Assembly (NCBI GenBank): GCA_020073385.1
Contig: JAIQFH010000006.1
Span: 62,001 to 126,000, forward strand
Reading direction: 5' to 3'
DNA length: 64,000 nt
Source of the DNA: Terriglobia bacterium
GTDB taxonomy: Bacteria > Acidobacteriota > Terriglobia > Terriglobales > Acidobacteriaceae
Shown here: positions 1-64,000 of the stretch, piece after piece
Layout of the letters: each line of letters begins with the position of its first letter
Position numbering within the stretch: position 1 is the stretch's first letter
The notes under the pieces: generated by a model
Told to the model about the DNA's origin: nothing
Databases searched by the model: none
Seen by the model: the letters and a program-made list of their open reading frames with translations, nothing else
Position numbers and translations under genes: made by a program

Positions 1-347
1 TTAGGGTCATGGGTAAACTCCGAGGCAAGGAGACTGACCGCAAAAGGTGGGCACTACCAACCCACAACAGAATAGACGATTGCGTTTCATATCGACAACC
101 GCATCGGACTACGTATCTAAGGCCTGGAAGCGGTCCCTTTCCGCCAATCCCGTGATGACTCTATACTTCCTCGGGCTCCGCTCCGCCCACAAGTGGATAT
201 CGTCACCGCAGCTGGGTGACAAATGTCACCCAAGCCACACATCACAAGCAAAACCGCTGAGACCACCATGAAGTTACGCCGGAGTTCCAGCACAGTTGTT
301 AATACGATTTCCTTCGTGAACCTTAGTGCCCTTCGTGGTTAAAGCCC

Positions 348-866
348 TTAATTCATCCGGCCCTCATCGGCCGATGGGCCGTAGAGGGCCGGAACCGAGG
401 AATCGTTCAGCCGCAAATAGACAGTGAGTTGTCCGCGATGATGGGCGAGATGGCTGAAAACCGAATCGGCAATCATCAATTGACGGGGGCTCTCGTTCAC
501 GACCTGACCGCCCACTACAAATCTCCAGGACGTCAGCAAATGATCGTCCGTAGTGTTCTGCAGAGCTTCGCGCGCCTCTGCCACAGCGGCATCTAGTGCC
601 GCAATCAGTTCTTCGCGCTTGCGCCACTCCAGAGGCTTGAACTTCGCGGCGGCTGGGGATTTCAGATCGAGCTCGTCCTGCTGCACCATGCTGACAATCC
701 ACGCCGGCATGGTGGCTACCAGGGAAGCCAGATAGCCGAGTGGCATCGATTTCGGATGCGGTTTCCAGTCGTTGTGATCCTCTGGTACGCGTTGCAGCGC
801 CTGCCGGCTGCTGGCTGCTTCCCGTTCCAGTTCGGCAAGAAAGAAATCTGTAAGCTTCATAGTCAT
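348..866 (-). CDS. DinB-like family protein
   Basis: ORF translation shows helical DinB-like features with a C-terminal HLAHHRGQLTVYLR motif; start chosen at MTMKLTDFF. Confidence 0.8.
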   Translation of the reverse strand: MTMKLTDFFLAELEREAASSRQALQRVPEDHNDWKPHPKSMPLGYLASLVATMPAWIVSMVQQDELDLKSPAAAKFKPLEWRKREELIAALDAAVAEAREALQNTTDDHLLTSWRFVVGGQVVNESPRQLMIADSVFSHLAHHRGQLTVYLRLNDSSVPALYGPSADEGRMN

Positions 867-974
867 CTCCGTTCTGAGTCGATTCCGCATAATCGTGTTG
901 GCGTAATCGATGCCGGAAACACTATCAGCGATTGAGGACAGTTTCGGTCCTCGATTCGTGGCACAATCATTTTC

Positions 975-1958
975 ATGCTGCAGACCTCGGCCCGCCTGCT
1001 TCGGCTGCTTTCCCTCTTCCAGGCACAGCGCTACTGGTCGGGGGCCGAACTCTCGCGCCGATTGGACGTAACCGGGAGAACCTTGAGGCGCGACGTCGAT
1101 CGCTTGCGCAGCCTAGGTTATCCCGTACATTCGACCGCGGGAGTCGCCGGCGGATACCAGCTTGGCGCCGGCGCGAACCTGCCGCCATTGCTGCTCGACG
1201 ATGACGAAGCGGTCGCGGTTGCTCTGGGATTGCGCACTGCCGCGAGCGGCACCGTCAGCGGAATGGAAGAGTCCTCGGTTCGCGCTCTATTAAAGCTCGA
1301 ACAAGTGCTGCCGCCGCGGTTACGAAATCGTGTGGCAGCGCTGCACGGTTCGATCGTCCAGTTGGGCAGCCGGGGGACAGCAGTCGATGCTGACCGGTTG
1401 TCCGCGATCGCGGGGGCTAGCCGCGATCGTGAAAAGATCAGGTTTCGCTACAACGACCGTGCCGGCAGTTCGAGCGCACGCCTCGTCGAGCCGCACAAAG
1501 TCGTCCATACCGGTTATCGCTGGTACCTGGTGGCTTGGGACGTTGGCCGGGAAGATTGGCGCACCTTTCGGGTCGATCGCATCGAGGGTAAGATCAAGAC
1601 CTCGACACAGTTCAAACCGCGCAAGCCTCCCGAGGGAGATTTCGTAGCCTTCGTCTCGAAATCGCTCTCGCAGGTGCCCTATCCCTGCCGGGCGCGGGTA
1701 GCTCTGCACGCGCCAGTCGAAGTGATCGCCAAGCGAGTACCGGCGGCGGCCGGAACCCTGGAAGCGACTGGCCCCAGTTCCTGCCTCCTCAAGACCGGAT
1801 CGCATTCCTGGGAATCCATCGCCATCCATCTACTGTGGCTCGGGGTTGATTTCGAAGTCCAAGAACCTCCAGAACTGATCGCCTACCTCGCCAGCCTCTC
1901 CGAACGCATCTCTGCCGTGGTGAAGTCCTCGAGCGCAGCCCCGCCAAAGCTGACGTAG
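975..1958 (+). CDS. YafY-like transcriptional regulator (N-terminal HTH, C-terminal WYL domain)
   Basis: LSRRLDVTGRTLRRDVDRLRSLGYPV HTH; HTGYRWYLVAWDVGREDWRTFRVDRI WYL-type region. Confidence 0.9.
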   Translation: MLQTSARLLRLLSLFQAQRYWSGAELSRRLDVTGRTLRRDVDRLRSLGYPVHSTAGVAGGYQLGAGANLPPLLLDDDEAVAVALGLRTAASGTVSGMEESSVRALLKLEQVLPPRLRNRVAALHGSIVQLGSRGTAVDADRLSAIAGASRDREKIRFRYNDRAGSSSARLVEPHKVVHTGYRWYLVAWDVGREDWRTFRVDRIEGKIKTSTQFKPRKPPEGDFVAFVSKSLSQVPYPCRARVALHAPVEVIAKRVPAAAGTLEATGPSSCLLKTGSHSWESIAIHLLWLGVDFEVQEPPELIAYLASLSERISAVVKSSSAAPPKLT

Positions 1959-1998
1959 GGATAACCGCCATCGGCTGACGACGCGGGCTTTGCCCGCG

Positions 1999-2020
1999 GG
2001 ACGGACGAAGGCGTCCGTCC
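1999..2020. repeat. Hairpin repeat family B, copy 1 (GGACGGACG-AAGG-CGTCCGTCC)
   Basis: Perfect 9-bp inverted repeat; 28 nt including the ctacac tail are identical to the copy at 27180. Confidence 0.85.
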
Positions 2021-2190
2021 CTACACACGCGGCTCGGCTTCGCCTTTGCCAATTTCGGCTTACTTTGGTAACTCGAAGCGCCGCATCTGCGGCGATATCC
2101 TAGCGGTACTCGGTTCTCGGATGTTCGCCGCCACTAGTATCTGCGTGCGAGGCAGAAACAGCGCGTGTGACGGCTTGGAGCAACAAAGCA

Positions 2191-4779
2191 ATGTCTACGA
2201 AAATCGGCCACTTCGAAATCCTCAGCGAGTTGGCGAAATCGCCGACTGGCACGGTGTATAAAGCCAACGATCCCGAGAGCAATCAGACCATCGCGCTCAA
2301 GGCGATCCAGTTGGATGCATTTGGAGACAGCGCAGACGCGCTGGAGCACGCGCTGCTGGCCGAGGCCGAGAGCACCAACGTTCTCAGCAGTCCCAATATC
2401 AGCAAGATTTTCGGCGCCGGCGAAATGGAAGGCCAGTTCTGCGCCGCCATGGAATACGTGCAGGGCAACAGTATCGCCACCATGCTGGCCCGCAAAGAGG
2501 GATTCTCCATCTGGGATCTGCTCGACATCGGACGCCAGTTAACTAGCGGCCTCGATCACGCGACCTCGCACAAGCTGGTGCACTACAGCCTCGAGCCCGC
2601 CAAGATCATGTGCGGATGGGACGGCACCGTCAAGATCCTCAGCTTCGGCGTCTCCAGCGTAGGGAACTTTGGCCAGCACGTCAGCCAAGGCCTGCCTTCC
2701 TTCCTGCACTACATGTCGCCCGAACAGGTACGCGGCGAGGCCACCGATGGCCGCTCCAATCTCTATAGTCTCGGCGCCATGTTCTATGAAATGGTGACCG
2801 AACGCAAAGCCTTCGACCGCGAAGATATCGAATCGCTCCGGCAAAGCATTCTCGAAAGTACTCCGGTCGCACCGCTGCATGTGAATCCCAAGATCCACCC
2901 CCTGCTCAGCAATCTCATCATGAAGGCGCTGGAAAAAGATCCGGCCATGCGCTACCAGAGCGGCAGGGAGATGCTCGATGATCTCGAGAAATGCAAGGAG
3001 TCGAAACCCGTAGCGGCGAAAAAGGCAGAAGCGCCTAAGGGAATCGTAGTTCCGGATAAAGCGAAAACCGCCGCACAATCGAAGTTTGCAGCCGCGACTC
3101 CGCCGAAGCCGCCAGCGCCGGTGGCGCCCCCGAAACCCGTGTCTGCGCCTTCTGGCCTGGCGCGTCCTTCCGTGCCGCCACCGCTCTCGCAACCAAAGCC
3201 ATCAGCAGCGACACCGGTTTCCGAGACTCGGCCCTCAATGCTGGCCAAGCCGTCAAAGCTAGCCATGCCGAAAGCAGCGGCTGCCGCTGCCGGCGTAGGA
3301 TCCAGCGAGTCGGCTATCTCGGTTCCCGAAGCAAACGTTGCTCCCGCTGAGATTCAGGAACTTGATCTCTCGGACCAGTTTGTAGCCAGTGCGCCGATCA
3401 ACGTGGAGCCCGAGCAGCCCGCTTCCTACATGTCGGCCGCTGTTGCAGATGAGCCACAAGTAGAAACGTTCGAGCCTCAAGCCGACCACGTCGCCCCGAA
3501 AATCGCCGTCGATCCCATGATGGCGGAGGGCGGCGCCGCCGGAGGAGGGGGAGGCACGAGCTTCTCCGAAATTTCCGAACTCCCTCCGCTCAAGGAAATC
3601 TACATCGCGCCCCCGCCTCCGCCGCCAGCGGAGACTGCTCCTGTGCCATCGGAAATGGCAGCTGTCGCGCCCTTTCGGGGCGGACGTAAGGCCGATGAAA
3701 AGCCCAAAGTCCAGACGCGCGAAGTCGCGCAAAAGGCGATCAAAGAGATCAAAGGCGTTCCGCCCAAGCTCTATCTCTACGCATTAGGCGGCGCACTCGC
3801 CCTGATCTTGATCATTGGAATCGCGGTGACGTTCTACGTTCGCAGTCAGGGCGACGATGATGCTGGTGCACCCCGTTCCACAGCAGTCTCCGAATCTCCA
3901 GCCCAGCCCACGCCCGTAACGCCCGCTCCGAAGAGTGAGCCTGCGCCCGCTCCTACTCCCGCTCAGCCCGAAGAAGTCCAGGAACCCGAGACGCCGGTAG
4001 CGCAAACTGCAAGCCCATCGAAATCAAGAAGCGCAAAAAAAAAGTCCACCACAGCGCCCGTCATCATTCCCGGACAACTCGCTATTGATTCCACGCCGCA
4101 AGGTGCTCAAGTTCAGATTGACGGCGCCACCGATCCCAGTTGGGTCACGCCCTTCGCTCTGACCAATATTCAACCGGGCCAGCACTCGATCACCGTCAGC
4201 AAGTCGGGTTACTCCACTGATACGCGGACGGTCAGTATCACCTCCGGCAACCGCGCGAGCGCGCAAATCCATCTTGCGCAGCTGGTGGCAACGCTGGTAG
4301 TGAAGAGCAATCCGCCAGGAGCCAGCGTTTACGTCGACGGCCGCGACATGAACGCGAAAACGCCCGCGCAGGTTAGCGTTGACAAGGGTCAGCACCTGGT
4401 GCTGGTCCGCCTATCCGGCTATCTCGACGAAACCATGAATGGCCAGTTCACGCTGGGCCAGACCCTCAACTTTTCCCCGACCCTGCAGCCCCTGGGCAAC
4501 GTCGACAGCATGAAGACCGTCGGCGGCAAGATGTCGCGTCTGTTCGGTGGCAAAGGCCAGCCCGGCCAGGCCACGCTTTCCATTCGCACCCAGCCCAAGG
4601 GCGCTCAGGTCGCAGTCAACCAGCGCATGCTGGATAGGACCGCTCCCGTCGACGTGATGCTCGATCCCGGCAACTATGTCGTAGACATCACCCTCAGCGG
4701 CTACGCTACGGTGCACAAAGTCGTCACCGCCACCAAGAGCGGCAAGGTCGTAATCGACGAAGCCCTGCAACCGCAGTAG
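2191..4779 (+). CDS. Serine/threonine kinase-like protein, predicted pseudokinase, with a TM segment and three C-terminal PEGA repeats
   Basis: Kinase fold signatures (IALKAI, MSPEQVRG, YSLGAMFYEM) but HRD->HYS and DFG->SFG; TM ALGGALALILIIGIAVTFYV; three PEGA-like repeats. Confidence 0.88.
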   Translation: MSTKIGHFEILSELAKSPTGTVYKANDPESNQTIALKAIQLDAFGDSADALEHALLAEAESTNVLSSPNISKIFGAGEMEGQFCAAMEYVQGNSIATMLARKEGFSIWDLLDIGRQLTSGLDHATSHKLVHYSLEPAKIMCGWDGTVKILSFGVSSVGNFGQHVSQGLPSFLHYMSPEQVRGEATDGRSNLYSLGAMFYEMVTERKAFDREDIESLRQSILESTPVAPLHVNPKIHPLLSNLIMKALEKDPAMRYQSGREMLDDLEKCKESKPVAAKKAEAPKGIVVPDKAKTAAQSKFAAATPPKPPAPVAPPKPVSAPSGLARPSVPPPLSQPKPSAATPVSETRPSMLAKPSKLAMPKAAAAAAGVGSSESAISVPEANVAPAEIQELDLSDQFVASAPINVEPEQPASYMSAAVADEPQVETFEPQADHVAPKIAVDPMMAEGGAAGGGGGTSFSEISELPPLKEIYIAPPPPPPAETAPVPSEMAAVAPFRGGRKADEKPKVQTREVAQKAIKEIKGVPPKLYLYALGGALALILIIGIAVTFYVRSQGDDDAGAPRSTAVSESPAQPTPVTPAPKSEPAPAPTPAQPEEVQEPETPVAQTASPSKSRSAKKKSTTAPVIIPGQLAIDSTPQGAQVQIDGATDPSWVTPFALTNIQPGQHSITVSKSGYSTDTRTVSITSGNRASAQIHLAQLVATLVVKSNPPGASVYVDGRDMNAKTPAQVSVDKGQHLVLVRLSGYLDETMNGQFTLGQTLNFSPTLQPLGNVDSMKTVGGKMSRLFGGKGQPGQATLSIRTQPKGAQVAVNQRMLDRTAPVDVMLDPGNYVVDITLSGYATVHKVVTATKSGKVVIDEALQPQ

Positions 4780-4859
4780 CGACGGTGGAGGCGTTACCTG
4801 ATTGTCGATTCCAGTAGCGCTCCCGCTCGTCTTCGCTCTTCGTTTTCCGTTTTGAGAGT

Positions 4860-4877
4860 GCGCGGTCTTAACCGCGC
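4860..4877. repeat. Intergenic hairpin gcgcggt-ctta-accgcgc between convergent genes
   Basis: Perfect 7-bp inverted repeat read directly. Confidence 0.5.
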
Positions 4878-4969
4878 CGTATGAATGCGACCTAAGCCGC
4901 GCCTTTAGGGACTGAGGGATATCGGCATGGAATAGCCTTTCTTCTACGTTCCCGCACTTCGTACTTCTA

Positions 4970-5827
4970 TTACTCGAGGTCCTTTTTCTCGTCCGCCGCG
5001 CGCAAGAATACAGTCTGTCCGACCGCCACTAGACCGATGCGAGTGACCGTCCCGTAGACTCCTGCCTTGTTCTGGTTCACCCGAACAATCGCCTTCAGCA
5101 CCTCTGGCGCCGGACTGGCTGAGTCTGGATCAAGGTTCACCATCGAGCACCGGACGTCGCGCATCGTGACGCTGATCGCGGGGCCATCGTCCCCCTCTCC
5201 GAATGAGAGCGCGCCGCCCACCCACTCGTCCTCCTGAAACGGCGCCGGTTGCAGCAAACGAACCACAACATTCGGGCGAAATCGTCGCACGTCGAGGCTC
5301 CGCCCTGCGAGTCGTCCAATCTCGTGCACCGTTTCGGAGGCGATCACGGAGATGCTGGCCTCATCGAAGATGCCATGCTTCAACTGCATCATCTGCACGG
5401 GAGCCCCGTACCGCCGTCCGACTTCCGCCGCCAGTTCCTCGCCGAAGACTGGCATTTCCTTGCCATCCGGCGTGCGAATGTGGGTAGGAAGGTCGTCCTG
5501 ATCATCGTCACGCCGGAGCGGAGCATACCGCACCAGGTCGGGAACCTTGCTTGCGGAGAGCCACGGGAACCCGCTGCGGTCATCCATCCGCCGGAATGCC
5601 AGGCGTCTGTCACCATCGATCCCGTGCCAGCCCAGGTCGGCGACCTCGAGTCGTTCGCCGCCCATGGACTTCACCGGATACCGGAAGATCGCCTCCACAT
5701 GTCCGATTTCTGTCTGCATCGTCGATTCGAACCCGCCCAATAGCGTATCACTGCAACAATCAGACAGATCAGCGTTCCAGAAAACTGACATCGGGACAAG
5801 AGCGTGGAGCACTGTCAAACGAGGCAA
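4970..5827 (-). CDS. MOSC domain-containing protein (MOSC_N beta-barrel + MOSC)
   Basis: VEAIFRYPVKSMGGERLEVADLGWHGIDGDRRLAF; true start probably at internal MQTEIGHVEAI. Confidence 0.85.
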   Translation of the reverse strand: MPRLTVLHALVPMSVFWNADLSDCCSDTLLGGFESTMQTEIGHVEAIFRYPVKSMGGERLEVADLGWHGIDGDRRLAFRRMDDRSGFPWLSASKVPDLVRYAPLRRDDDQDDLPTHIRTPDGKEMPVFGEELAAEVGRRYGAPVQMMQLKHGIFDEASISVIASETVHEIGRLAGRSLDVRRFRPNVVVRLLQPAPFQEDEWVGGALSFGEGDDGPAISVTMRDVRCSMVNLDPDSASPAPEVLKAIVRVNQNKAGVYGTVTRIGLVAVGQTVFLRAADEKKDLE

Positions 5828-6055
5828 GTCTTAAAAGGCAATGACGACACACTCATTGCGAACTCTGAGCCGGATTCTTCGATCCTCCCTGCGGGTCGTT
5901 ACCAAAGGTCGTGCAAACACTGTCCCAGCGGACACTCCGGCCACGATCCTTCCGACTTTTCAGTTACGGACCCATTTGGAGTTAAGGTGGGAACTGCGTG
6001 GTGCTTGCACTGGCCGACTGGCACCTAATCCTTCGGAACAGCAAGGAACAGTGAC

Positions 6056-7459
6056 ATGCACAACGGAGCAGCTCCCACCACACTTCGGCGCAGTTCGAGA
6101 GTGCCGACCGCAGTCCAGATCCTGGTTACCAGTCTGGAAGGAACACACTTCTCAGAGGTGTGTGAAACCCTGGTAGTCAACGCACACGGTTGCGCAATTC
6201 TGACACGCGTCAAGCTCGACACAGGTGTTCCTCTGAACCTTCACAGCAGGGACGGGCGCGAGACTACGGCTCATGTGGTCACCTGCCAGCCGGTCGACTC
6301 AGATCAGCGGAGCTGGAGACTGGGGGCGAAACTCGACCGGCCCGATAATTTCTGGGGCTTGAGAGATTGCCCGAAAGATTGGATAGTTCCAGCGCCGGTG
6401 GTGCCGGCGAGGCCTCCCCAGATTCTCAAGTCCACCAACACTTCGGCCTCCCACCAATTGTCCGGCCAGGGAAACCAGCCCTCGGAAACCGTGCTGGATC
6501 GCCTCGCGCGGCAATTGGAAGCACAGGTGAAGAGGGCAATTGCAGATTCGTTACGACCGCTCCAGGCTGAGGTCATGGCGCTCAAGGAGCGGGTGGCGCA
6601 ACGAGAAGCGAATCCTAGCCGCTTTGAAGTCTCGCTCTCGAACATTCCTCCTGAGCTCGAGCAACAGATCGAGTCACGTCTGCGCAAGGATCTCGAACCC
6701 AAAGTCCTGGACGAGGCGCGCCATCAGTCCGTGCATTTGCTGGAATCAGCCAAGGCAACGATTGACCAGCGAATTGCCGAAAGCTACAACAGTTTTCGGC
6801 ACAGGGTCGGGGAAGAACTCGGAGTCGTCGAGAAACGTGCACAAGAGATTTCCGCGCACATCTCAGAGAACACCCGCGAGCATCTGCAGCGTGGCTTGGA
6901 AGATTATCGCCAGAAATTATTGCAGGGAGGCGACTCGCTTAAACGCCTGAGCGAAGAGCTTCTCGAGTTCCTCCAACATAACTTGAATGCAGAGCACGAG
7001 GCGCGCCGTGGAGACTTGGAACAACTTCGATCATCGGTTGCGTCAGAATCATCGCGCTTACAGGAACAGGTTGAATATCTGGACACTCGCATTGCGAAGC
7101 TGGATGAATCTACGCGCTGCCTGGAGTCAGGCCTGGACCATCGCCTGAGCCGGCTGTCCAGCGAGATCGTCAAGGACACGCGCAGCCAATTCCAGAATCT
7201 GGCGAACGAGATTCTCGAGGAATTGACAGCGCGCAGCATCAAGGCGCTCAGCGATCAGCTGGATGAAGCCACCGAGAACATGAAGGTTGTCCGGAATGGA
7301 ATCGTCGCCTCGGCTTCCGAGTCACTGAAAGGCCAGACAGCGAATGCTTTGCAGGCTTTCGAGAACTCCACGGAGCATCTGGCGAGACTTTCCCTCGAAC
7401 GTTGGCGGCTCAAGCTGGAAGTAGGTTTGAATGCTTTGGCCAAGAGCCTCAATGAGTAA
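6056..7459 (+). CDS. PilZ-like N-terminal domain followed by a long coiled coil
   Basis: RRSSRVPTAVQILV...LVVNAHGCAILTRVKLDTGVPLNL...RLGAKLDRPDNFWGL resembles PilZ; the remainder is heptad-rich. Confidence 0.7.
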   Translation: MHNGAAPTTLRRSSRVPTAVQILVTSLEGTHFSEVCETLVVNAHGCAILTRVKLDTGVPLNLHSRDGRETTAHVVTCQPVDSDQRSWRLGAKLDRPDNFWGLRDCPKDWIVPAPVVPARPPQILKSTNTSASHQLSGQGNQPSETVLDRLARQLEAQVKRAIADSLRPLQAEVMALKERVAQREANPSRFEVSLSNIPPELEQQIESRLRKDLEPKVLDEARHQSVHLLESAKATIDQRIAESYNSFRHRVGEELGVVEKRAQEISAHISENTREHLQRGLEDYRQKLLQGGDSLKRLSEELLEFLQHNLNAEHEARRGDLEQLRSSVASESSRLQEQVEYLDTRIAKLDESTRCLESGLDHRLSRLSSEIVKDTRSQFQNLANEILEELTARSIKALSDQLDEATENMKVVRNGIVASASESLKGQTANALQAFENSTEHLARLSLERWRLKLEVGLNALAKSLNE

Positions 7460-7569
7460 TTTCGGCTGGAAGGCGGAGCCAGCGGCGAAAGAAGGCAGAG
7501 TGAGTGACAGGTGAGGCCTGGCAGCGCAGAAGGTGAAATGTCCGAACCCTACGCTGGTTCCAATTCCCG

Positions 7570-7785
7570 TTAGTCGACGTGCCGATGTTGGCTGTTGAAT
7601 TCTGCATGTCCTTGTAGTGCGGACGCCCGCCGGCGCGTACGACGCATTGTGCCCCAGTCATACTCGTAGACAGCCCCACAAAGCAAGCAGACCTGATAGT
7701 CCTGCCCGCAAACACCGCTATGGGGCCAGGAGAATTGATGACGACAAAATGTTTCCAGGATTCGCTTAAGGAATTTATTCGCCAT
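7570..7785 (-). CDS. Small Cys-rich protein, function unknown
   Basis: MANKFLKRILETFCRHQFSWPHSGVCGQDYQVCLLCGAVYEYDW; paired CxxC-like spacing suggests a zinc ribbon. Confidence 0.5.
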   Translation of the reverse strand: MANKFLKRILETFCRHQFSWPHSGVCGQDYQVCLLCGAVYEYDWGTMRRTRRRASALQGHAEFNSQHRHVD

Positions 7786-7989
7786 GACTGCCTTTTGAAG
7801 CCTTTTTCCGTCAATCTGTGCTGTGACGGTAGCACGAAAAGCTGCAGAAGGATTCATCCCTTGGTGCAGTTGGCTGCAGGATGATGGTCAATGCGCAGTC
7901 TCATTACTCGGTTGCAGCACCGAGGGCGAGGGGGTAGGCAGGATTGGCAATGCCTCAACCGTTGAACAACTGCGACTGTGAAAACTCGC

Positions 7990-8436
7990 TTAGTGCGGCT
8001 TGAAGGTCTTGCCAGTCTCCAGAAGCGTTTTCAGTCGCGAGAGAATACGCGGCCATCCGTCGGAGCAAAATGCATAGCCGGGATCCGCTTCATCCCACTG
8101 ATCGTGGGTGATCGTGAGCTTTGTGGCTTCCGTCTCTGGCACAAGTTCGGCAGTCACTCGAGACCTCAATGGACTTTGCCCGAGTTGAAAAGTGTACTGA
8201 AGAAACTTGGGCGGTTCCGACCGCAGGATCTCGCCCTTCACCAAGGTAGCGGGCTTGCCATCGGGTCCCGGCCCGATCCACTTCATCGAACCGCCGGGTC
8301 TCAAGTCCGCCTCGAAGTCGGCGCCCATAAAAATGATGCGGTTCGACTCCGGTGAAACCAGACCCTCCCAAAGCTTTTCAGGCCTCACCGCAACATAGAA
8401 AACAAATCGCAGAGGTGTGCTCATTCGCCTCCTCAA
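7990..8436 (-). CDS. SRPBCC/AHSA1-like domain protein
   Basis: RFVFYVAVRPEKLWEGLVSPE...LRPGGSMKWIGPGPDGKPATLVKGEILRSEPPKFLQYTF. Confidence 0.85.
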   Translation of the reverse strand: MRRRMSTPLRFVFYVAVRPEKLWEGLVSPESNRIIFMGADFEADLRPGGSMKWIGPGPDGKPATLVKGEILRSEPPKFLQYTFQLGQSPLRSRVTAELVPETEATKLTITHDQWDEADPGYAFCSDGWPRILSRLKTLLETGKTFKPH

Positions 8437-8776
8437 ACCAGGATGTTACCTGGACACAACTACTTTTAGAGAGACTACCACTGCATTAACCCTTTCTGCC
8501 GTTCCTCGTCGGCCGCACCGCTCATGTGGCGACAGCCACCTTCGGTTTTGCCACGACGGCGAAGCTGAGCGGCTTAGGACGACGGTTTTGATCCGTGAGG
8601 CTCAGCTTTTCGCACTGAGCCCACATTCGGGTGCTCGCCTCCTCCTGTTTTTCTTGCGAAAGGAGTGCAGCGGTCGGGATCGACCAGCGGCCCCAATCTC
8701 ACCAAGATCCTCCAGGTGTTTCTACACAGAACTCCGTATGGTCTCCGACTAAAATCCCGTAGCACTCTTTCAGCCT

Positions 8777-8971
8777 GTGCCATCCCGTCGTCTCGATGAC
8801 CGCATCCGCGATCTGTGCGCGAAAGTCGCCACTTCGAAGGGCGACGACTACGAGCCCTCCCTTTCGGAGCTGAAGGCTGCACTCCGAGGGCACACCGACC
8901 GCCTGCGAAAAATGGCCGCTGAGAGTCTGGGCAAGAGGGCGGCTACGTTCAAGGATCGCCGTAAGTCTTGA
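8777..8971 (+). CDS. Short hypothetical ORF
   Basis: 64-aa charged helical ORF; weak evidence. Confidence 0.3.
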   Translation: MPSRRLDDRIRDLCAKVATSKGDDYEPSLSELKAALRGHTDRLRKMAAESLGKRAATFKDRRKS

Positions 8972-8990
8972 AGTACTAATCGTCGGCAGA

Positions 8991-9371
8991 TTAGCGAAGC
9001 GGTTTAGTGTGCTGCCGCATCCAGTCCACGATTTTGGGGAAGCGAAATTCGTGGCGATCGAGTGAGCCGTGGATGAATTCATACCCATCGACCGGATCGA
9101 CTTCCAACAGGAATCCGTTAATCTCCAGGAAGGTTGCCGCCGCCGCGAATGCGATCCGCTTGTTGCCGTCGACGAAACCGTGGTTGTTCGCGAGCGACTC
9201 CATGAGTGCAGCCGCTTCTTCCTCGATGGAATTGTAGTAGCCGGTTTGGGGACGAAAAACGGCGGCCTCCACCGCATTCTGATCGCGAACACCGTGAAGG
9301 CCGCCGAAACTATCGATGAGAAAATGCTGCATCTGGTAGATTTCCGCGACCGTCAGATAAATGTCTGCCAT
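8991..9371 (-). CDS. doc: Doc/Fic-family toxin
   Basis: HGFVDGNKRIAFAAAATFLEINGF Fic/Doc core; start abuts the stop of the upstream antitoxin (TAGATG). Confidence 0.9.
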   Translation of the reverse strand: MADIYLTVAEIYQMQHFLIDSFGGLHGVRDQNAVEAAVFRPQTGYYNSIEEEAAALMESLANNHGFVDGNKRIAFAAAATFLEINGFLLEVDPVDGYEFIHGSLDRHEFRFPKIVDWMRQHTKPLR

Positions 9372-9629
9372 CTACTTGGCTAGACGATCGAGCAGATCGC
9401 GGTTCCGGTCCACGACCCGCCCAAATGCTGCCATTACGTCGGGGCGGACCAGATGTTGGGAGGGGACCACGTTGCGCAGATAATGCGTCAGTGCCTGCTC
9501 GAGGACGTACCGCTGCGACTGGCCGTTCTGTTTCGCGACGGCAACAAACTCATCCCACAGTTCAGCATCGATTTCAGGAGCAATCTTCTTTGTCATTTTG
9601 GCTGGCATGCCACGTTCCCTATCTGCCAC
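9372..9629 (-). CDS. Antitoxin (RHH-like) of the Doc system
   Basis: KIAPEIDAELWDEFVAVAKQNGQSQRYVLEQALTHYL; zero-gap linkage to doc; start may be internal at MTKK. Confidence 0.75.
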   Translation of the reverse strand: MADRERGMPAKMTKKIAPEIDAELWDEFVAVAKQNGQSQRYVLEQALTHYLRNVVPSQHLVRPDVMAAFGRVVDRNRDLLDRLAK

Positions 9630-9665
9630 CTAGTTTAGAACTATCTCTCGCCAAATCAAGTAATA

Positions 9666-9681
9666 TCTAGATAAGTCTAGA
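9666..9681. promoter_or_regulatory. Candidate toxin-antitoxin operator TCTAGA-TAAG-TCTAGA
   Basis: Inverted repeat of TCTAGA with 4-nt spacer, about 37 bp upstream of the antitoxin ORF in AT-rich DNA. Confidence 0.4.
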
Positions 9682-9889
9682 AAAACCGATTCCAGCGTGT
9701 AAGCTATTCATTTTCAATATTTTGCCAGCGCTGCGTACATCCGCTGTGAGTAACTGTCGATAAATCAATATTTTGGCGGGATTGATCCGAAAATTGAGAA
9801 AGGTCGAGAGGACCGGCCCCCAAACGTTTGGACGCAAACAAAAACCGGGTACGCTGGAGATCGCATGCCCGGCCAGGTCTCCCGAAAAC

Positions 9890-11725
9890 TTACCGAGGTA
9901 GCTTGAAGTTGACTGTGACTTGCGTCTGAATCTCTACCGGTTCGCCGTTTAACAGATACGGCTTGTACTTCCACTGCTTGACCGCATCACTGGCGGCTCT
10001 GGCGAGTTGCGCGTCCCCGCTCAGTACCTTGATATGCGAAATATTTCCTTCTTTAGAGATCGTGGCCTGCAGTTCCACCGCACCTTCGATGTGCATGCGA
10101 AGCGCACTCTGCGGATAGGAAGGTGCGACCTTCTTGTAGAGGAGACCTTGCGACACGCCCTGGGAAACGCTAAGGGTCTGGAGCATTGGTCTGAGCCCGG
10201 TGTCCGTCGTACCCAGGTTTGGAAGCGGAGCGGCAGTGGGTGTGCCCATTCCAATCACGCTCGGCGCCGGCGCGTCTGGCGTGGCAGCCGACTTCGATTC
10301 AACCGCTGGAACTTTGCCGCCCTTAACGACGAGCGCCGGAGCCTCGGGCTTTTCTTCAACAACGGCCTTGGCGGGTGCAGAAGAAGTACTCGCGGGTTTA
10401 GTGGAGGCTCGCGAGTTGCTGCTTGCGGTGCTGGATTCGTTCTCGTCCTCAGAAGGACTCGGCGATGAGCCCGGAGTCATGTCGGGCTGCGAAACGGGAG
10501 CGGGTGTTGTGACAGCTGCGGTTGCCGGAGCCGGCTGAGCCGCTGTCGGCTTCGGTGCTGTCGGAGTCGGGATCGGCGCGGACACAGGCGCCGAGGAGAC
10601 AACGGGCTGTGGGGTCGAACTGCTCGTCCCTTTGAAATGGGACCATCCGAAATAGCCGCCGGCTACGATGAGCAATGCCGCGGCGATTCCGATCACAGCT
10701 TTCTTGCTGCCACCGCTGGACTCAGCCTCGGTCGTCGAGCCGCCAAAGGTGAACGATGGGGCAGATCCGACGTACGCAGCAGGCTCGCTGGCCGCCGGTG
10801 CCGCTGGCTTCTCGAACAGATCCTCAGCGGCGGACGCCGGCTTTTGCGTCGGCAGCGCCGGTTCACGAGCCGGAGCAGGTGCGCTTGCCGCGCCGCTCAG
10901 GGGCGCGATCGAGACGGGTGGTTGAAATTCGATCGTCGGCGGGGGTGGAGGAGCCACTCTTGGCGCCGCCGGGCTCGCCACAGCAGCGCTATACAACGCT
11001 GGAGGAGCAACCGGAGCGGGCGCAACCGGCTTCTCGGCTGCGGGAGCCGCGGGAATATCGTTCGCCGCTGCTGGAGCTGGCTTCGCTGCAGCCACGGCAG
11101 CCGCTGCGGGCCATGCAGGCGGCGCGGCTGGCTTCGAAACTGAAGGCTGGGGCTTGGGTGTGAGCGTTGCGGCCGGTGCAACCGGTTTTGGTGCAACTGG
11201 CACCGCGGGTTTCGCCCCGAGAGGCGGCCTCGGTACAGCAGTCTTAGCAGCTGCGGGAGTCGGCGTAGTCGAAGGCGCCGGTGTCGGCGCGGCCGGAGGC
11301 GGTGTTGGCACTGCGAAACTCCCGGTCGCCGTTGCTGATCCTGGCTTGGTCGGGTCGCTTTTGCGCAAAAGTCCGCGCGCCACGCGCAGCGTTCCTTTTG
11401 CCTGTTCGATGTTAATGGGTTTGGTCAGGACAAGGTTTGCGCCAATGCGAAACGCCTTGGCGACCCCTGCCTGACCCTCCACGACGGCTACCGCAAGTGA
11501 GGTCTGGTTCGACGTCGAATTGCGTGCGCTCTTGAACAACAGGGTGGCATTCTGCTCGTTATCGCAGTCCACCACGACCGCGTCGAAGTGTTGGCCCATC
11601 AGCTTCTTAACTGCAGCGAAAGGCTCGATGCAGGCCTCGACATTGAACTCCAGCTCGCTGAGAACCTGCGTCACCGTGCGAGCCGTCTTGTCATCGGGAC
11701 AGAAGAGAAGAGCTTGGTAACCCAT
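9890..11725 (-). CDS. Response-regulator receiver-like domain fused via a Pro/Ala-rich linker and TM to a TonB C-terminal domain
   Basis: N-term LLFCPDDKT...FDAVVVDCD...LVLTKPIN; TM AVIGIAAALLIVAGGYFG; C-term SYPQSALRMHIEGAVELQATISKEG...QWKYKPYLLNGEPVEIQTQVTVNF. Confidence 0.85.
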   Translation of the reverse strand: MGYQALLFCPDDKTARTVTQVLSELEFNVEACIEPFAAVKKLMGQHFDAVVVDCDNEQNATLLFKSARNSTSNQTSLAVAVVEGQAGVAKAFRIGANLVLTKPINIEQAKGTLRVARGLLRKSDPTKPGSATATGSFAVPTPPPAAPTPAPSTTPTPAAAKTAVPRPPLGAKPAVPVAPKPVAPAATLTPKPQPSVSKPAAPPAWPAAAAVAAAKPAPAAANDIPAAPAAEKPVAPAPVAPPALYSAAVASPAAPRVAPPPPPTIEFQPPVSIAPLSGAASAPAPAREPALPTQKPASAAEDLFEKPAAPAASEPAAYVGSAPSFTFGGSTTEAESSGGSKKAVIGIAAALLIVAGGYFGWSHFKGTSSSTPQPVVSSAPVSAPIPTPTAPKPTAAQPAPATAAVTTPAPVSQPDMTPGSSPSPSEDENESSTASSNSRASTKPASTSSAPAKAVVEEKPEAPALVVKGGKVPAVESKSAATPDAPAPSVIGMGTPTAAPLPNLGTTDTGLRPMLQTLSVSQGVSQGLLYKKVAPSYPQSALRMHIEGAVELQATISKEGNISHIKVLSGDAQLARAASDAVKQWKYKPYLLNGEPVEIQTQVTVNFKLPR

Positions 11726-11783
11726 GGAATAATCGTAGGTACAGCCGTAAGCGCCATCAAGTTACGCTGGTAATTCGCATAAA

Positions 11784-12437
11784 ATGGCGACCATGCGATT
11801 GGCGCTTTGGCTCAAGATCGGCTGGACACTCTGGCTGATCGTCTGGATCCCCGCTTATTGGCGGCAGTATGGCGCGCAGAATTTTCTCTTCTTCTGCGAC
11901 ATCGGAAATGTCCTGATCGGAATCGGCCTCTGGATGGAGAGTCCGCTGATCTTTTCCTGGGCTGCGTGCGGATTGTTATTGCTTCAGTCGCTTTACACGA
12001 TCGATCTTGCAGGCGCGCTGCTGACTGGACACCATCTGATCGGCGGCACCGAGTACATGTTTGATCCGCACTTATCTCTTTTTGTACGCCTGCTCAGCCT
12101 GTTCCACGCTGTAACTCCACCGCTGCTGTTATGGGCGATCTGGAAGCTGGGATACGACAGTCGCGGATGGAAGGTACAGACGCTGACCGCGTGGATTGTC
12201 GTGCCAGTCAACTACTTCTGGCGTCCCGAGCAAGATGTGAACTGGGCGCGAGGACCATTCTTCCACGAGCAACACGCAATGCCGGGATGGGCGTACCTGC
12301 TCGGATACTTAGTCGTTGTGCCGCTATGCATCTATCTGCCGACGCACCTGTTTCTTAGCTGGCTCAGTGCTCGTTGGAAATCGGGTAGCGCCGGCATCCC
12401 GCCGGCTGTGACGAGCGCGTCTCGAGCTCGCAGCTGA
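11784..12437 (+). CDS. Integral membrane protein, function unknown
   Basis: Multiple hydrophobic segments; coding on + with a plausible start. Confidence 0.7.
   Translation: MATMRLALWLKIGWTLWLIVWIPAYWRQYGAQNFLFFCDIGNVLIGIGLWMESPLIFSWAACGLLLLQSLYTIDLAGALLTGHHLIGGTEYMFDPHLSLFVRLLSLFHAVTPPLLLWAIWKLGYDSRGWKVQTLTAWIVVPVNYFWRPEQDVNWARGPFFHEQHAMPGWAYLLGYLVVVPLCIYLPTHLFLSWLSARWKSGSAGIPPAVTSASRARS
12390..12406. repeat. REP-like hairpin GCCGGC-atccc-GCCGGC
   Basis: Perfect 6-bp arms at the 3' end of the membrane-protein ORF. Confidence 0.4.
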
Positions 12438-12440
12438 AGG

Positions 12441-14213
12441 CTAGCGAGTCTTGCCTGACCCATCCTCACTCTTCCGCAGCGTCGATTCTCTCGGAGGATA
12501 GTCGATCGATCCCTTAAACGACGAGATCTCTTCCTTGTGAAAATCAGGGAAGGGTAACTTCTTGTCATCACGCAGTTCTGCGATCTTCTGCACCGCGCTA
12601 TCAGCTTTGTCTTTCGCCAGCCCCGAGTCGCGCCCGAGATAGAGAGTCTGCGCGGGAAGGGCGAGGCCGCTGCCGGAGCTGTCAACAATATCCATGATGC
12701 GCAGCAGGACATCTTCGCGAACCGCAGCGAACTCGTTGAAGTCCTGCGTGAGGACGTAGGCCACAATCTCAACGGTCGGCGCGGCGCCAGCAACATCGGT
12801 GAGGCGCACGCGAACCGTGGTGCTCTCGACCTTCGGATGGCTGTATAGCAGGCGCCGCACTTCGGAGAGGATGAAGCGCAAGTGATCGGCCTTCGTCTCC
12901 GAGCGCAGGTTAAGAGTGGTCTTGAACAGAATCTTGTCGCGTCGACTCAGGTTCTCCAAATTGATGGTCGCCACCGTGCCGTTGGGAATTGCGACCAGCG
13001 TGCGCTCGTCGGTACGGATGCGGGTTGAACGCAGGCCAATATCCTCCACGACGCCGGTGCGATCGCCAAACCGGCAGACATCACCGACGCGGAAGACTTC
13101 GTCGGCCAGCACGGATACGCCACCAAAGAGATTTTCGATCGTCTTCTGCGCCCCGAAGCCGATGGCCAGGCCGCCGATACCCAACCCGGCAAGCGCTGTG
13201 CTCATGTTGAAGCCCAGATTGCCAAGCACAGCCAGAATGCCGAGCACGAAGATCACAGCTTTCAGAATTCGTTCGCCCAGAAGCATGAGCGATCCCGTCC
13301 CGGCGTGTCCACGGGCCAAGGCGCGAATGCGAACGCGGTACAGCGACCAACGCACCACTCGCCAGACGATCCAGACGGCGCTCAGAATCAGCGCGGTAGA
13401 TGTGATCTGGAAGTAGTAATGCCGGAGCAACAGCGGCATGCGCAGATAGACCACGAATACCTGATGAATGAGTGTGCCCGCCAGCAGCCATGCCGGTCCG
13501 GAGACCGATCGCCAACTGGCAACGTCCATCCGTCCGCGGCGCCGAGCCCACCAGCGCAAGGGAATTTCCATCACGAAAAGAATGAGCCAGCCCAGACCCG
13601 CTGCGAATGGCGTCGCCACCAACAGAGCCAGCCATTGCCAGAGAGGCATCCCGCCAAGCTGATGCCTGACTAGCACAGCGGGGAGTTTGCCTTCTACCTG
13701 TCGCGCTTTTACTTGGTCATATAATTCCGGCAGTTTGGCGAGCGTGTCGGTCGAGATCAGCCAGATCTTACCGGCGCTGGGATCGGATACACGAACGAGG
13801 TCGAGATCCGTTTCCACGTCACCCGCCGTCATGGTCCCGAGCTTCTGGTGGCCGAGCGCGACTCCTTCCTGCGGAGTTCCCTCGGGCTGGTTGAACCGGC
13901 TGTAGTTGCCGACAAAAGCGTTGTCCAATACGAATTTAAGCTTGGTCGCGGTCTGCTCGCCTTCAGACTGGCGTCGCGCCGCGCTCATCTGCAGATACTG
14001 GGCAGCGATGTTGTAGTCTCCAGCCGTGGCTGCCTTCAAGAATCCCAGTACCGAGTTGGAAGGGGTGTTGCGTCCCAGTGGATCGGTGGGCGCATTCGTC
14101 CCGCTGGCCGGCGCAGGTTGCAAGACCTGAGTCAACGTCGACTGTGCCACTGAAACGACGCAAGCGGCAATGCACAGGATGCATACGAATAAAACTTTGC
14201 GGAAAGAAAGCAT
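12441..14213 (-). CDS. Mechanosensitive ion channel (MscS) family protein
   Basis: LAGLGIGGLAIGFGAQKTIENLFGGVSVLADEVFRVGDVCRFGDRTGVVEDIGLRSTRIRTDERTLVAIPNG. Confidence 0.93.
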   Translation of the reverse strand: MLSFRKVLFVCILCIAACVVSVAQSTLTQVLQPAPASGTNAPTDPLGRNTPSNSVLGFLKAATAGDYNIAAQYLQMSAARRQSEGEQTATKLKFVLDNAFVGNYSRFNQPEGTPQEGVALGHQKLGTMTAGDVETDLDLVRVSDPSAGKIWLISTDTLAKLPELYDQVKARQVEGKLPAVLVRHQLGGMPLWQWLALLVATPFAAGLGWLILFVMEIPLRWWARRRGRMDVASWRSVSGPAWLLAGTLIHQVFVVYLRMPLLLRHYYFQITSTALILSAVWIVWRVVRWSLYRVRIRALARGHAGTGSLMLLGERILKAVIFVLGILAVLGNLGFNMSTALAGLGIGGLAIGFGAQKTIENLFGGVSVLADEVFRVGDVCRFGDRTGVVEDIGLRSTRIRTDERTLVAIPNGTVATINLENLSRRDKILFKTTLNLRSETKADHLRFILSEVRRLLYSHPKVESTTVRVRLTDVAGAAPTVEIVAYVLTQDFNEFAAVREDVLLRIMDIVDSSGSGLALPAQTLYLGRDSGLAKDKADSAVQKIAELRDDKKLPFPDFHKEEISSFKGSIDYPPRESTLRKSEDGSGKTR

Positions 14214-14313
14214 GGTCCTCTCCCGCCAATCTCTTTGCGGGTCACCCAACGCATGAACGCGGCAGGCACTCATTGTATCGAAGTGGAGCGGCGAAACAGT
14301 CGAGCGGCGGAGT

Positions 14314-15738
14314 TCATCCCCGCTTCGGGCGATAGATATGCGTGCTGGTGCCGTAGAAAACCTCGGCAGACTCCATCACCGTTTCCGATAGAGTCGGATG
14401 GGGATGGATGCTCAGCGCGACATCACTGGCCAGAGCAGCCATCTCGATGGCGAGCACACCCTCGGCGATCATTTCACCGGCGCCAACACCCACGATTCCA
14501 ACTCCGAGAACTCGCTCCGTCTGCGGATCAATGAGTAGCTTGGTCATGCCCTCCGGACGATCCAGGGTGATGGCGCGACCGGATGCGGCCCAGGGGAACT
14601 TCGCGACCTTTACTTCGCGATTTTCCTTTTGCGCCTGCGTCTCGGTGAGCCCGCACCAGGCAACTTCCGGATCAGTGAATACGACCGCCGGGATTGCGTT
14701 TGGCTCGAACGCGACTTTATGTCCCGCGATTGCTTCGACCGCGACGCGGCCTTCATGCGAGGCCTTGTGCGCGAGCATCGGCTCGCCGACTACGTCGCCG
14801 ATCGCGTAAATCGAGGGATCATCGGTCTGGAGTTGCTTGTTGACCTGAATGAACCCGCGCTGCCCGACTTGGACGCGCGTCTTGTCGAGGCCAGGAATCT
14901 CGGAGTTCGGCTTGCGTCCTACTGATACCAGCACGCGATCGAATACTTTTTCCTGAGAGTTGCCGTCTTGTGCCTTCAGGGTGGCACGAATGCCGTTGCC
15001 CTCATCTTTTACGGAAGCGACAGTTGTGTTCAGAAGAATCGCTTCGAACATCTTTTCCAGTCGCTTGTGCAGCGGCAGCACCAGGTCCCGATCCGCGCCG
15101 GGCAAGAGGCCCGGAAGCATTTCAACGACAGTCACGCGCGTGCCCAGAGCGGCATAGACAGAGCCAAGTTCCAGGCCGATGTAACCGCCGCCGACGACCA
15201 GCAAGGTTCCAGGAACGTCTTCGAGATTGAGCGCGCCGGTAGAATCCATCATTCGCGGCGTGTCGAGCTTCAACGTGGAAACGACAGCCGGGCGTGAGCC
15301 TGTGGCGATGATGATGCGATCAAAAGTCAGAGATTCCTGCGCGCCATCGGTCTTAGTGACGCTCAGGGTGTTTGAGTTCTCAAACGCAGCGCGGCCCTGC
15401 ACGTAGCGCACTTTGCGCTGCTTCGAGAGCACGCCCAGGCCGCCGGTCAGTTTCTTGACGACATTCTCTTTGAAGGAGCGAAGACGCTTCAGATCGATTT
15501 TCGGCGCACTGAACTCAATTCCCCAGTCTTTGGCCTGATGCGCCTCCTCCAGCAGCTTAGCCACGTGCAGCAGCGCCTTCGAGGGAATGCATCCGCGGTA
15601 AAGGCACACTCCGCCGGGATTCAGTTCGGGGTCGATGAGTGTGACGCTCATGCCAAGATCGGCGGCGAGGAAGGCGGCGGCATATCCGCCGGGACCGCCG
15701 CCGACCACTGCAAGATTCAGGTTCGATGTTTCGGACAT
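14314..15738 (-). CDS. lpdA: Dihydrolipoyl dehydrogenase (E3)
   Basis: [42 protein letters not shown]; downstream of E1/E2. Confidence 0.93.
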
Positions 15739-15750
15739 GAAAGGGCTTTC

Positions 15751-15832
15751 AACCACGAAGGACACGAAGGTACACGAAGGAAAATCTCATGGCTATGGGC
15801 TTCCTTCGTGTTCCTTCGTGTCCTTCGTGGTT
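15751..15832. repeat. Palindromic repeat family A: 31-nt arms built of (n)CACGAAGGA units
   Basis: Left arm aaccacgaaggacacgaaggtacacgaagga pairs with the right arm with one mismatch; loop about 20 nt. Confidence 0.9.
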
Positions 15833-15846
15833 CAAGATTTTGGATT

Positions 15847-17586
15847 TTACCCCTGGACCGACAGCAGGAAAGGCTGTTCAAACGCTTCGGAGATCCAGCG
15901 CAGGAATCGCGCAGCATCCGCGCCATCGATCAGACGGTGATCGTAGGAAAGCGACAGCGGCAAAATCAACCGTGGCTCAAATTTCCCGTTGAGCCACTCG
16001 GGTTCCATACGCGAACGGGAAAGACCGAGGATCGCCACCTCCGGAAAATTGACAATCGGCGTAAAGCCGACGCCGCCAATTCCGCCCAGATTGGTGATGG
16101 TGAACGTACCGCCTTCCATATCCGCGGGCGAGAGCTTCTTCTCGCGCGCCTTCTTCGATAACTGCGACAATTCGACTGCGAGTTCCACGATGTTCTTCTT
16201 CTCCACGTCGCGAATCACAGGTACCAGGAGCCCACGATCGGTGTCTGCCGCGACGCCGATATTGATGTACTGCTTGTAAACAATCTCTTCCTTTTCGATG
16301 TCGATGCTGGCGTTGAACTGCGGGAAGACTTTAAGAGCGGCCGCACAAACTTTGAGCGCGATCGCAGTCACGGTCATCTTGCCGCCAGCTTCCTCGGCCT
16401 TGGGAGCAAACCGCGCCCGCAACTGCTCGAGCTCCGTGATGTCGGCGCGATCGTGCTGGGTGACATGCGGAATAGTGTTCCACGCCTCTGCCAGATGCTC
16501 GGCAGTCTTTCGCCGAACGCCGCGCATGGAAACACGTTCAATCTTTCCCCACTTGGCGAAATCGGGAAGCTGCGGCTGGGCGAAGTGACCGGCACGCGGT
16601 GTCGCCGCCGCTGTCGCCGCAGCGGAGAGCAGCGCCTTGGCGTGAGCCTTAACGGCATCTTCACTGATGCGCCCACCCGGGCCAGTACCCTTTACGTCAT
16701 AGATGTCAACGCCGACCTCACGCGCGAGACGACGAACGTGCGGAGCTGCCGGAACGGGCTGCCGGTGTTCCGTTCCAGCGACTTTGCCGAGTTGCGCCGG
16801 CATGCTGAATGACGGGACAGTTTGCTGGGGCTGGTCCGGGGGCAGGGCTTGTTCTTCAGTCTTTCCCTCTGCGCGAATGGCTGCTTGAAATGCCAGACGC
16901 GCTCCGTGCTGTCCGGAAACGTGCTCGACCGGAGCACTCCGCGGCCGTGCCGGCTGAGCCGCTGCTGCGCCGCCTTCCAGCGTGAAGATCACCTGTCCAA
17001 CTTTGATCTTCTCGCCTTCCTTAACCTTGAGCTCTTTCACTACGCCGCTGACCGATGACGGAACTTCCACGACGGCTTTGTCCGTCTCCAATTCCATGAT
17101 CGGCTGACCTTCGGAAACCCTGGCGCCGGGAGCGATCATCAGGCGCACTAGATCCCCCTGGGAAATATTCTCTCCGAGTTCGGGCAGCTTGAATTCACTC
17201 GCCCCTGGAGTACTTGAAGGTGCGCTGGATGCGGCGGCTTGCGACGTTGCTGCGGCGACTTCTTTCGAGGCTGGGGCCGCTGGCTTTTCTCTTGGAGCAG
17301 GCGCGGGAGCGGGAGCGGCAGCCTGGGAAGGCACTCCGGAACCCTTGGCTTCCGCCCCGTCGACCGTGAAAATCACCTGGCCGACCTTAATCTTATCGCC
17401 TTCCTTGACGCAAATCTCTTGCACGGTTCCGCTGACGGACGAAGGCACTTCCACAACTGCCTTGTCGGTTTCGAGTTCCATGACCGACTGACCGGCGCTT
17501 ACCGCCGCACCCGGCTCGACCATGAGGCGCACCAAGTCGCCTTGCTCGATGTTTTCTCCCAACTCCGGAAGTTTGAATTCAATCAC
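15847..17586 (-). CDS. aceF: Dihydrolipoamide acetyltransferase (E2) with two lipoyl domains
   Basis: Two lipoyl motifs ELETDKAVVEVPSS; E3-binding HVRRLAREVGVDIYDVKGTGPGGRI; catalytic SYDHRLIDGADAARFL. Confidence 0.94.
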   Translation of the reverse strand: MIEFKLPELGENIEQGDLVRLMVEPGAAVSAGQSVMELETDKAVVEVPSSVSGTVQEICVKEGDKIKVGQVIFTVDGAEAKGSGVPSQAAAPAPAPAPREKPAAPASKEVAAATSQAAASSAPSSTPGASEFKLPELGENISQGDLVRLMIAPGARVSEGQPIMELETDKAVVEVPSSVSGVVKELKVKEGEKIKVGQVIFTLEGGAAAAQPARPRSAPVEHVSGQHGARLAFQAAIRAEGKTEEQALPPDQPQQTVPSFSMPAQLGKVAGTEHRQPVPAAPHVRRLAREVGVDIYDVKGTGPGGRISEDAVKAHAKALLSAAATAAATPRAGHFAQPQLPDFAKWGKIERVSMRGVRRKTAEHLAEAWNTIPHVTQHDRADITELEQLRARFAPKAEEAGGKMTVTAIALKVCAAALKVFPQFNASIDIEKEEIVYKQYINIGVAADTDRGLLVPVIRDVEKKNIVELAVELSQLSKKAREKKLSPADMEGGTFTITNLGGIGGVGFTPIVNFPEVAILGLSRSRMEPEWLNGKFEPRLILPLSLSYDHRLIDGADAARFLRWISEAFEQPFLLSVQG

Positions 17587-17667
17587 CGCGTATGGTTCCT
17601 CTTATAAGAATCGTGTCACGGCGCCTCACGGCGCAATTGTTGATTACACTACTCATCGCATCGTAGA

Positions 17668-17685
17668 GACGTTGCGTGCAACGTC
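17668..17685. repeat. Intergenic palindrome GACGTTGC-gt-GCAACGTC
   Basis: Perfect 8-bp inverted repeat between the E1 and E2 genes. Confidence 0.55.
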
Positions 17686-17701
17686 ACTGCGGATGACCGG
17701 C

Positions 17702-20380
17702 TTAGCTGATCGCCGGATTCAACTTTTCGGGATTAATCCCCAGTTCGCCGATCGCCCGCTTCACGACGTCCGTGCCGACTTTCTTTTCGCGCGCCAACGC
17801 CACCAAGGTCGCCAGCACGATGTGCTTCGCATCGACTTCGAAGAAATCGCGTAATGCCGCGCGGCTCTCGCTGCGTCCGAAGCCGTCGGTACCCAGTGAC
17901 AGAAGCTGGCCCGGCACCCACTTGCCGATGCTCTCGGGCAACACCTTCATGTAATCGGATGCGGCAATGAACGGTCCCTGCGCGTCCTTCAAGGTCTGCG
18001 TCACGTAAGGAACTTTAGCAGGCTCTCCAGGATGCAGCATGTTCCAGCGCTCGCAATCGTTGGCGTCGCGATAAAGCTCCTTGTAGCTTGTGACGCTCCA
18101 CACGTCGGCCCCGACTCCAAATTTTTCTTCCAGAATCTGCTGCGCTTTCAGCACCTCGAACATGATTGTGCCGCTGCCCAGCAGTTGCGCCCGCAGCTTT
18201 GCTTCTGGCGTCGTGGAGGTCTTGAAGCGGTACAGACCTTTCAGGATACCTTGGCGAACATGATCGCCCGCGGGCATCTCGGGCATGGGAAGCGGCTCGT
18301 TGGTGACGGTCAGATAGTAGAAGATCGATTCCTGATCGACATACATCCGCTTGATGCCATCCTGAATGATGACGGCGATTTCGTAGGCGAATGCCGGATC
18401 GTACGCCAGCAGATTCGGCACGGGGAGCGCGAGCACGTGACTGTGGCCGTCCTGATGCTGCAGGCCTTCGCCGGCCAGCGTGGTGCGGCCGGCGGTGCCT
18501 CCCACCAGGAATCCGCGGCAACGCATGTCGGCGGCGGCCCAGATCAGGTCACCGATGCGCTGGAATCCGAACATCGAGTAATAAATGAAGAAGGGGATCG
18601 TGTTGATCCCGTGATTCGCGTACGCGCAGCCCGCGGCGATGAGCGAGCACATGGAACCGGATTCGGTGATGCCTTCTTCGAGAATCTGTCCGTTCTTAGC
18701 CTCTTTGTAGTAAAGCAGCGTGTCCATGTCGACCGGCTCATAGTTCTGGCCGACGCTGGAATAAATTCCGACTTGGCGGAAAAGCGCTTCCATGCCGAAG
18801 GTACGCGCCTCGTCGGGAACGATCGGAACGATGTACTTGCCCTGTTCCGGGTCGCGCAGCAACTTCGAGAGCAGCCGCACGAACACCATCGTGGTGGAAA
18901 CTTCGCGTCCCTCGGTGCCTTTGTGGAATTCTTCGAAGTGCGAATCAGGGAACGGCTTCAGCGGTGTCGCCCGCACCTTCCGCTGTGGCATGTATCCGCC
19001 AAGCTGCTGGCGGCGCGCCTGCATGTATTTGATTTCGGCGCTGTCGTCGGAAGGCCGGTAGAAGGGCGCTCCGTGCAGTTCGTCGTCGGGAATGGGAATC
19101 CCGAAGCGCGAGCGGAACATTTCCAACTCTTCGTCATTCAACTTCTTTTGCTGGTGCGTAATGTTCTTGCCTTCACCCGCTTCACCCAGGCCGTAGCCCT
19201 TGATAGTCTTGGCGAGAATGATCGTTGGCGCCCCGGTGTGATCGACCGCCGCGCGGTAGGCGGCGTGCACCTTGATGGGATCGTGTCCGCCCAAACGCAT
19301 GCGGGCCAGTTGATCGTCTGAGAGATGCTCGACCATTTTTAGCAGGCGCGGGTCGGTGCCGAATAAGTTCTGCCGGAAATAAGCGCCGCTCTCGACGAAA
19401 TACTTCTGATACTGTCCGTCGCTGACCTCGCCGAGGCGCTTGACCAGAAGGCCGTCGCGATCGTTCATGATGAGGCTGTCCCAATCCGAGCCCCAGATGC
19501 ACTTGATCACGTTCCAGCCGGCGCCGCGGAAGATCGCTTCCAGTTCCTGGATGATCTTGCCGTTGCCGCGCACAGGGCCATCAAGCCGCTGCAGGTTGCA
19601 GTTCACCACGAAGATGAGGTTGTCGAGCTTTTCGCGCGAAGCTAGCGTGATCGAACCGAGGGACTCCGGTTCATCCATTTCGCCGTCGCCGAGGAACGCC
19701 CAGACTTTTCCGCCGGTCGATTGCTTCAGGCCACGGTTCTCGAGGTATTTGATGAAGCGGGCGTGGTAGATCGCCTGAATCGGGCCCAAGCCCATCGAGA
19801 CCGTGGGGAACTCCCAAAAATCAGGCATGAGCCACGGGTGCGGATAAGAGGAAAGTCCGCCGCCGGACTTCAACTCGCGGCGAAAGTTCTGCAGTTTCTC
19901 TTTGGAAATGCGGCCTTCGAGATATGCGCGGGAATAGATCCCGGGAGCAGCGTGGCCTTGGAAGTAGACGATGTCACGGTCGCCGGTTTCGGTCTGTGCC
20001 TGGAAGAAGTGGTTGAACGCGACTTCATATAACGTGGCCGCTGAGGCGAAAGTTGAGATATGTCCGCCGATGCCTTCCTGGATCTTGTTGGCGCGCACCA
20101 CCATGGCCAGCGCGTTCCAGCGGACCAGGCTCTTGATGCGGCGTTCCATCTCCTGGCTGCCGGGGAACGGGGGTTGCTGGCGCACCGGAATCGTGTTCTG
20201 GTAGGGCGTCGTTGCCGTGAAAGGCAGGTTGATGCCGGCTTCGCGCCGGGCGTGCAACGCCAGTTGTTGCAGCAAACGGCCGGCCCGATTGGGACCTCCG
20301 TGCGACAGAACATAGTCGAGAGAGTCTACCCACTCTCGCGTTTCCAACACTTCTAGGCCGTCAGTTTCGGTCTGAGCCAC
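17702..20380 (-). CDS. aceE: Pyruvate dehydrogenase E1 (homodimeric type)
   Basis: GDGEMDEPESLGSITLASREKLDNLIFVVNCNLQRLDGPVRGNGKIIQELE TPP motif; 892 aa. Confidence 0.96.
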   Translation of the reverse strand: MAQTETDGLEVLETREWVDSLDYVLSHGGPNRAGRLLQQLALHARREAGINLPFTATTPYQNTIPVRQQPPFPGSQEMERRIKSLVRWNALAMVVRANKIQEGIGGHISTFASAATLYEVAFNHFFQAQTETGDRDIVYFQGHAAPGIYSRAYLEGRISKEKLQNFRRELKSGGGLSSYPHPWLMPDFWEFPTVSMGLGPIQAIYHARFIKYLENRGLKQSTGGKVWAFLGDGEMDEPESLGSITLASREKLDNLIFVVNCNLQRLDGPVRGNGKIIQELEAIFRGAGWNVIKCIWGSDWDSLIMNDRDGLLVKRLGEVSDGQYQKYFVESGAYFRQNLFGTDPRLLKMVEHLSDDQLARMRLGGHDPIKVHAAYRAAVDHTGAPTIILAKTIKGYGLGEAGEGKNITHQQKKLNDEELEMFRSRFGIPIPDDELHGAPFYRPSDDSAEIKYMQARRQQLGGYMPQRKVRATPLKPFPDSHFEEFHKGTEGREVSTTMVFVRLLSKLLRDPEQGKYIVPIVPDEARTFGMEALFRQVGIYSSVGQNYEPVDMDTLLYYKEAKNGQILEEGITESGSMCSLIAAGCAYANHGINTIPFFIYYSMFGFQRIGDLIWAAADMRCRGFLVGGTAGRTTLAGEGLQHQDGHSHVLALPVPNLLAYDPAFAYEIAVIIQDGIKRMYVDQESIFYYLTVTNEPLPMPEMPAGDHVRQGILKGLYRFKTSTTPEAKLRAQLLGSGTIMFEVLKAQQILEEKFGVGADVWSVTSYKELYRDANDCERWNMLHPGEPAKVPYVTQTLKDAQGPFIAASDYMKVLPESIGKWVPGQLLSLGTDGFGRSESRAALRDFFEVDAKHIVLATLVALAREKKVGTDVVKRAIGELGINPEKLNPAIS

Positions 20381-20458
20381 GTCTGATTTCTCCCCCAGGG
20401 ATTAGCGAATAATCCATCATAATTCAATCGCGTGGATTCTTGCTGGAGAAGGGCTTTC

Positions 20459-20534
20459 ACCACTAAGGGCACGAAGGTTCACCAAGGGAGCCCAAGCTAC
20501 CGATTTCCTTCGTGTAACTTCGTGCCCTTAGTGG
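20459..20534. repeat. Palindromic repeat family A, second copy
   Basis: accactaagggcacgaaggttcaccaaggg pairs imperfectly with ccttcgtgtaacttcgtgcccttagtggt. Confidence 0.8.
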
Positions 20535-20603
20535 TTTATGCCTTTGCTGGGGGATGCTGCGGCGCTGGTTTAGAATCGGTATCGTCCCGCGCGGGAGGCC
20601 TCT

Positions 20604-21155
20604 ATGCTGCGGATTCTGTTGTTAGTGCTGGTCGTAATAGTTGCTGTGCTTTTGGTTCCACGGCTTTTGTCGCGGTCGGTGAAACCCGCCGAAGGCGCCA
20701 GCGCTCCAGATTTTACCTTGCCGTCGCAAGAGGGGACGCCGGTCAGTTTGAAGGACTATCGCGGCAAGTGGGTCGTCCTATATTTCTATCCTAAGGACCA
20801 AACCCCTGGATGCTCGCGCGAGGCGCACAACTTTCAGGTCGATCAGCCCAAATATGCGGAACGAGATGCCGTGGTGCTGGGAGTGAGCCTCGACAGCGTC
20901 GAGTCCCACAAAAAGTTCTGTACCAAGGAAGGGCTCAATTTCAAGTTGCTGGCCGATACAGACGACAAAGTAACGGCTGCCTACGGATCGCTGACCAACT
21001 TTGGAGTCGTGAAGTTCGCGGCGAGAAATACGTTTCTGATTGACCCCGCGGGAAAAATTGCCAAAACGTACACTGGCGTCAATCCAAATAGCCATAGCGC
21101 CGAAGTGTTGGCGGAACTGGATGCGCTGCAGAAATCGGCGGTGGTGAAGCCTTAG
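20604..21155 (+). CDS. Membrane-anchored peroxiredoxin (BCP-like)
   Basis: PDFTLPSQEGTPVSLKDYRGKWVVLYFYPKDQTPGCSREAHNF; N-terminal hydrophobic anchor. Confidence 0.92.
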   Translation: MLRILLLVLVVIVAVLLVPRLLSRSVKPAEGASAPDFTLPSQEGTPVSLKDYRGKWVVLYFYPKDQTPGCSREAHNFQVDQPKYAERDAVVLGVSLDSVESHKKFCTKEGLNFKLLADTDDKVTAAYGSLTNFGVVKFAARNTFLIDPAGKIAKTYTGVNPNSHSAEVLAELDALQKSAVVKP

Positions 21156-21182
21156 TCTGGTGTAAGGCCCGGCACATAACGG

Positions 21183-21278
21183 GATGTCCCGATAGGGACA
21201 TCTGACAGGCTATGTTTCAGTCGTGCCTACGGCGCGAACTCACCGACCTCGGCCCCACCCGCCAGTGGAACTGGCGGG
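21183..21278. repeat. Two adjacent intergenic hairpins (GATGTCCC-GATA-GGGACATC and CCCGCCAGT-GGA-ACTGGCGGG)
   Basis: Perfect arms read directly at 21183-21202 and 21258-21278. Confidence 0.7.
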
Positions 21279-21329
21279 CTACTGTCAAGACTCCCTCCGG
21301 GACTCCTTCCCGACTGATACCCTATCTGA

Positions 21330-22715
21330 ATGGCGACTGCAGCACGGAATGACGTCCGCGACCCCGCCGCGAGGCAGGCGGGATACCGCTTTCCGCCCGG
21401 CTTTGAGCGCAATCTGCTGTGGTTCGCTTGGCGCCGGTTTCGACCTGCCAATCCGATTCTCCTGTTCCAACATCTGGTTCAGGAATACGGCGACATCGCG
21501 CACTACAAGATCGGGTGGAATCACATTGTGTTCCTGAATCACCCCGACTACATCCGGGAAGTGCTGGTGGTGCAGAACGACAACTTTGTGAAGGAGCGGA
21601 CGGTGCGCCGCAGCAAGATGCTGCTGGGCGAGGGCATGATCACCAGCGAGGGCGCTCAGCATCGCGCGCAGCGGCAAGTGGCGCAACCGGCGTTTCATCG
21701 GCAGCGCATACCGGAGTACGCGGACACGATGGTGCGGGAAGCGGCGCGGATGCGGGATCAGTGGCGTCACGGTGAAGAGCGGAACATCGCCACCGACATG
21801 ATGCATTTGACGCTGAACGTTGTGGCAGAGACCTTATTCGCGACAGATCTGCGTGACGAAGTTCACGAGCTTGCCGATGCCATCAACCGCATCATGGGCC
21901 TGTACAACTTCCTCGTAATGCTTCCGGCGGCGGAGTGGCTGGTGCACGTGCGCCCTCCCGGACTGGCTGCGTTTGTGCGTGCCCGCAAGCGGATCGACGC
22001 TGTTGTCCACCGGATGATTGAAGCTCATCGCAATCAACATGCGGACCGGGGCAGTCTTCTGGACTTAATGCTGGTTGCCTCGCCTGACCGTAGCCCCGCG
22101 TCGGAGAAGTCGCTTCGCGATCAGGTCATCACCATCTTCCTTGCTGGATATGAGACCGTGGCCAATGCGCTGGCCTGGACCTGGTTTCTGCTCTCGCGGA
22201 ATCCTGACTGCGAGCGCCACTTCCACGAAGAGATCGACCGGGAGTTGCAAGGGCGCTTGCCGGCTTATGAGGATGTTCCCCGGCTTCGCTATGTGGAGAT
22301 GGTGATAGCGGAATCGATGCGGCTCTATCCGCCGGCGTGGGCCATGGGACGATACGCACTCAATGATTTTCAATTGGGCGAATTCTTTCTGCCGGCCAAG
22401 ACCACGATTCTGATGAGCCAGTTCATTGCCCATCGGGATCCGCGTTTCTTTCCTGATCCGCTGCGTTTCGATCCCGAACGTTTCACGCCCGAGGCCAAGG
22501 CCCGGCGCGCAAAGTTCACTTACTTTCCCTTCGGAGCGGGATTCCGCCAGTGTATCGGCGAGTCTTTTGCCTGGATGGAAGGAGTGCTGCTACTGGCGAC
22601 GTTGGGGCAGAAGTGGAGACTTAAGCTTCTTTCGAATCACCCTGTTGATCCAGAGCCTCTGATCACGTTGCGTCCCAAGCATGGGATGCGGATGCACCTC
22701 GAAGCCCGAGCCTGA
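21330..22715 (+). CDS. Cytochrome P450
   Basis: Heme-ligand motif FPFGAGFRQCIGESFA; ExxR (ESMR); I-helix AGYETVANAL. Confidence 0.95.
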   Translation: MATAARNDVRDPAARQAGYRFPPGFERNLLWFAWRRFRPANPILLFQHLVQEYGDIAHYKIGWNHIVFLNHPDYIREVLVVQNDNFVKERTVRRSKMLLGEGMITSEGAQHRAQRQVAQPAFHRQRIPEYADTMVREAARMRDQWRHGEERNIATDMMHLTLNVVAETLFATDLRDEVHELADAINRIMGLYNFLVMLPAAEWLVHVRPPGLAAFVRARKRIDAVVHRMIEAHRNQHADRGSLLDLMLVASPDRSPASEKSLRDQVITIFLAGYETVANALAWTWFLLSRNPDCERHFHEEIDRELQGRLPAYEDVPRLRYVEMVIAESMRLYPPAWAMGRYALNDFQLGEFFLPAKTTILMSQFIAHRDPRFFPDPLRFDPERFTPEAKARRAKFTYFPFGAGFRQCIGESFAWMEGVLLLATLGQKWRLKLLSNHPVDPEPLITLRPKHGMRMHLEARA

Positions 22716-23795
22716 TCACTTGGCTGCGAGGTACATCTCTGCGACATGCTGAGTAATCTTGCCCGGTTCCGCCCCTGACAGGTTCGAAAGCGCAACCACG
22801 GTTAGTTGATCGTCTACATAGCGATCAATCGCGGTTTGAAATCCCTGCCACGCGCCGTCGTGATGAATACAGCGATGTCCGTGCCGGGCGTCGATGAACC
22901 ACCCGAAACCGTAGTGGCCCTTGTTGGGCTGGCCGTCTTTGAGTTTTGCCACGGTCCACATCTGGTCCAGACTCGACTTCTTCAGCAACTTGTCCGTGTA
23001 AAGTGCCGCGTCCCACTTGGCCAGATCGAGAACAGAGAAGTACAGGCTGCCATCAGCGGTGGTATTCATCACGGGCGATACCCACTCCTGATTCTTCAAT
23101 TCGCTTTTCACCAGCCGGTATCCGGCAGAGCGGTTGGGAACGATATCGGATTCACTGATGATGCGGGTCGAGTTCATCTCCAGCAGATGGAAAATTCGTT
23201 CCTGTAGAACGTCTCCGTAGAACTTTCCAGTGACCCGGTGAATCAGAATTCCCAGCGTGAGATAGCCAAGATTGCTGTAGGCCCATTTTGTTCCGGGTTC
23301 ATAGGAAAGCGGAACGCTCTCGACGAGCTTCAGAAGTTCGTCCTCGGACCAGTCTTTCCGGAAATCGAAATTCTTTGGATAGTCGCCAAGGCCCGCGGTG
23401 TGGCTCAGCAACTCGCGTACGGTGACGTTGTTCCATGCCTTTGGGGCGTCTTTGAAATACTTGTTGAGCGGATCCTCGAGGCCGATTTTTCCCTCTTCCA
23501 CGAGCATCATCACAGCCGTGGCGGTGAATTGCTTGCCGACAGAGCCAGACTGAAAGATGGTCTCGGGTTTGGCCGGTACCTGCAATTCCACATTGGCCAA
23601 TCCGAATCCCTCAGCGAGGACAATCTTTCCGCCCTTGGCAACGAGGAGGGACAAGCCGGGAATGTGCTGCCGCTGCATCTCGGCTTTCACGTAGTCGGCG
23701 ACTGCCGATGGAGTATCGAGCGACTGGGCAGACGCAATCGCGGAAGCAAAGAGAAACCACGAGATGGGAAGGTAGAAGAGTCGGCGCAGAGTCAT
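22716..23795 (-). CDS. Secreted serine hydrolase, beta-lactamase class C / PBP4*-like
   Basis: [10 protein letters not shown] SxxK motif; YSNLGY; N-terminal signal peptide [23 protein letters not shown]. Confidence 0.9.
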
Positions 23796-23863
23796 GGAAT
23801 AAGTTGGCAACGCGGTCCTGAGTCTACAGACAAAGCACGGTTGCCCACAAGAACTCACGAGAC

Positions 23864-26044
23864 TCAATCGGTGTCTGGGTGCCGGCCGTGGGTCAGTTTG
23901 CGGACCAGATAGTACTCGTTGATGGGGCGATCGTCGGTGAGCGCTGGCGTGTCGGGAGAGGCAGCGATCAGCGAGTCCAGAGTCAACTCTCCCTGGAGCA
24001 GATCATCCAATTGCGCGGAAGCCCGTGCGCTCAGTCCTGCAGAATCGGCAGGCGTCCACTCCGTCAAGTCGGCCAACGCGCTTGTGGGCATACGCGTCAC
24101 GATTTGCTCCGTCGTCAACACGGGGATGGGCCGCTCGCTGCACAAGAAATGAACGCCGAACTCATTCGCAAAAGCGCGCACAAACGGGAAAGAATTGCGT
24201 AAGGATCGTGTGACAGCGGCGGTGTCCACGGGATCATCGTCAGCAGTAGCCGGAAGCCATTGCTGCAAGATTCCTCCAGGCTTTAAGCGTCGTCGCGCTG
24301 CCCGGTAAAACTCCTCCGAGTAAAGCAAACTCGATGACGCGGCGCTGAGCGGCGGTGGAGGATCAATGGTGATGACGTCATACTGGTCGCGTGTCCGTTC
24401 CAGATACCGGCGGCCGTCGTCGATTACGACGTGCGACATCGGCGAGTTCATGATCTGTTCCGCATTGCTGTGGTAAAAGCCAAATAATCGCGGAACACTG
24501 GGTACGAGTTCGACCACCGTAACGGGAACATTCCAGGAGCGCATGGAACGGAACGTCGTTCCCATGCCAAAACAAATCACGAGTGCCTTCTCCGGCGGCC
24601 GGCTGAGGAACGCCATGGGAAGGTGGGCCATGATCTTGGTAATAGGAGTGAGGGAAGTAATCCCGTAACCGTTAATCAGGAGTTTCTTGTCCATGCCGGT
24701 GCCGGACGCAATGACAGTCGCAGTTGAGTCCCGAAGCACTTTCTGGTCGCTGGTCTCTTCGTCGAGCCCCCTTCCTGCCGTGAGCAACAAAAATGCCAGA
24801 GCTATAGAGACGAAGATCGGCCCACGGATGCTTGCCGCCTTGTTGCGAGGCGGGAATAATTGGGCGAGGCCGAAGACAAGCCATGGCGCAGTGAGTCCGA
24901 TCAGCGCCCAGCGCCCCGCCATAAAGGGGAGCAACATGAATCCCGCGAGCAGAGGTCCGAGAATACAGCCTGCAATATTGACGGCATATGCAATCCCGGC
25001 CTTTCGGGAGTTACCCTCTGAAAAACGATCCAGCAGCATGGGTGTGACAAAGCCCAGCAGTCCTGTAAACGGAGAGAGCCCCAGCACTAAACGAAGAAGT
25101 CTCGACAAGTGAATGTCCGGATTAGTGAGGAGCAGGGGAAGCAATGCTGCGGCTGCCAGAATACTCCATATTGCCGGATTTTCCCGCCACTCCAGCGAAG
25201 TCCATCGCCGATAGACCAGGGAACCAACAAACGTTGCCAGCAGGTACACCGAAAGAATCGAAGCAAACGAATAAACCACGGTGCCCATAAACGGCGTGTA
25301 TTGACGAACCCAAATGACTTCCATTGCCATAGAAGTCAGACCGCTCAAAAAAAGAAGCGCAAGGATGCCGCCGCCACCGGCATTCGAAATTAGTGGAGAG
25401 CTGAGCGCAACGGGTGACGTTTCCTGAGACGCCCGCTGTGTCAGCGGCCCTCGAGAGAGTGCCAGGGCAGAAATGGCAATCAACCCGTTACAGGCAGCGC
25501 CAATCTTGAGCGTTCCACGAAATCCAAGCCATTCGATCAGAAGCAGCGGCAAAGCGGTTCCAGCCACGGCGCCCGCAACGTTTGCCATGTAGAGATAGCT
25601 AAACGAGCGGCGCGATTCACTGGGCAGCGTTTGCCCGATGGAGCGCATCCCGACGGGAAGGGTTGTCCCCATCAAACAGCAACCCGGCAACAGAGTGAGA
25701 GCAACCAGAAAACCGGCCAGCCAATAGTAGCTGGAAGAAGAATTTAGCGCGGTGTTCTGCAGGGTATGACCGCTCCAGAACAGCGCGTAAGGGACAGCGA
25801 GGCCCAACCCACCAATCACCAATTCAATCAGCGCATAGAGTCGAAGCGCAGGTAAGCGATTACCGCTCAGCCACCTGCCGCTGATCCAGGAGCCCAGACC
25901 CAGACCCGCCATGAAGATCGAAAGAACGATTGACACCATAGCGGTGGTAACGCCGAATTGCGCCATGGACAGGCGCAACCAAATCAGCTCGTAGAGAATG
26001 CTGCAGAAACCCGACAAGAAGAAAAAGATAAAATACCAAGTCAC
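23864..26044 (-). CDS. MFS-like membrane domain fused to a spermidine synthase-like domain
   Basis: More than 10 hydrophobic segments, then [36 protein letters not shown]...[44 protein letters not shown]. Confidence 0.88.
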
Positions 26045-26202
26045 GGCGCGCCCTCGACTATCAGAAGCCCGCTGCAGAATGAATTTGCTGCTTCGACTAT
26101 TGAGAGAACGAGTCTAGAGAGAATGGTGCCCTCAGGCAAGTGAAAGCGCAGGCTGGCGGCTGGAGTGACCAGCGAATGGGAGGAATTGCAGTCTGGATAC
26201 AG

Positions 26203-26739
26203 CTATTTTTGTCCGGCGGACATGTTGTCCAGGCGGTGCATACCGGAGCGCCGCAGGGCAAACATAATCGCCCACCCGATCAGTCCGGCAGCATAGAAGA
26301 ACGCGAAGAATAGCGGGAGTCCCCCTAACAGAATCGAGTGCACGGGCTGAATGTGAATGGGGAGCGGCGGATCAATGTTGGGCACGGAGGCAGCGATGTC
26401 TTCGCCTTTCTTGATGGCCGTCACCACACAGGCAAGAATAAGGGTCATGAATACAATCGTTGTCTTTGGAAAACGGAATCCGTTGCGCATACTAAACCTC
26501 CCCGTTGCAAGGGATAGACCATCTTGAATTTCGAGCCACACGTGAAAATGCTCGCGGAGCGCGCCATTCACGAGACCCGTAATTTCCCGGGCGAAGAACC
26601 GGCCCCGCGTGAGCCATTTCTTCGTTGCGTGAGCCTCGCTCTCGTCGCGCAAAACCGCCATCATCTCTTCGCCAAACAATTCCCGATGTTCGGCGGGATA
26701 CAGACGCAGCAGCTTCCGGTAGACAGTGAGCATCATCAA
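26203..26739 (-). CDS. Membrane protein of the PadR-associated type, function unknown
   Basis: YRKLLRLYPAEHRELFGEEMMAVLRDE; two TM segments; overlaps padR by 4 nt. Confidence 0.7.
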   Translation of the reverse strand: MMMLTVYRKLLRLYPAEHRELFGEEMMAVLRDESEAHATKKWLTRGRFFAREITGLVNGALREHFHVWLEIQDGLSLATGRFSMRNGFRFPKTTIVFMTLILACVVTAIKKGEDIAASVPNIDPPLPIHIQPVHSILLGGLPLFFAFFYAAGLIGWAIMFALRRSGMHRLDNMSAGQK

Positions 26740-27125
26740 CTCTCTTTCGTCGCAACTCGCAGAGTCGCCAGACGCGTGAGGTTCTTCATCCGGTCGATCT
26801 CTGTCTGCAGGTTGCGGCGTCCCTGTGGCGTCAGGCGATAGGCTTGACGTCCCCTGGAAGTCTCTTCCTCTTCGAAGCGTTCGATCCAGTCATCGTCGAG
26901 CAATCGTCGGAGAGCGCCGTACAACGTGCCGGTGCTGAGGACAACACGTCCGTCACTCATGCGTTCGACGTCTTTCAGGATGGAGTAACCGTGCTGTGGC
27001 TGTCCCGCCAGGCTCAGCAGAATCAGCAGGACGGGTTCGGACAGGGGCAGGCTTTCCATTATTGCTTTTGACGACATGTCGTATGACGCCATATTGGCAC
27101 CGAGAGCGAATCCTGTCAAGAGCAA
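26736..27125 (-). CDS. PadR-family transcriptional regulator
   Basis: LLSLAGQPQHGYSILKDVERMSDGRVVLSTGTLYGALRRLLDDDWIERFEEEETSRGRQAYRLTPQGRR. Confidence 0.95.
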   Translation of the reverse strand: MLLTGFALGANMASYDMSSKAIMESLPLSEPVLLILLSLAGQPQHGYSILKDVERMSDGRVVLSTGTLYGALRRLLDDDWIERFEEEETSRGRQAYRLTPQGRRNLQTEIDRMKNLTRLATLRVATKES

Positions 27126-27179
27126 ATTACTGATTCCTGCTAACAGGTTCGTGCTCGGGGGCGCTCGCTTCGCTTCGCT

Positions 27180-27201
27180 GGACGGACGAAGGCGTCCGTC
27201 C
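27180..27201. repeat. Hairpin repeat family B, copy 2
   Basis: ggacggacgaaggcgtccgtcc, identical to the copy at 1999. Confidence 0.85.
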
Positions 27202-27227
27202 CTACACGGTCCGTTTGTGCTACCGGC

Positions 27228-29579
27228 TCACTGGGCTGCAGTTAGCTGCTTGCCGGAGTACTGAAGAAACTTGTCTGTCTGGTCGGCGGGGTTTACGCCG
27301 ACGCCATGATTTTCTCGAACGAAAACCACGTGGAAGGTGCGATTTTCCAGCATCCCCGGGAACTGTCCCTTTCGGTCGCCAATCGTCAGGGTGTGTGCGG
27401 CATCATTCCAATGAAGCGGAATGGTGGCATAGGCGCCCTTCTCGTAGTTGTAGGTGTCATTCTCGTCTTCGTAGAGGGTGAAGTCGCCGTCGGCGCCCGG
27501 ATAAATCCGCAGCTCAATCGGATCGGCAGGTTTTTCTGTGGACCACTCTTCATCCGGTCCAAGCGGCACGATCGACCCGGCGCGCACGTACAAGGGCAAG
27601 CGCTCGAGGGGAGTGATCGCATTGATCATCCGGCCGCCCTCGATGGTGGCGCCCGTCCAGAAGTCGTACCACTTGGCTTGGGGCAGATAGACAGGTCGAG
27701 TTGTGGACGCGGGCTCAGTCACCGGATTCACCAGAAATGCCGGCCCATACATGAATTGATCGCCGATATTGTCAACGCGGGGATCAGTGCGGAAATCCAT
27801 TACCAGCGGCCGCATCGGCGTATAGCTCTCACTGGTCGTCTTCCACGCCAGCGAATAGATATAAGGCAGCATGCGATAGCGCAGGCGGTCGAAGTTCACG
27901 AGAATGCTTTGCGCATCCGGGCCGTACGACCAAAGCTCGTTCTCGTCGGGATTGCGCGTGCCATGAACGCGCAGAATCGGATTGAAGGTCGCGTACTGGA
28001 ACCAGCGTACGAACAATTCGCGGAACCCAGGATCAGCCGGGCTGCCGAATACGAATCCGCCGATGTCGGTGGTCCAGTATGGAATTCCAGAAACCGCGAA
28101 GTTCAATCCGGCCGGGATCTGGCGGCGGTAGCTGAACCAGTCGGAGTTGATATCGCCCGACCATGCGGTCACGGCATTGCGCTGCGAACCGGCGAACGCG
28201 GACCGAGACAAGATGTAAACGCGCTTCTTGTCCGACGCGCTGCGCTGCCCCTCATAAACTGTTCCTGTATCCAGCAATGGGTAAGCGTTCACGTAACGAT
28301 CGCCACTTCCGGCGGCCAGTTTGTGGTGCAGCAGAATATTTTCTTCCTGCCCTTCCGTTTCCGGTTCGGTGGTATCCATCCACCAGGAGTCAGCGCCGAT
28401 ACTGAACAATCCCTTATTGACAAGATCCCAGTAATATTTGCGCGCGTCGGGACTGGTCGCGTCATACACGGCCATGGCATCGGTGTGATAGGGGGGCTTG
28501 GCATACTTGAACTTGTCGACGAACCATCCCTTGCTGTTCATGTAATCGTAGTTCGTCGAGCCGGGCTCGAAGAACGGCCAAATGGAAATCATCAGGTGGA
28601 AGTTCTCGCTGTGGAGTTGATCGATCATCCCTTTCGGATCGGGATAGTTCTTGTTGAAGACGAACTCTCCCTTGCGATTCCACCAGAACCAGTCCTGCAC
28701 GATGTTGTCGACGGGAATGTGCAGGTCGCGATACTTCTTCGCAACTCCCAGGATCTCGTCCTGCGATTTATAGCGGTTCTTGCATTGCCAGAATCCGTAG
28801 GCCCACTTGCCGAACAGGGGAGCCTGCCCGGTCAGCTCGCGGTAGCCGGCGATGATCTTGTCGAGCTCAGGCCCGTACAGAAAGTAGTAGTCGATAACGT
28901 CGGCAACTTCGGAGCTGATGTACAGATAATTGGCGAAGCGGTTGTTGAACCGGCTGCGCGACATGTTGTTCCAGAAGATCCCGTAGCCTTTGCTGGAGAC
29001 CATCAGCGGGACGGAGATGTTGCTGTTGTCCTGCACGATATCGACCGACTCGCCGCGATAGTTCCATACGCCCGACTGGTGTTGTCCCAGGCCATAGAGT
29101 CCCTCGTGCGAACCGTACACATTGATGAACGATTCGGCGCGGTAGGTGTCTTCGCCGTTCACCTTTTCTGCTCGCATGCTGCGGGAGGCTTCTTGCACCA
29201 GAGGACTCCCGTTCGCTTCGGCATATGCAATCGCGCCGTCTTTACGCGTGACCGTGACCTTCAGCAGAGAAGTCGAGATAGTGACGGCGTCATCTCCCGA
29301 CTGCATGCTCCACTTCGGCGTGGGCCAGCTGTCTTTGATTACCACGAAGTCAGTTCGCTTGGGAAACGTTGCGGTTGGCGAATACAGAACCCGGATGATC
29401 GAGTCCGAACAGACTTGCAGCTTCAACGTCCCAGTTCCCAGAGTGAAGACAATGCCATCGGCTTCCTGCTGAACCTTGCGGACCGGATTCATCGGCGTCC
29501 ACTGGGCGTCGGCGCGGGTCGCTGCCAGAAAGCTGATGCCAATCGCGAACGAGAAGAAAAATTGCAGGGCGCGCTTCAT
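27228..29579 (-). CDS. Glycoside hydrolase family 31 (alpha-glucosidase/alpha-xylosidase-like)
   Basis: FGKWAYGFWQCKNRY; DWFWW; ADSWWMDTTEPE; N-terminal signal peptide. Confidence 0.94.
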   Translation of the reverse strand: MKRALQFFFSFAIGISFLAATRADAQWTPMNPVRKVQQEADGIVFTLGTGTLKLQVCSDSIIRVLYSPTATFPKRTDFVVIKDSWPTPKWSMQSGDDAVTISTSLLKVTVTRKDGAIAYAEANGSPLVQEASRSMRAEKVNGEDTYRAESFINVYGSHEGLYGLGQHQSGVWNYRGESVDIVQDNSNISVPLMVSSKGYGIFWNNMSRSRFNNRFANYLYISSEVADVIDYYFLYGPELDKIIAGYRELTGQAPLFGKWAYGFWQCKNRYKSQDEILGVAKKYRDLHIPVDNIVQDWFWWNRKGEFVFNKNYPDPKGMIDQLHSENFHLMISIWPFFEPGSTNYDYMNSKGWFVDKFKYAKPPYHTDAMAVYDATSPDARKYYWDLVNKGLFSIGADSWWMDTTEPETEGQEENILLHHKLAAGSGDRYVNAYPLLDTGTVYEGQRSASDKKRVYILSRSAFAGSQRNAVTAWSGDINSDWFSYRRQIPAGLNFAVSGIPYWTTDIGGFVFGSPADPGFRELFVRWFQYATFNPILRVHGTRNPDENELWSYGPDAQSILVNFDRLRYRMLPYIYSLAWKTTSESYTPMRPLVMDFRTDPRVDNIGDQFMYGPAFLVNPVTEPASTTRPVYLPQAKWYDFWTGATIEGGRMINAITPLERLPLYVRAGSIVPLGPDEEWSTEKPADPIELRIYPGADGDFTLYEDENDTYNYEKGAYATIPLHWNDAAHTLTIGDRKGQFPGMLENRTFHVVFVRENHGVGVNPADQTDKFLQYSGKQLTAAQ

Positions 29580-29611
29580 TCGAGTTCATCTCCCAAACTG
29601 GCTAAAATCGC

Positions 29612-29625
29612 CGTAAACGTTTACG
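29612..29625. promoter_or_regulatory. LacI-family-like operator palindrome CGTAAACGTTTACG
   Basis: Perfect 14-bp palindrome 33 bp upstream of the GH31 start codon. Confidence 0.65.
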
Positions 29626-29856
29626 CAAATGTAACCGCGCAGGATAGCACGGCAGTGCTTATGCGAGTGTGATTTCAGGCGGGGGCGGCTAGCGTCATTC
29701 CCAAAAATGGTGCAAAATTCACAGCCTGTTAACCGCAGGCTGGATCAAACCGTTTATGCTTAGCCGTTGGCGATCCGATCCCAGAATTGGCAGAGTAACG
29801 GCGATGGTCCCACACGAGCACCGCGTCGCCCGCGTTCTCGCCCGGCGGATATATCC

Positions 29857-30579
29857 ATGAGTACAGCAGTCAAGAGCCCGAATCCTGAACCGGCGCATCA
29901 TTACATCGTGCGCCGCACCATCGAAGCCTGCAACATGGCCAAAGAAGCGGCGGGCGCGGCGGCTGAAGGCATCGCTACCGGATCGAGTGCGCTGCTCAAT
30001 TCTCTGCGCCAGCGCGAGCGCGAACTCGACACGCTCGATCTGGAGATCGACAACGGGGTGACCAGCGCCATCACGGAAGTGGGACCCGCCGAAGCGCGGG
30101 AGCTTCTCGCCTGCATGAAGTTCATGATCGGTCTGGAACGCATTGGCGATCTTCTGCTTAGTTTCGCCAACAGCGCTCAGTCGGTGAGCGGGCGGATTGA
30201 CCCGGAAGATACCCGCGATCTGACGCAGATGGCGACCGTGCTCGAGAAGATGCTGACCGATTGCGGTGACGCGTTCTCCCAGCGCGATGTCAATAAGGCG
30301 GTGGAAGTGCTGCGCGCCGACGCGGAGATGGACCGTCTGCGGAACCTCATTTTCCTGCGCCACATCGAGAATCCGGAGAATGTCCACCGGCAAGCGAGTC
30401 TGCAGGTGATTTTTATGACACAGTCGCTGGAGCGCGCTGGAGACCACGCTAAGAACCTCGCCGAAGAAGTCTGCCACTTCGTCAGCGGCCGGCCAGTCCG
30501 CCACGTGCTGATTGCATACGACAAGCCCGTCGAGCAGATGTTCATTGACTATTTAAGACGACGCGAGCACAAGGGATAG
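29857..30579 (+). CDS. PhoU domain protein
   Basis: ELLACMKFMIGLERIGDLLLSFANSA and IFMTQSLERAGDHAKNLAEEVCHFVSGR. Confidence 0.88.
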   Translation: MSTAVKSPNPEPAHHYIVRRTIEACNMAKEAAGAAAEGIATGSSALLNSLRQRERELDTLDLEIDNGVTSAITEVGPAEARELLACMKFMIGLERIGDLLLSFANSAQSVSGRIDPEDTRDLTQMATVLEKMLTDCGDAFSQRDVNKAVEVLRADAEMDRLRNLIFLRHIENPENVHRQASLQVIFMTQSLERAGDHAKNLAEEVCHFVSGRPVRHVLIAYDKPVEQMFIDYLRRREHKG

Positions 30580-30689
30580 TTTCTTCCGCAGTTTTCTCAA
30601 CTGACGATACCGTTTCCCCTCTTGTAAATCGTGCGCGAGTGCGTAACCTTGTTCTCTGCTTTGCTGAGGAAAGCGCGAGGCGATCCCCT

Positions 30690-31286
30690 ATGAGATATGA
30701 ATTTCTGGTTGAGACATACGCAACCGAACGGATCAAAGTTGTAAGTGTGTGGAGCGAGTTCACGGATCAGGATCTTGTTGTCCGGCCGAGAAGTGGCGAC
30801 CCGCGGGGACGCAGCGTGTTAGAGCAAATGGTGCATCAGTGCGTGAGTGAAGATTTGTGGTTTCGGAACATGCTGGGGATTGATGTGGGCGCGCCTCCAT
30901 TGCCGAAGCAGGAGACGCGGACGGATTTCATCGAGCGATATGTCGACGACAGCGGGAAACGGCTGGCGGCGCTGCAAGAGAAAGATGAACGATGGTGGGA
31001 AGACGAGGTCAAGTTTTTTGACGTGGGGCGCTCGCGAGCCTGGGTCATGGTGCGGAGGGTTGCGCATACATCTCACCATCGCGGACAGTTGATGGCGATG
31101 CTACGTATGCTGGGCCGCGAGATTCATAGCAACTATGGTCCCACCGCGGATACCGGCGGGTTGATGGCTAATCATGCGCCGACGATTTATGCGTACGGAA
31201 GCTTGGAGGAGTTGTTGAATGGCGGTCCTGCGGCGAAGTTACCGGGTGGTGGTGGGAAGGCGGTGACGGAGCGGCCGGGGCGATGA
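30690..31286 (+). CDS. DinB-like family protein
   Basis: MVHQCVSEDLWFRNML...RRVAHTSHHRGQLMAMLRMLG. Confidence 0.85.
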   Translation: MRYEFLVETYATERIKVVSVWSEFTDQDLVVRPRSGDPRGRSVLEQMVHQCVSEDLWFRNMLGIDVGAPPLPKQETRTDFIERYVDDSGKRLAALQEKDERWWEDEVKFFDVGRSRAWVMVRRVAHTSHHRGQLMAMLRMLGREIHSNYGPTADTGGLMANHAPTIYAYGSLEELLNGGPAAKLPGGGGKAVTERPGR

Positions 31287-31361
31287 AGGGACGGTTGTTT
31301 GAGCGTGTCCATCGTGGGCGGCGCCGTCGCCGCATAAAGCCTCGCCTCGCTGCGCTTGGCG

Positions 31362-31383
31362 GGACAGCCGATGGCGGCTGTCC
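31362..31383. repeat. Hairpin repeat family B, copy 3 (GGACAGCCG-ATGG-CGGCTGTCC)
   Basis: Perfect 9-bp inverted repeat between convergent genes. Confidence 0.8.
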
Positions 31384-31403
31384 CCGCATGGACTTGGCTC
31401 TTA

Positions 31404-33899
31404 CTATTTGATCGTGAAGGCCAGCGTGAGCAGCGTCTTTTGTTCTACTTCGTGCGCCTTCGCGCTGCCAGTTGCCGGGCTCGCACCGGAACTGCGCTTT
31501 ACTGTCAGGACTGCACGCTCGCCGCAGATGCGTTTCAGGCGCGGCAGCATGTTAAACATGGCTCCCATGTTCGCCGGCTCTTCCTGCACCCAGACGATGT
31601 CGGCGTTCTTGCCGTGGCGGTCGAACTCCGCAACCACTTCCTGTTCGGGGAATGGGTAAAGCTGTTCGAGAAAAACGATCGCCGTACTCGTGTCCTTTCT
31701 TTTTTTCCGTTCGGCCTGAAGTTCGTGGCCGATCTTGCCGGTGCAGAGCAGGATGCGTTCAGCTTCTCCAATGGTCGAGTCGGGAATGACGTTCAGAAAA
31801 TTCTTGTGCGTGAAATCCTCAATCGGAGAACTTGCGTCGGGGTGCCGCAGCATGCTCTTTGGCGTGAACACGATGAGCGGTTTGCGCCAGTGACGCAGCG
31901 CCTGCCGGCGCAAGAGATGGAAATACTGCGCCGCGTTCGAGGGCTGGGCGATCTGGATGTTATGCTTCGCCGCCAACTGGATGAAGCGCTCGATTCGTGC
32001 GCTTGAGTGCTCAGGCCCCTGGCCTTCGTAGCCGTGCGGCAGCAGCATCACCAGGCCAGACAAGAGATTCCACTTCGCTTCTCCAGCGCTGATGAACTGA
32101 TCAATGATCGCTTGCGCGACGTTGACGAAGTCTCCGAACTGGGCTTCCCAAAGAACCAGAGACTCAGGATAGTCGCGGCTGTATCCGTATTCGAAGCCGA
32201 GAACGCCTGCCTCGGAAAGCGTCGAGTTGTAAATTTCGCAGCGAGCCTGATCGGCAGCGATGTTTTCCAAAGGAACGTACTCGTTTTCGTTTTCGATGTC
32301 GATCAGCACCGAGTGACGCTGGTTGAAGGTGCCGCGGCGGGAATCCTGTCCTGACATGCGCACGTGGGTGCCGGTTTTTACCAGGCTCGCGAAAGCCAGA
32401 GCTTCGGCCATGCCGTAGTCGACCGGGCGCTTGCCCACTCCCATCTCGGCGCGCTGCTCGAGCAACTTCTTCACCTTCGGGTGAATGTGAAAGCTTTCTG
32501 GATGCGTAGTAAGGCGAGTGGTCAGTTCCGCCAATTCTTCGGACGGGAGTCCAGTCTCGACTTCGAACTCGTCGCGATGGAGACCCCCAAAGTACTTCCC
32601 CCAATACTTCGGGAGTTCGCGCAGAAGCGGCTTGTGCTTGATGCTGCCGGCTTTCTTCTGCGCTGCCTCAAACTCGGCGCGGATGGCGTCGGCTTTCACC
32701 TGCGCCTCGGTCTCGCCGATATCATCCGCGTAAATCTGCCAGAGTGGCGGGTGATCTTTGATCTTTTTGTAAAGCAAGGGTTGGGTGATGGTGGGATCGT
32801 CCACCTCACTGTGACCATGCCGGCGGTAGCCGATGAGATCAATCACAACGTCGGTGCCGAATTGATAGCGGTATTCGGTCGCCATGCGGGCGACGCGGAC
32901 GACGGCATCGACATCCTCGGCGTTGACATGGAAGATCGGGATCGACTGGCGCCGCGCGATGCAAGCGGCGAAGCGCGTGGAGTGCTCTTCGGTGTAACTG
33001 GTGGTGAAGCCGAGAAGATTGTTGACCACGACGTGAATCGTGCCGCCCACGGTGTATCCCGGAAGGTCGGCATAGTTCATGGTCTCGGCGAGAACTCCCT
33101 GGCCGGCAAAGGCGGCGTCGCCGTGAACCAGCAGCGGAAGGTATTTCTCGCGTCCGCCTTCCCCAGTGCGATCCTGCTTGGCGCGCGTGCGGCCAACCGT
33201 CACGGGGTCGACGGCTTCCAGGTGGCTCGGATTGGATACCAGATGAATGTGAACCTTGCCGCCGCTTCGGGTGACGTATTCGCCCGTGGCTCCCATGTGG
33301 TACTTCACATCTCCGGAGCCGAGGACACTACGCGGGTCGACATCCTCAAATCCAGCGAAGATTTCTTGCGGCGGACGCTTGGCAACGTGCGCAATCACGT
33401 TGAGCCGGCCGCGGTGGCTCATACCCATGACCAACTCGACCGCGCCCAGGCCTGAGGCAGAATCCAGAACTTCATCGACTAACGGAATGAGGGCCGTGGT
33501 TCCTTCGAGCGAGAAGCGCTTGCTGCCAAGATAGCGCTGCTGCATCACCTGCTCGAAGATGTCGGCGCGGATGAGCAAATCGAGAATGCGGGCTTGATCC
33601 TCAGCGGGCGGTTCGGATTCCATGCGCTCGTAAATCCATTGCCGTCGCTCGGGAGAGTAGATATGGTTGATTTCAACCCCGATGGTGCTGGAATAGATAG
33701 CGCGTGCCTCGCGGGCGTACTCGCCTTCGCGCTCGAGTTCAGGCGTGGGGCGTGGGCGGAGAAAGCCGAGAGGATCCAGGTCGCCTTCGAGGTATCCCCA
33801 CTGGCGATAGGCATTGAAAACGCGTTCGCGTTCGGGGTCGGAGCCATTGGTCGCGGCGCGATCAACGACCGCGCCGGAAGTCTTGGATTTCGGGGTCAT
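31404..33899 (-). CDS. sucA: 2-oxoglutarate dehydrogenase E1 component
   Basis: GMSHRGRLNVIAHV, HGDAAFAGQGVLAETMNYADLPGYTVGGTIHVVVNNLLGFTT, YRRHGHSEVDDP. Confidence 0.95.
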   Translation of the reverse strand: MTPKSKTSGAVVDRAATNGSDPERERVFNAYRQWGYLEGDLDPLGFLRPRPTPELEREGEYAREARAIYSSTIGVEINHIYSPERRQWIYERMESEPPAEDQARILDLLIRADIFEQVMQQRYLGSKRFSLEGTTALIPLVDEVLDSASGLGAVELVMGMSHRGRLNVIAHVAKRPPQEIFAGFEDVDPRSVLGSGDVKYHMGATGEYVTRSGGKVHIHLVSNPSHLEAVDPVTVGRTRAKQDRTGEGGREKYLPLLVHGDAAFAGQGVLAETMNYADLPGYTVGGTIHVVVNNLLGFTTSYTEEHSTRFAACIARRQSIPIFHVNAEDVDAVVRVARMATEYRYQFGTDVVIDLIGYRRHGHSEVDDPTITQPLLYKKIKDHPPLWQIYADDIGETEAQVKADAIRAEFEAAQKKAGSIKHKPLLRELPKYWGKYFGGLHRDEFEVETGLPSEELAELTTRLTTHPESFHIHPKVKKLLEQRAEMGVGKRPVDYGMAEALAFASLVKTGTHVRMSGQDSRRGTFNQRHSVLIDIENENEYVPLENIAADQARCEIYNSTLSEAGVLGFEYGYSRDYPESLVLWEAQFGDFVNVAQAIIDQFISAGEAKWNLLSGLVMLLPHGYEGQGPEHSSARIERFIQLAAKHNIQIAQPSNAAQYFHLLRRQALRHWRKPLIVFTPKSMLRHPDASSPIEDFTHKNFLNVIPDSTIGEAERILLCTGKIGHELQAERKKRKDTSTAIVFLEQLYPFPEQEVVAEFDRHGKNADIVWVQEEPANMGAMFNMLPRLKRICGERAVLTVKRSSGASPATGSAKAHEVEQKTLLTLAFTIK

Positions 33900-34075
33900 A
33901 AGAGTGCCGGTTCTAGGATAAAGGATGCGGGCGAAACCCAAAAGCTTCAATGCGGAGAACGTGCAGAGAGTAAAGTCAAAGGCCCCAATCCTCGCGCGCA
34001 AAATCCGCGAGAAACACGATTAAACAACTTCCACAAGAAGCCGGTCGAAACTAGGCTCGGGGTCAGGGAACTGGA

Positions 34076-34897
34076 ATGACCGAAAAAGTAACCGAAAAGA
34101 GAATTGGTATCCCGGCCCTGGTGGGCATCCCGTTTGACGGGCAGTCCTCGTATCTGCGAGGTGCGGGAGATGCTCCGCCCAAAATTCGCGAGGCGATGCG
34201 CTGCGATGCCTCCAATGAGTGGACTGAACTGGGCGTAGACCTTGGGGCGGCGGACACTTTTGACGACGCGGGCGATCTTGCATTCTCGGAGGAAGACGCA
34301 TTCGAGGTCATCGAGTCAGGCATCGGCAAGTTGCTCGCTGAGGGGCGCAGGCCCGTCTCACTGGGTGGCGATCATTCGATTACTTATCCCATCGTGAAGG
34401 CATTCGCGCGGAAGTATCCGGATCTGACCATTTTCCACTTTGACGCCCATCCGGACTTGTATGACGAGTTCGAAGGGAACCGGCTGTCTCATGCTTGCCC
34501 GTTTGCGCGGATCATGGAGTCGGAGCTGGCAAAACGGCTGGTGCAGGTTGGGATTCGCGCCATGAATGGTCATCAGCGGGAGCAGGCTAAGAGATTCGGA
34601 GTCGAGGTCGTCGAGATGCGAGGGCTTCCGGCTTGCGAGAAATTGAAGGCCGCCGGGCCGATCTACATCTCGTTCGATATAGACGCGCTGGATCCGGCGT
34701 TTGCGCCGGGGGTATCGCATCGCGAGCCCGGCGGAATGTCGGTGCGCGAGGCGATTGCTCACGTGCACGCGATTGAGGGAGAAATCGTCGGCGCCGATGT
34801 CGTCGAGTACAATCCAGCTCGCGATCTGGACGGGGTCACCGCGACGGTGGCGGCGAAGATCGTAAAGGAAATTCTGGGGGAGATGATTACGAAGTAA
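34076..34897 (+). CDS. speB: Agmatinase/arginase family ureohydrolase
   Basis: SLGGDHSITYP, HFDAHPDLYDEF, SFDIDALDPAFAPGVSHREPGGMSVRE. Confidence 0.88.
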   Translation: MTEKVTEKRIGIPALVGIPFDGQSSYLRGAGDAPPKIREAMRCDASNEWTELGVDLGAADTFDDAGDLAFSEEDAFEVIESGIGKLLAEGRRPVSLGGDHSITYPIVKAFARKYPDLTIFHFDAHPDLYDEFEGNRLSHACPFARIMESELAKRLVQVGIRAMNGHQREQAKRFGVEVVEMRGLPACEKLKAAGPIYISFDIDALDPAFAPGVSHREPGGMSVREAIAHVHAIEGEIVGADVVEYNPARDLDGVTATVAAKIVKEILGEMITK

Positions 34898-34912
34898 AGC
34901 TATGGCTTTTGT

Positions 34913-34933
34913 GGACAGCCGCATCGGCTGTCC
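34913..34933. repeat. Hairpin repeat family B, copy 4 (GGACAGCCG-CAT-CGGCTGTCC)
   Basis: Perfect 9-bp inverted repeat. Confidence 0.8.
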
Positions 34934-35062
34934 GTCGAGCGAAGCTCGAACCGTGTGCCAAGAAGAGCCTCGAGATGGTCGACTTTTGGGCTATCCACGC
35001 GAGCCTCGGCAAGGGTTTCAGATCACGGAGAAAATCGATTTTCGGGAGTACAATGCCCCGTC

Positions 35063-36589
35063 ATGAAATTCCTGAAACTGGCGACGGTGTGCGCGTCTGC
35101 CGCGCTGGCAGCAGGATGCGGCGGAGGAGGGATGGGGCCCAACGGGGGAGGGGGCGGTGGAGACACGAACCCCATGCCGGCCTCAGTCACTATCTCTGCC
35201 GCGAAGACCGGTGCGTTCAGCGTGGCGATGTCAACATCGTTTCAGCCCGCCGATTGGGACTACCAGTTCTTCACTCTAAACCCGACCGCGACCATGACGC
35301 TCGGACAGTTGGGTCCACATCACGTGCGGCTCCAGGGAATTGTCCATGGCGTGCCTCAAGGCTCTGAGGGAACTCCCTCAACCACTTGGGACTTCTCCAC
35401 GCTGGACGCGATCACGCAGCCGGTACTCGGCGTGGGCGATCACAGTCCGGAGTTTCAGATCGCGAAAGCTCCGGCGTTCATGTATGAGAGTGACAACAGC
35501 GGCAACGCATTTACGGATCTGACCTTCGCGCAGTTTGCCGGGTACACGCAGAACCTGGTGCGGTACTACAACACGGGCGGATTCGTAGACGGAAGCACTG
35601 CTTACGTGTCACCCTCCTGGCCCAATGACAAGATCACGTGGTGGGGCGTCTATAACGAGCCGGACATCAATAACGGCCTGACGCCGCAACAATACACGGA
35701 CATGTACAACACCGCAGTTCCGGCAATGCAGGTGATCGATCCGACGATCAAGTTTGCGGCCGTAGAGTTGGCGGACTTTTATGGGCAAGAACAGGCCTGG
35801 ATTCCAACTTTCGTCAGCGGCGTGACAGCGCAAGTCGATGTGCTAGCCACGCATTTCTATTCCAGCTGCAATCAGAAGGACACGGACGCAACCGTGTTGG
35901 CCACGATTCCGGGATTCGTGACCGATGTGCAGGCGATCTCCGGACAGATGGCCGCCAATCCAGCGCTAGTCAACGTCCCGGTGTGGGTGACCGAGAATAA
36001 CGTCAACGCCGACTATTCCAACAACGGGATGAGCAACTGCAATCCTAACCAGGTTTTTGTTGATGACTTGCGAGGCTCGAGCCCGTTTTTCGCGGCGTGG
36101 CGGCCATATGCTTTTTCGCAACTGGGGAAAGCAGGGGCGCAGGCTCTCTACCACTGGGATTTTGGCGCTGACAAGCAGTACGGCGAAGTCGACTACAACA
36201 CCGGCGCGCTGCAACTAAGCTACTGGGTCGACTACTGGCTTGGGCAAGCATTTCCCCCATCGGCGGGATCACAGGTCCTCCAGTTCACGGCGTCTGACAA
36301 TGCGGAATTGGAAACCTTACCGGTAGTGAACAGTGACGGCAGCGTGGTGGTGATGGTCGCAAACCATGCGGTAAACACTCCAGCGACCGACAACAACGGA
36401 CCCGGCGTTCCATTCAGTGTGACAGTCGATGTGTCAGCCCTCGGCAGCTTTTCCAGCGCAGGTCTGTTGGTGATGGACAAAGACACCAGCGAGGCGAATG
36501 GCCCCGCGGAAACGACGGTGACACCGGCGGCGAAGATGACGATAGACCTGAACGGGTATTCGGTCGGCATTCTGACCTTGAAGCCCTGA
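35063..36589 (+). CDS. Lipoprotein with a GH39-like/clan GH-A glycoside hydrolase fold
   Basis: Lipobox ALAAGC; WGVYNEPDIN (putative acid/base) and VPVWVTENNVN (putative nucleophile). Confidence 0.65.
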   Translation: MKFLKLATVCASAALAAGCGGGGMGPNGGGGGGDTNPMPASVTISAAKTGAFSVAMSTSFQPADWDYQFFTLNPTATMTLGQLGPHHVRLQGIVHGVPQGSEGTPSTTWDFSTLDAITQPVLGVGDHSPEFQIAKAPAFMYESDNSGNAFTDLTFAQFAGYTQNLVRYYNTGGFVDGSTAYVSPSWPNDKITWWGVYNEPDINNGLTPQQYTDMYNTAVPAMQVIDPTIKFAAVELADFYGQEQAWIPTFVSGVTAQVDVLATHFYSSCNQKDTDATVLATIPGFVTDVQAISGQMAANPALVNVPVWVTENNVNADYSNNGMSNCNPNQVFVDDLRGSSPFFAAWRPYAFSQLGKAGAQALYHWDFGADKQYGEVDYNTGALQLSYWVDYWLGQAFPPSAGSQVLQFTASDNAELETLPVVNSDGSVVVMVANHAVNTPATDNNGPGVPFSVTVDVSALGSFSSAGLLVMDKDTSEANGPAETTVTPAAKMTIDLNGYSVGILTLKP

Positions 36590-36637
36590 GGGAGATTAGG
36601 CTCGCATATCGCGAGAGATGCAGAAACGGTATCAGCT

Positions 36638-37738
36638 ATGGAGAACAAGATTCAGCAAATCGTGATGAACAGTCTGCTTTGCCTTGCTTTAGCAGCGACG
36701 GTGGCGTGCTCCGGGAAGCAATCGCAGAATCCGCAGGCGGCCGGGATGCAAGCCATGCCTGTGAAAGTCATGGAAGCCAAAGCTATGCCCGTCAACGACG
36801 CCTCCGAATATGTGGCGACACTGAAGTCGCGCGATTCGGCGGTGATTATGCCCCAGGTCGACGGGCAGATTACGCAAATCTTCGTCCACTCGGGCGAGAA
36901 CGTTTCGGCCGGGACTGCATTGATGGAAATCGATCCGCTCAAACAGCAGGCGACAGTTAAGAGCCTGGAGAGCGCCCGGACGGCCCAGCAGGCGACTCTC
37001 AGTTGGACCAAGCAACAGTACGAGCGGGCCCAAGGACTGGCGGCAGCCGGTGTCGTGAGCAAGCAGGATCTGGATCAGGCCAAAGCCGCGATGGACGCCG
37101 CCCACGCCCAGATGGATGCGCTCGATGCGCAAGTCCGCGAGCAGGAAGTCCAGCTTCATTACTACAAGGTGGTGGCTCCGCGAGGCGGGATCGTCGGAGA
37201 CATTCCGGTGCGGGTCGGCGATCGGGTTACGAGTCAGACGCAGTTGACCACGGTCGATCAACCGGGAAGCCTTGAAGCCTACGTGTACGTCCCCGTCGAG
37301 CGGTCGGCGCAACTGAAGATGAACCTCCCGGCGCAGATTCTGGACAGCACCGGCAAGGTCTTGTCCGATACGAGGGTGAGCTTCATCTCTCCGCAGGTGG
37401 ACAGCACAACCCAGACGGTTCTGGTCAAGGCGCGCATTGCTAATGCCAATGACGCTCTTCGGCAATCGCAGTTCATTCGCGCACGGCTGGTGTGGGGCAC
37501 GCGCCAGAGTCCCGAAGTCCCCATCCTGGCGGTCACGCGGTTGGCGGGACAGTATTTTGCGTTCGTTGCCGAGCCTCAGAACGGCGGGGGATTCGTGGCG
37601 AAGCAGAAGCCGCTCACGATCGGTGAGACCGTCGGCAATAACTACGAGGTGCGCGACGGCATCAAGCCCGGAGACAAGATAATTGTCTCGGGCACGCAGT
37701 TTCTGTTGGATGGCGCGCCGGTGATTCCGATGAGCTAA
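36638..37738 (+). CDS. RND efflux periplasmic adaptor (MexA/AcrA-like lipoprotein)
   Basis: LAATVACSG lipobox; YVATLKSRDSAVIMPQVDGQITQIFVHSGENVSAGTALMEID; hairpin and barrel motifs. Confidence 0.92.
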   Translation: MENKIQQIVMNSLLCLALAATVACSGKQSQNPQAAGMQAMPVKVMEAKAMPVNDASEYVATLKSRDSAVIMPQVDGQITQIFVHSGENVSAGTALMEIDPLKQQATVKSLESARTAQQATLSWTKQQYERAQGLAAAGVVSKQDLDQAKAAMDAAHAQMDALDAQVREQEVQLHYYKVVAPRGGIVGDIPVRVGDRVTSQTQLTTVDQPGSLEAYVYVPVERSAQLKMNLPAQILDSTGKVLSDTRVSFISPQVDSTTQTVLVKARIANANDALRQSQFIRARLVWGTRQSPEVPILAVTRLAGQYFAFVAEPQNGGGFVAKQKPLTIGETVGNNYEVRDGIKPGDKIIVSGTQFLLDGAPVIPMS

Positions 37739-37806
37739 GTCGACGCATTGAGCTGTTCGAGTCAGTCCGCAGTTCGGTAAGGAACATAGTCTAAGGACCC
37801 GTTCTC

Positions 37807-40800
37807 ATGTTCGTTGATTTCTTCATACACCGTCCCGTATTTGCGACGGTCTGTGCCCTGCTGATCATTTTGGCGGGAGCTGCTGTTATCCCTTCGTTAC
37901 CGATAGCCCAGTTCCCGAACCTGGCCCCGCCACAAGTTGGCGTTTCCAGCTTCTACATCGGCGCGAGTGCCCAGACCGTGGAAAGCGCGGTGACAATCCC
38001 GCTCGAGCAGCAGATCAATGGCGCCGAGGGGATGAGGTACATCAGCTCCACCAGCGGTAATGATGGGTCAAGCGGCATTCTGGTTACTTTTGACGTCTCG
38101 CGCGATCCCGACTTGGCGACGGTCGACATCCAGAACCGGGTCAATACGGCGCTCGGACGCTTGCCGGGAGCTGTGAAGTCCGTTGGCATCACGACACAAA
38201 AGAGCTCAGAAAATTTCGTGTTCGGCGCGGCAGTCATCTCCGACAACAACCAGTACAACACGCTATTCATGAGCAACTACCTCGACGTGTATGTGCGAGA
38301 CGCGCTGAAACGCATACCGGGCGTCGCCGACGTATTGATTTTCGGCGAGCGCAAGTACTCGATGCGCCTTTGGCTTGATCCGGTGCGGATGGCCGGACGC
38401 GGGCTGACTGCTCCTGACGTCGTGAATGCGCTCTCGGAACAGAACGTTGAGGTCGCGGCGGGACAGGTCGGACAGGAGCCGGCTATCCCTGGACAGCAGT
38501 ACCAGGTCAGCGTGCGCGCCGTCGGCCGCCTTAGCGAGCCCGCACAATTCGAGAACATCATTCTCAAGACCAATAACGACGGCACGCTGGTCCGCCTAAA
38601 AGACGTTGGACACGCCGAACTCGGAGCGGAGAACTACGGGTCGGATTTGAAGTTCAACGGACAGGATGCGGTTGGAATTGGCGTCTTGCAGCTCTCAACG
38701 GCCAATGCGTTGGAGGTAGATCGACGGGCAATCGCCGAACTCGAACGCTTGTCGAAAACCTTTCCGCCCGGAATGCACTACAAGCTCGCCTTCGACACTA
38801 CCGACGCTGTGGGCGAATCGATTCGCGACGTGCTGAGCACACTGGGAACAGCGATTGTGCTGGTCATTCTCGTGATCTTCATCTTCCTGGAAGACTGGCG
38901 CAGCACCTTCATTCCGGCAGTGACCATCCCGGTGTCACTCATCGGAACCTTCGCATTCGTCAAGCTGCTCGGGTTCTCGATTAACACGCTGACATTGTTC
39001 GGAATTACGCTGGCAACCGGGCTGGTGGTGGACGATGCGATTGTGGTGATTGAGAACATTGAGCGGCATATCACAGAAGGGCAGCGTGATCCACGCAAAG
39101 CCGCATCGGAAGCCATGGGTGAGGTCACAGGGGCGGTGATCGCGACTTCACTGGTGCTGGTCGCAGTCTTTGTCCCGGTAGCGTTCTTCCCGGGGACCAC
39201 CGGCATTTTGTTCCGGCAGTTCGCATTGACGATTGCCTTCTCGATCACGATTTCAGCATTTAACGCGCTGACATTATCTCCAGCATTGTCGGCACTCCTT
39301 CTAGGTCGCGAGCACGGCGGCAAGATTTGGCTTTTCCGCGAAGTCGACAAAATCGTGGCCGCGACGACGAATGGCTACCGGCGCTCGCTGCGATTCATCC
39401 TGAATTACAAATTGCCCGCAGCTGTGCTTTTCTTTGTGGGGCTGGGGCTTACGTATCTCGTGTTTACTCGCGTGCCAACCGGATTCGTGCCCGACGAGGA
39501 CCAGGGATTTCTCATCGTTGTGATGCAGGCTCCGTCGGGGGCCTCGCTCGAATACACGAAGTCCATCGGTGAGCAGGTCACGCAGGTCATGACCAGGCAG
39601 CCGGAAGTTGAGAACGTTTTTTTCGTAGCCGGGTTCAGCTTCTCGGGAGCGGCTGCAAACCAGGGGCTCATGTTTGTTTCCTTGAAGCCCTATTCACAAA
39701 GAAAGGGTGCGGAACATACCGCCCCCGCTGTGCTGAATCGGGTCCGGCCGCAATTGTTCGCGGTTTCCGGGGCGATCGTGTTTCCGACGCTGCCGCCTGC
39801 GATTCAAGGACAGGGGGCGTTCGGCGGATTCCAGTTCGTCGTGCAGGATCAGGCAGCGCACCGGCTGGATGAATTGGCCGCAGCTACGCAGGGCCTGATC
39901 AGGGAGGCGTCGCAACGAAAAGATGTGGTCAGACTGTACACGCCATTCACGGCGAATGATCCGCAGTTTATGGTGACGATCGACCGCGAGAAGGCGAAGA
40001 GCCTGCATGTGCCGCTCTCGCAGATAACCGACACGCTCGGCGTATACATGGGCTCGGCATACGTGAACGATTTCGATTTTAACAACCGCTCGTATCGAGT
40101 CTATGTGCAGGCAGACAAGCAGTTTCGCGCAACTGCCAAGGACATGAAGCAGTTCTATGTGCGCTCTGATAGCGGGGCCATGGTGCCACTCGACAACCTG
40201 CTCACCATTACGCAGACAACGACCCCGCAGGTGATCAGCCATTACAACCTGTTCCGGTCGGCAGAAATCGACGGCTCGGCGGCGCGGGGATTCAGTTCCG
40301 GACAAGCCATCGCTGCGATGGAGGAATTGGCTAAGAGACTGCCGCAGGGATTCTCCTATAGCTGGACCGGCTTGTCGCTCGAAGAGTTGCAGGCCGGCGG
40401 TACGTCGCTGATTTTGTTTGCACTGGGAACTCTCGTCATCTATCTGACACTTTCGGCGCAGTATGAGAGCTTCGTCCTGCCGTTCATTGTGCTGCTGGCG
40501 GTTCCAATGGCTCTGCTGGGCGCCCTGGGTGCGCAATGGATTCGCGGACTGCAAAACGACGTCTTCTGCCAGGTAGGGCTGGTCATGCTGGTGGGACTCT
40601 CCAGCAAGAACGCAATTCTGATCGTGGAGTTCGCGGAGCAGCTACGCGAGCGCGGATTGCCGCTCGTCGAAGCGACGGTACAGGCGGCGACGATCCGTTT
40701 GCGGCCCATCCTGATGACATCCTTGGCCTTCATTCTCGGCGTTGTACCGCTCGTCGTGGCGACAGGCGCTGGAGAGAATGGTCGGCATTCGGTCGGAACC

Positions 40801-40914
40801 ACGGTCTTCGGTGGGATGATCATGTCGACCGTGTTGAATCTGTTCTTCATTCCTGTGCTGTATCTGATTATCGAGGGCTGGAGGGAACACGGGAAGGCGC
40901 CCGAACACAGGTAG
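37807..40914 (+). CDS. RND efflux inner-membrane transporter (AcrB/HAE1 type)
   Basis: MFVDFFIHRPVFATVCALLIILAGAAVIPSLPIAQFP; GLVVDDAIVVIENIERH; 1035 aa. Confidence 0.97.
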   Translation: MFVDFFIHRPVFATVCALLIILAGAAVIPSLPIAQFPNLAPPQVGVSSFYIGASAQTVESAVTIPLEQQINGAEGMRYISSTSGNDGSSGILVTFDVSRDPDLATVDIQNRVNTALGRLPGAVKSVGITTQKSSENFVFGAAVISDNNQYNTLFMSNYLDVYVRDALKRIPGVADVLIFGERKYSMRLWLDPVRMAGRGLTAPDVVNALSEQNVEVAAGQVGQEPAIPGQQYQVSVRAVGRLSEPAQFENIILKTNNDGTLVRLKDVGHAELGAENYGSDLKFNGQDAVGIGVLQLSTANALEVDRRAIAELERLSKTFPPGMHYKLAFDTTDAVGESIRDVLSTLGTAIVLVILVIFIFLEDWRSTFIPAVTIPVSLIGTFAFVKLLGFSINTLTLFGITLATGLVVDDAIVVIENIERHITEGQRDPRKAASEAMGEVTGAVIATSLVLVAVFVPVAFFPGTTGILFRQFALTIAFSITISAFNALTLSPALSALLLGREHGGKIWLFREVDKIVAATTNGYRRSLRFILNYKLPAAVLFFVGLGLTYLVFTRVPTGFVPDEDQGFLIVVMQAPSGASLEYTKSIGEQVTQVMTRQPEVENVFFVAGFSFSGAAANQGLMFVSLKPYSQRKGAEHTAPAVLNRVRPQLFAVSGAIVFPTLPPAIQGQGAFGGFQFVVQDQAAHRLDELAAATQGLIREASQRKDVVRLYTPFTANDPQFMVTIDREKAKSLHVPLSQITDTLGVYMGSAYVNDFDFNNRSYRVYVQADKQFRATAKDMKQFYVRSDSGAMVPLDNLLTITQTTTPQVISHYNLFRSAEIDGSAARGFSSGQAIAAMEELAKRLPQGFSYSWTGLSLEELQAGGTSLILFALGTLVIYLTLSAQYESFVLPFIVLLAVPMALLGALGAQWIRGLQNDVFCQVGLVMLVGLSSKNAILIVEFAEQLRERGLPLVEATVQAATIRLRPILMTSLAFILGVVPLVVATGAGENGRHSVGTTVFGGMIMSTVLNLFFIPVLYLIIEGWREHGKAPEHR

Positions 40915-40921
40915 TCGTTAG

Positions 40922-41464
40922 CTATCCGGCGCTTTCGGTTTGATCTTTCTCATTTCCTTGCCGGGCGACCGGAACCGTATAGTCCGAAGGTTTCTTCTTG
41001 CCATCCAAAGATGCTGCCAGAGCCCGTTTCTTCTTGCGGGCTTCGCGCCGGCGCATCTTGGCCATCCATTCTCGCGAGTACATGGTGCCGCGGCATTTTG
41101 GCGACCCGCAGTAGCATGGGGCGGGATCTGCATCATCGTAGAGGTTGTAATCCCAAACCAACTCTTCGCCGGGGCCGATGTCACGGAGCGCAAAAATCCA
41201 TACTCGTCCCTTGATCTCGTCCACTTCGCAATTGGGATCGCAGGAATGGTTCAGGTACGCGCCAAGGCCTTCTCCATCGATGACGGTCTTGCCGTCTTCG
41301 AGGCCATAAAGGTAGGTACGCGGCGCGCCATCGTAGCGGCGGTCGGCTTCTTCGGGAGTAATCCGCTCACCGTCATACTCGACGACGCGAGTTCCCTTCC
41401 TGATCGCAGTGGTCGTGTAGACGCCGACAGCGTGAATGGGTGATGGGCGAACAACTAGAGGCAT
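40922..41464 (-). CDS. SET-domain protein with post-SET cysteine motif
   Basis: SPIHAVGVYTTTAIRKGTRVVEYDGE; YLNHSCDPNCEV; ELVWDYN; CYCGSPKCRG. Confidence 0.92.
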   Translation of the reverse strand: MPLVVRPSPIHAVGVYTTTAIRKGTRVVEYDGERITPEEADRRYDGAPRTYLYGLEDGKTVIDGEGLGAYLNHSCDPNCEVDEIKGRVWIFALRDIGPGEELVWDYNLYDDADPAPCYCGSPKCRGTMYSREWMAKMRRREARKKKRALAASLDGKKKPSDYTVPVARQGNEKDQTESAG

Positions 41465-41669
41465 GCACTAATTTCGCACGGCGCGGGGGTTTTGGGGAGT
41501 GGAAAAAATCGAAAAGATTGGGCTGATGGAGAGCAGAGCAGATTCCTCCTGGTTCGCTACGCTCGCGCGTCGGAATGACAAGAATTTGGGTTAGGAACGG
41601 CCCCGAAGACGGGGATCACGCCTTGGATCACGCCCTGGGGTCTGAGGTCCGACGCCTGACGCCCGGTTT

Positions 41670-42341
41670 CTACGGATCGTACACGGAACTGCCGAAGCCC
41701 TCTTTACGAGCGGCTTCCTGCATCTCTTCCAGCGCCTTCTGCTGTTCCTCGAGCTGCGCCTTCATGGTATCGACTTCCTGTTGTTTCTGCTGCTGGCGTT
41801 CATTCCACTGAGCGCAGTTCGCGATGCAATTTCCGCCGGCGTAATGGATGGAGTCGCTGAGGCTCTTCATGTCCTGCTGCAGTTGAGCAACGGCGTTCTT
41901 CTGGGCCAGGATCTGGGACTTCCAGTTCTCTGCCTTTGCCTGATGGTCTCCGGTGTCAGACTGAGGCTCTGCCGGGGCGGGACTGGCCGCATGCGTCGAA
42001 ACCGGAGTCACACTGGCGCGCTCGGGCGCATCGTCATTCGTGACGAGATGCGCCGTCTTGGCCGGCGGCGCTGGAGTAGCACCCGAGGCCTGCGCATCAT
42101 GAGTCACGGCCTCTTTCGCTTTCAGTTGAGCTTCTCTCTGCTGCTTCTTCAATTTCACCTGGCGCGCGATTTCGCCGAGGGAGAGCGTAGGAGCAGGGGG
42201 CGGTGGGTCCTGGGCAGCGGATGGCTGATCCTGCGCAGGCTGGTCCTGGGCATAGGACATCGAGCACAGAAAAACGCCCGCCGCTAATCCGACGAAAAAT
42301 CTTCGCATCGAAAAAGGCCTCCCAGATCCGTCTGGGGACAC
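41670..42341 (-). CDS. Secreted/periplasmic coiled-coil protein, function unknown
   Basis: Signal peptide; Q/K-rich coiled coil. Confidence 0.6.
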   Translation of the reverse strand: MSPDGSGRPFSMRRFFVGLAAGVFLCSMSYAQDQPAQDQPSAAQDPPPPAPTLSLGEIARQVKLKKQQREAQLKAKEAVTHDAQASGATPAPPAKTAHLVTNDDAPERASVTPVSTHAASPAPAEPQSDTGDHQAKAENWKSQILAQKNAVAQLQQDMKSLSDSIHYAGGNCIANCAQWNERQQQKQQEVDTMKAQLEEQQKALEEMQEAARKEGFGSSVYDP

Positions 42342-42412
42342 GGAGTACTCAGCAGATCGTATCGAAGAGCCTGCGACGATTCGAGTTACCTTCGTACTCG
42401 CGCAGAACTCCG

Positions 42413-43456
42413 CTAAGCCTTTGTGAAGTCTCGGATTAGTCCGTCCAGCTTCAGCAACAGAGCCTGATTCCCCTGTCGTGGATAGCTGGCCAGGGATTCG
42501 CGATAGTGGGGCAAGTTAAATAGGAACGACTCCACCCGCTCCTTGTTCAAATCCTCCCAGTAGGCGCCGTATCCGGATTTCTCGAGCCAGTAAGCGTTGA
42601 ATGTCTGCTCGAACTGATGGCTCACTGGAACCGCCAGATAGGGCTTGCCCAGATGCAGGGCTTCGGTCACGAGTGAGAAACCGGAGTTTGCGATGACAGC
42701 GCGAGCGCTGGTGAGATCAGAGAAGAAGCCGTCGAGCGAAGGCTTCTTGAAGATGATGTTTCCATCGCTGCCCTCGCGCCCGAACCCATAGGCGACAAAA
42801 CGGCAGCGAATCGATCCCAGCAACTTCGCCAAGGCCGGCGCGGGCGAGGTCACGTAGAGCAGAACGTGGTCGCCCTCGCTAGGGATCGCGTCGAGAATTT
42901 GCTGCCGCAATAAAGGCGGGAAGAGGAACGTGTTGCGCTTACGAATGGGAGCTTTGAAGAAAGAGATCACCATGTAGGCGTTGGCGTGCGGCGTCATCAG
43001 CTTGGTCACGATTTTTGCCGCGGCCGCATCGCGCCGGTACTGCTTCGGATACGAGACCACGGCATTCGTGAGGCAATGCTGGTTGTCGATGGAGACTACC
43101 GGTAGGCCTCGCTTATGACCGACGTGGCAGGTGAGAGGCTCGAAATCAGTGATGACGAGATCGATCCTCTCGTCCTCCACCAGAGCGTTGAGCAGCGAAA
43201 GACTCTTCGCCGCGTGCGACACCGTCATCAGATTCTTCGCAATCGTGCGCTTGTAGCGGACGCGATTGTTGACGTAGGCGAAACGGAAGCCGTAGATTTC
43301 GGTAACATTGAAACTGTCTCTCAGGTTCTGCATACCTCGATCAAACGAAGCGACGTGAACATTGTGGCCCTGGCTGACCAGATGGGTGAGGACTTCTTTG
43401 GCGCGGGTAGAGTGGCCGGCGCCTTCTCCGTTGACTCCATAGAGGATGTTGGCCAT
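42413..43456 (-). CDS. Glycosyltransferase (GT-B fold, MJ1255/MurG-like)
   Basis: MANILYGVNGEGAGHSTRAKEVLTHLVSQGHNV; ARAVIANSGFSLVTEALHLGKPYLAVP. Confidence 0.85.
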   Translation of the reverse strand: MANILYGVNGEGAGHSTRAKEVLTHLVSQGHNVHVASFDRGMQNLRDSFNVTEIYGFRFAYVNNRVRYKRTIAKNLMTVSHAAKSLSLLNALVEDERIDLVITDFEPLTCHVGHKRGLPVVSIDNQHCLTNAVVSYPKQYRRDAAAAKIVTKLMTPHANAYMVISFFKAPIRKRNTFLFPPLLRQQILDAIPSEGDHVLLYVTSPAPALAKLLGSIRCRFVAYGFGREGSDGNIIFKKPSLDGFFSDLTSARAVIANSGFSLVTEALHLGKPYLAVPVSHQFEQTFNAYWLEKSGYGAYWEDLNKERVESFLFNLPHYRESLASYPRQGNQALLLKLDGLIRDFTKA

Positions 43457-43517
43457 CGAGAGGGGAGTATAGCGCGCTGGCCGGAACTGTGCCCCTTGCG
43501 GCTCGCTGCGCTTCGCT

Positions 43518-43539
43518 GGACGGCCGAAGGCGGCCGTCC
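43518..43539. repeat. Hairpin repeat family B, copy 5 (GGACGGCCG-AAGG-CGGCCGTCC)
   Basis: Perfect 9-bp inverted repeat. Confidence 0.85.
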
Positions 43540-43558
43540 CCACACGACTCGCGGTGGC

Positions 43559-46024
43559 TTACTGCTCGGGTTGCGGCACGGGCAGGGCAACGGTATCGAT
43601 CGTTGCGGGATCATCCCGGAGCTTGATGTAGAGCGTCTTGCCTTTGGGTGGGGGAATCGCCAACGCGTCCTCCACAAAGCCTTCCGGAACAGTGACCGAA
43701 TTGGCGAAATCGGCGTCGGCACTGACCGAGTCCAGCAGAAAGAGCTTGTCTCCACTCAGTGTGCACTGCTTGTCCGGAGCGCAATGAACCGCCTTCAGCA
43801 TCGGAATGCGCACCAGGTTCACGAGTGCCTGCCAATCGCCGTTGATGCCATCGCCGCTGACGGGGCGAATCTTCAAGGGGCCGAAAGCCGAGGGCCCAAG
43901 CAGCTTCATAGGATCCAGAACCGCCAGCACCGTTCTCGCGTCCTGCATGGTGAGATTCCCGTCCTTGAAACTGAGCAGGACGCGGAACGACTCATCGGCC
44001 GTGGCAACTTCGATTTTCTCACTGGCCGGAAACGCCTCCGGGACCTGAGTCTTTAGAAAGAAGTTCAGGCGGCCATCCTGCGGGAGTTCTTCCTGGCTGC
44101 CGAGCCGCACAGCCGGCGCGGCGGACGGATCAAGTTGGATGCTTTTAGTAAGAAGGTTGACCGCAGGTCGCTGGGCATCGACCTCGCTCTTCAGGTCGAG
44201 AATTCGTCCGTCCTTGAGCGAGACGTGCGCGACAATGGGGTCGCCGGGGTGAAGCTTGGTTTTTGCTGCGACGTCCGCAGTTGTGACCCTGAGTTCGTCC
44301 TGCTGGTTGGCACGCGTCAGTGAGTCGGGCTTGAACTGAATTCCGCTGAATTCAAGACTCGCGACTTGATCCAGCCGAGTGCCCTTCAGCAGGCCATCCG
44401 TATCCCCCGCATGAATGCCGAACGTGTCGAGCCGGGCTGCTTCCGCATAGGTGTGGAGAGGAATCTCGTCGACCTCATGCAGCCCGAACTTCCTGATCTG
44501 CATGGTCAGCCATCCCGCGCTGGCTTTCTGCAGCGGGACCTTCACTTCGAGTTCATCGGCTTTGGAGTTCTTCCAGTCGGTCGAAAGGATTTTTCCCTGT
44601 TCATCCTTGAGCGTCACTTCGCTGACGCAGCAGGCAGCTTGTGACTGGAGATGGAGCGTATCCTCGCGGCCGATGATGAGGGCACTGGCATCTTTCGACG
44701 CCACGATCCACTGTGCCGGGCGCGAGGTGCGCAGCCGGTAGTGTGGTCCGTCGAAGCTGTGAAAGCCCCATTGGCCGCGCAGGGTGCCGACGACTTCGCC
44801 ATCGAGATCAGACACTTCCAGGGGATGCGTGTCGACGGTAAAACCTCCGAGCACGGGATCCGGCTTGGCTTCGAGATCGATTGGGGGGCCGGATTTCGCT
44901 TCTACGTGAAGGACCATATCGTGGGCGAGTTCCGTCGCGAAAGCCAGTGGAGCGCCATCGGCCGCGAGCAGGAGCGAGGGCTTTCCCGCGCACAGCACCT
45001 GCGCTGCATCGACCGCACGAAGCGGCGGAGGCGGCGAAGTTCGAACCGGCGGCAAGCCGATCACGATAACTGACTTCGGATTGCGGAACGAGGGTGGATT
45101 GTTCAGCCGCAGATTGAGTTCATTCTGCTTGGGCAACGCCAGCGCCGGAATATATTGATACTGCGCCGTGTGCGTGGTGCCGAGAATCCTGACCACGTCG
45201 ACCACTGCTCCGATGTAAGGACTGTAGTATCCGCCGCGGGCGGTGGGCGTGGCGCTGATCTGGGCGAGAAGATCCGATGAAGGACCCGATGTCAGTGTTG
45301 CCACCATCGTCTGGCTGTGCGCGTCGTCCAGCACGAGTTGATCCGTATTCTGCGTCAGGCAGGGAACCTGCTGCGAACTCGGCTTGTCGAAACATTGCTG
45401 ATCGAGCCGGATATTCAGGCTGCGAGCCAGCATTGTCGTGCGAGACTTGAGTTGCTCCGGATCGGCGGTATAGATTTCGCGAACCGCGTCCATGTACTTT
45501 TCCAGCCGCTGGCGATCGAGACTCGCCTGCTGCAGGTCCTGCGCCGCGCGGACAAAAGCGCCGGGCTTGCCTCGAACCGCCGCGCGCAGAGTGCTGAACG
45601 CGCCTCCGGTCTCCGGAGCCAGGAAAATCAAGGCTTCTTCAGCCTCCTGGGGAACAGTGACGAAAACTCCTTCTTCGTGAACGGCGCGAGTCCAAGTTTC
45701 GACGCGGGTAAACCAGGAATCCGGCGGAGGATTGGTCGCGCCGCGCAGAAACGCGATGATCATCAGGTAGCGCACGGACTGGCTGTCAGGCAGGTCGGGA
45801 TGCAGCCACAGGCGGTCTCCAGGCTGAAGGTTAGGAACCTCTGCGATGGGCAACGTCGTGCCCGCGCGCTGAACCCGGACCTCAACTTTGGGCCCGATGA
45901 GATCGAACGCAGCATTTTCTGCTCTGGCCGCACCCGCAAGTGCCAGCGAAATCAGTAGAAAACGGATCAGGGTAGCATTGAATCGGAAATTGAAACACAG
46001 AGGTATGAGTCCCGCGAAGCGCAC
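43559..46024 (-). CDS. Large exported protein, function unknown
   Basis: 821 aa with signal peptide LIRFLLISLALAGAARA; no domain recognised by eye. Confidence 0.75.
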   Translation of the reverse strand: MRFAGLIPLCFNFRFNATLIRFLLISLALAGAARAENAAFDLIGPKVEVRVQRAGTTLPIAEVPNLQPGDRLWLHPDLPDSQSVRYLMIIAFLRGATNPPPDSWFTRVETWTRAVHEEGVFVTVPQEAEEALIFLAPETGGAFSTLRAAVRGKPGAFVRAAQDLQQASLDRQRLEKYMDAVREIYTADPEQLKSRTTMLARSLNIRLDQQCFDKPSSQQVPCLTQNTDQLVLDDAHSQTMVATLTSGPSSDLLAQISATPTARGGYYSPYIGAVVDVVRILGTTHTAQYQYIPALALPKQNELNLRLNNPPSFRNPKSVIVIGLPPVRTSPPPPLRAVDAAQVLCAGKPSLLLAADGAPLAFATELAHDMVLHVEAKSGPPIDLEAKPDPVLGGFTVDTHPLEVSDLDGEVVGTLRGQWGFHSFDGPHYRLRTSRPAQWIVASKDASALIIGREDTLHLQSQAACCVSEVTLKDEQGKILSTDWKNSKADELEVKVPLQKASAGWLTMQIRKFGLHEVDEIPLHTYAEAARLDTFGIHAGDTDGLLKGTRLDQVASLEFSGIQFKPDSLTRANQQDELRVTTADVAAKTKLHPGDPIVAHVSLKDGRILDLKSEVDAQRPAVNLLTKSIQLDPSAAPAVRLGSQEELPQDGRLNFFLKTQVPEAFPASEKIEVATADESFRVLLSFKDGNLTMQDARTVLAVLDPMKLLGPSAFGPLKIRPVSGDGINGDWQALVNLVRIPMLKAVHCAPDKQCTLSGDKLFLLDSVSADADFANSVTVPEGFVEDALAIPPPKGKTLYIKLRDDPATIDTVALPVPQPEQ

Positions 46025-46076
46025 TACGACCCTCTCACAGCTGAAATTTCAGGAAAGCGCAACAATCGGCTCGCGA

Positions 46077-47504
46077 TTATTTTAACTGATCGGTCGCGGA
46101 ATTTGAGTCTGGAAGGTTCAGGTAATTCCGTGCATTTCGATAGCACACGCCCTGGATCAGGCGTCCGAGAAGCGCTTCATTATTGGGTAGCTCGCCCGCG
46201 ATGACTTCCTGGCCAATTAAATCGCAGAGAACGCGCCGGAAATATTCGTGGCGCGGATACGACATGAACGAACGCGAGTCGGTGACCATGCCGACGAATC
46301 GTGACAGCAGTCCCACATTCGAGAGCGCGTTCAATTGCGCCGTGATTCCTTCTTTCTGATCGAGAAACCACCAGGCGCTGCCGTACTGGATCTTTCCCGG
46401 CTCTGGACCGTCCTGGAAACAGCCGGCTAAGGTCGCGAACGCGAATGTGTCGGCAGGGTTGTTGTTGTAGAGGATCATGCGCGGCAGGGCGTTTTCACGC
46501 GCAAGCAGATCCAGGTAAGAGGCCAAGGGGCGAATCTGTGGGAAGTCTCCAACCGTGTCGTATCCGGTATCGGGTCCAATTGCTACGCGGGCGGCCGAGT
46601 TCACATTGCGCAGGGCACCCAGATGGAGTTGCTTGGTCCATCCTTTCTCAGCATCGAGACGGGCGAAGAACAACATCATGAACGAGGCAAACTGCGCGGC
46701 CTCTCCTCCACTGATCGGCTTACCATTGAGAGCGTTTTCGAAAGTGGCGGCAGCGGCTTTTTCGGGAGAGGGTGTGGCGTAGCAGAGATCCAGCCCGTGG
46801 TCGGACAGCCGACAGCCGGCGGAATGGAAATCGTCATGGCGCTTGCGAATTGCATCGAGGAATCCATTCAGGTCGCGGACGTCGACGTTCGCGGCCTTCG
46901 AGAGCTTGTCTGTCCAAACCAAGAATTCGGGAGCGCCGATCGTCAGCGCTTTGTCGGGACGGAATGCCGGAAACACCCGGGTACTTAGATTTGAGTTGGC
47001 GATCGCCCGGTGATGGCAAAGGTCGTCGGTCGGATCGTCAGTCGTGCAGACAACCTCTACCCGAAACTTCCGCAGAATTCCGTGTGCTGTCAGTTCCTGC
47101 GCGAGTGCCGCATTGGCGCGCGCCCAAATCGAAGGGGCGGAAGCTTCATCCAGCAGGTCAGTGATTCCGAAGTACCGTTGAAGTTCGAGGTGAGTCCAGT
47201 GGTACAGCGGATTGCGTAGCGTATATGGAACCGTTCGCGCCCAGGCCAGAAATTTCTCGTAAGCAGTCGCATCGCCGGTGATGTATCGTTCGGCGACACC
47301 GTTGGCCCGCATCGCCCGCCATTTATAGTGGTCACCGTCGAGCCATATCTCAAAAAGATTGGCGAAGCGCCGGTTTTCCGCGATGTCTTTGACCGGCAGG
47401 TGGCAGTGGTAGTCAAGAATCGGCTGCGGCGCGGCGTAATGGTGATAGAGTTTCTGCGAGACGTCGTTGGAAAGCAGGAAGTTATCGTCGAGGAAAGCCT
47501 TCAT
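46077..47504 (-). CDS. uxaC: Glucuronate isomerase
   Basis: MKAFLDDNFLLSNDVSQKLYHHYAAPQPILDYHCHLPVKDIAENRRFANLFEIWLDGDHYKWRAMRANGV; CTTDDPTDDL. Confidence 0.96.
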   Translation of the reverse strand: MKAFLDDNFLLSNDVSQKLYHHYAAPQPILDYHCHLPVKDIAENRRFANLFEIWLDGDHYKWRAMRANGVAERYITGDATAYEKFLAWARTVPYTLRNPLYHWTHLELQRYFGITDLLDEASAPSIWARANAALAQELTAHGILRKFRVEVVCTTDDPTDDLCHHRAIANSNLSTRVFPAFRPDKALTIGAPEFLVWTDKLSKAANVDVRDLNGFLDAIRKRHDDFHSAGCRLSDHGLDLCYATPSPEKAAAATFENALNGKPISGGEAAQFASFMMLFFARLDAEKGWTKQLHLGALRNVNSAARVAIGPDTGYDTVGDFPQIRPLASYLDLLARENALPRMILYNNNPADTFAFATLAGCFQDGPEPGKIQYGSAWWFLDQKEGITAQLNALSNVGLLSRFVGMVTDSRSFMSYPRHEYFRRVLCDLIGQEVIAGELPNNEALLGRLIQGVCYRNARNYLNLPDSNSATDQLK

Positions 47505-47586
47505 GGCCGCGTCTTTCAAGCGATGACTATATCAGTTTCACTTCGCGCTGAGCATCGGCGGACGGTATCGAAATCTTCGGAATCCA

Positions 47587-48894
47587 TTGAACTCGCAATT
47601 TCCAACATCGACTCCTGACGCTGTTCAGGACATCACTGCGCCGAGCGCTGGGCGAGTGCGCTGGCTCATCTGCGCCCTGCTGTTCTTTGCAGCCAGCGTG
47701 AACTACATGGATCGGCAGGTGATCGGCCTGCTCAAGCCGACTCTGCAGGTTCAACTCGGATGGACCGAAATCGGCTACAGCCGAATCATCATCGCCTTTC
47801 AGGTGGCCTATGGACTGAGTCTGGTTTTCATCGGCAAGTGGATTGACCGCCTTGGAACACGTATCGGATTTACGCTGGCGGTTCTTTTCTGGAGCATCTC
47901 GGCGATGGCACATGCGGCCGCGACCTCGGTATTTCAGTTCGGCGCGGCGCGGTTCAGCCTGGGCATTGGAGAAGCCGGAAGCTTTCCGGCGTCGATCAAG
48001 GCGGTAGCCGAGTGGTTTCCCAAGCGAGAGCGTGCGCTGGCCACAGGGCTGTTTAACTCGGGAGCAAACGTTGGCGCGATTCTGACGCCGCTGATCGTAC
48101 CGTGGCTGACAAGTCGATATGGGTGGCGCATGGCGTTTGTCGGAACGGGCGCGCTGGGCATTGTCTGGATCGTGGCCTGGCTGGCGGTCTATCGCAAACC
48201 CGAAGAGAGTCGAATGGTTTCGGCTAAAGAGTTGGCTTTGATCCAGAGCGATCCCGAGACCGGGACCGCAACGGCGGTGCCATGGCGTACGATGCTCAGA
48301 CTTCGACAGGCGTGGGCCGTGGCGTTGGGAAAGTTTTTTACCGATCCGATCTGGTGGGTTTACTTATTTTGGATGCCTGATTTTCTGAGCAAGAATTTTA
48401 AGCTCGACCTGAAAGGATTGGCATTGCCGCTGTTTGTGATTTACACCGGAGCGTCCGTAGGAAGCGTGGGCGGCGGATGGCTGTCGTCGTCGCTGCTGAA
48501 GCGCGGATGGAGCGTGAATGCGAGCCGCAAGACTGCGATGCTGGCGTGCGCTCTAGCCGTGACACCGGTCATGCTGGCGGCGCAGGCTACGCACGCATGG
48601 GTGGCTGTGTTGCTTGTCGCGCTCGCAGCCGGCGCGCATCAAGGGTGGTCGGCGAATATCTACACGCTCGCCTCCGACATGTTTCCGCGCGGAGCGGTGG
48701 CTTCGGTCGTGGGCTTTGGAACGCTGCTGGGATCGATCGGCGGAATGATCATGTCGTATGGAGTGGGAGACATTTTGCAGCGCAGAGGTTCCTATCTCCT
48801 CATTTTTGTAATTGCGGGGACCGCGTATCTGATCGCGCTGGGATTCGTGCAAGTATTGGTGCCGCGATTGAGTCGAGCGGAGTTAGTTCGCTGA
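47587..48894 (+). CDS. MFS transporter, hexuronate (ExuT)-like
   Basis: [55 protein letters not shown]. Confidence 0.88.
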   Translation: MNSQFPTSTPDAVQDITAPSAGRVRWLICALLFFAASVNYMDRQVIGLLKPTLQVQLGWTEIGYSRIIIAFQVAYGLSLVFIGKWIDRLGTRIGFTLAVLFWSISAMAHAAATSVFQFGAARFSLGIGEAGSFPASIKAVAEWFPKRERALATGLFNSGANVGAILTPLIVPWLTSRYGWRMAFVGTGALGIVWIVAWLAVYRKPEESRMVSAKELALIQSDPETGTATAVPWRTMLRLRQAWAVALGKFFTDPIWWVYLFWMPDFLSKNFKLDLKGLALPLFVIYTGASVGSVGGGWLSSSLLKRGWSVNASRKTAMLACALAVTPVMLAAQATHAWVAVLLVALAAGAHQGWSANIYTLASDMFPRGAVASVVGFGTLLGSIGGMIMSYGVGDILQRRGSYLLIFVIAGTAYLIALGFVQVLVPRLSRAELVR

Positions 48895-48937
48895 AACTAC
48901 GGAGACGTGAATTGATTGTGTAGGCGGGCGCAGCCTG

Positions 48938-48981
48938 CCCTGAGCGAAGTCGAAGGGTCCGCCCCGCGAGCGCAGCGAGCG
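48938..48981. repeat. REP-like intergenic sequence (ccctgagcgaagtcgaaggg + gcgagcgcagcgagcg)
   Basis: Non-coding, low-complexity inverted-repeat sequence between tandem MFS genes. Confidence 0.45.
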
Positions 48982-49020
48982 TGTTGTTGGCAGTGAGAGC
49001 TGAAGTTAACCGAACATTGA

Positions 49021-50325
49021 ATGGCGAACGCACCGAATCCGATTCCGTCGCTGCGCTGGTGGATCGGTGGCCTCCTGTTCGCTTCCACAGTCATCAACTA
49101 CATCGACCGCCAGACACTTTCCGTTCTCGCTCCGTACTTAAAGCTCGAATATCACTGGACGAATTCGGACTACGCGAAACTCGCGATCGCGTTTCGCCTC
49201 GCATACTCGTTGGGCCAAAGTGTGTTTGGCAAGATGATGGACCGCATCGGCACACGGCGTGGGCTCACCGTGACGGTGATCTGTTATTCCATCATCTCGA
49301 TGGCGACTTCGCTGGCCAGAGGCTTCTACAGCCTCATGACGTTCCGTTTCCTGCTGGGAGCGGGGGAGTCGGCGAATTGGCCGGCTGCGACAAAAGCAGT
49401 GTCGGAATGGTTTCCGAAACGCGAGCGGGCTCTGGCTACGGCCCTGTTCGACAGCGGGTCGTCCATTGGCGCGGCAGTCGCTCCCTTGATTGTTCTCGGG
49501 ATCTATTTTCGATGGGGATGGCGTCCTGCCGTTGCGATTCCCGGCGTGCTGGGTTTTCTCTGGCTGATCGCGTGGCGATGGCTCTACCATCCGCCAGAGT
49601 CGCATAGCAGGGTCAGCCCGCAGGAGCGTGAAATGATCGTGGCTGACCGGCAAGAATTGGAATCTCGAACTGGGGCGGTGCGTCCGAGATGGCGTGATCT
49701 GTTGAAGCTGCCGCAGACTTGGGCAACGATCATCGCCAAGACATCGACCGACCCGGTCTTTTTCTTCATTACGGAGTGGTTTCCGATCTACCTCGTCGCT
49801 AAGGGGATCGAATTGAAGAGCAATCTGATCACGGTCGGGATTCCGTTTGTCGTCGCCGATGCAGGAAGCTTCTTTGCGGGCTGGCTTTCTGGATATTTGG
49901 TCCGGGGAGGAAGGTCGTTGAGCTTCGCGCGCAAGCTCCCGATCATCTACGGCGGGATCGGGATGACGCTGCTCATTCCCACGATCTTCACGACAAACAA
50001 ATACCTCATCACGCTCCTGTTTTCCATCGTGACCTTTACGTATGCGGGTTTCACGATTATGGCGAATACGCTGCCCGCGGACTTGTTTGAAAGTGGGTCG
50101 GTGGCATCGGTAAGCGGGCTGGGAGGAACCGGCACGGGATTTGGAACAATCGTGGCCTTCCTGCTGGTCGGCCGCGTTTCTGACGCGCGCCAGGCTATGG
50201 GGACGCACTCTTTCGATCCGATTGTAATCATCGCAGGGATCGTGCCTTTCATCGGAATGATCCTGACGCTACTGTTGCTCCGGAACAACGAGGCCACCGA
50301 GCGGGGACTCGTGCGCCGAATCTGA
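49021..50325 (+). CDS. MFS transporter, hexuronate (ExuT)-like, tandem paralogue
   Basis: [57 protein letters not shown]. Confidence 0.88.
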
Positions 50326-50362
50326 GGTTTCGGTACACTCGTGGGTCGGTCAAGGAGACGCT

Positions 50363-51505
50363 TTGAAGATCACAGATGCAAAGGTGTTCGTCTGCTCTCC
50401 GGGACGGAACTTCGTCACTCTAAAGATTGTTACTGACGAAGGAATCTACGGACTAGGCGATGCGACTCTAAACGGGCGTGAGTTGGCGGTAGCTTCCTAC
50501 CTCGCGGATCACCTGATTCCGTGCCTTATCGGGCGTGATCCCTCTCAGATCGAAGACATTTGGCAGTACCTCTACCGCGGCGCTTACTGGCGGCGTGGTC
50601 CGGTGACAATGACCGCCATCGCTGCCGTCGATATGGCGCTCTGGGACATCAAAGGCAAGGCGCTGAACACTCCGGTATACAACTTGCTCGGTGGGAAGAG
50701 CCGCACAGGAGTCTTGGTCTATGGCCACGCCAACGGTCGCGACATCGAAGAGACCCTCGACGAGGTGGCGAAGTACAAACAGCAGGGATACCTTGCGATC
50801 CGCGCTCAGTCAGGCATTCCCGGGCTGCCGTCGACTTACGGTGTCGCCAAAGACAAGATGTTCTACGAGCCAGCGGAGAAAGGCTTGCCGCCAGAGAACG
50901 TGTGGTCCACCGAAAAATATCTGCTGCATGTGCCGAAATTGTTTGAGGCACTGCGTCTCAAGTTTGGTGACGACCTGCATCTGCTGCACGACGTTCATCA
51001 CCGGCTCACTCCCATTGAGGCTGCGCGTCTGGGCAAAAGCCTGGAACCATATCATCTGTTCTGGCTCGAAGATGCAGTGACGGCGGAGTTGCAGGAGGGA
51101 TTCAGGCTCATCCGCAAGCACAAACAGCTCATCGACTACCTGCGTATGACGGTCGTTCATGGCGGTGGACTGACTCACCTGAAGAAGATCGCCGCACTGG
51201 CGGAGATTTACCATGTGCGCACGGGCAGCCACGGAGCCACCGACCTCTCTCCTGTAGCAATGGCGGCAGCGCTGCACTTCGATATTTCCATCAACAATTT
51301 CGGAATCCAGGAGTATATGCGCCACACGGCCGAGACCGATGAAGTCTTTCCACACTCGTATTCATTCAACGCCGGGTACCTGTATCCAGGTGACGCGCCC
51401 GGACTCGGCGTCGACTATGACGATAAATTGGGCGAGAAATGTCCGTACGAAAGAGCGTATTTGCCGGTAAACCGCAAGCTGGACGGAACAATGTTCAACT
51501 GGTGA
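50363..51505 (+). CDS. D-mannonate dehydratase-like (ManD, enolase superfamily) with internal deletion; probably inactive
   Basis: [22 protein letters not shown]...[12 protein letters not shown]...[31 protein letters not shown]; expected TPLAVGE(I/V)FN... segment absent at about 51121. Confidence 0.88.
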
Positions 51506-51538
51506 GCCTGCAACTTGCCCTAGAAGATCTGAGGAACT

Positions 51539-52239
51539 ATGTACGCGAAGCTCGACTTGGCTGGGAAAGTCGCGGTCGTTGTGGGAGGCAGCTCGGGAAT
51601 TGGCCGGACGGTTGCTCTCGGACTCGCTGAAGGCGGCGCGGACGTCGTCTCGAGTGCGCGCCGGATGGATCTGGTAAACACACTGGCCGATGAGATCGAG
51701 AAACTCGGGCGCAGATCTTTGCGGGTCACGTGTGATGTGGCGGATCGTAGTTCTCTCGAAAAACTGCTGCAACAATGTCTGGCTGCGTTCGGTAAGGTAG
51801 ACATCCTCGTCAATGCCGCCGGAATTACCAAGCGGGCGCCGACGGTGGACTATGCCGAAGAAGATTGGAACCGCATCATGGACACGAACCTGACCGGCAT
51901 GCTCCGCACTTGTCAGGTTTTCGGAAAACACATGATCGAACGGCGCTACGGCCGGATCATCAGCATCGCATCCATGGGATCGTTCCTCGGCCTCTTCGAG
52001 GTCGCCGCTTACAGCGCCAGCAAATCGGGCGTAGCCTCTTTGACGAAATCGCTTGCGATCGAGTGGGCCACACTGGACGAGGCCGCGAGGTCATCATGCG
52101 CACGCCGATGAATCGTTTCGGAGAACTGGAGGAATTGGTAGGCGCTGCGATCTTTCTGGCATCCGACGCCGCGAGCTTCGTGACTGGCCATATTTTGCCC
52201 GTAGATGGCGGAGTGCTGGCAAGCGCCGTAAATCAGTGA
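51539..52239 (+). pseudogene. SDR-family oxidoreductase disrupted by deletion plus frameshift
   Basis: N-terminal part in frame of 51539 (VVVGGSSGIGR, YSASKSG); C-terminal part RTPMNRFGELEELVGAAIFLASDAASFVTGHILPVDGG only in the other frame; junction about 52069-52072. Confidence 0.82.
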
Positions 52240-52252
52240 GAGTGGCCGGTCT

Positions 52253-52939
52253 CTAGCCAGCCCTCTTCTCAGCCTTTGTCGGCCGCGCCGAGGCAACGGC
52301 CTGCACCAGTTCCTTCGCCGCTGACGTGATCTTCTCTAGGTTTCCTTCCCGCAACGCCGCGGCATCGACCAGGTCCGCTCCGACTCCAAGTGCATACGCC
52401 CCGGCCGCCATGAACTCCGCGGCGTTGGCTGCATTCACTCCTCCGGTCGGAATCAGTTGGGCGTGAGGGAAAGGCGCTTTCAGCGATTTCAGATATTTGG
52501 GCCCGCCCAGGTTCCCGCAGGGAAAGATTTTGATCAGTCGAGCGCCGAGCTCTTGCGCATTCATCAACTCAGTTGGAGTCAACGCCCCAGGAATCGCCAG
52601 CCGGTTGTTCACTCGCGCGACCGACAAGACCGAAGTGGAGAGTCCGGGACTCACCAGGAATTGCGCTCCAGCGCGCACGCAGGACTCCGCCTGTTCAGCA
52701 TTGGTGACCGTCCCGGCGCCGATCAAAACCTCTCCGCCGCGTCGCTGCACGAGTTCGCGAATGACCGTAATCGCGTTGGGAACAGTCATGGTGATCTCCA
52801 CAACCGGAATGCCACCAGCGCAGATGGCTTCCACAGCACGGTTCGCCTCTTCGACGGTGGCCGCGCGCACCACCGGTATGATTCCAATCTCGCCAACCTT
52901 GCGGATGACGTCTTCAATGCTGAGTTCTGTAATTGGCAT
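52253..52939 (-). CDS. eda: 2-dehydro-3-deoxyphosphogluconate aldolase (KDPG aldolase)
   Basis: VEITMTVPNAITVI; VLIGAGTVTNAEQAESCVRAGAQFLVSPGL; RLIKIFPCGNLGGPKYLKSL. Confidence 0.93.
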   Translation of the reverse strand: MPITELSIEDVIRKVGEIGIIPVVRAATVEEANRAVEAICAGGIPVVEITMTVPNAITVIRELVQRRGGEVLIGAGTVTNAEQAESCVRAGAQFLVSPGLSTSVLSVARVNNRLAIPGALTPTELMNAQELGARLIKIFPCGNLGGPKYLKSLKAPFPHAQLIPTGGVNAANAAEFMAAGAYALGVGADLVDAAALREGNLEKITSAAKELVQAVASARPTKAEKRAG

Positions 52940-52956
52940 TCAGCCTCGCTTTCGCT

Positions 52957-54057
52957 TTAACGCTCGATTCTAGCCGTCCGCGAAGACATCGCCTGTAAAA
53001 CTTCGGAAAGTGTTGCCATGGTCGTGTCACCGGGCGTGGTCATGGCCAGCGCTCCATGCGCGGCGCCGCATTCGACCGACCACTGCGGATCTTTGCCAGA
53101 CATGAATCCATAAATGAGTCCAGATGCAAAAGAGTCGCCTCCGCCAACGCGGTCGTAAATCTCCAGATCTTCCCGCATCGGAGCCTCGTAGAACTTGCCA
53201 TCGTGATAGCACAACGCTCCCCAATCATTGCGGGTAGCCGTCTTCGCATTACGAAGCGTCGTGGCAATCACGGCCATCGACGGATACTCCTTCACCACGG
53301 CTTCGATCATCTTCTTGAAGCCGCCAGTCTCGATCTTCGAATGCTGCTCGTCAAGGCCCGACACCGAGAAACCGAGAGCAGCTGTGAAGTCCTCCTCGTT
53401 GCCGAGCATGACATCGACATAAGGCGCGAGTCGACGGTTTACTTCCTGGGCCTTTGATTTTCCACCGATCGATTTCCAGAGCGAGGCGCGATAGTTCAAA
53501 TCATAGGAAACGATTGCGCCGCTCTGCTTGGCCGCTTGCATGGCTTCCAGCGCAACCTGTGGCGTGGTTTCAGACAACGCGCAGAAGATTCCTCCGGTGT
53601 GAAACCACCGCGCCCCATCTTTGGAAAAAATCTGCTGCCAGTCGATGTCGCCGGGCTTCAACTGCGAGGCGGCCGTATGTCCACGGTCGGAGCAGCCGAG
53701 CGCGGCGCGCACGCCGAATCCGCGCTCCGTGAAATTCAACCCGTTACGGACCGTGCGACCGACTCCGTCATGCGGTACCCAGCGAACGTACTTTTGTGAA
53801 ACTCCCCCTTGCAGCATGAGGTCTTCGACGAGGCGTCCAACAGGATTATCGGCGAGCGCAGTGACGGTGGCGGTTTCCAGTCCAAAGCAGCGGCGCAGTC
53901 CTCGCGCCACGTTGTATTCACCGCCGCCCTCCCAAACGCGAAAATGCCGCGTAGTGGCGATGCGCTCGTCGCCAGGATCGAGCCGCAACATTACTTCTCC
54001 GAGGCTGACAAGATCCCACTTGCACTGCTGTTTTGTTTTGACGTTCAGTTTTGACAT
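52957..54057 (-). CDS. kdgK: PfkB-family sugar kinase, 2-dehydro-3-deoxygluconate kinase-like
   Basis: VSLGEVMLRLDPGDERI; DRVGGGDSFASGLIYGFMSG; adjacent to eda. Confidence 0.9.
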   Translation of the reverse strand: MSKLNVKTKQQCKWDLVSLGEVMLRLDPGDERIATTRHFRVWEGGGEYNVARGLRRCFGLETATVTALADNPVGRLVEDLMLQGGVSQKYVRWVPHDGVGRTVRNGLNFTERGFGVRAALGCSDRGHTAASQLKPGDIDWQQIFSKDGARWFHTGGIFCALSETTPQVALEAMQAAKQSGAIVSYDLNYRASLWKSIGGKSKAQEVNRRLAPYVDVMLGNEEDFTAALGFSVSGLDEQHSKIETGGFKKMIEAVVKEYPSMAVIATTLRNAKTATRNDWGALCYHDGKFYEAPMREDLEIYDRVGGGDSFASGLIYGFMSGKDPQWSVECGAAHGALAMTTPGDTTMATLSEVLQAMSSRTARIER

Positions 54058-54603
54058 GAATAGCGCCTGCAGCTACACATCGGTTCATTCCCTTACGGCC
54101 AAGTCGATCTGCCGCCCGAACCTACACCGCAAATCGCAGTGATTCTAAATGATTTGCACGGAGAGCCGGCGAAATTTGATCAGCCACACCTGCGCTGTGT
54201 CAGGCGGGATTCAGATATTTTTATCCTTCTAATCACTTTTCCCGACTTGCCGCCGGAGCCGGGTTTCTGCTACAAGAAACCTAATCAAGCTTCTTCGTCC
54301 TCGCAATTCTGCTTGGGGAAAGAAACGAGGCAACCGCCTCCCAGCTGTCCGTTTTCTAAACGCGGACACTTTAAATCAACCTCAATCGAGTCTGCATTCT
54401 TAGATTGCACGACTCCGGGCCGCTAGTCATTTTGTTTGGAGCTTGCATGCGGTACGGCAGCAGATCTGATGTTAGCGGGAGAACTGCTCTTCTGAGAGTC
54501 TCGACCGCCTTGGTGTGCGTCCGACCCGTACGCTTCCGAAACTGTCCCTCACCCCTCACCAACCAAAATCTTGACATGTTAGTTTTTACCGCCGGAGGAA
54601 GAT

Positions 54604-56397
54604 ATGGCGACGACGAATTTCGTCCAGATTGAGAATGATGCCGAAATCAAGCAACGCCTCGAAGCGGAGCGCGCGCGTCTGCGCAAGATTGCCGGACTCG
54701 ACCGACCCGAACACTTTCACCGCCCCGTCGAGCGTGCCTTCACGGCCGAGCAGCGCCCTCACACCACGATCCTGTTCGGCGGCTTCACCTGGAAACATGA
54801 AGATCTGATCCGCGCCGTCTTTCAAGGCTGTGGATACCGCTGCGAGAAGCTTCCTGTGCCGGACGTCCCGGCTTTCCAGACTGGTAAGGAATTTGGCAAC
54901 AACGGGCAGTGCAATCCAACCTACTTCACCGTGGGTAATCTGGTGCAGTATCTGCAATTCCTTGAGAAAGAAGGCCTCCCACGCCAGCAGATCCTCGACA
55001 ACTACGTCTTCTTCACCGCCGGGTCTTGCGGGCCTTGCCGCTTTGGCATGTACGAGGCCGAATACCGCTTCGCGTTGAAGAATGCCGGGTTTGACGGGTT
55101 CCGCGTGCTGCTCTTCAAGGATAGCGACGGGATCAAGGCCGCATCGGGCGAGCCGGGCCTGAAGTTCTCTGTCGATTTCGGATTCGGCATGCTCAATGCG
55201 ATGCACCTCGGCGATGTCATCAACGATCTCATCTACCAGATTCGTCCGTACGAAGCCAACAAGGGCGAGACCGATCGCGTCTTCCGCGAGATGGTCGACG
55301 GGCTCTGCGAAGACCTGAAGAATCGCAAGGCGTTTGAGATCGAGAAGAGCGCTCCTGACTGGGCGAAGCCGAAATTCAAGAGCAACAAGATTCTCCGCAA
55401 TACCTTTAATGTGTTCGGCAAATGGCACGAGCACATGTGGGGCAAGGACTATCTCAATGCCCTCAAGACCGCGCGCGAAAAAATGGATTCCATCGAGGTG
55501 GACCGCACCCGCGTGAAGCCGCTGGTGAAGATCACTGGCGAATTCTGGGCTCAGACCACCGAGGGCGATGGCAACTTCCACATGTTCGAATTCCTCGAGC
55601 GCGAAGGCGCTCAGGTTCTGGTTGAGCCCATCGCGACCTGGGTCGCCTATCTGATGTATCAGGCCAAAGCGCATGCGATCGCGAAGTGGCCAGTCAATCG
55701 TCCGCATCGTGACCCGAAGTGGTACGAATTGAAAAAGAATTTCGCGAACTATATCGGCCTGCGCAAGAAGCTCTGGGGGATCGGCGCGGGCGAGCGGATG
55801 TGGGGTTTCTTCTATCACCGCACCGCGAAGAACATGGGCGGAATCACCCATCATCTGGCGCCGCAGACGGAATTGGCCGAACTGGCGCATCCCTTCTACA
55901 ACCAGTTCGCGCGCGGCGGCGAGGGACATCTCGAAGTTGGCAAGAACGTTTACTACACCGTCCACAAACTCTGTCACATGGTGCTGGCGCTGAAGCCCTT
56001 CGGATGCATGCCGTCGTCGCAGTCCGACGGTGTGCAGTCGGCCGTGATCAACAAGTTCAAGGACATGATCTTCCTTCCGATCGAAACCTCCGGAGAAGGC
56101 GAGGTCAATGCCCACAGCCGCGTGCAGATGGCGCTCGGTGAAGCGAAGGTCAAGGCCAAGACGGAGTTTGAAGAGTGCCTCAAGTCGACTGGCAAGACCA
56201 TGAGCCAGATTCGCGAATACATCGACGAGCATCCCGAACTGAAGCGGCCGTTCTATCACGTGCCGCATCGCGAGGGAGTTGCCGGAACCGCGGCGCAATT
56301 CATTCTGCACGTGAGCGAGCGGATCGATAAAGACACGCGCTTCCGGAAGCGTTCGCGAGTGCGCGTGGAAGCCGCGCCTGCGATGTCCGGAGACTAA
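54604..56397 (+). CDS. HgdB-like/2-hydroxyacyl-CoA dehydratase-related protein (activase partner)
   Basis: TAGSCGPCRFGMYEAEYRFAL; LKPFGCMPSSQSDGVQSAVINKF; adjacent to BadF-type gene. Confidence 0.8.
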   Translation: MATTNFVQIENDAEIKQRLEAERARLRKIAGLDRPEHFHRPVERAFTAEQRPHTTILFGGFTWKHEDLIRAVFQGCGYRCEKLPVPDVPAFQTGKEFGNNGQCNPTYFTVGNLVQYLQFLEKEGLPRQQILDNYVFFTAGSCGPCRFGMYEAEYRFALKNAGFDGFRVLLFKDSDGIKAASGEPGLKFSVDFGFGMLNAMHLGDVINDLIYQIRPYEANKGETDRVFREMVDGLCEDLKNRKAFEIEKSAPDWAKPKFKSNKILRNTFNVFGKWHEHMWGKDYLNALKTAREKMDSIEVDRTRVKPLVKITGEFWAQTTEGDGNFHMFEFLEREGAQVLVEPIATWVAYLMYQAKAHAIAKWPVNRPHRDPKWYELKKNFANYIGLRKKLWGIGAGERMWGFFYHRTAKNMGGITHHLAPQTELAELAHPFYNQFARGGEGHLEVGKNVYYTVHKLCHMVLALKPFGCMPSSQSDGVQSAVINKFKDMIFLPIETSGEGEVNAHSRVQMALGEAKVKAKTEFEECLKSTGKTMSQIREYIDEHPELKRPFYHVPHREGVAGTAAQFILHVSERIDKDTRFRKRSRVRVEAAPAMSGD

Positions 56398-56405
56398 AGG
56401 AGATT

Positions 56406-56472
56406 CACCGCCGAGGTCGCGGAGAATTCTTCTCCTGTTTTTCTCGGCGAACTCTGCGATCTCGGTGGTTGA
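56406..56472. repeat. Imperfect palindromic element (family A architecture, divergent sequence)
   Basis: tcaccgccgaggtcgcggaga pairs imperfectly with ttctcggcgaactctgcgatctcggtggttga. Confidence 0.6.
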
Positions 56473-56505
56473 GGCGCTTGATCTTCTTGAAAGAATGAGG
56501 AATTC

Positions 56506-59500
56506 ATGCACGATCATAAGGGCCCGCAACTGATCCAGATTGCACCGCTCGAGGTGCCGCCATCCATCCAGCAAGTCCGCCGTGGGCATCATGCTCATGA
56601 CGAAAAGACCACGTTTCTCGTTGGGCTCGATGTGGGCTCTACCACGGTAAAGGCCGTTGTCGTCGAAGCGGCCACCGACAAGGTTCTCTGGCAAGACTAT
56701 CAGCGCCACGAGACCAAGCAGCCAGAAAAGACCCTCGAGTTCCTGAAGCGGATGGAGGCCGAGGCCGGCATCAACCGGCACAACACGCGCATCTTCATGA
56801 CCGGGTCAGGTGGAACGGGCATCGCGGATCAGATCGGCGCGAAATTCGTGCAGGAAGTCACGGCGGTATCGCTGGCGGTCGAGAAGCTTCATCCCGAGGT
56901 TTACTCGGTAATCGAACTGGGCGGGCAGGACGCCAAGATCATCGTGTTCAAAGATGACGACGAGACCGGCCGCAAGAAGAAGATTCCATCCATGAATGAC
57001 AAGTGCGCTGGCGGCACGGGCGCAGTCATCGACAAAATTAACGCGAAGCTGAAGATCCCCACCGAACTGCTGGCTGAGCAGAAATATCACGGAATCAAGC
57101 TGCACAAGGTCGCCGGAAAGTGCGGTGTATTTGCCGAAACCGATATCAATGGCTTGCAGAAGGTCGGTACGCCTCCGGACGAGTTGATGGCTTCGCTGTT
57201 CGAGGCGATTGTGCTGCAGAACCTGAGCGTGCTCACGCGCGGGCATACTCTGCGGCCACACGTGTTGCTTCTGGGTGGCCCCAATAGCTTCATTCGCGGC
57301 ATGCGGGAAGCGTGGCAGGCCAACATCCCGCGCATGTGGCAGGAGCGCAAGGTTCAGATTCCTGATGGTGCAAAGCCCGAAGATTTAATCAAGGTTCCGC
57401 AGAACGCGCAGTACTTCGCCGCTCTGGGTGCAGTTGAGTTTGGGCGGAGCGAGGACGATTGTATCGGTTGCTATTGCGGTTACGAGAAGCTGATCCACTA
57501 CATCGACTACGGCCGGCAGGAAGAAAAGGCCAAGTCCGGCGGAAAGGGTCTGGTCGAAAAGCCCGAAGACCTCGATGTCTTCAAGGAAGCCTACCGGCGC
57601 AAGAAGTTCACGCCCGCCGCGTTCGCAAAGAACAGCACCGTTGCGGGATTCATCGGAATTGACGGCGGGTCAACTTCAACAAAAGCTGTGTTGCTGGACG
57701 AGAACGGCGACATTCTCTGCAAATCGTACCAGCTCTCAAATGGCAATCCCATCCAGGACACGATCGAGATGTTCGAAAACCTGCGCTCCCAGGTGGAGAG
57801 TCAGAACGCAAAAGTGGAAGTGCTGGGCGTTGCGACCACCGGGTATGCGAAGGACATCCTGAAAGATGTTCTCAAAGCAGACGTGGCGCTGGTGGAGACA
57901 GTCGCCCATACCGAGTCGGCTCTGAAGTTCTACGAAGACCCGCACGTGATTGTTGACGTGGGCGGGCAGGACATCAAGATCATCGTCCTGCACAACGGGC
58001 GCGTAAAGGATTTCAAGTTGAATACGCAGTGTTCAGCCGGCAATGGATATTTCCTGCAATCCACCGCCGAAGGCTTCGGACTCAGCGTCAATCAGTACGC
58101 TGATCTCGCCTTCTCTGCGCAGGCGATGCCGGTGTTCGGCTATGGCTGCGCCGTATTCATGCAATCGGATATCGTGAACTTCCAGCGTCAAGGCTGGCGC
58201 GCCGAAGAAATTCTCGCGGGACTCGCGGCCGTATTGCCTAAGAACGTTTTCCTCTATGTTGCCAGCATTCCCAATCTCGCGGCGCTCGGCTCACGCTTCG
58301 TCCTGCAGGGCGGGACGCAAAACAATCTTGCCGTCGTGAAGGCTGAAGTCGATTTCATCCGCAATAGCTTCCGTGCGACGGGGAAGCAGCCAGAAATCAT
58401 CGTTCACGAGCATTGCGGCGAGTCTGGTGCCATCGGCGCCGCCCAGGAATCACTACGCCTGTGGCGCAACGGTCAGCAGACTACGTTCGTCGGGCTCGAC
58501 GCGGTTCGCAAGATCGAGTACCGCACGACTCGTAACGAAGATACACGTTGCCATTTCTGCAAAAACGACTGCCTGAGAACCTTCATCGATATCCGCACCC
58601 AGCCCAAGAACGATCTCAGCTTTGTACCCATTCAAAAAGTCACCAAGGTTCCGCTCATGCACGGCGAGCAGCGCCTGATCATCGCCACCTGCGAGAAGGG
58701 CACGGTGGAAGATGTCAACGACATGAAGGACATCAAGGCCGGTCTTGACTCCATCCGCGCCCAGCACCCCAACTTCGTGGACTACGCGTCAAAGGAAGTC
58801 TTCCGGCCGACGAATGCGAAGAGCGTGGCGGATCCCTTGCCGACCAAGGGTTGGGCGGGTTGGAAAAAGGGCGACAAGGAGCGACGTGCCCTGATGGAGA
58901 ATCGCAAGAAGCTGCGTATCGGCATCCCGCGTGTCCTTAACATTTACACCTACGCCCCCTTGTTTAACGCCTATTTCGAAAGCCTCGGCGTGCAACCCGA
59001 GAACATTATTTACTCCGACTACACCAGTTCCGAACTCTATCGCGCGGGGGCTAGCCGTGGTGCGATCGATCCATGCTTCCCCGCCAAGATCGGCATCTCT
59101 CACGTCTACAACCTGATTCAGGAGAAGCACCGCAAGAAGCCGCTGGATGCGATCTTCTTCCCGATGTACGACGTGCTGCACTCGCCGCTGGTGAAGATCG
59201 TTGGGGCTAATGCCTGCCCGACGGTAACTGCTACTCCTGAAACGGTGAAGGCCGCATTCACCAAGGAGAACGATGTCTTCGCCGAGCACAACGTGAAGTA
59301 CATCGACCCGGTGCTCAACTTCTCCGACCGAAAGTTATTTGCTCACCAGATGCTGCAGGCCTTGCAGCCCGTTCTCGGTCTCTCGCTGGAAGAAAGCGAT
59401 CGCGCAGTCGAGTCGGGATTCGTCGCGCTCAAGGAATACGAAACGGGCATTCGGCGTCGCGCGCGTCAGGTAATTGATCAACTCGAGCGCGAAGATCGCA

Positions 59501-60111
59501 TTGGTATCGTCATGCTCGGGCGCCCTTATCATCACGATCCCGGCTTGAATCACGAGATCCTCGATGAATTCCAGAAGCTGGGCTATCCCATCTTCTCCCA
59601 GAACACTCTGCCGCTGGATGAAGATCTCCTCGAGCGATTGTTTGGCGAGGAAGTCCGCGCCGGCATGATCACCAGCCCGCTCGACATCACCGACGCTTGG
59701 AAGAATTCCTACTCCTGCAGCACGAATCACAAGGTCTGGGCTGCGAAGTTCACGGCGCGGCATCCCAATCTGGTCGCGCTGGAGATTTCCAGCTTCAAGT
59801 GCGGACACGATGCGCCGATCTACGGCGTAATCGAAGGCATTATCGAGCAGTCGGGCACGCCGTATTTCTGCTTCAAAGACCTCGATGAGAACAAGCCTAC
59901 CGGGTCGATCAGGATTCGCGTCGAGACCATCGACTACTTCCTGCGGCGCTACCGCGAAGAAGTGATCCGGAAACGTAAAGCCGAACAAGACATCGAGGCA
60001 CAACTGGCGGCGCTGGAAGCGCGACTACGCAGCGAGAAAGGCGGATCGGAATTGCTACCTTCTCAGATCGGCCAACTGGAGCCGGAAGCCCAAGGCATGG
60101 CGGCGGACTAG
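56506..60111 (+). CDS. BadF/BcrA-type double activase ATPase fused to a DUF2229/HgdB-like C-terminal region
   Basis: Two ASKHA domains: FLVGLDVGSTTVKAVVVE...NDKCAGGTG and GFIGIDGGSTSTKAVLLDENG...NTQCSAGNGYFLQ; C-terminal IGIPRVLNIYTYAPLFNAYFESLGV...GRPYHHDPGLNHEI. Confidence 0.9.
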   Translation: MHDHKGPQLIQIAPLEVPPSIQQVRRGHHAHDEKTTFLVGLDVGSTTVKAVVVEAATDKVLWQDYQRHETKQPEKTLEFLKRMEAEAGINRHNTRIFMTGSGGTGIADQIGAKFVQEVTAVSLAVEKLHPEVYSVIELGGQDAKIIVFKDDDETGRKKKIPSMNDKCAGGTGAVIDKINAKLKIPTELLAEQKYHGIKLHKVAGKCGVFAETDINGLQKVGTPPDELMASLFEAIVLQNLSVLTRGHTLRPHVLLLGGPNSFIRGMREAWQANIPRMWQERKVQIPDGAKPEDLIKVPQNAQYFAALGAVEFGRSEDDCIGCYCGYEKLIHYIDYGRQEEKAKSGGKGLVEKPEDLDVFKEAYRRKKFTPAAFAKNSTVAGFIGIDGGSTSTKAVLLDENGDILCKSYQLSNGNPIQDTIEMFENLRSQVESQNAKVEVLGVATTGYAKDILKDVLKADVALVETVAHTESALKFYEDPHVIVDVGGQDIKIIVLHNGRVKDFKLNTQCSAGNGYFLQSTAEGFGLSVNQYADLAFSAQAMPVFGYGCAVFMQSDIVNFQRQGWRAEEILAGLAAVLPKNVFLYVASIPNLAALGSRFVLQGGTQNNLAVVKAEVDFIRNSFRATGKQPEIIVHEHCGESGAIGAAQESLRLWRNGQQTTFVGLDAVRKIEYRTTRNEDTRCHFCKNDCLRTFIDIRTQPKNDLSFVPIQKVTKVPLMHGEQRLIIATCEKGTVEDVNDMKDIKAGLDSIRAQHPNFVDYASKEVFRPTNAKSVADPLPTKGWAGWKKGDKERRALMENRKKLRIGIPRVLNIYTYAPLFNAYFESLGVQPENIIYSDYTSSELYRAGASRGAIDPCFPAKIGISHVYNLIQEKHRKKPLDAIFFPMYDVLHSPLVKIVGANACPTVTATPETVKAAFTKENDVFAEHNVKYIDPVLNFSDRKLFAHQMLQALQPVLGLSLEESDRAVESGFVALKEYETGIRRRARQVIDQLEREDRIGIVMLGRPYHHDPGLNHEILDEFQKLGYPIFSQNTLPLDEDLLERLFGEEVRAGMITSPLDITDAWKNSYSCSTNHKVWAAKFTARHPNLVALEISSFKCGHDAPIYGVIEGIIEQSGTPYFCFKDLDENKPTGSIRIRVETIDYFLRRYREEVIRKRKAEQDIEAQLAALEARLRSEKGGSELLPSQIGQLEPEAQGMAAD

Positions 60112-60323
60112 GAATCGTTGTGCCGATCTTCTCCTCATGCAGGGCGTTAATCCGCCCGCAGTCTGGCGCGGGAGTTCGCCTAACCAAATAGTTTTGAAAG
60201 GGCGCGCCTTGAGCCGCACCGTAAAGCGATTTCAGTGGAAGAGCGGTCCATCAGGGCCGCGCTAGCGGGCCAAGATTGAAGGGCTTTCAGCCCCTGCGGT
60301 CCACACGCACCGAGCCCCGGCCA

Positions 60324-61055
60324 CTAATTCTTCGCGTACACCGGACCCGCGCTCCGGGATGGCGGATCGGACACCGCGCGGATGTATGCGATCAACGCCT
60401 GTACGTCAGCCTTCTTGAGCGTGTTCCCCCAAGCAGGCATCAGCGCTGATTTGTTAAGCGCTGGGCCTCCATAGGTGATGATCGCGGTAAGATCCGCGTC
60501 GCTGAGCTTGTTGAGCGTGTCTCCTTCGGTGAAAGGATGTGGCTTCACCTCGAGGTTGTCGTAATTCGAAACCCGCTCAGCCGTAGATTCGGCATTGTGG
60601 CAGCGATCGCAGTACTGCTCGTTCAAACGCCGTCCGAGCGTCTGTTGATATCCCAGCGCGATCTCTTCGATCTTGAGTTCCACTTTCTTGCGCGCTTTGT
60701 CGAGCGTTGAAGCCGTGATCTGATATCGTCCGGCCATTCCGCCCAGGGCGACGTTGGTTGAAACCTGTCCGCTGGAGTCGGTCAAAGCGCTCGCAGGATC
60801 AAAAGTTACTCCTGGCGCAGCCGCAAACTCGACCAGCGCTCCTGTAACCGCCCCTCCCTGCGGATCATTTACCTGAACTACGACCGGCTGAGGCAGAGAA
60901 GTTCCTGTCTGCCCGAACTGCTTCCCTCCGCTCGACTCCACGATGGCGGCGCCGAATGCAGTCGGCTTCAACGCCACGGAGTCGGACTTCCGTGAACAGG
61001 ATGCGGCCAGCAAGGCAGCGCTCAAAAGAGTGATTCCTGAGGCGAGGCGATTCAT
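60324..61055 (-). CDS. Lipoprotein: Ig-like domain + monohaem cytochrome c
   Basis: ALLAASCSRK lipobox; Big-like QVNDPQGGAVTGALVEFAA; one haem site CDRCH. Confidence 0.8.
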   Translation of the reverse strand: MNRLASGITLLSAALLAASCSRKSDSVALKPTAFGAAIVESSGGKQFGQTGTSLPQPVVVQVNDPQGGAVTGALVEFAAAPGVTFDPASALTDSSGQVSTNVALGGMAGRYQITASTLDKARKKVELKIEEIALGYQQTLGRRLNEQYCDRCHNAESTAERVSNYDNLEVKPHPFTEGDTLNKLSDADLTAIITYGGPALNKSALMPAWGNTLKKADVQALIAYIRAVSDPPSRSAGPVYAKN

Positions 61056-63097
61056 TTCTTTGCGGCCTCCTGTTGTCCGCCGCCCTTCTGCGATATAAGG
61101 AACGCGGTCAGTGCCCGGGCGTCCTCATCGCTCATCGCACGGTTGGGCTCAATGGTTCCTGGCCGCAAGGCCTCCGGGTTCTTCATCCACTGATAAATCC
61201 ATGCCGCCGTGAGACGGGATCCAACATGCGTAAGGGTCGGGCCGATGTAACCCTTGTCGGTCTTGGTATCGACGATGTGACATCCTTGGCAGGAATATTT
61301 TCCGTAGTACAGCTGTTTTCCCAGTTCGATCTGTCCCTGCGCGTAGCCGCTCACGGGCATCGAGTCACGATCAACCGATGGACTCTGATACACGGTCATA
61401 ATGTAGTCCGTCAGTTCATTGATCTCGCCATCTGTCAGGTTGAACTTAGGCATGCGCCGGATCAGCGCGGGACGCAGCGTTCCCGGATTTCTGAAGAACT
61501 GCACCAGCCATTCCCGCTGCACCGAGCTACCCTCCCATGTCAGGTCGGGAGCCATGTCGCCGCCGTGCCCGTTGATGCGATGGCAACTGAAGCAGGCAAG
61601 ATCGGTCATCAGCTTGCCGGCCTTACCCGCCGGTTGATAATCCGATTCCGGTGGCGCGGACACCGCCAGCGACGGAGGCAGTGAATAGGATCGATCGTTC
61701 AACGACAGCAGAGCCGTGGTCAGGGCATCGATCTGCGCCGGCGTGAAGGTGTACTGCGGCATCTTCAGCCCCGGAGCGAATGCGCGTGGCTGCTTGATCT
61801 TGCCCGCAATGTAGTCCGGTAGCGTGTGTTGCATTCCCTGGAGGAAGATCAGTTGCGTAATAGGCTTGCTGCCGATCCGGCTCAGCTCAGGAGCAAAGTT
61901 TTCCGGCTTCTTAATTCCTGCGATCTCGTGGCACGAAGCGCAGCCATAATCTGAGACCAGCCGTTTTCCATGGGCTATCTGCTCGGGAGTCGCTGCATCC
62001 AGGTGCACATTAGCGAGCAGGTCAGAATCTGTTTTGGCTAGCAGGAATCCCGTTAACGTGGCGACCTGGGCATCATTGAACCTGTAATGAGGCATCCCCG
62101 TCGGCGGATCATACACGCGCGGATTGCGTACCCAAGCCTGCAGCCACTCCGGCTTCACCTTGCTACCTATACGCGTGAGTTCCGGGCCAACGTCTCCGCC
62201 TACGACATTTCCTGCGGCATTCTGCACGGCATGGCACGATGCGCAAAAGGATTCTCCGTAGAGGCTGGCTCCGGCAGTCGGATCGTTCGACGGCTTCGCC
62301 GAGAGCGTAACGCTGTCTCCCGCAACCGGTGCGCTGTTTGCGATGAGAAACGCCGATATGTCGCGGGCATCCGCGTCACTCAGCTTGAAATTCGGCATCG
62401 TCGCCGTCACCGCATACGCCTGCGGATCTTTCAACCAAGCGTAAATCCACTGGCGCGTGGTCTTATCCCCGATGTGAGAAAGCGACGGCGGATCATCCGT
62501 AGCCTTCACCGTGCTGCCGTCGGGCAACTTCACCGCATGGCAATGTACGCATCCCGATCGCGAAAGCAGGTTGCGTCCCAGATTCAGTTGTGGCGTCCCC
62601 GGCAAGGAGCCGCGATGACACTGCCCGCACGACGATTCGACGAACTTTGCCGGAAGTATCGGCTGCTCCCACGCCAAGGTACTGCTATGTGCCTCAGCAA
62701 CCGTCGTGGCTGCGCCTTGTCCGCGATGGCAAACCGTGCATCCGAACTGATCGAGATTGTGTGGAATGACCGGATGCTTCCGGTAAGGTTGCTGAGCCAC
62801 ATCGGTCAACGTGGGTTCCTTCAGTCCCACGTGGCAGCTCGTGCAACGGTCCACTACACCCAGGTCGGGCAGCCAGATCTGCTGAATGCCTCCCTGAAAA
62901 TGCCGCCGCAGTGTGTTCGCCTCGCTCCGGTTGCGAATCATGCTGAGATAGCCGTGCTGATAATGCCGCCATTCGCTGAAGAAATTCTTTGCCGGCGCAA
63001 TCGCCATCGATGCCAGGAATACCAGGCTGACCACGCCGAACGCCCGCATACTATCTCCGAACAATTTCTGCCAGAGCGACCTAAGTTTCTCTTTCAT
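61052..63097 (-). CDS. Octahaem membrane-anchored cytochrome c
   Basis: Eight CxxCH motifs counted (CTSCH, CTVCH, CGQCH, CVHCH, CASCH, CASCH, CFSCH, CQGCH); N-terminal TM; 4-nt overlap with 60324-61055. Confidence 0.92.
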   Translation of the reverse strand: MKEKLRSLWQKLFGDSMRAFGVVSLVFLASMAIAPAKNFFSEWRHYQHGYLSMIRNRSEANTLRRHFQGGIQQIWLPDLGVVDRCTSCHVGLKEPTLTDVAQQPYRKHPVIPHNLDQFGCTVCHRGQGAATTVAEAHSSTLAWEQPILPAKFVESSCGQCHRGSLPGTPQLNLGRNLLSRSGCVHCHAVKLPDGSTVKATDDPPSLSHIGDKTTRQWIYAWLKDPQAYAVTATMPNFKLSDADARDISAFLIANSAPVAGDSVTLSAKPSNDPTAGASLYGESFCASCHAVQNAAGNVVGGDVGPELTRIGSKVKPEWLQAWVRNPRVYDPPTGMPHYRFNDAQVATLTGFLLAKTDSDLLANVHLDAATPEQIAHGKRLVSDYGCASCHEIAGIKKPENFAPELSRIGSKPITQLIFLQGMQHTLPDYIAGKIKQPRAFAPGLKMPQYTFTPAQIDALTTALLSLNDRSYSLPPSLAVSAPPESDYQPAGKAGKLMTDLACFSCHRINGHGGDMAPDLTWEGSSVQREWLVQFFRNPGTLRPALIRRMPKFNLTDGEINELTDYIMTVYQSPSVDRDSMPVSGYAQGQIELGKQLYYGKYSCQGCHIVDTKTDKGYIGPTLTHVGSRLTAAWIYQWMKNPEALRPGTIEPNRAMSDEDARALTAFLISQKGGGQQEAAKK

Positions 63098-63134
63098 GAT
63101 CGCTGCATCCCGATTTTGATAGTTACGATCATTT

Positions 63135-63890
63135 CTATGAACCCTGCCACGGCCAGACCCATGCCCAACCCGGCCCGCGGAAAAATGTTCCGATGGCGGT
63201 AAGCACCACCAGTTCGAATAAGAACCAAGTCATCACCCAGAACGAAAGCGGCCTGCCCGCGAGATAGCGCCGGAACGGCGAAGGCGATTGCGGCGAACTC
63301 TTCGACGCCAGAATCATCAGCCCGGAAATGATCAGAGTCGGGACAAGAGCTGCATAGAGCGGTTCTGCCTCTCCCTTGATCCCAAGCACGGCGTTGTACA
63401 ACCGCGACTTGAACAGAAGCAGAAACAGAGACAGTCCGCCCGCCACGCTATAGAAAATTTGGAGTCGCTTTTCACGGTCCTTTTGAAAAAGTCCCTCGGC
63501 TTCGATGTTGACCTTGAAGTAAGGAATGACGATCAGCGCCATCACCACCAAGCCGGGAATCAGCACGCCTGCCACAACTGGCGGAAAGTAATGCAGCAAT
63601 TCCTGCAGACCGAGGAAATACCAGGGCGCTTTTGCCGGATTCGGCGTGTGCGACGGATCGGCCAGTCCCTCAAGCGGGGCATTGAACAGCAGTGCGATCC
63701 AAATCAGCACGACTGCCAGCGTCATGATCGCTACTGCAGCTCGGAGCAACACTTCCGGGAAAGTCTGGAGCTGATCTTCGGTTTCCGCTTTGACCTGCGC
63801 CGAGGTGCGGCGCGTGATAAACACGATCCGCCGCGGAGACTTCTTGGCATTCGAGTCGACGCCTGCGATGAAGTCTTTGGAATCCGTCAT
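63135..63890 (-). CDS. Cytochrome b C-terminal domain protein (PetD/subunit IV-like)
   Basis: DPSHTPNPAKAPWYFLGLQELLHYFPPVVAGVLIPGLVV. Confidence 0.88.
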   Translation of the reverse strand: MTDSKDFIAGVDSNAKKSPRRIVFITRRTSAQVKAETEDQLQTFPEVLLRAAVAIMTLAVVLIWIALLFNAPLEGLADPSHTPNPAKAPWYFLGLQELLHYFPPVVAGVLIPGLVVMALIVIPYFKVNIEAEGLFQKDREKRLQIFYSVAGGLSLFLLLFKSRLYNAVLGIKGEAEPLYAALVPTLIISGLMILASKSSPQSPSPFRRYLAGRPLSFWVMTWFLFELVVLTAIGTFFRGPGWAWVWPWQGS

Positions 63891-63892
63891 GA

Positions 63893-64000
63893 CTATTGCG
63901 CCTCCGTAGCGGCCGCTGCATCCTTGGAGGCAGCTCGCAAGGTCGCCGGTTCACTCGCATGGGAATAGAGTCCGCCGTCCTTGCGGATTCGCCAGAAGTG
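63893..64000 (-). CDS. C-terminal end of a cytochrome b N-terminal subunit (PetB-like), truncated by window edge
   Basis: Reverse-strand translation HFWRIRKDGGLYSHASEPATLRAASKDAAAATEAQ*; HFWRIRKDGG is typical of cytochrome b C-termini. Confidence 0.65.
   Translation of the reverse strand, partial: HFWRIRKDGGLYSHASEPATLRAASKDAAAATEAQ

Follow-up and report, generated by a model that had tools for sequence, protein, structure and literature searches.

In the literature searched, only three kinds of ATP-driven catalytic partners have been described, namely the 2-hydroxyacyl-CoA dehydratases (HAD; HgdAB or HadBC with the activase HgdC or HadI), the class I benzoyl-CoA reductases (BCR; BzdNOPQ and MbdONPQ), and the double-cubane cluster proteins (DCCP) with their reductase DCCP-R. 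By spending ATP, the known members of the superfamily attain extremely negative potentials. In HAD, each subunit holds a [4Fe-4S] cluster on three cysteines, and activases provide two cysteines per monomer (PMC11574389). The double cubane of BzdN is bound by six cysteines of one subunit (Cys36/73/100/263/293/327), the [4Fe-4S]-OH2 subunit of BzdNO has a three-Cys pattern, and DCCP is a homodimer with one double cubane per subunit (PMC11971306). Large proteins of the same family as the one studied here, which join activase domains with DUF2229 (PF09989), are already present in databases, as the original prediction for this DNA had pointed out; a functional study of DUF2229, COG3580, COG3581 or activase-fused proteins was not found, in a search that covered few subscription papers, among which one may exist.

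We analyzed a stretch of 64,000 nucleotides (the window) from a Terriglobia bacterium, in which two consecutive genes, P1 and P2, probably encode one ATP-driven low-potential enzyme, HAD-like or class I BCR-like, with its activator permanently attached (a probability of about 0.7). As predicted from alignments and models, this architecture is well supported by gene pairing, domain order, homology of the two halves, cysteine conservation, and predicted folds. The genes and the likely ribosome-binding site are as follows:

54594..54599, + strand: likely ribosome-binding site of P1, GGAGGA, from the sequence
54604..56397, + strand: P1, 597 aa, predicted COG3581-like catalytic half (HAD/BCR-I fold, divergent), from the open reading frame, AF2 model, Foldseek, and broadened profile
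56506..60111, + strand: P2, 1201 aa, with activase A, activase B, four-Cys linker, and DUF2229 catalytic half

Both open reading frames agreed in coordinates, lengths, and motifs with the original prediction, and P1 and P2 are real, strongly conserved genes, under strong purifying selection when compared against four relatives (dN/dS 0.03-0.15, with dS saturated). P2 is preceded by GAGGA at 56497-56501, and scans for promoters and terminators returned nothing beyond chance. A 731-aa open reading frame lies antisense over P1 (54586-56781, - strand) and was taken as mechanical. The pair stands alone at its locus, since the flanking genes are on the opposite strand, with a sugar kinase and a KDPG aldolase to the left and c-type cytochromes to the right.

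The pairing is widespread. A scan of 85,000 species genomes recovered at least 80 loci in more than 10 phyla; the matches listed included Acidobacteriota, Ignavibacteria, Zixibacteria, Marinimicrobia, Poribacteria, Planctomycetes, Polyangia, relatives of Nitrospina and Nitrospira, SAR202, Gemmatimonadota, Bacteroidetes, and Thioalkalivibrio, with Acidobacteriota from soil and peat as the closest named relatives. Of the 75 evaluable loci among these listed matches, 72 have the two genes side by side on one strand (69 of them with P1 first), and in the other three (L070, L083, L109) P1 had no P2 in the adjoining sequence. In one SAR202 locus (L114), P1 and P2 are fused into a single 1751-aa protein. 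P1 is seemingly split by a deletion and a change of frame in four loci (L053, L074, L028, L030); because Ns occur at the breaks or close to them, these copies were read as assembly gaps and a pseudogene reading was rejected.

Furthermore, the window subtype has sister subtypes. In 21 sampled acidobacterial stretches carrying other DUF2229 subtypes, a P1-like module was either fused to DUF2229 or encoded by the gene beside it. Other DUF2229 proteins, fused (~1400 aa) or split (~1020 + 435 aa), share the order activase-activase-DUF2229-COG3581-like with P1-P2, whereas the window subtype forms a separate clade in the DUF2229 tree (100/100) and has a larger P1, encoded by a separate gene mostly upstream of P2. 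Fused proteins are scattered over this tree, in which some branches are long. The 8.2-Mb genome containing the window also has a second, distant pair (contig C94, locus L172 8802-13195; L002, L008), in which a 1020-aa protein with two activases and DUF2229 is followed by a 453-aa P1-like protein; the subtype of this pair is another clade of its own (100/100). The P1-like protein on C94 keeps the three predicted cluster ligands described below and lacks the equivalent of Cys142.

Profile searches bore out the claim that P2 consists of two activase ATPase domains and a further C-terminal domain, which is DUF2229. Its parts are:

56614..57495, + strand: activase domain A, about residues 37-330, with Cys167 and Cys206 kept in 56/56 relatives
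57652..58443, + strand: activase domain B, residues 383-646, with Cys509 and Cys548 kept in 56/56
58549..58692, + strand: four-Cys site Cys682-x2-Cys685-x3-Cys689-x39-Cys729, between activase B and DUF2229
58915..59604, + strand: core of PF09989 DUF2229; the whole catalytic half extends to about residue 1176

BcrAD_BadFG matched P2 in two stretches (E 6.6e-71, 239 bits against a cut-off of 31.5), the activases were also matched as CoA_E_activ domains, and the DUF2229 profile scored 165 bits (E 2e-48, cut-off 29.4). With this profile match and two predicted cluster-ligating cysteines per domain, P2 belongs to the activase (ASKHA / BcrAD_BadFG) family. In the PDB, activase B matched HgdC, the 2-hydroxyisocaproyl-CoA dehydratase activator, and MbdQ/MbdP; the equivalog models for BcrA, BcrD, and BzdQ gave 87-113 bits, below their cut-offs of 313-578. 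The linker motif CxxCxxxC...C is kept across phyla and lacks a Pfam entry, with Cys682, Cys685, and Cys689 in 55 and Cys729 in all of the 56 aligned P2 relatives, and it could bind an extra Fe-S cluster or Zn.

The relationship of P1 is more remote. P1 had no match above cut-off in Pfam and none in NCBIfam, PHROGs, or the PDB (phmmer), neither P1 nor P2 matched Pfam HGD-D (PF06050), and PDB searches by sequence alone with P1 and DUF2229 profiles found no relatives. Narrow profiles of the window subtype linked P1 to neither DUF2229 nor HGD-D, and the narrow DUF2229 profile reached only 17.5% against HGD-D. When sister subtypes were added, the broadened COG3581-type and DUF2229-type profiles aligned with each other at 97% (local) and 98.6% (global) in hhalign, and each aligned with HGD-D at 92-98% (92-93% on the P1 side); these profiles were hand-cut and their E-values refer to single comparisons, not to a whole database, and none of the negative controls, which comprised activase, radical SAM, reversed, and six shuffled profiles, exceeded 1.8%.

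The AF2 models, in which the halves were modelled separately, had pLDDT values of 87.3 (P1) and 87.5 (DUF2229 half); for the fused SAR202 DUF2229-P1 model, MAFFT overlaid the P1 rows on the DUF2229 half. Foldseek placed HAD, DCCP, and BCR on top for the DUF2229 model, with HAD 3o3n as the best match and E-values of 1e-5 to 5e-4 for the first seven. The first ten matches of the P1 model all belonged to the DCCP/BCR superfamily, with DCCP 6eno as the best (E 3e-3); TM-scores were low (0.2-0.5) and no P1 match had an E-value below 0.001, so the fold match of P1 is supporting and not decisive. The original description of P1 as HgdB-like thus found no backing in Pfam, in NCBIfam, or in the phmmer search of the PDB, and was borne out only by the broadened profiles and predicted folds. 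As judged from these profiles and models, our data show P1 and DUF2229 to be paralogous to each other and distantly related to the HGD-D / benzoyl-CoA reductase / DCCP family.

Cysteine conservation was counted in alignments of 67 P1 and 56 P2 rows. The predicted cluster ligands of the two catalytic halves are:

54910..54912, + strand: P1 Cys103 (GQCNP), 67/67, aligned with the first Cys of DUF2229 and of HGD-D
55036..55038, + strand: P1 Cys145 (GPCRFG), 67/67, aligned with the second Cys of DUF2229
56005..56007, + strand: P1 Cys468 (PFGCMPS), 67/67, aligned with the third Cys of DUF2229 and of HGD-D
59074..59076, + strand: P2 Cys857 (DPCFP), 56/56
59215..59217, + strand: P2 Cys904 (NACPT), 56/56
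59800..59802, + strand: P2 Cys1099 (FKCGHDAP), 56/56

All three invariant cysteines of P1 align with the three of the DUF2229 half, and when full-length alignments are used, HGD-D cysteines line up with the first and third as well; beside them, P1 Cys142 is present in 63 of 67 relatives. Loss of the cluster cysteines across orthologues, which would have spoken against the original prediction, was never seen in the relatives sampled. That prediction had also held that a second dehydratase subunit was lacking, which was not supported: given the paralogy of P1 and DUF2229 and their kept cysteines, the supposedly absent second catalytic subunit is there.

In this context, the first alternative is that P1-P2 is a true 2-hydroxyacyl-CoA dehydratase, whose heterodimer converts an acyl-CoA produced by other enzymes of the cell. 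The number and pairing of the cysteines match HAD (PMC11574389, PMC11971306), as does the best fold match of DUF2229. Like HAD, P1-P2 has two cluster cysteines per activase domain, a predicted heterodimer of paralogous subunits, three cysteines per subunit, and a related fold, and two homologous subunits with three cysteines each, as in HGD-D-type enzymes, were indeed found, with cluster binding and dimerization predicted. P1-P2 differs from HAD in that its activases are duplicated and fused to one subunit, its subunits are only remotely similar, it has an extra four-Cys site, and its host is, by gene content, not a strict anaerobe. Moreover, a CoA gene context was not found. CoA-transferase, CoA-ligase, and acyl-CoA dehydrogenase were not among the best 25 recurrent flank families across phyla, and none of them lies beside the window genes; the original statement that CoA-transferase and acyl-CoA dehydrogenase are missing nearby stood after a scan of the ten nearest flanking proteins. 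A profile search found no HGD-D protein in the genome of the window either. Overall, we consider a true dehydratase unlikely.

We also checked whether the pair consistently accompanies a known dehydratase. Among 149 acidobacterial genomes, P1 occurred in 16, all of which had DUF2229, and HGD-D in 48; P1 and HGD-D were found together in 8 of the 16 (Fisher p 0.15). Since the genome of the window and half of the sampled genomes with P1 lack HGD-D, P1-P2 does not act as an accessory to a resident HGD-D enzyme, and that candidate was rejected. With its cluster cysteines kept and its co-occurrence with HGD-D inconsistent, the proposed self-contained ATP-driven low-potential Fe-S system is supported.

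Less probable still is that P1-P2 serves as a stand-alone electron pump for another enzyme (e.g., a radical SAM or corrinoid protein) and is not itself a catalyst. A radical-SAM/SPASM gene lies beside the pair in many acidobacterial loci (L041 8157-9536, L045 15443-16825, L095 11724-13013, and others), in positions that vary from upstream to downstream or on the opposite strand, and once between P1 and P2 (L095). Its co-occurrence with P1 in the 149 genomes is above chance (5 genomes common to 11 and 16; Fisher p 0.002, uncorrected for kinship). Against this reading, the gene is missing in 11 of the 16 P1 genomes, P1 is missing in 6 of the 11 genomes having it, the genome of the window has no close relative of it, and all ligands are kept in both catalytic halves.

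Among 90 same-strand neighbors scanned, none was common to all loci; radical SAM family genes and, in Ignavibacteria, HpnE-like genes recurred, and neither was general. An HpnE-like hydroxysqualene dehydroxylase gene lies upstream of P1 in six Ignavibacteria loci (L058, L063, L068, L069, L072, L073), accompanied by squalene-synthase-like genes. In some lineages, a Cys-free protein of ~90 aa (MFEIYRE..YRVVYFTEL..H) is tied to the pair. It was found directly or closely 3' of P2 in 12 loci from several phyla (L060 15552-15824, L062 16340-16612, L071, L076, L084, L086, L088, L101, L103, L057, L059, and L085), and in 4 of the 149 acidobacterial genomes, each of which also has P1, nearby on the same contig; it had no match in Pfam or the PDB and was not found in the genome of the window.

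Compared with class I BCR, P1-P2 likewise has two different activases and two different catalytic subunits, together with fold matches and an activase B that resembles MbdQ/MbdP. However, class I BCR combines a double-cubane subunit with a [4Fe-4S]-OH2 subunit, and here a six-Cys half such as BzdN is absent and no aromatic-degradation context was seen. DCCP with DCCP-R is similarly stand-alone, related in fold and ATP-driven, as predicted here, whereas DCCP pairs two identical subunits, each carrying a double cubane (PMC11971306), and P1-P2 is a predicted heterodimer with three cysteines per half. That P1-P2 is a double-cubane-cluster-type reductase of small molecules is very improbable, even with DCCP as the best fold match of P1 and among the best for DUF2229, since an [8Fe-9S] double cubane requires six cysteines of one subunit (PMC11971306), and P1 has three invariant cysteines plus Cys142 and the DUF2229 half three. 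The double-cubane analogy of the original prediction finds no support on the same count, and two single [4Fe-4S] clusters, one per half, are the better prediction from the conserved cysteines. P1-P2 is HAD/BCR-I-like in build and falls outside HGD-D, DCCP, and class I BCR by the tests that define them.

For the preferred reading, a single ATP-driven enzyme with a built-in activator, we infer the cluster types, assembly, electron path, and catalysis as follows. The tandem activases of P2 would form a tethered pseudo-dimer with one [4Fe-4S] cluster between Cys167, Cys206, Cys509, and Cys548, which a donor at the level of ferredoxin or flavodoxin would reduce, perhaps via the four-Cys linker site. 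ATP hydrolysis would alter the activase hinge and drive single electrons into the P1/DUF2229 heterodimer, where each half would hold one three-Cys [4Fe-4S] cluster; electrons would travel from the activase cluster first to that of one half and then to the other half. The open iron site of one half may then reduce a small substrate or drive its reductive elimination.

HAD and BCR enzymes are classically anaerobic, and the four strong heme-copper oxidase genes in the genome of the window count against this reading. The same genome has five domains of the pyruvate/2-oxoacid:ferredoxin oxidoreductase type; from both gene sets, the host probably has the means for oxygen respiration as well as for ferredoxin reduction.

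Tentatively, and with the odds against it, P1-P2 could add a fourth functional branch to the HAD/BCR-I/DCCP superfamily, that is, a class of ATP-driven [4Fe-4S] enzymes that is widespread and compatible with oxygen, with a built-in activase, an optional dedicated 90-aa third subunit, and a non-CoA substrate, in respiring soil bacteria and bacteria of low-oxygen waters. If the preferred reading above is right, two genes would make up a complete ATP-powered Fe-S machine, also in hosts with terminal oxidases, and this machine would span Acidobacteriota, Ignavibacteria, Planctomycetes, Marinimicrobia, Poribacteria, SAR202, and other lineages. With such an all-in-one design, the question of its substrate would be approachable with just two genes.
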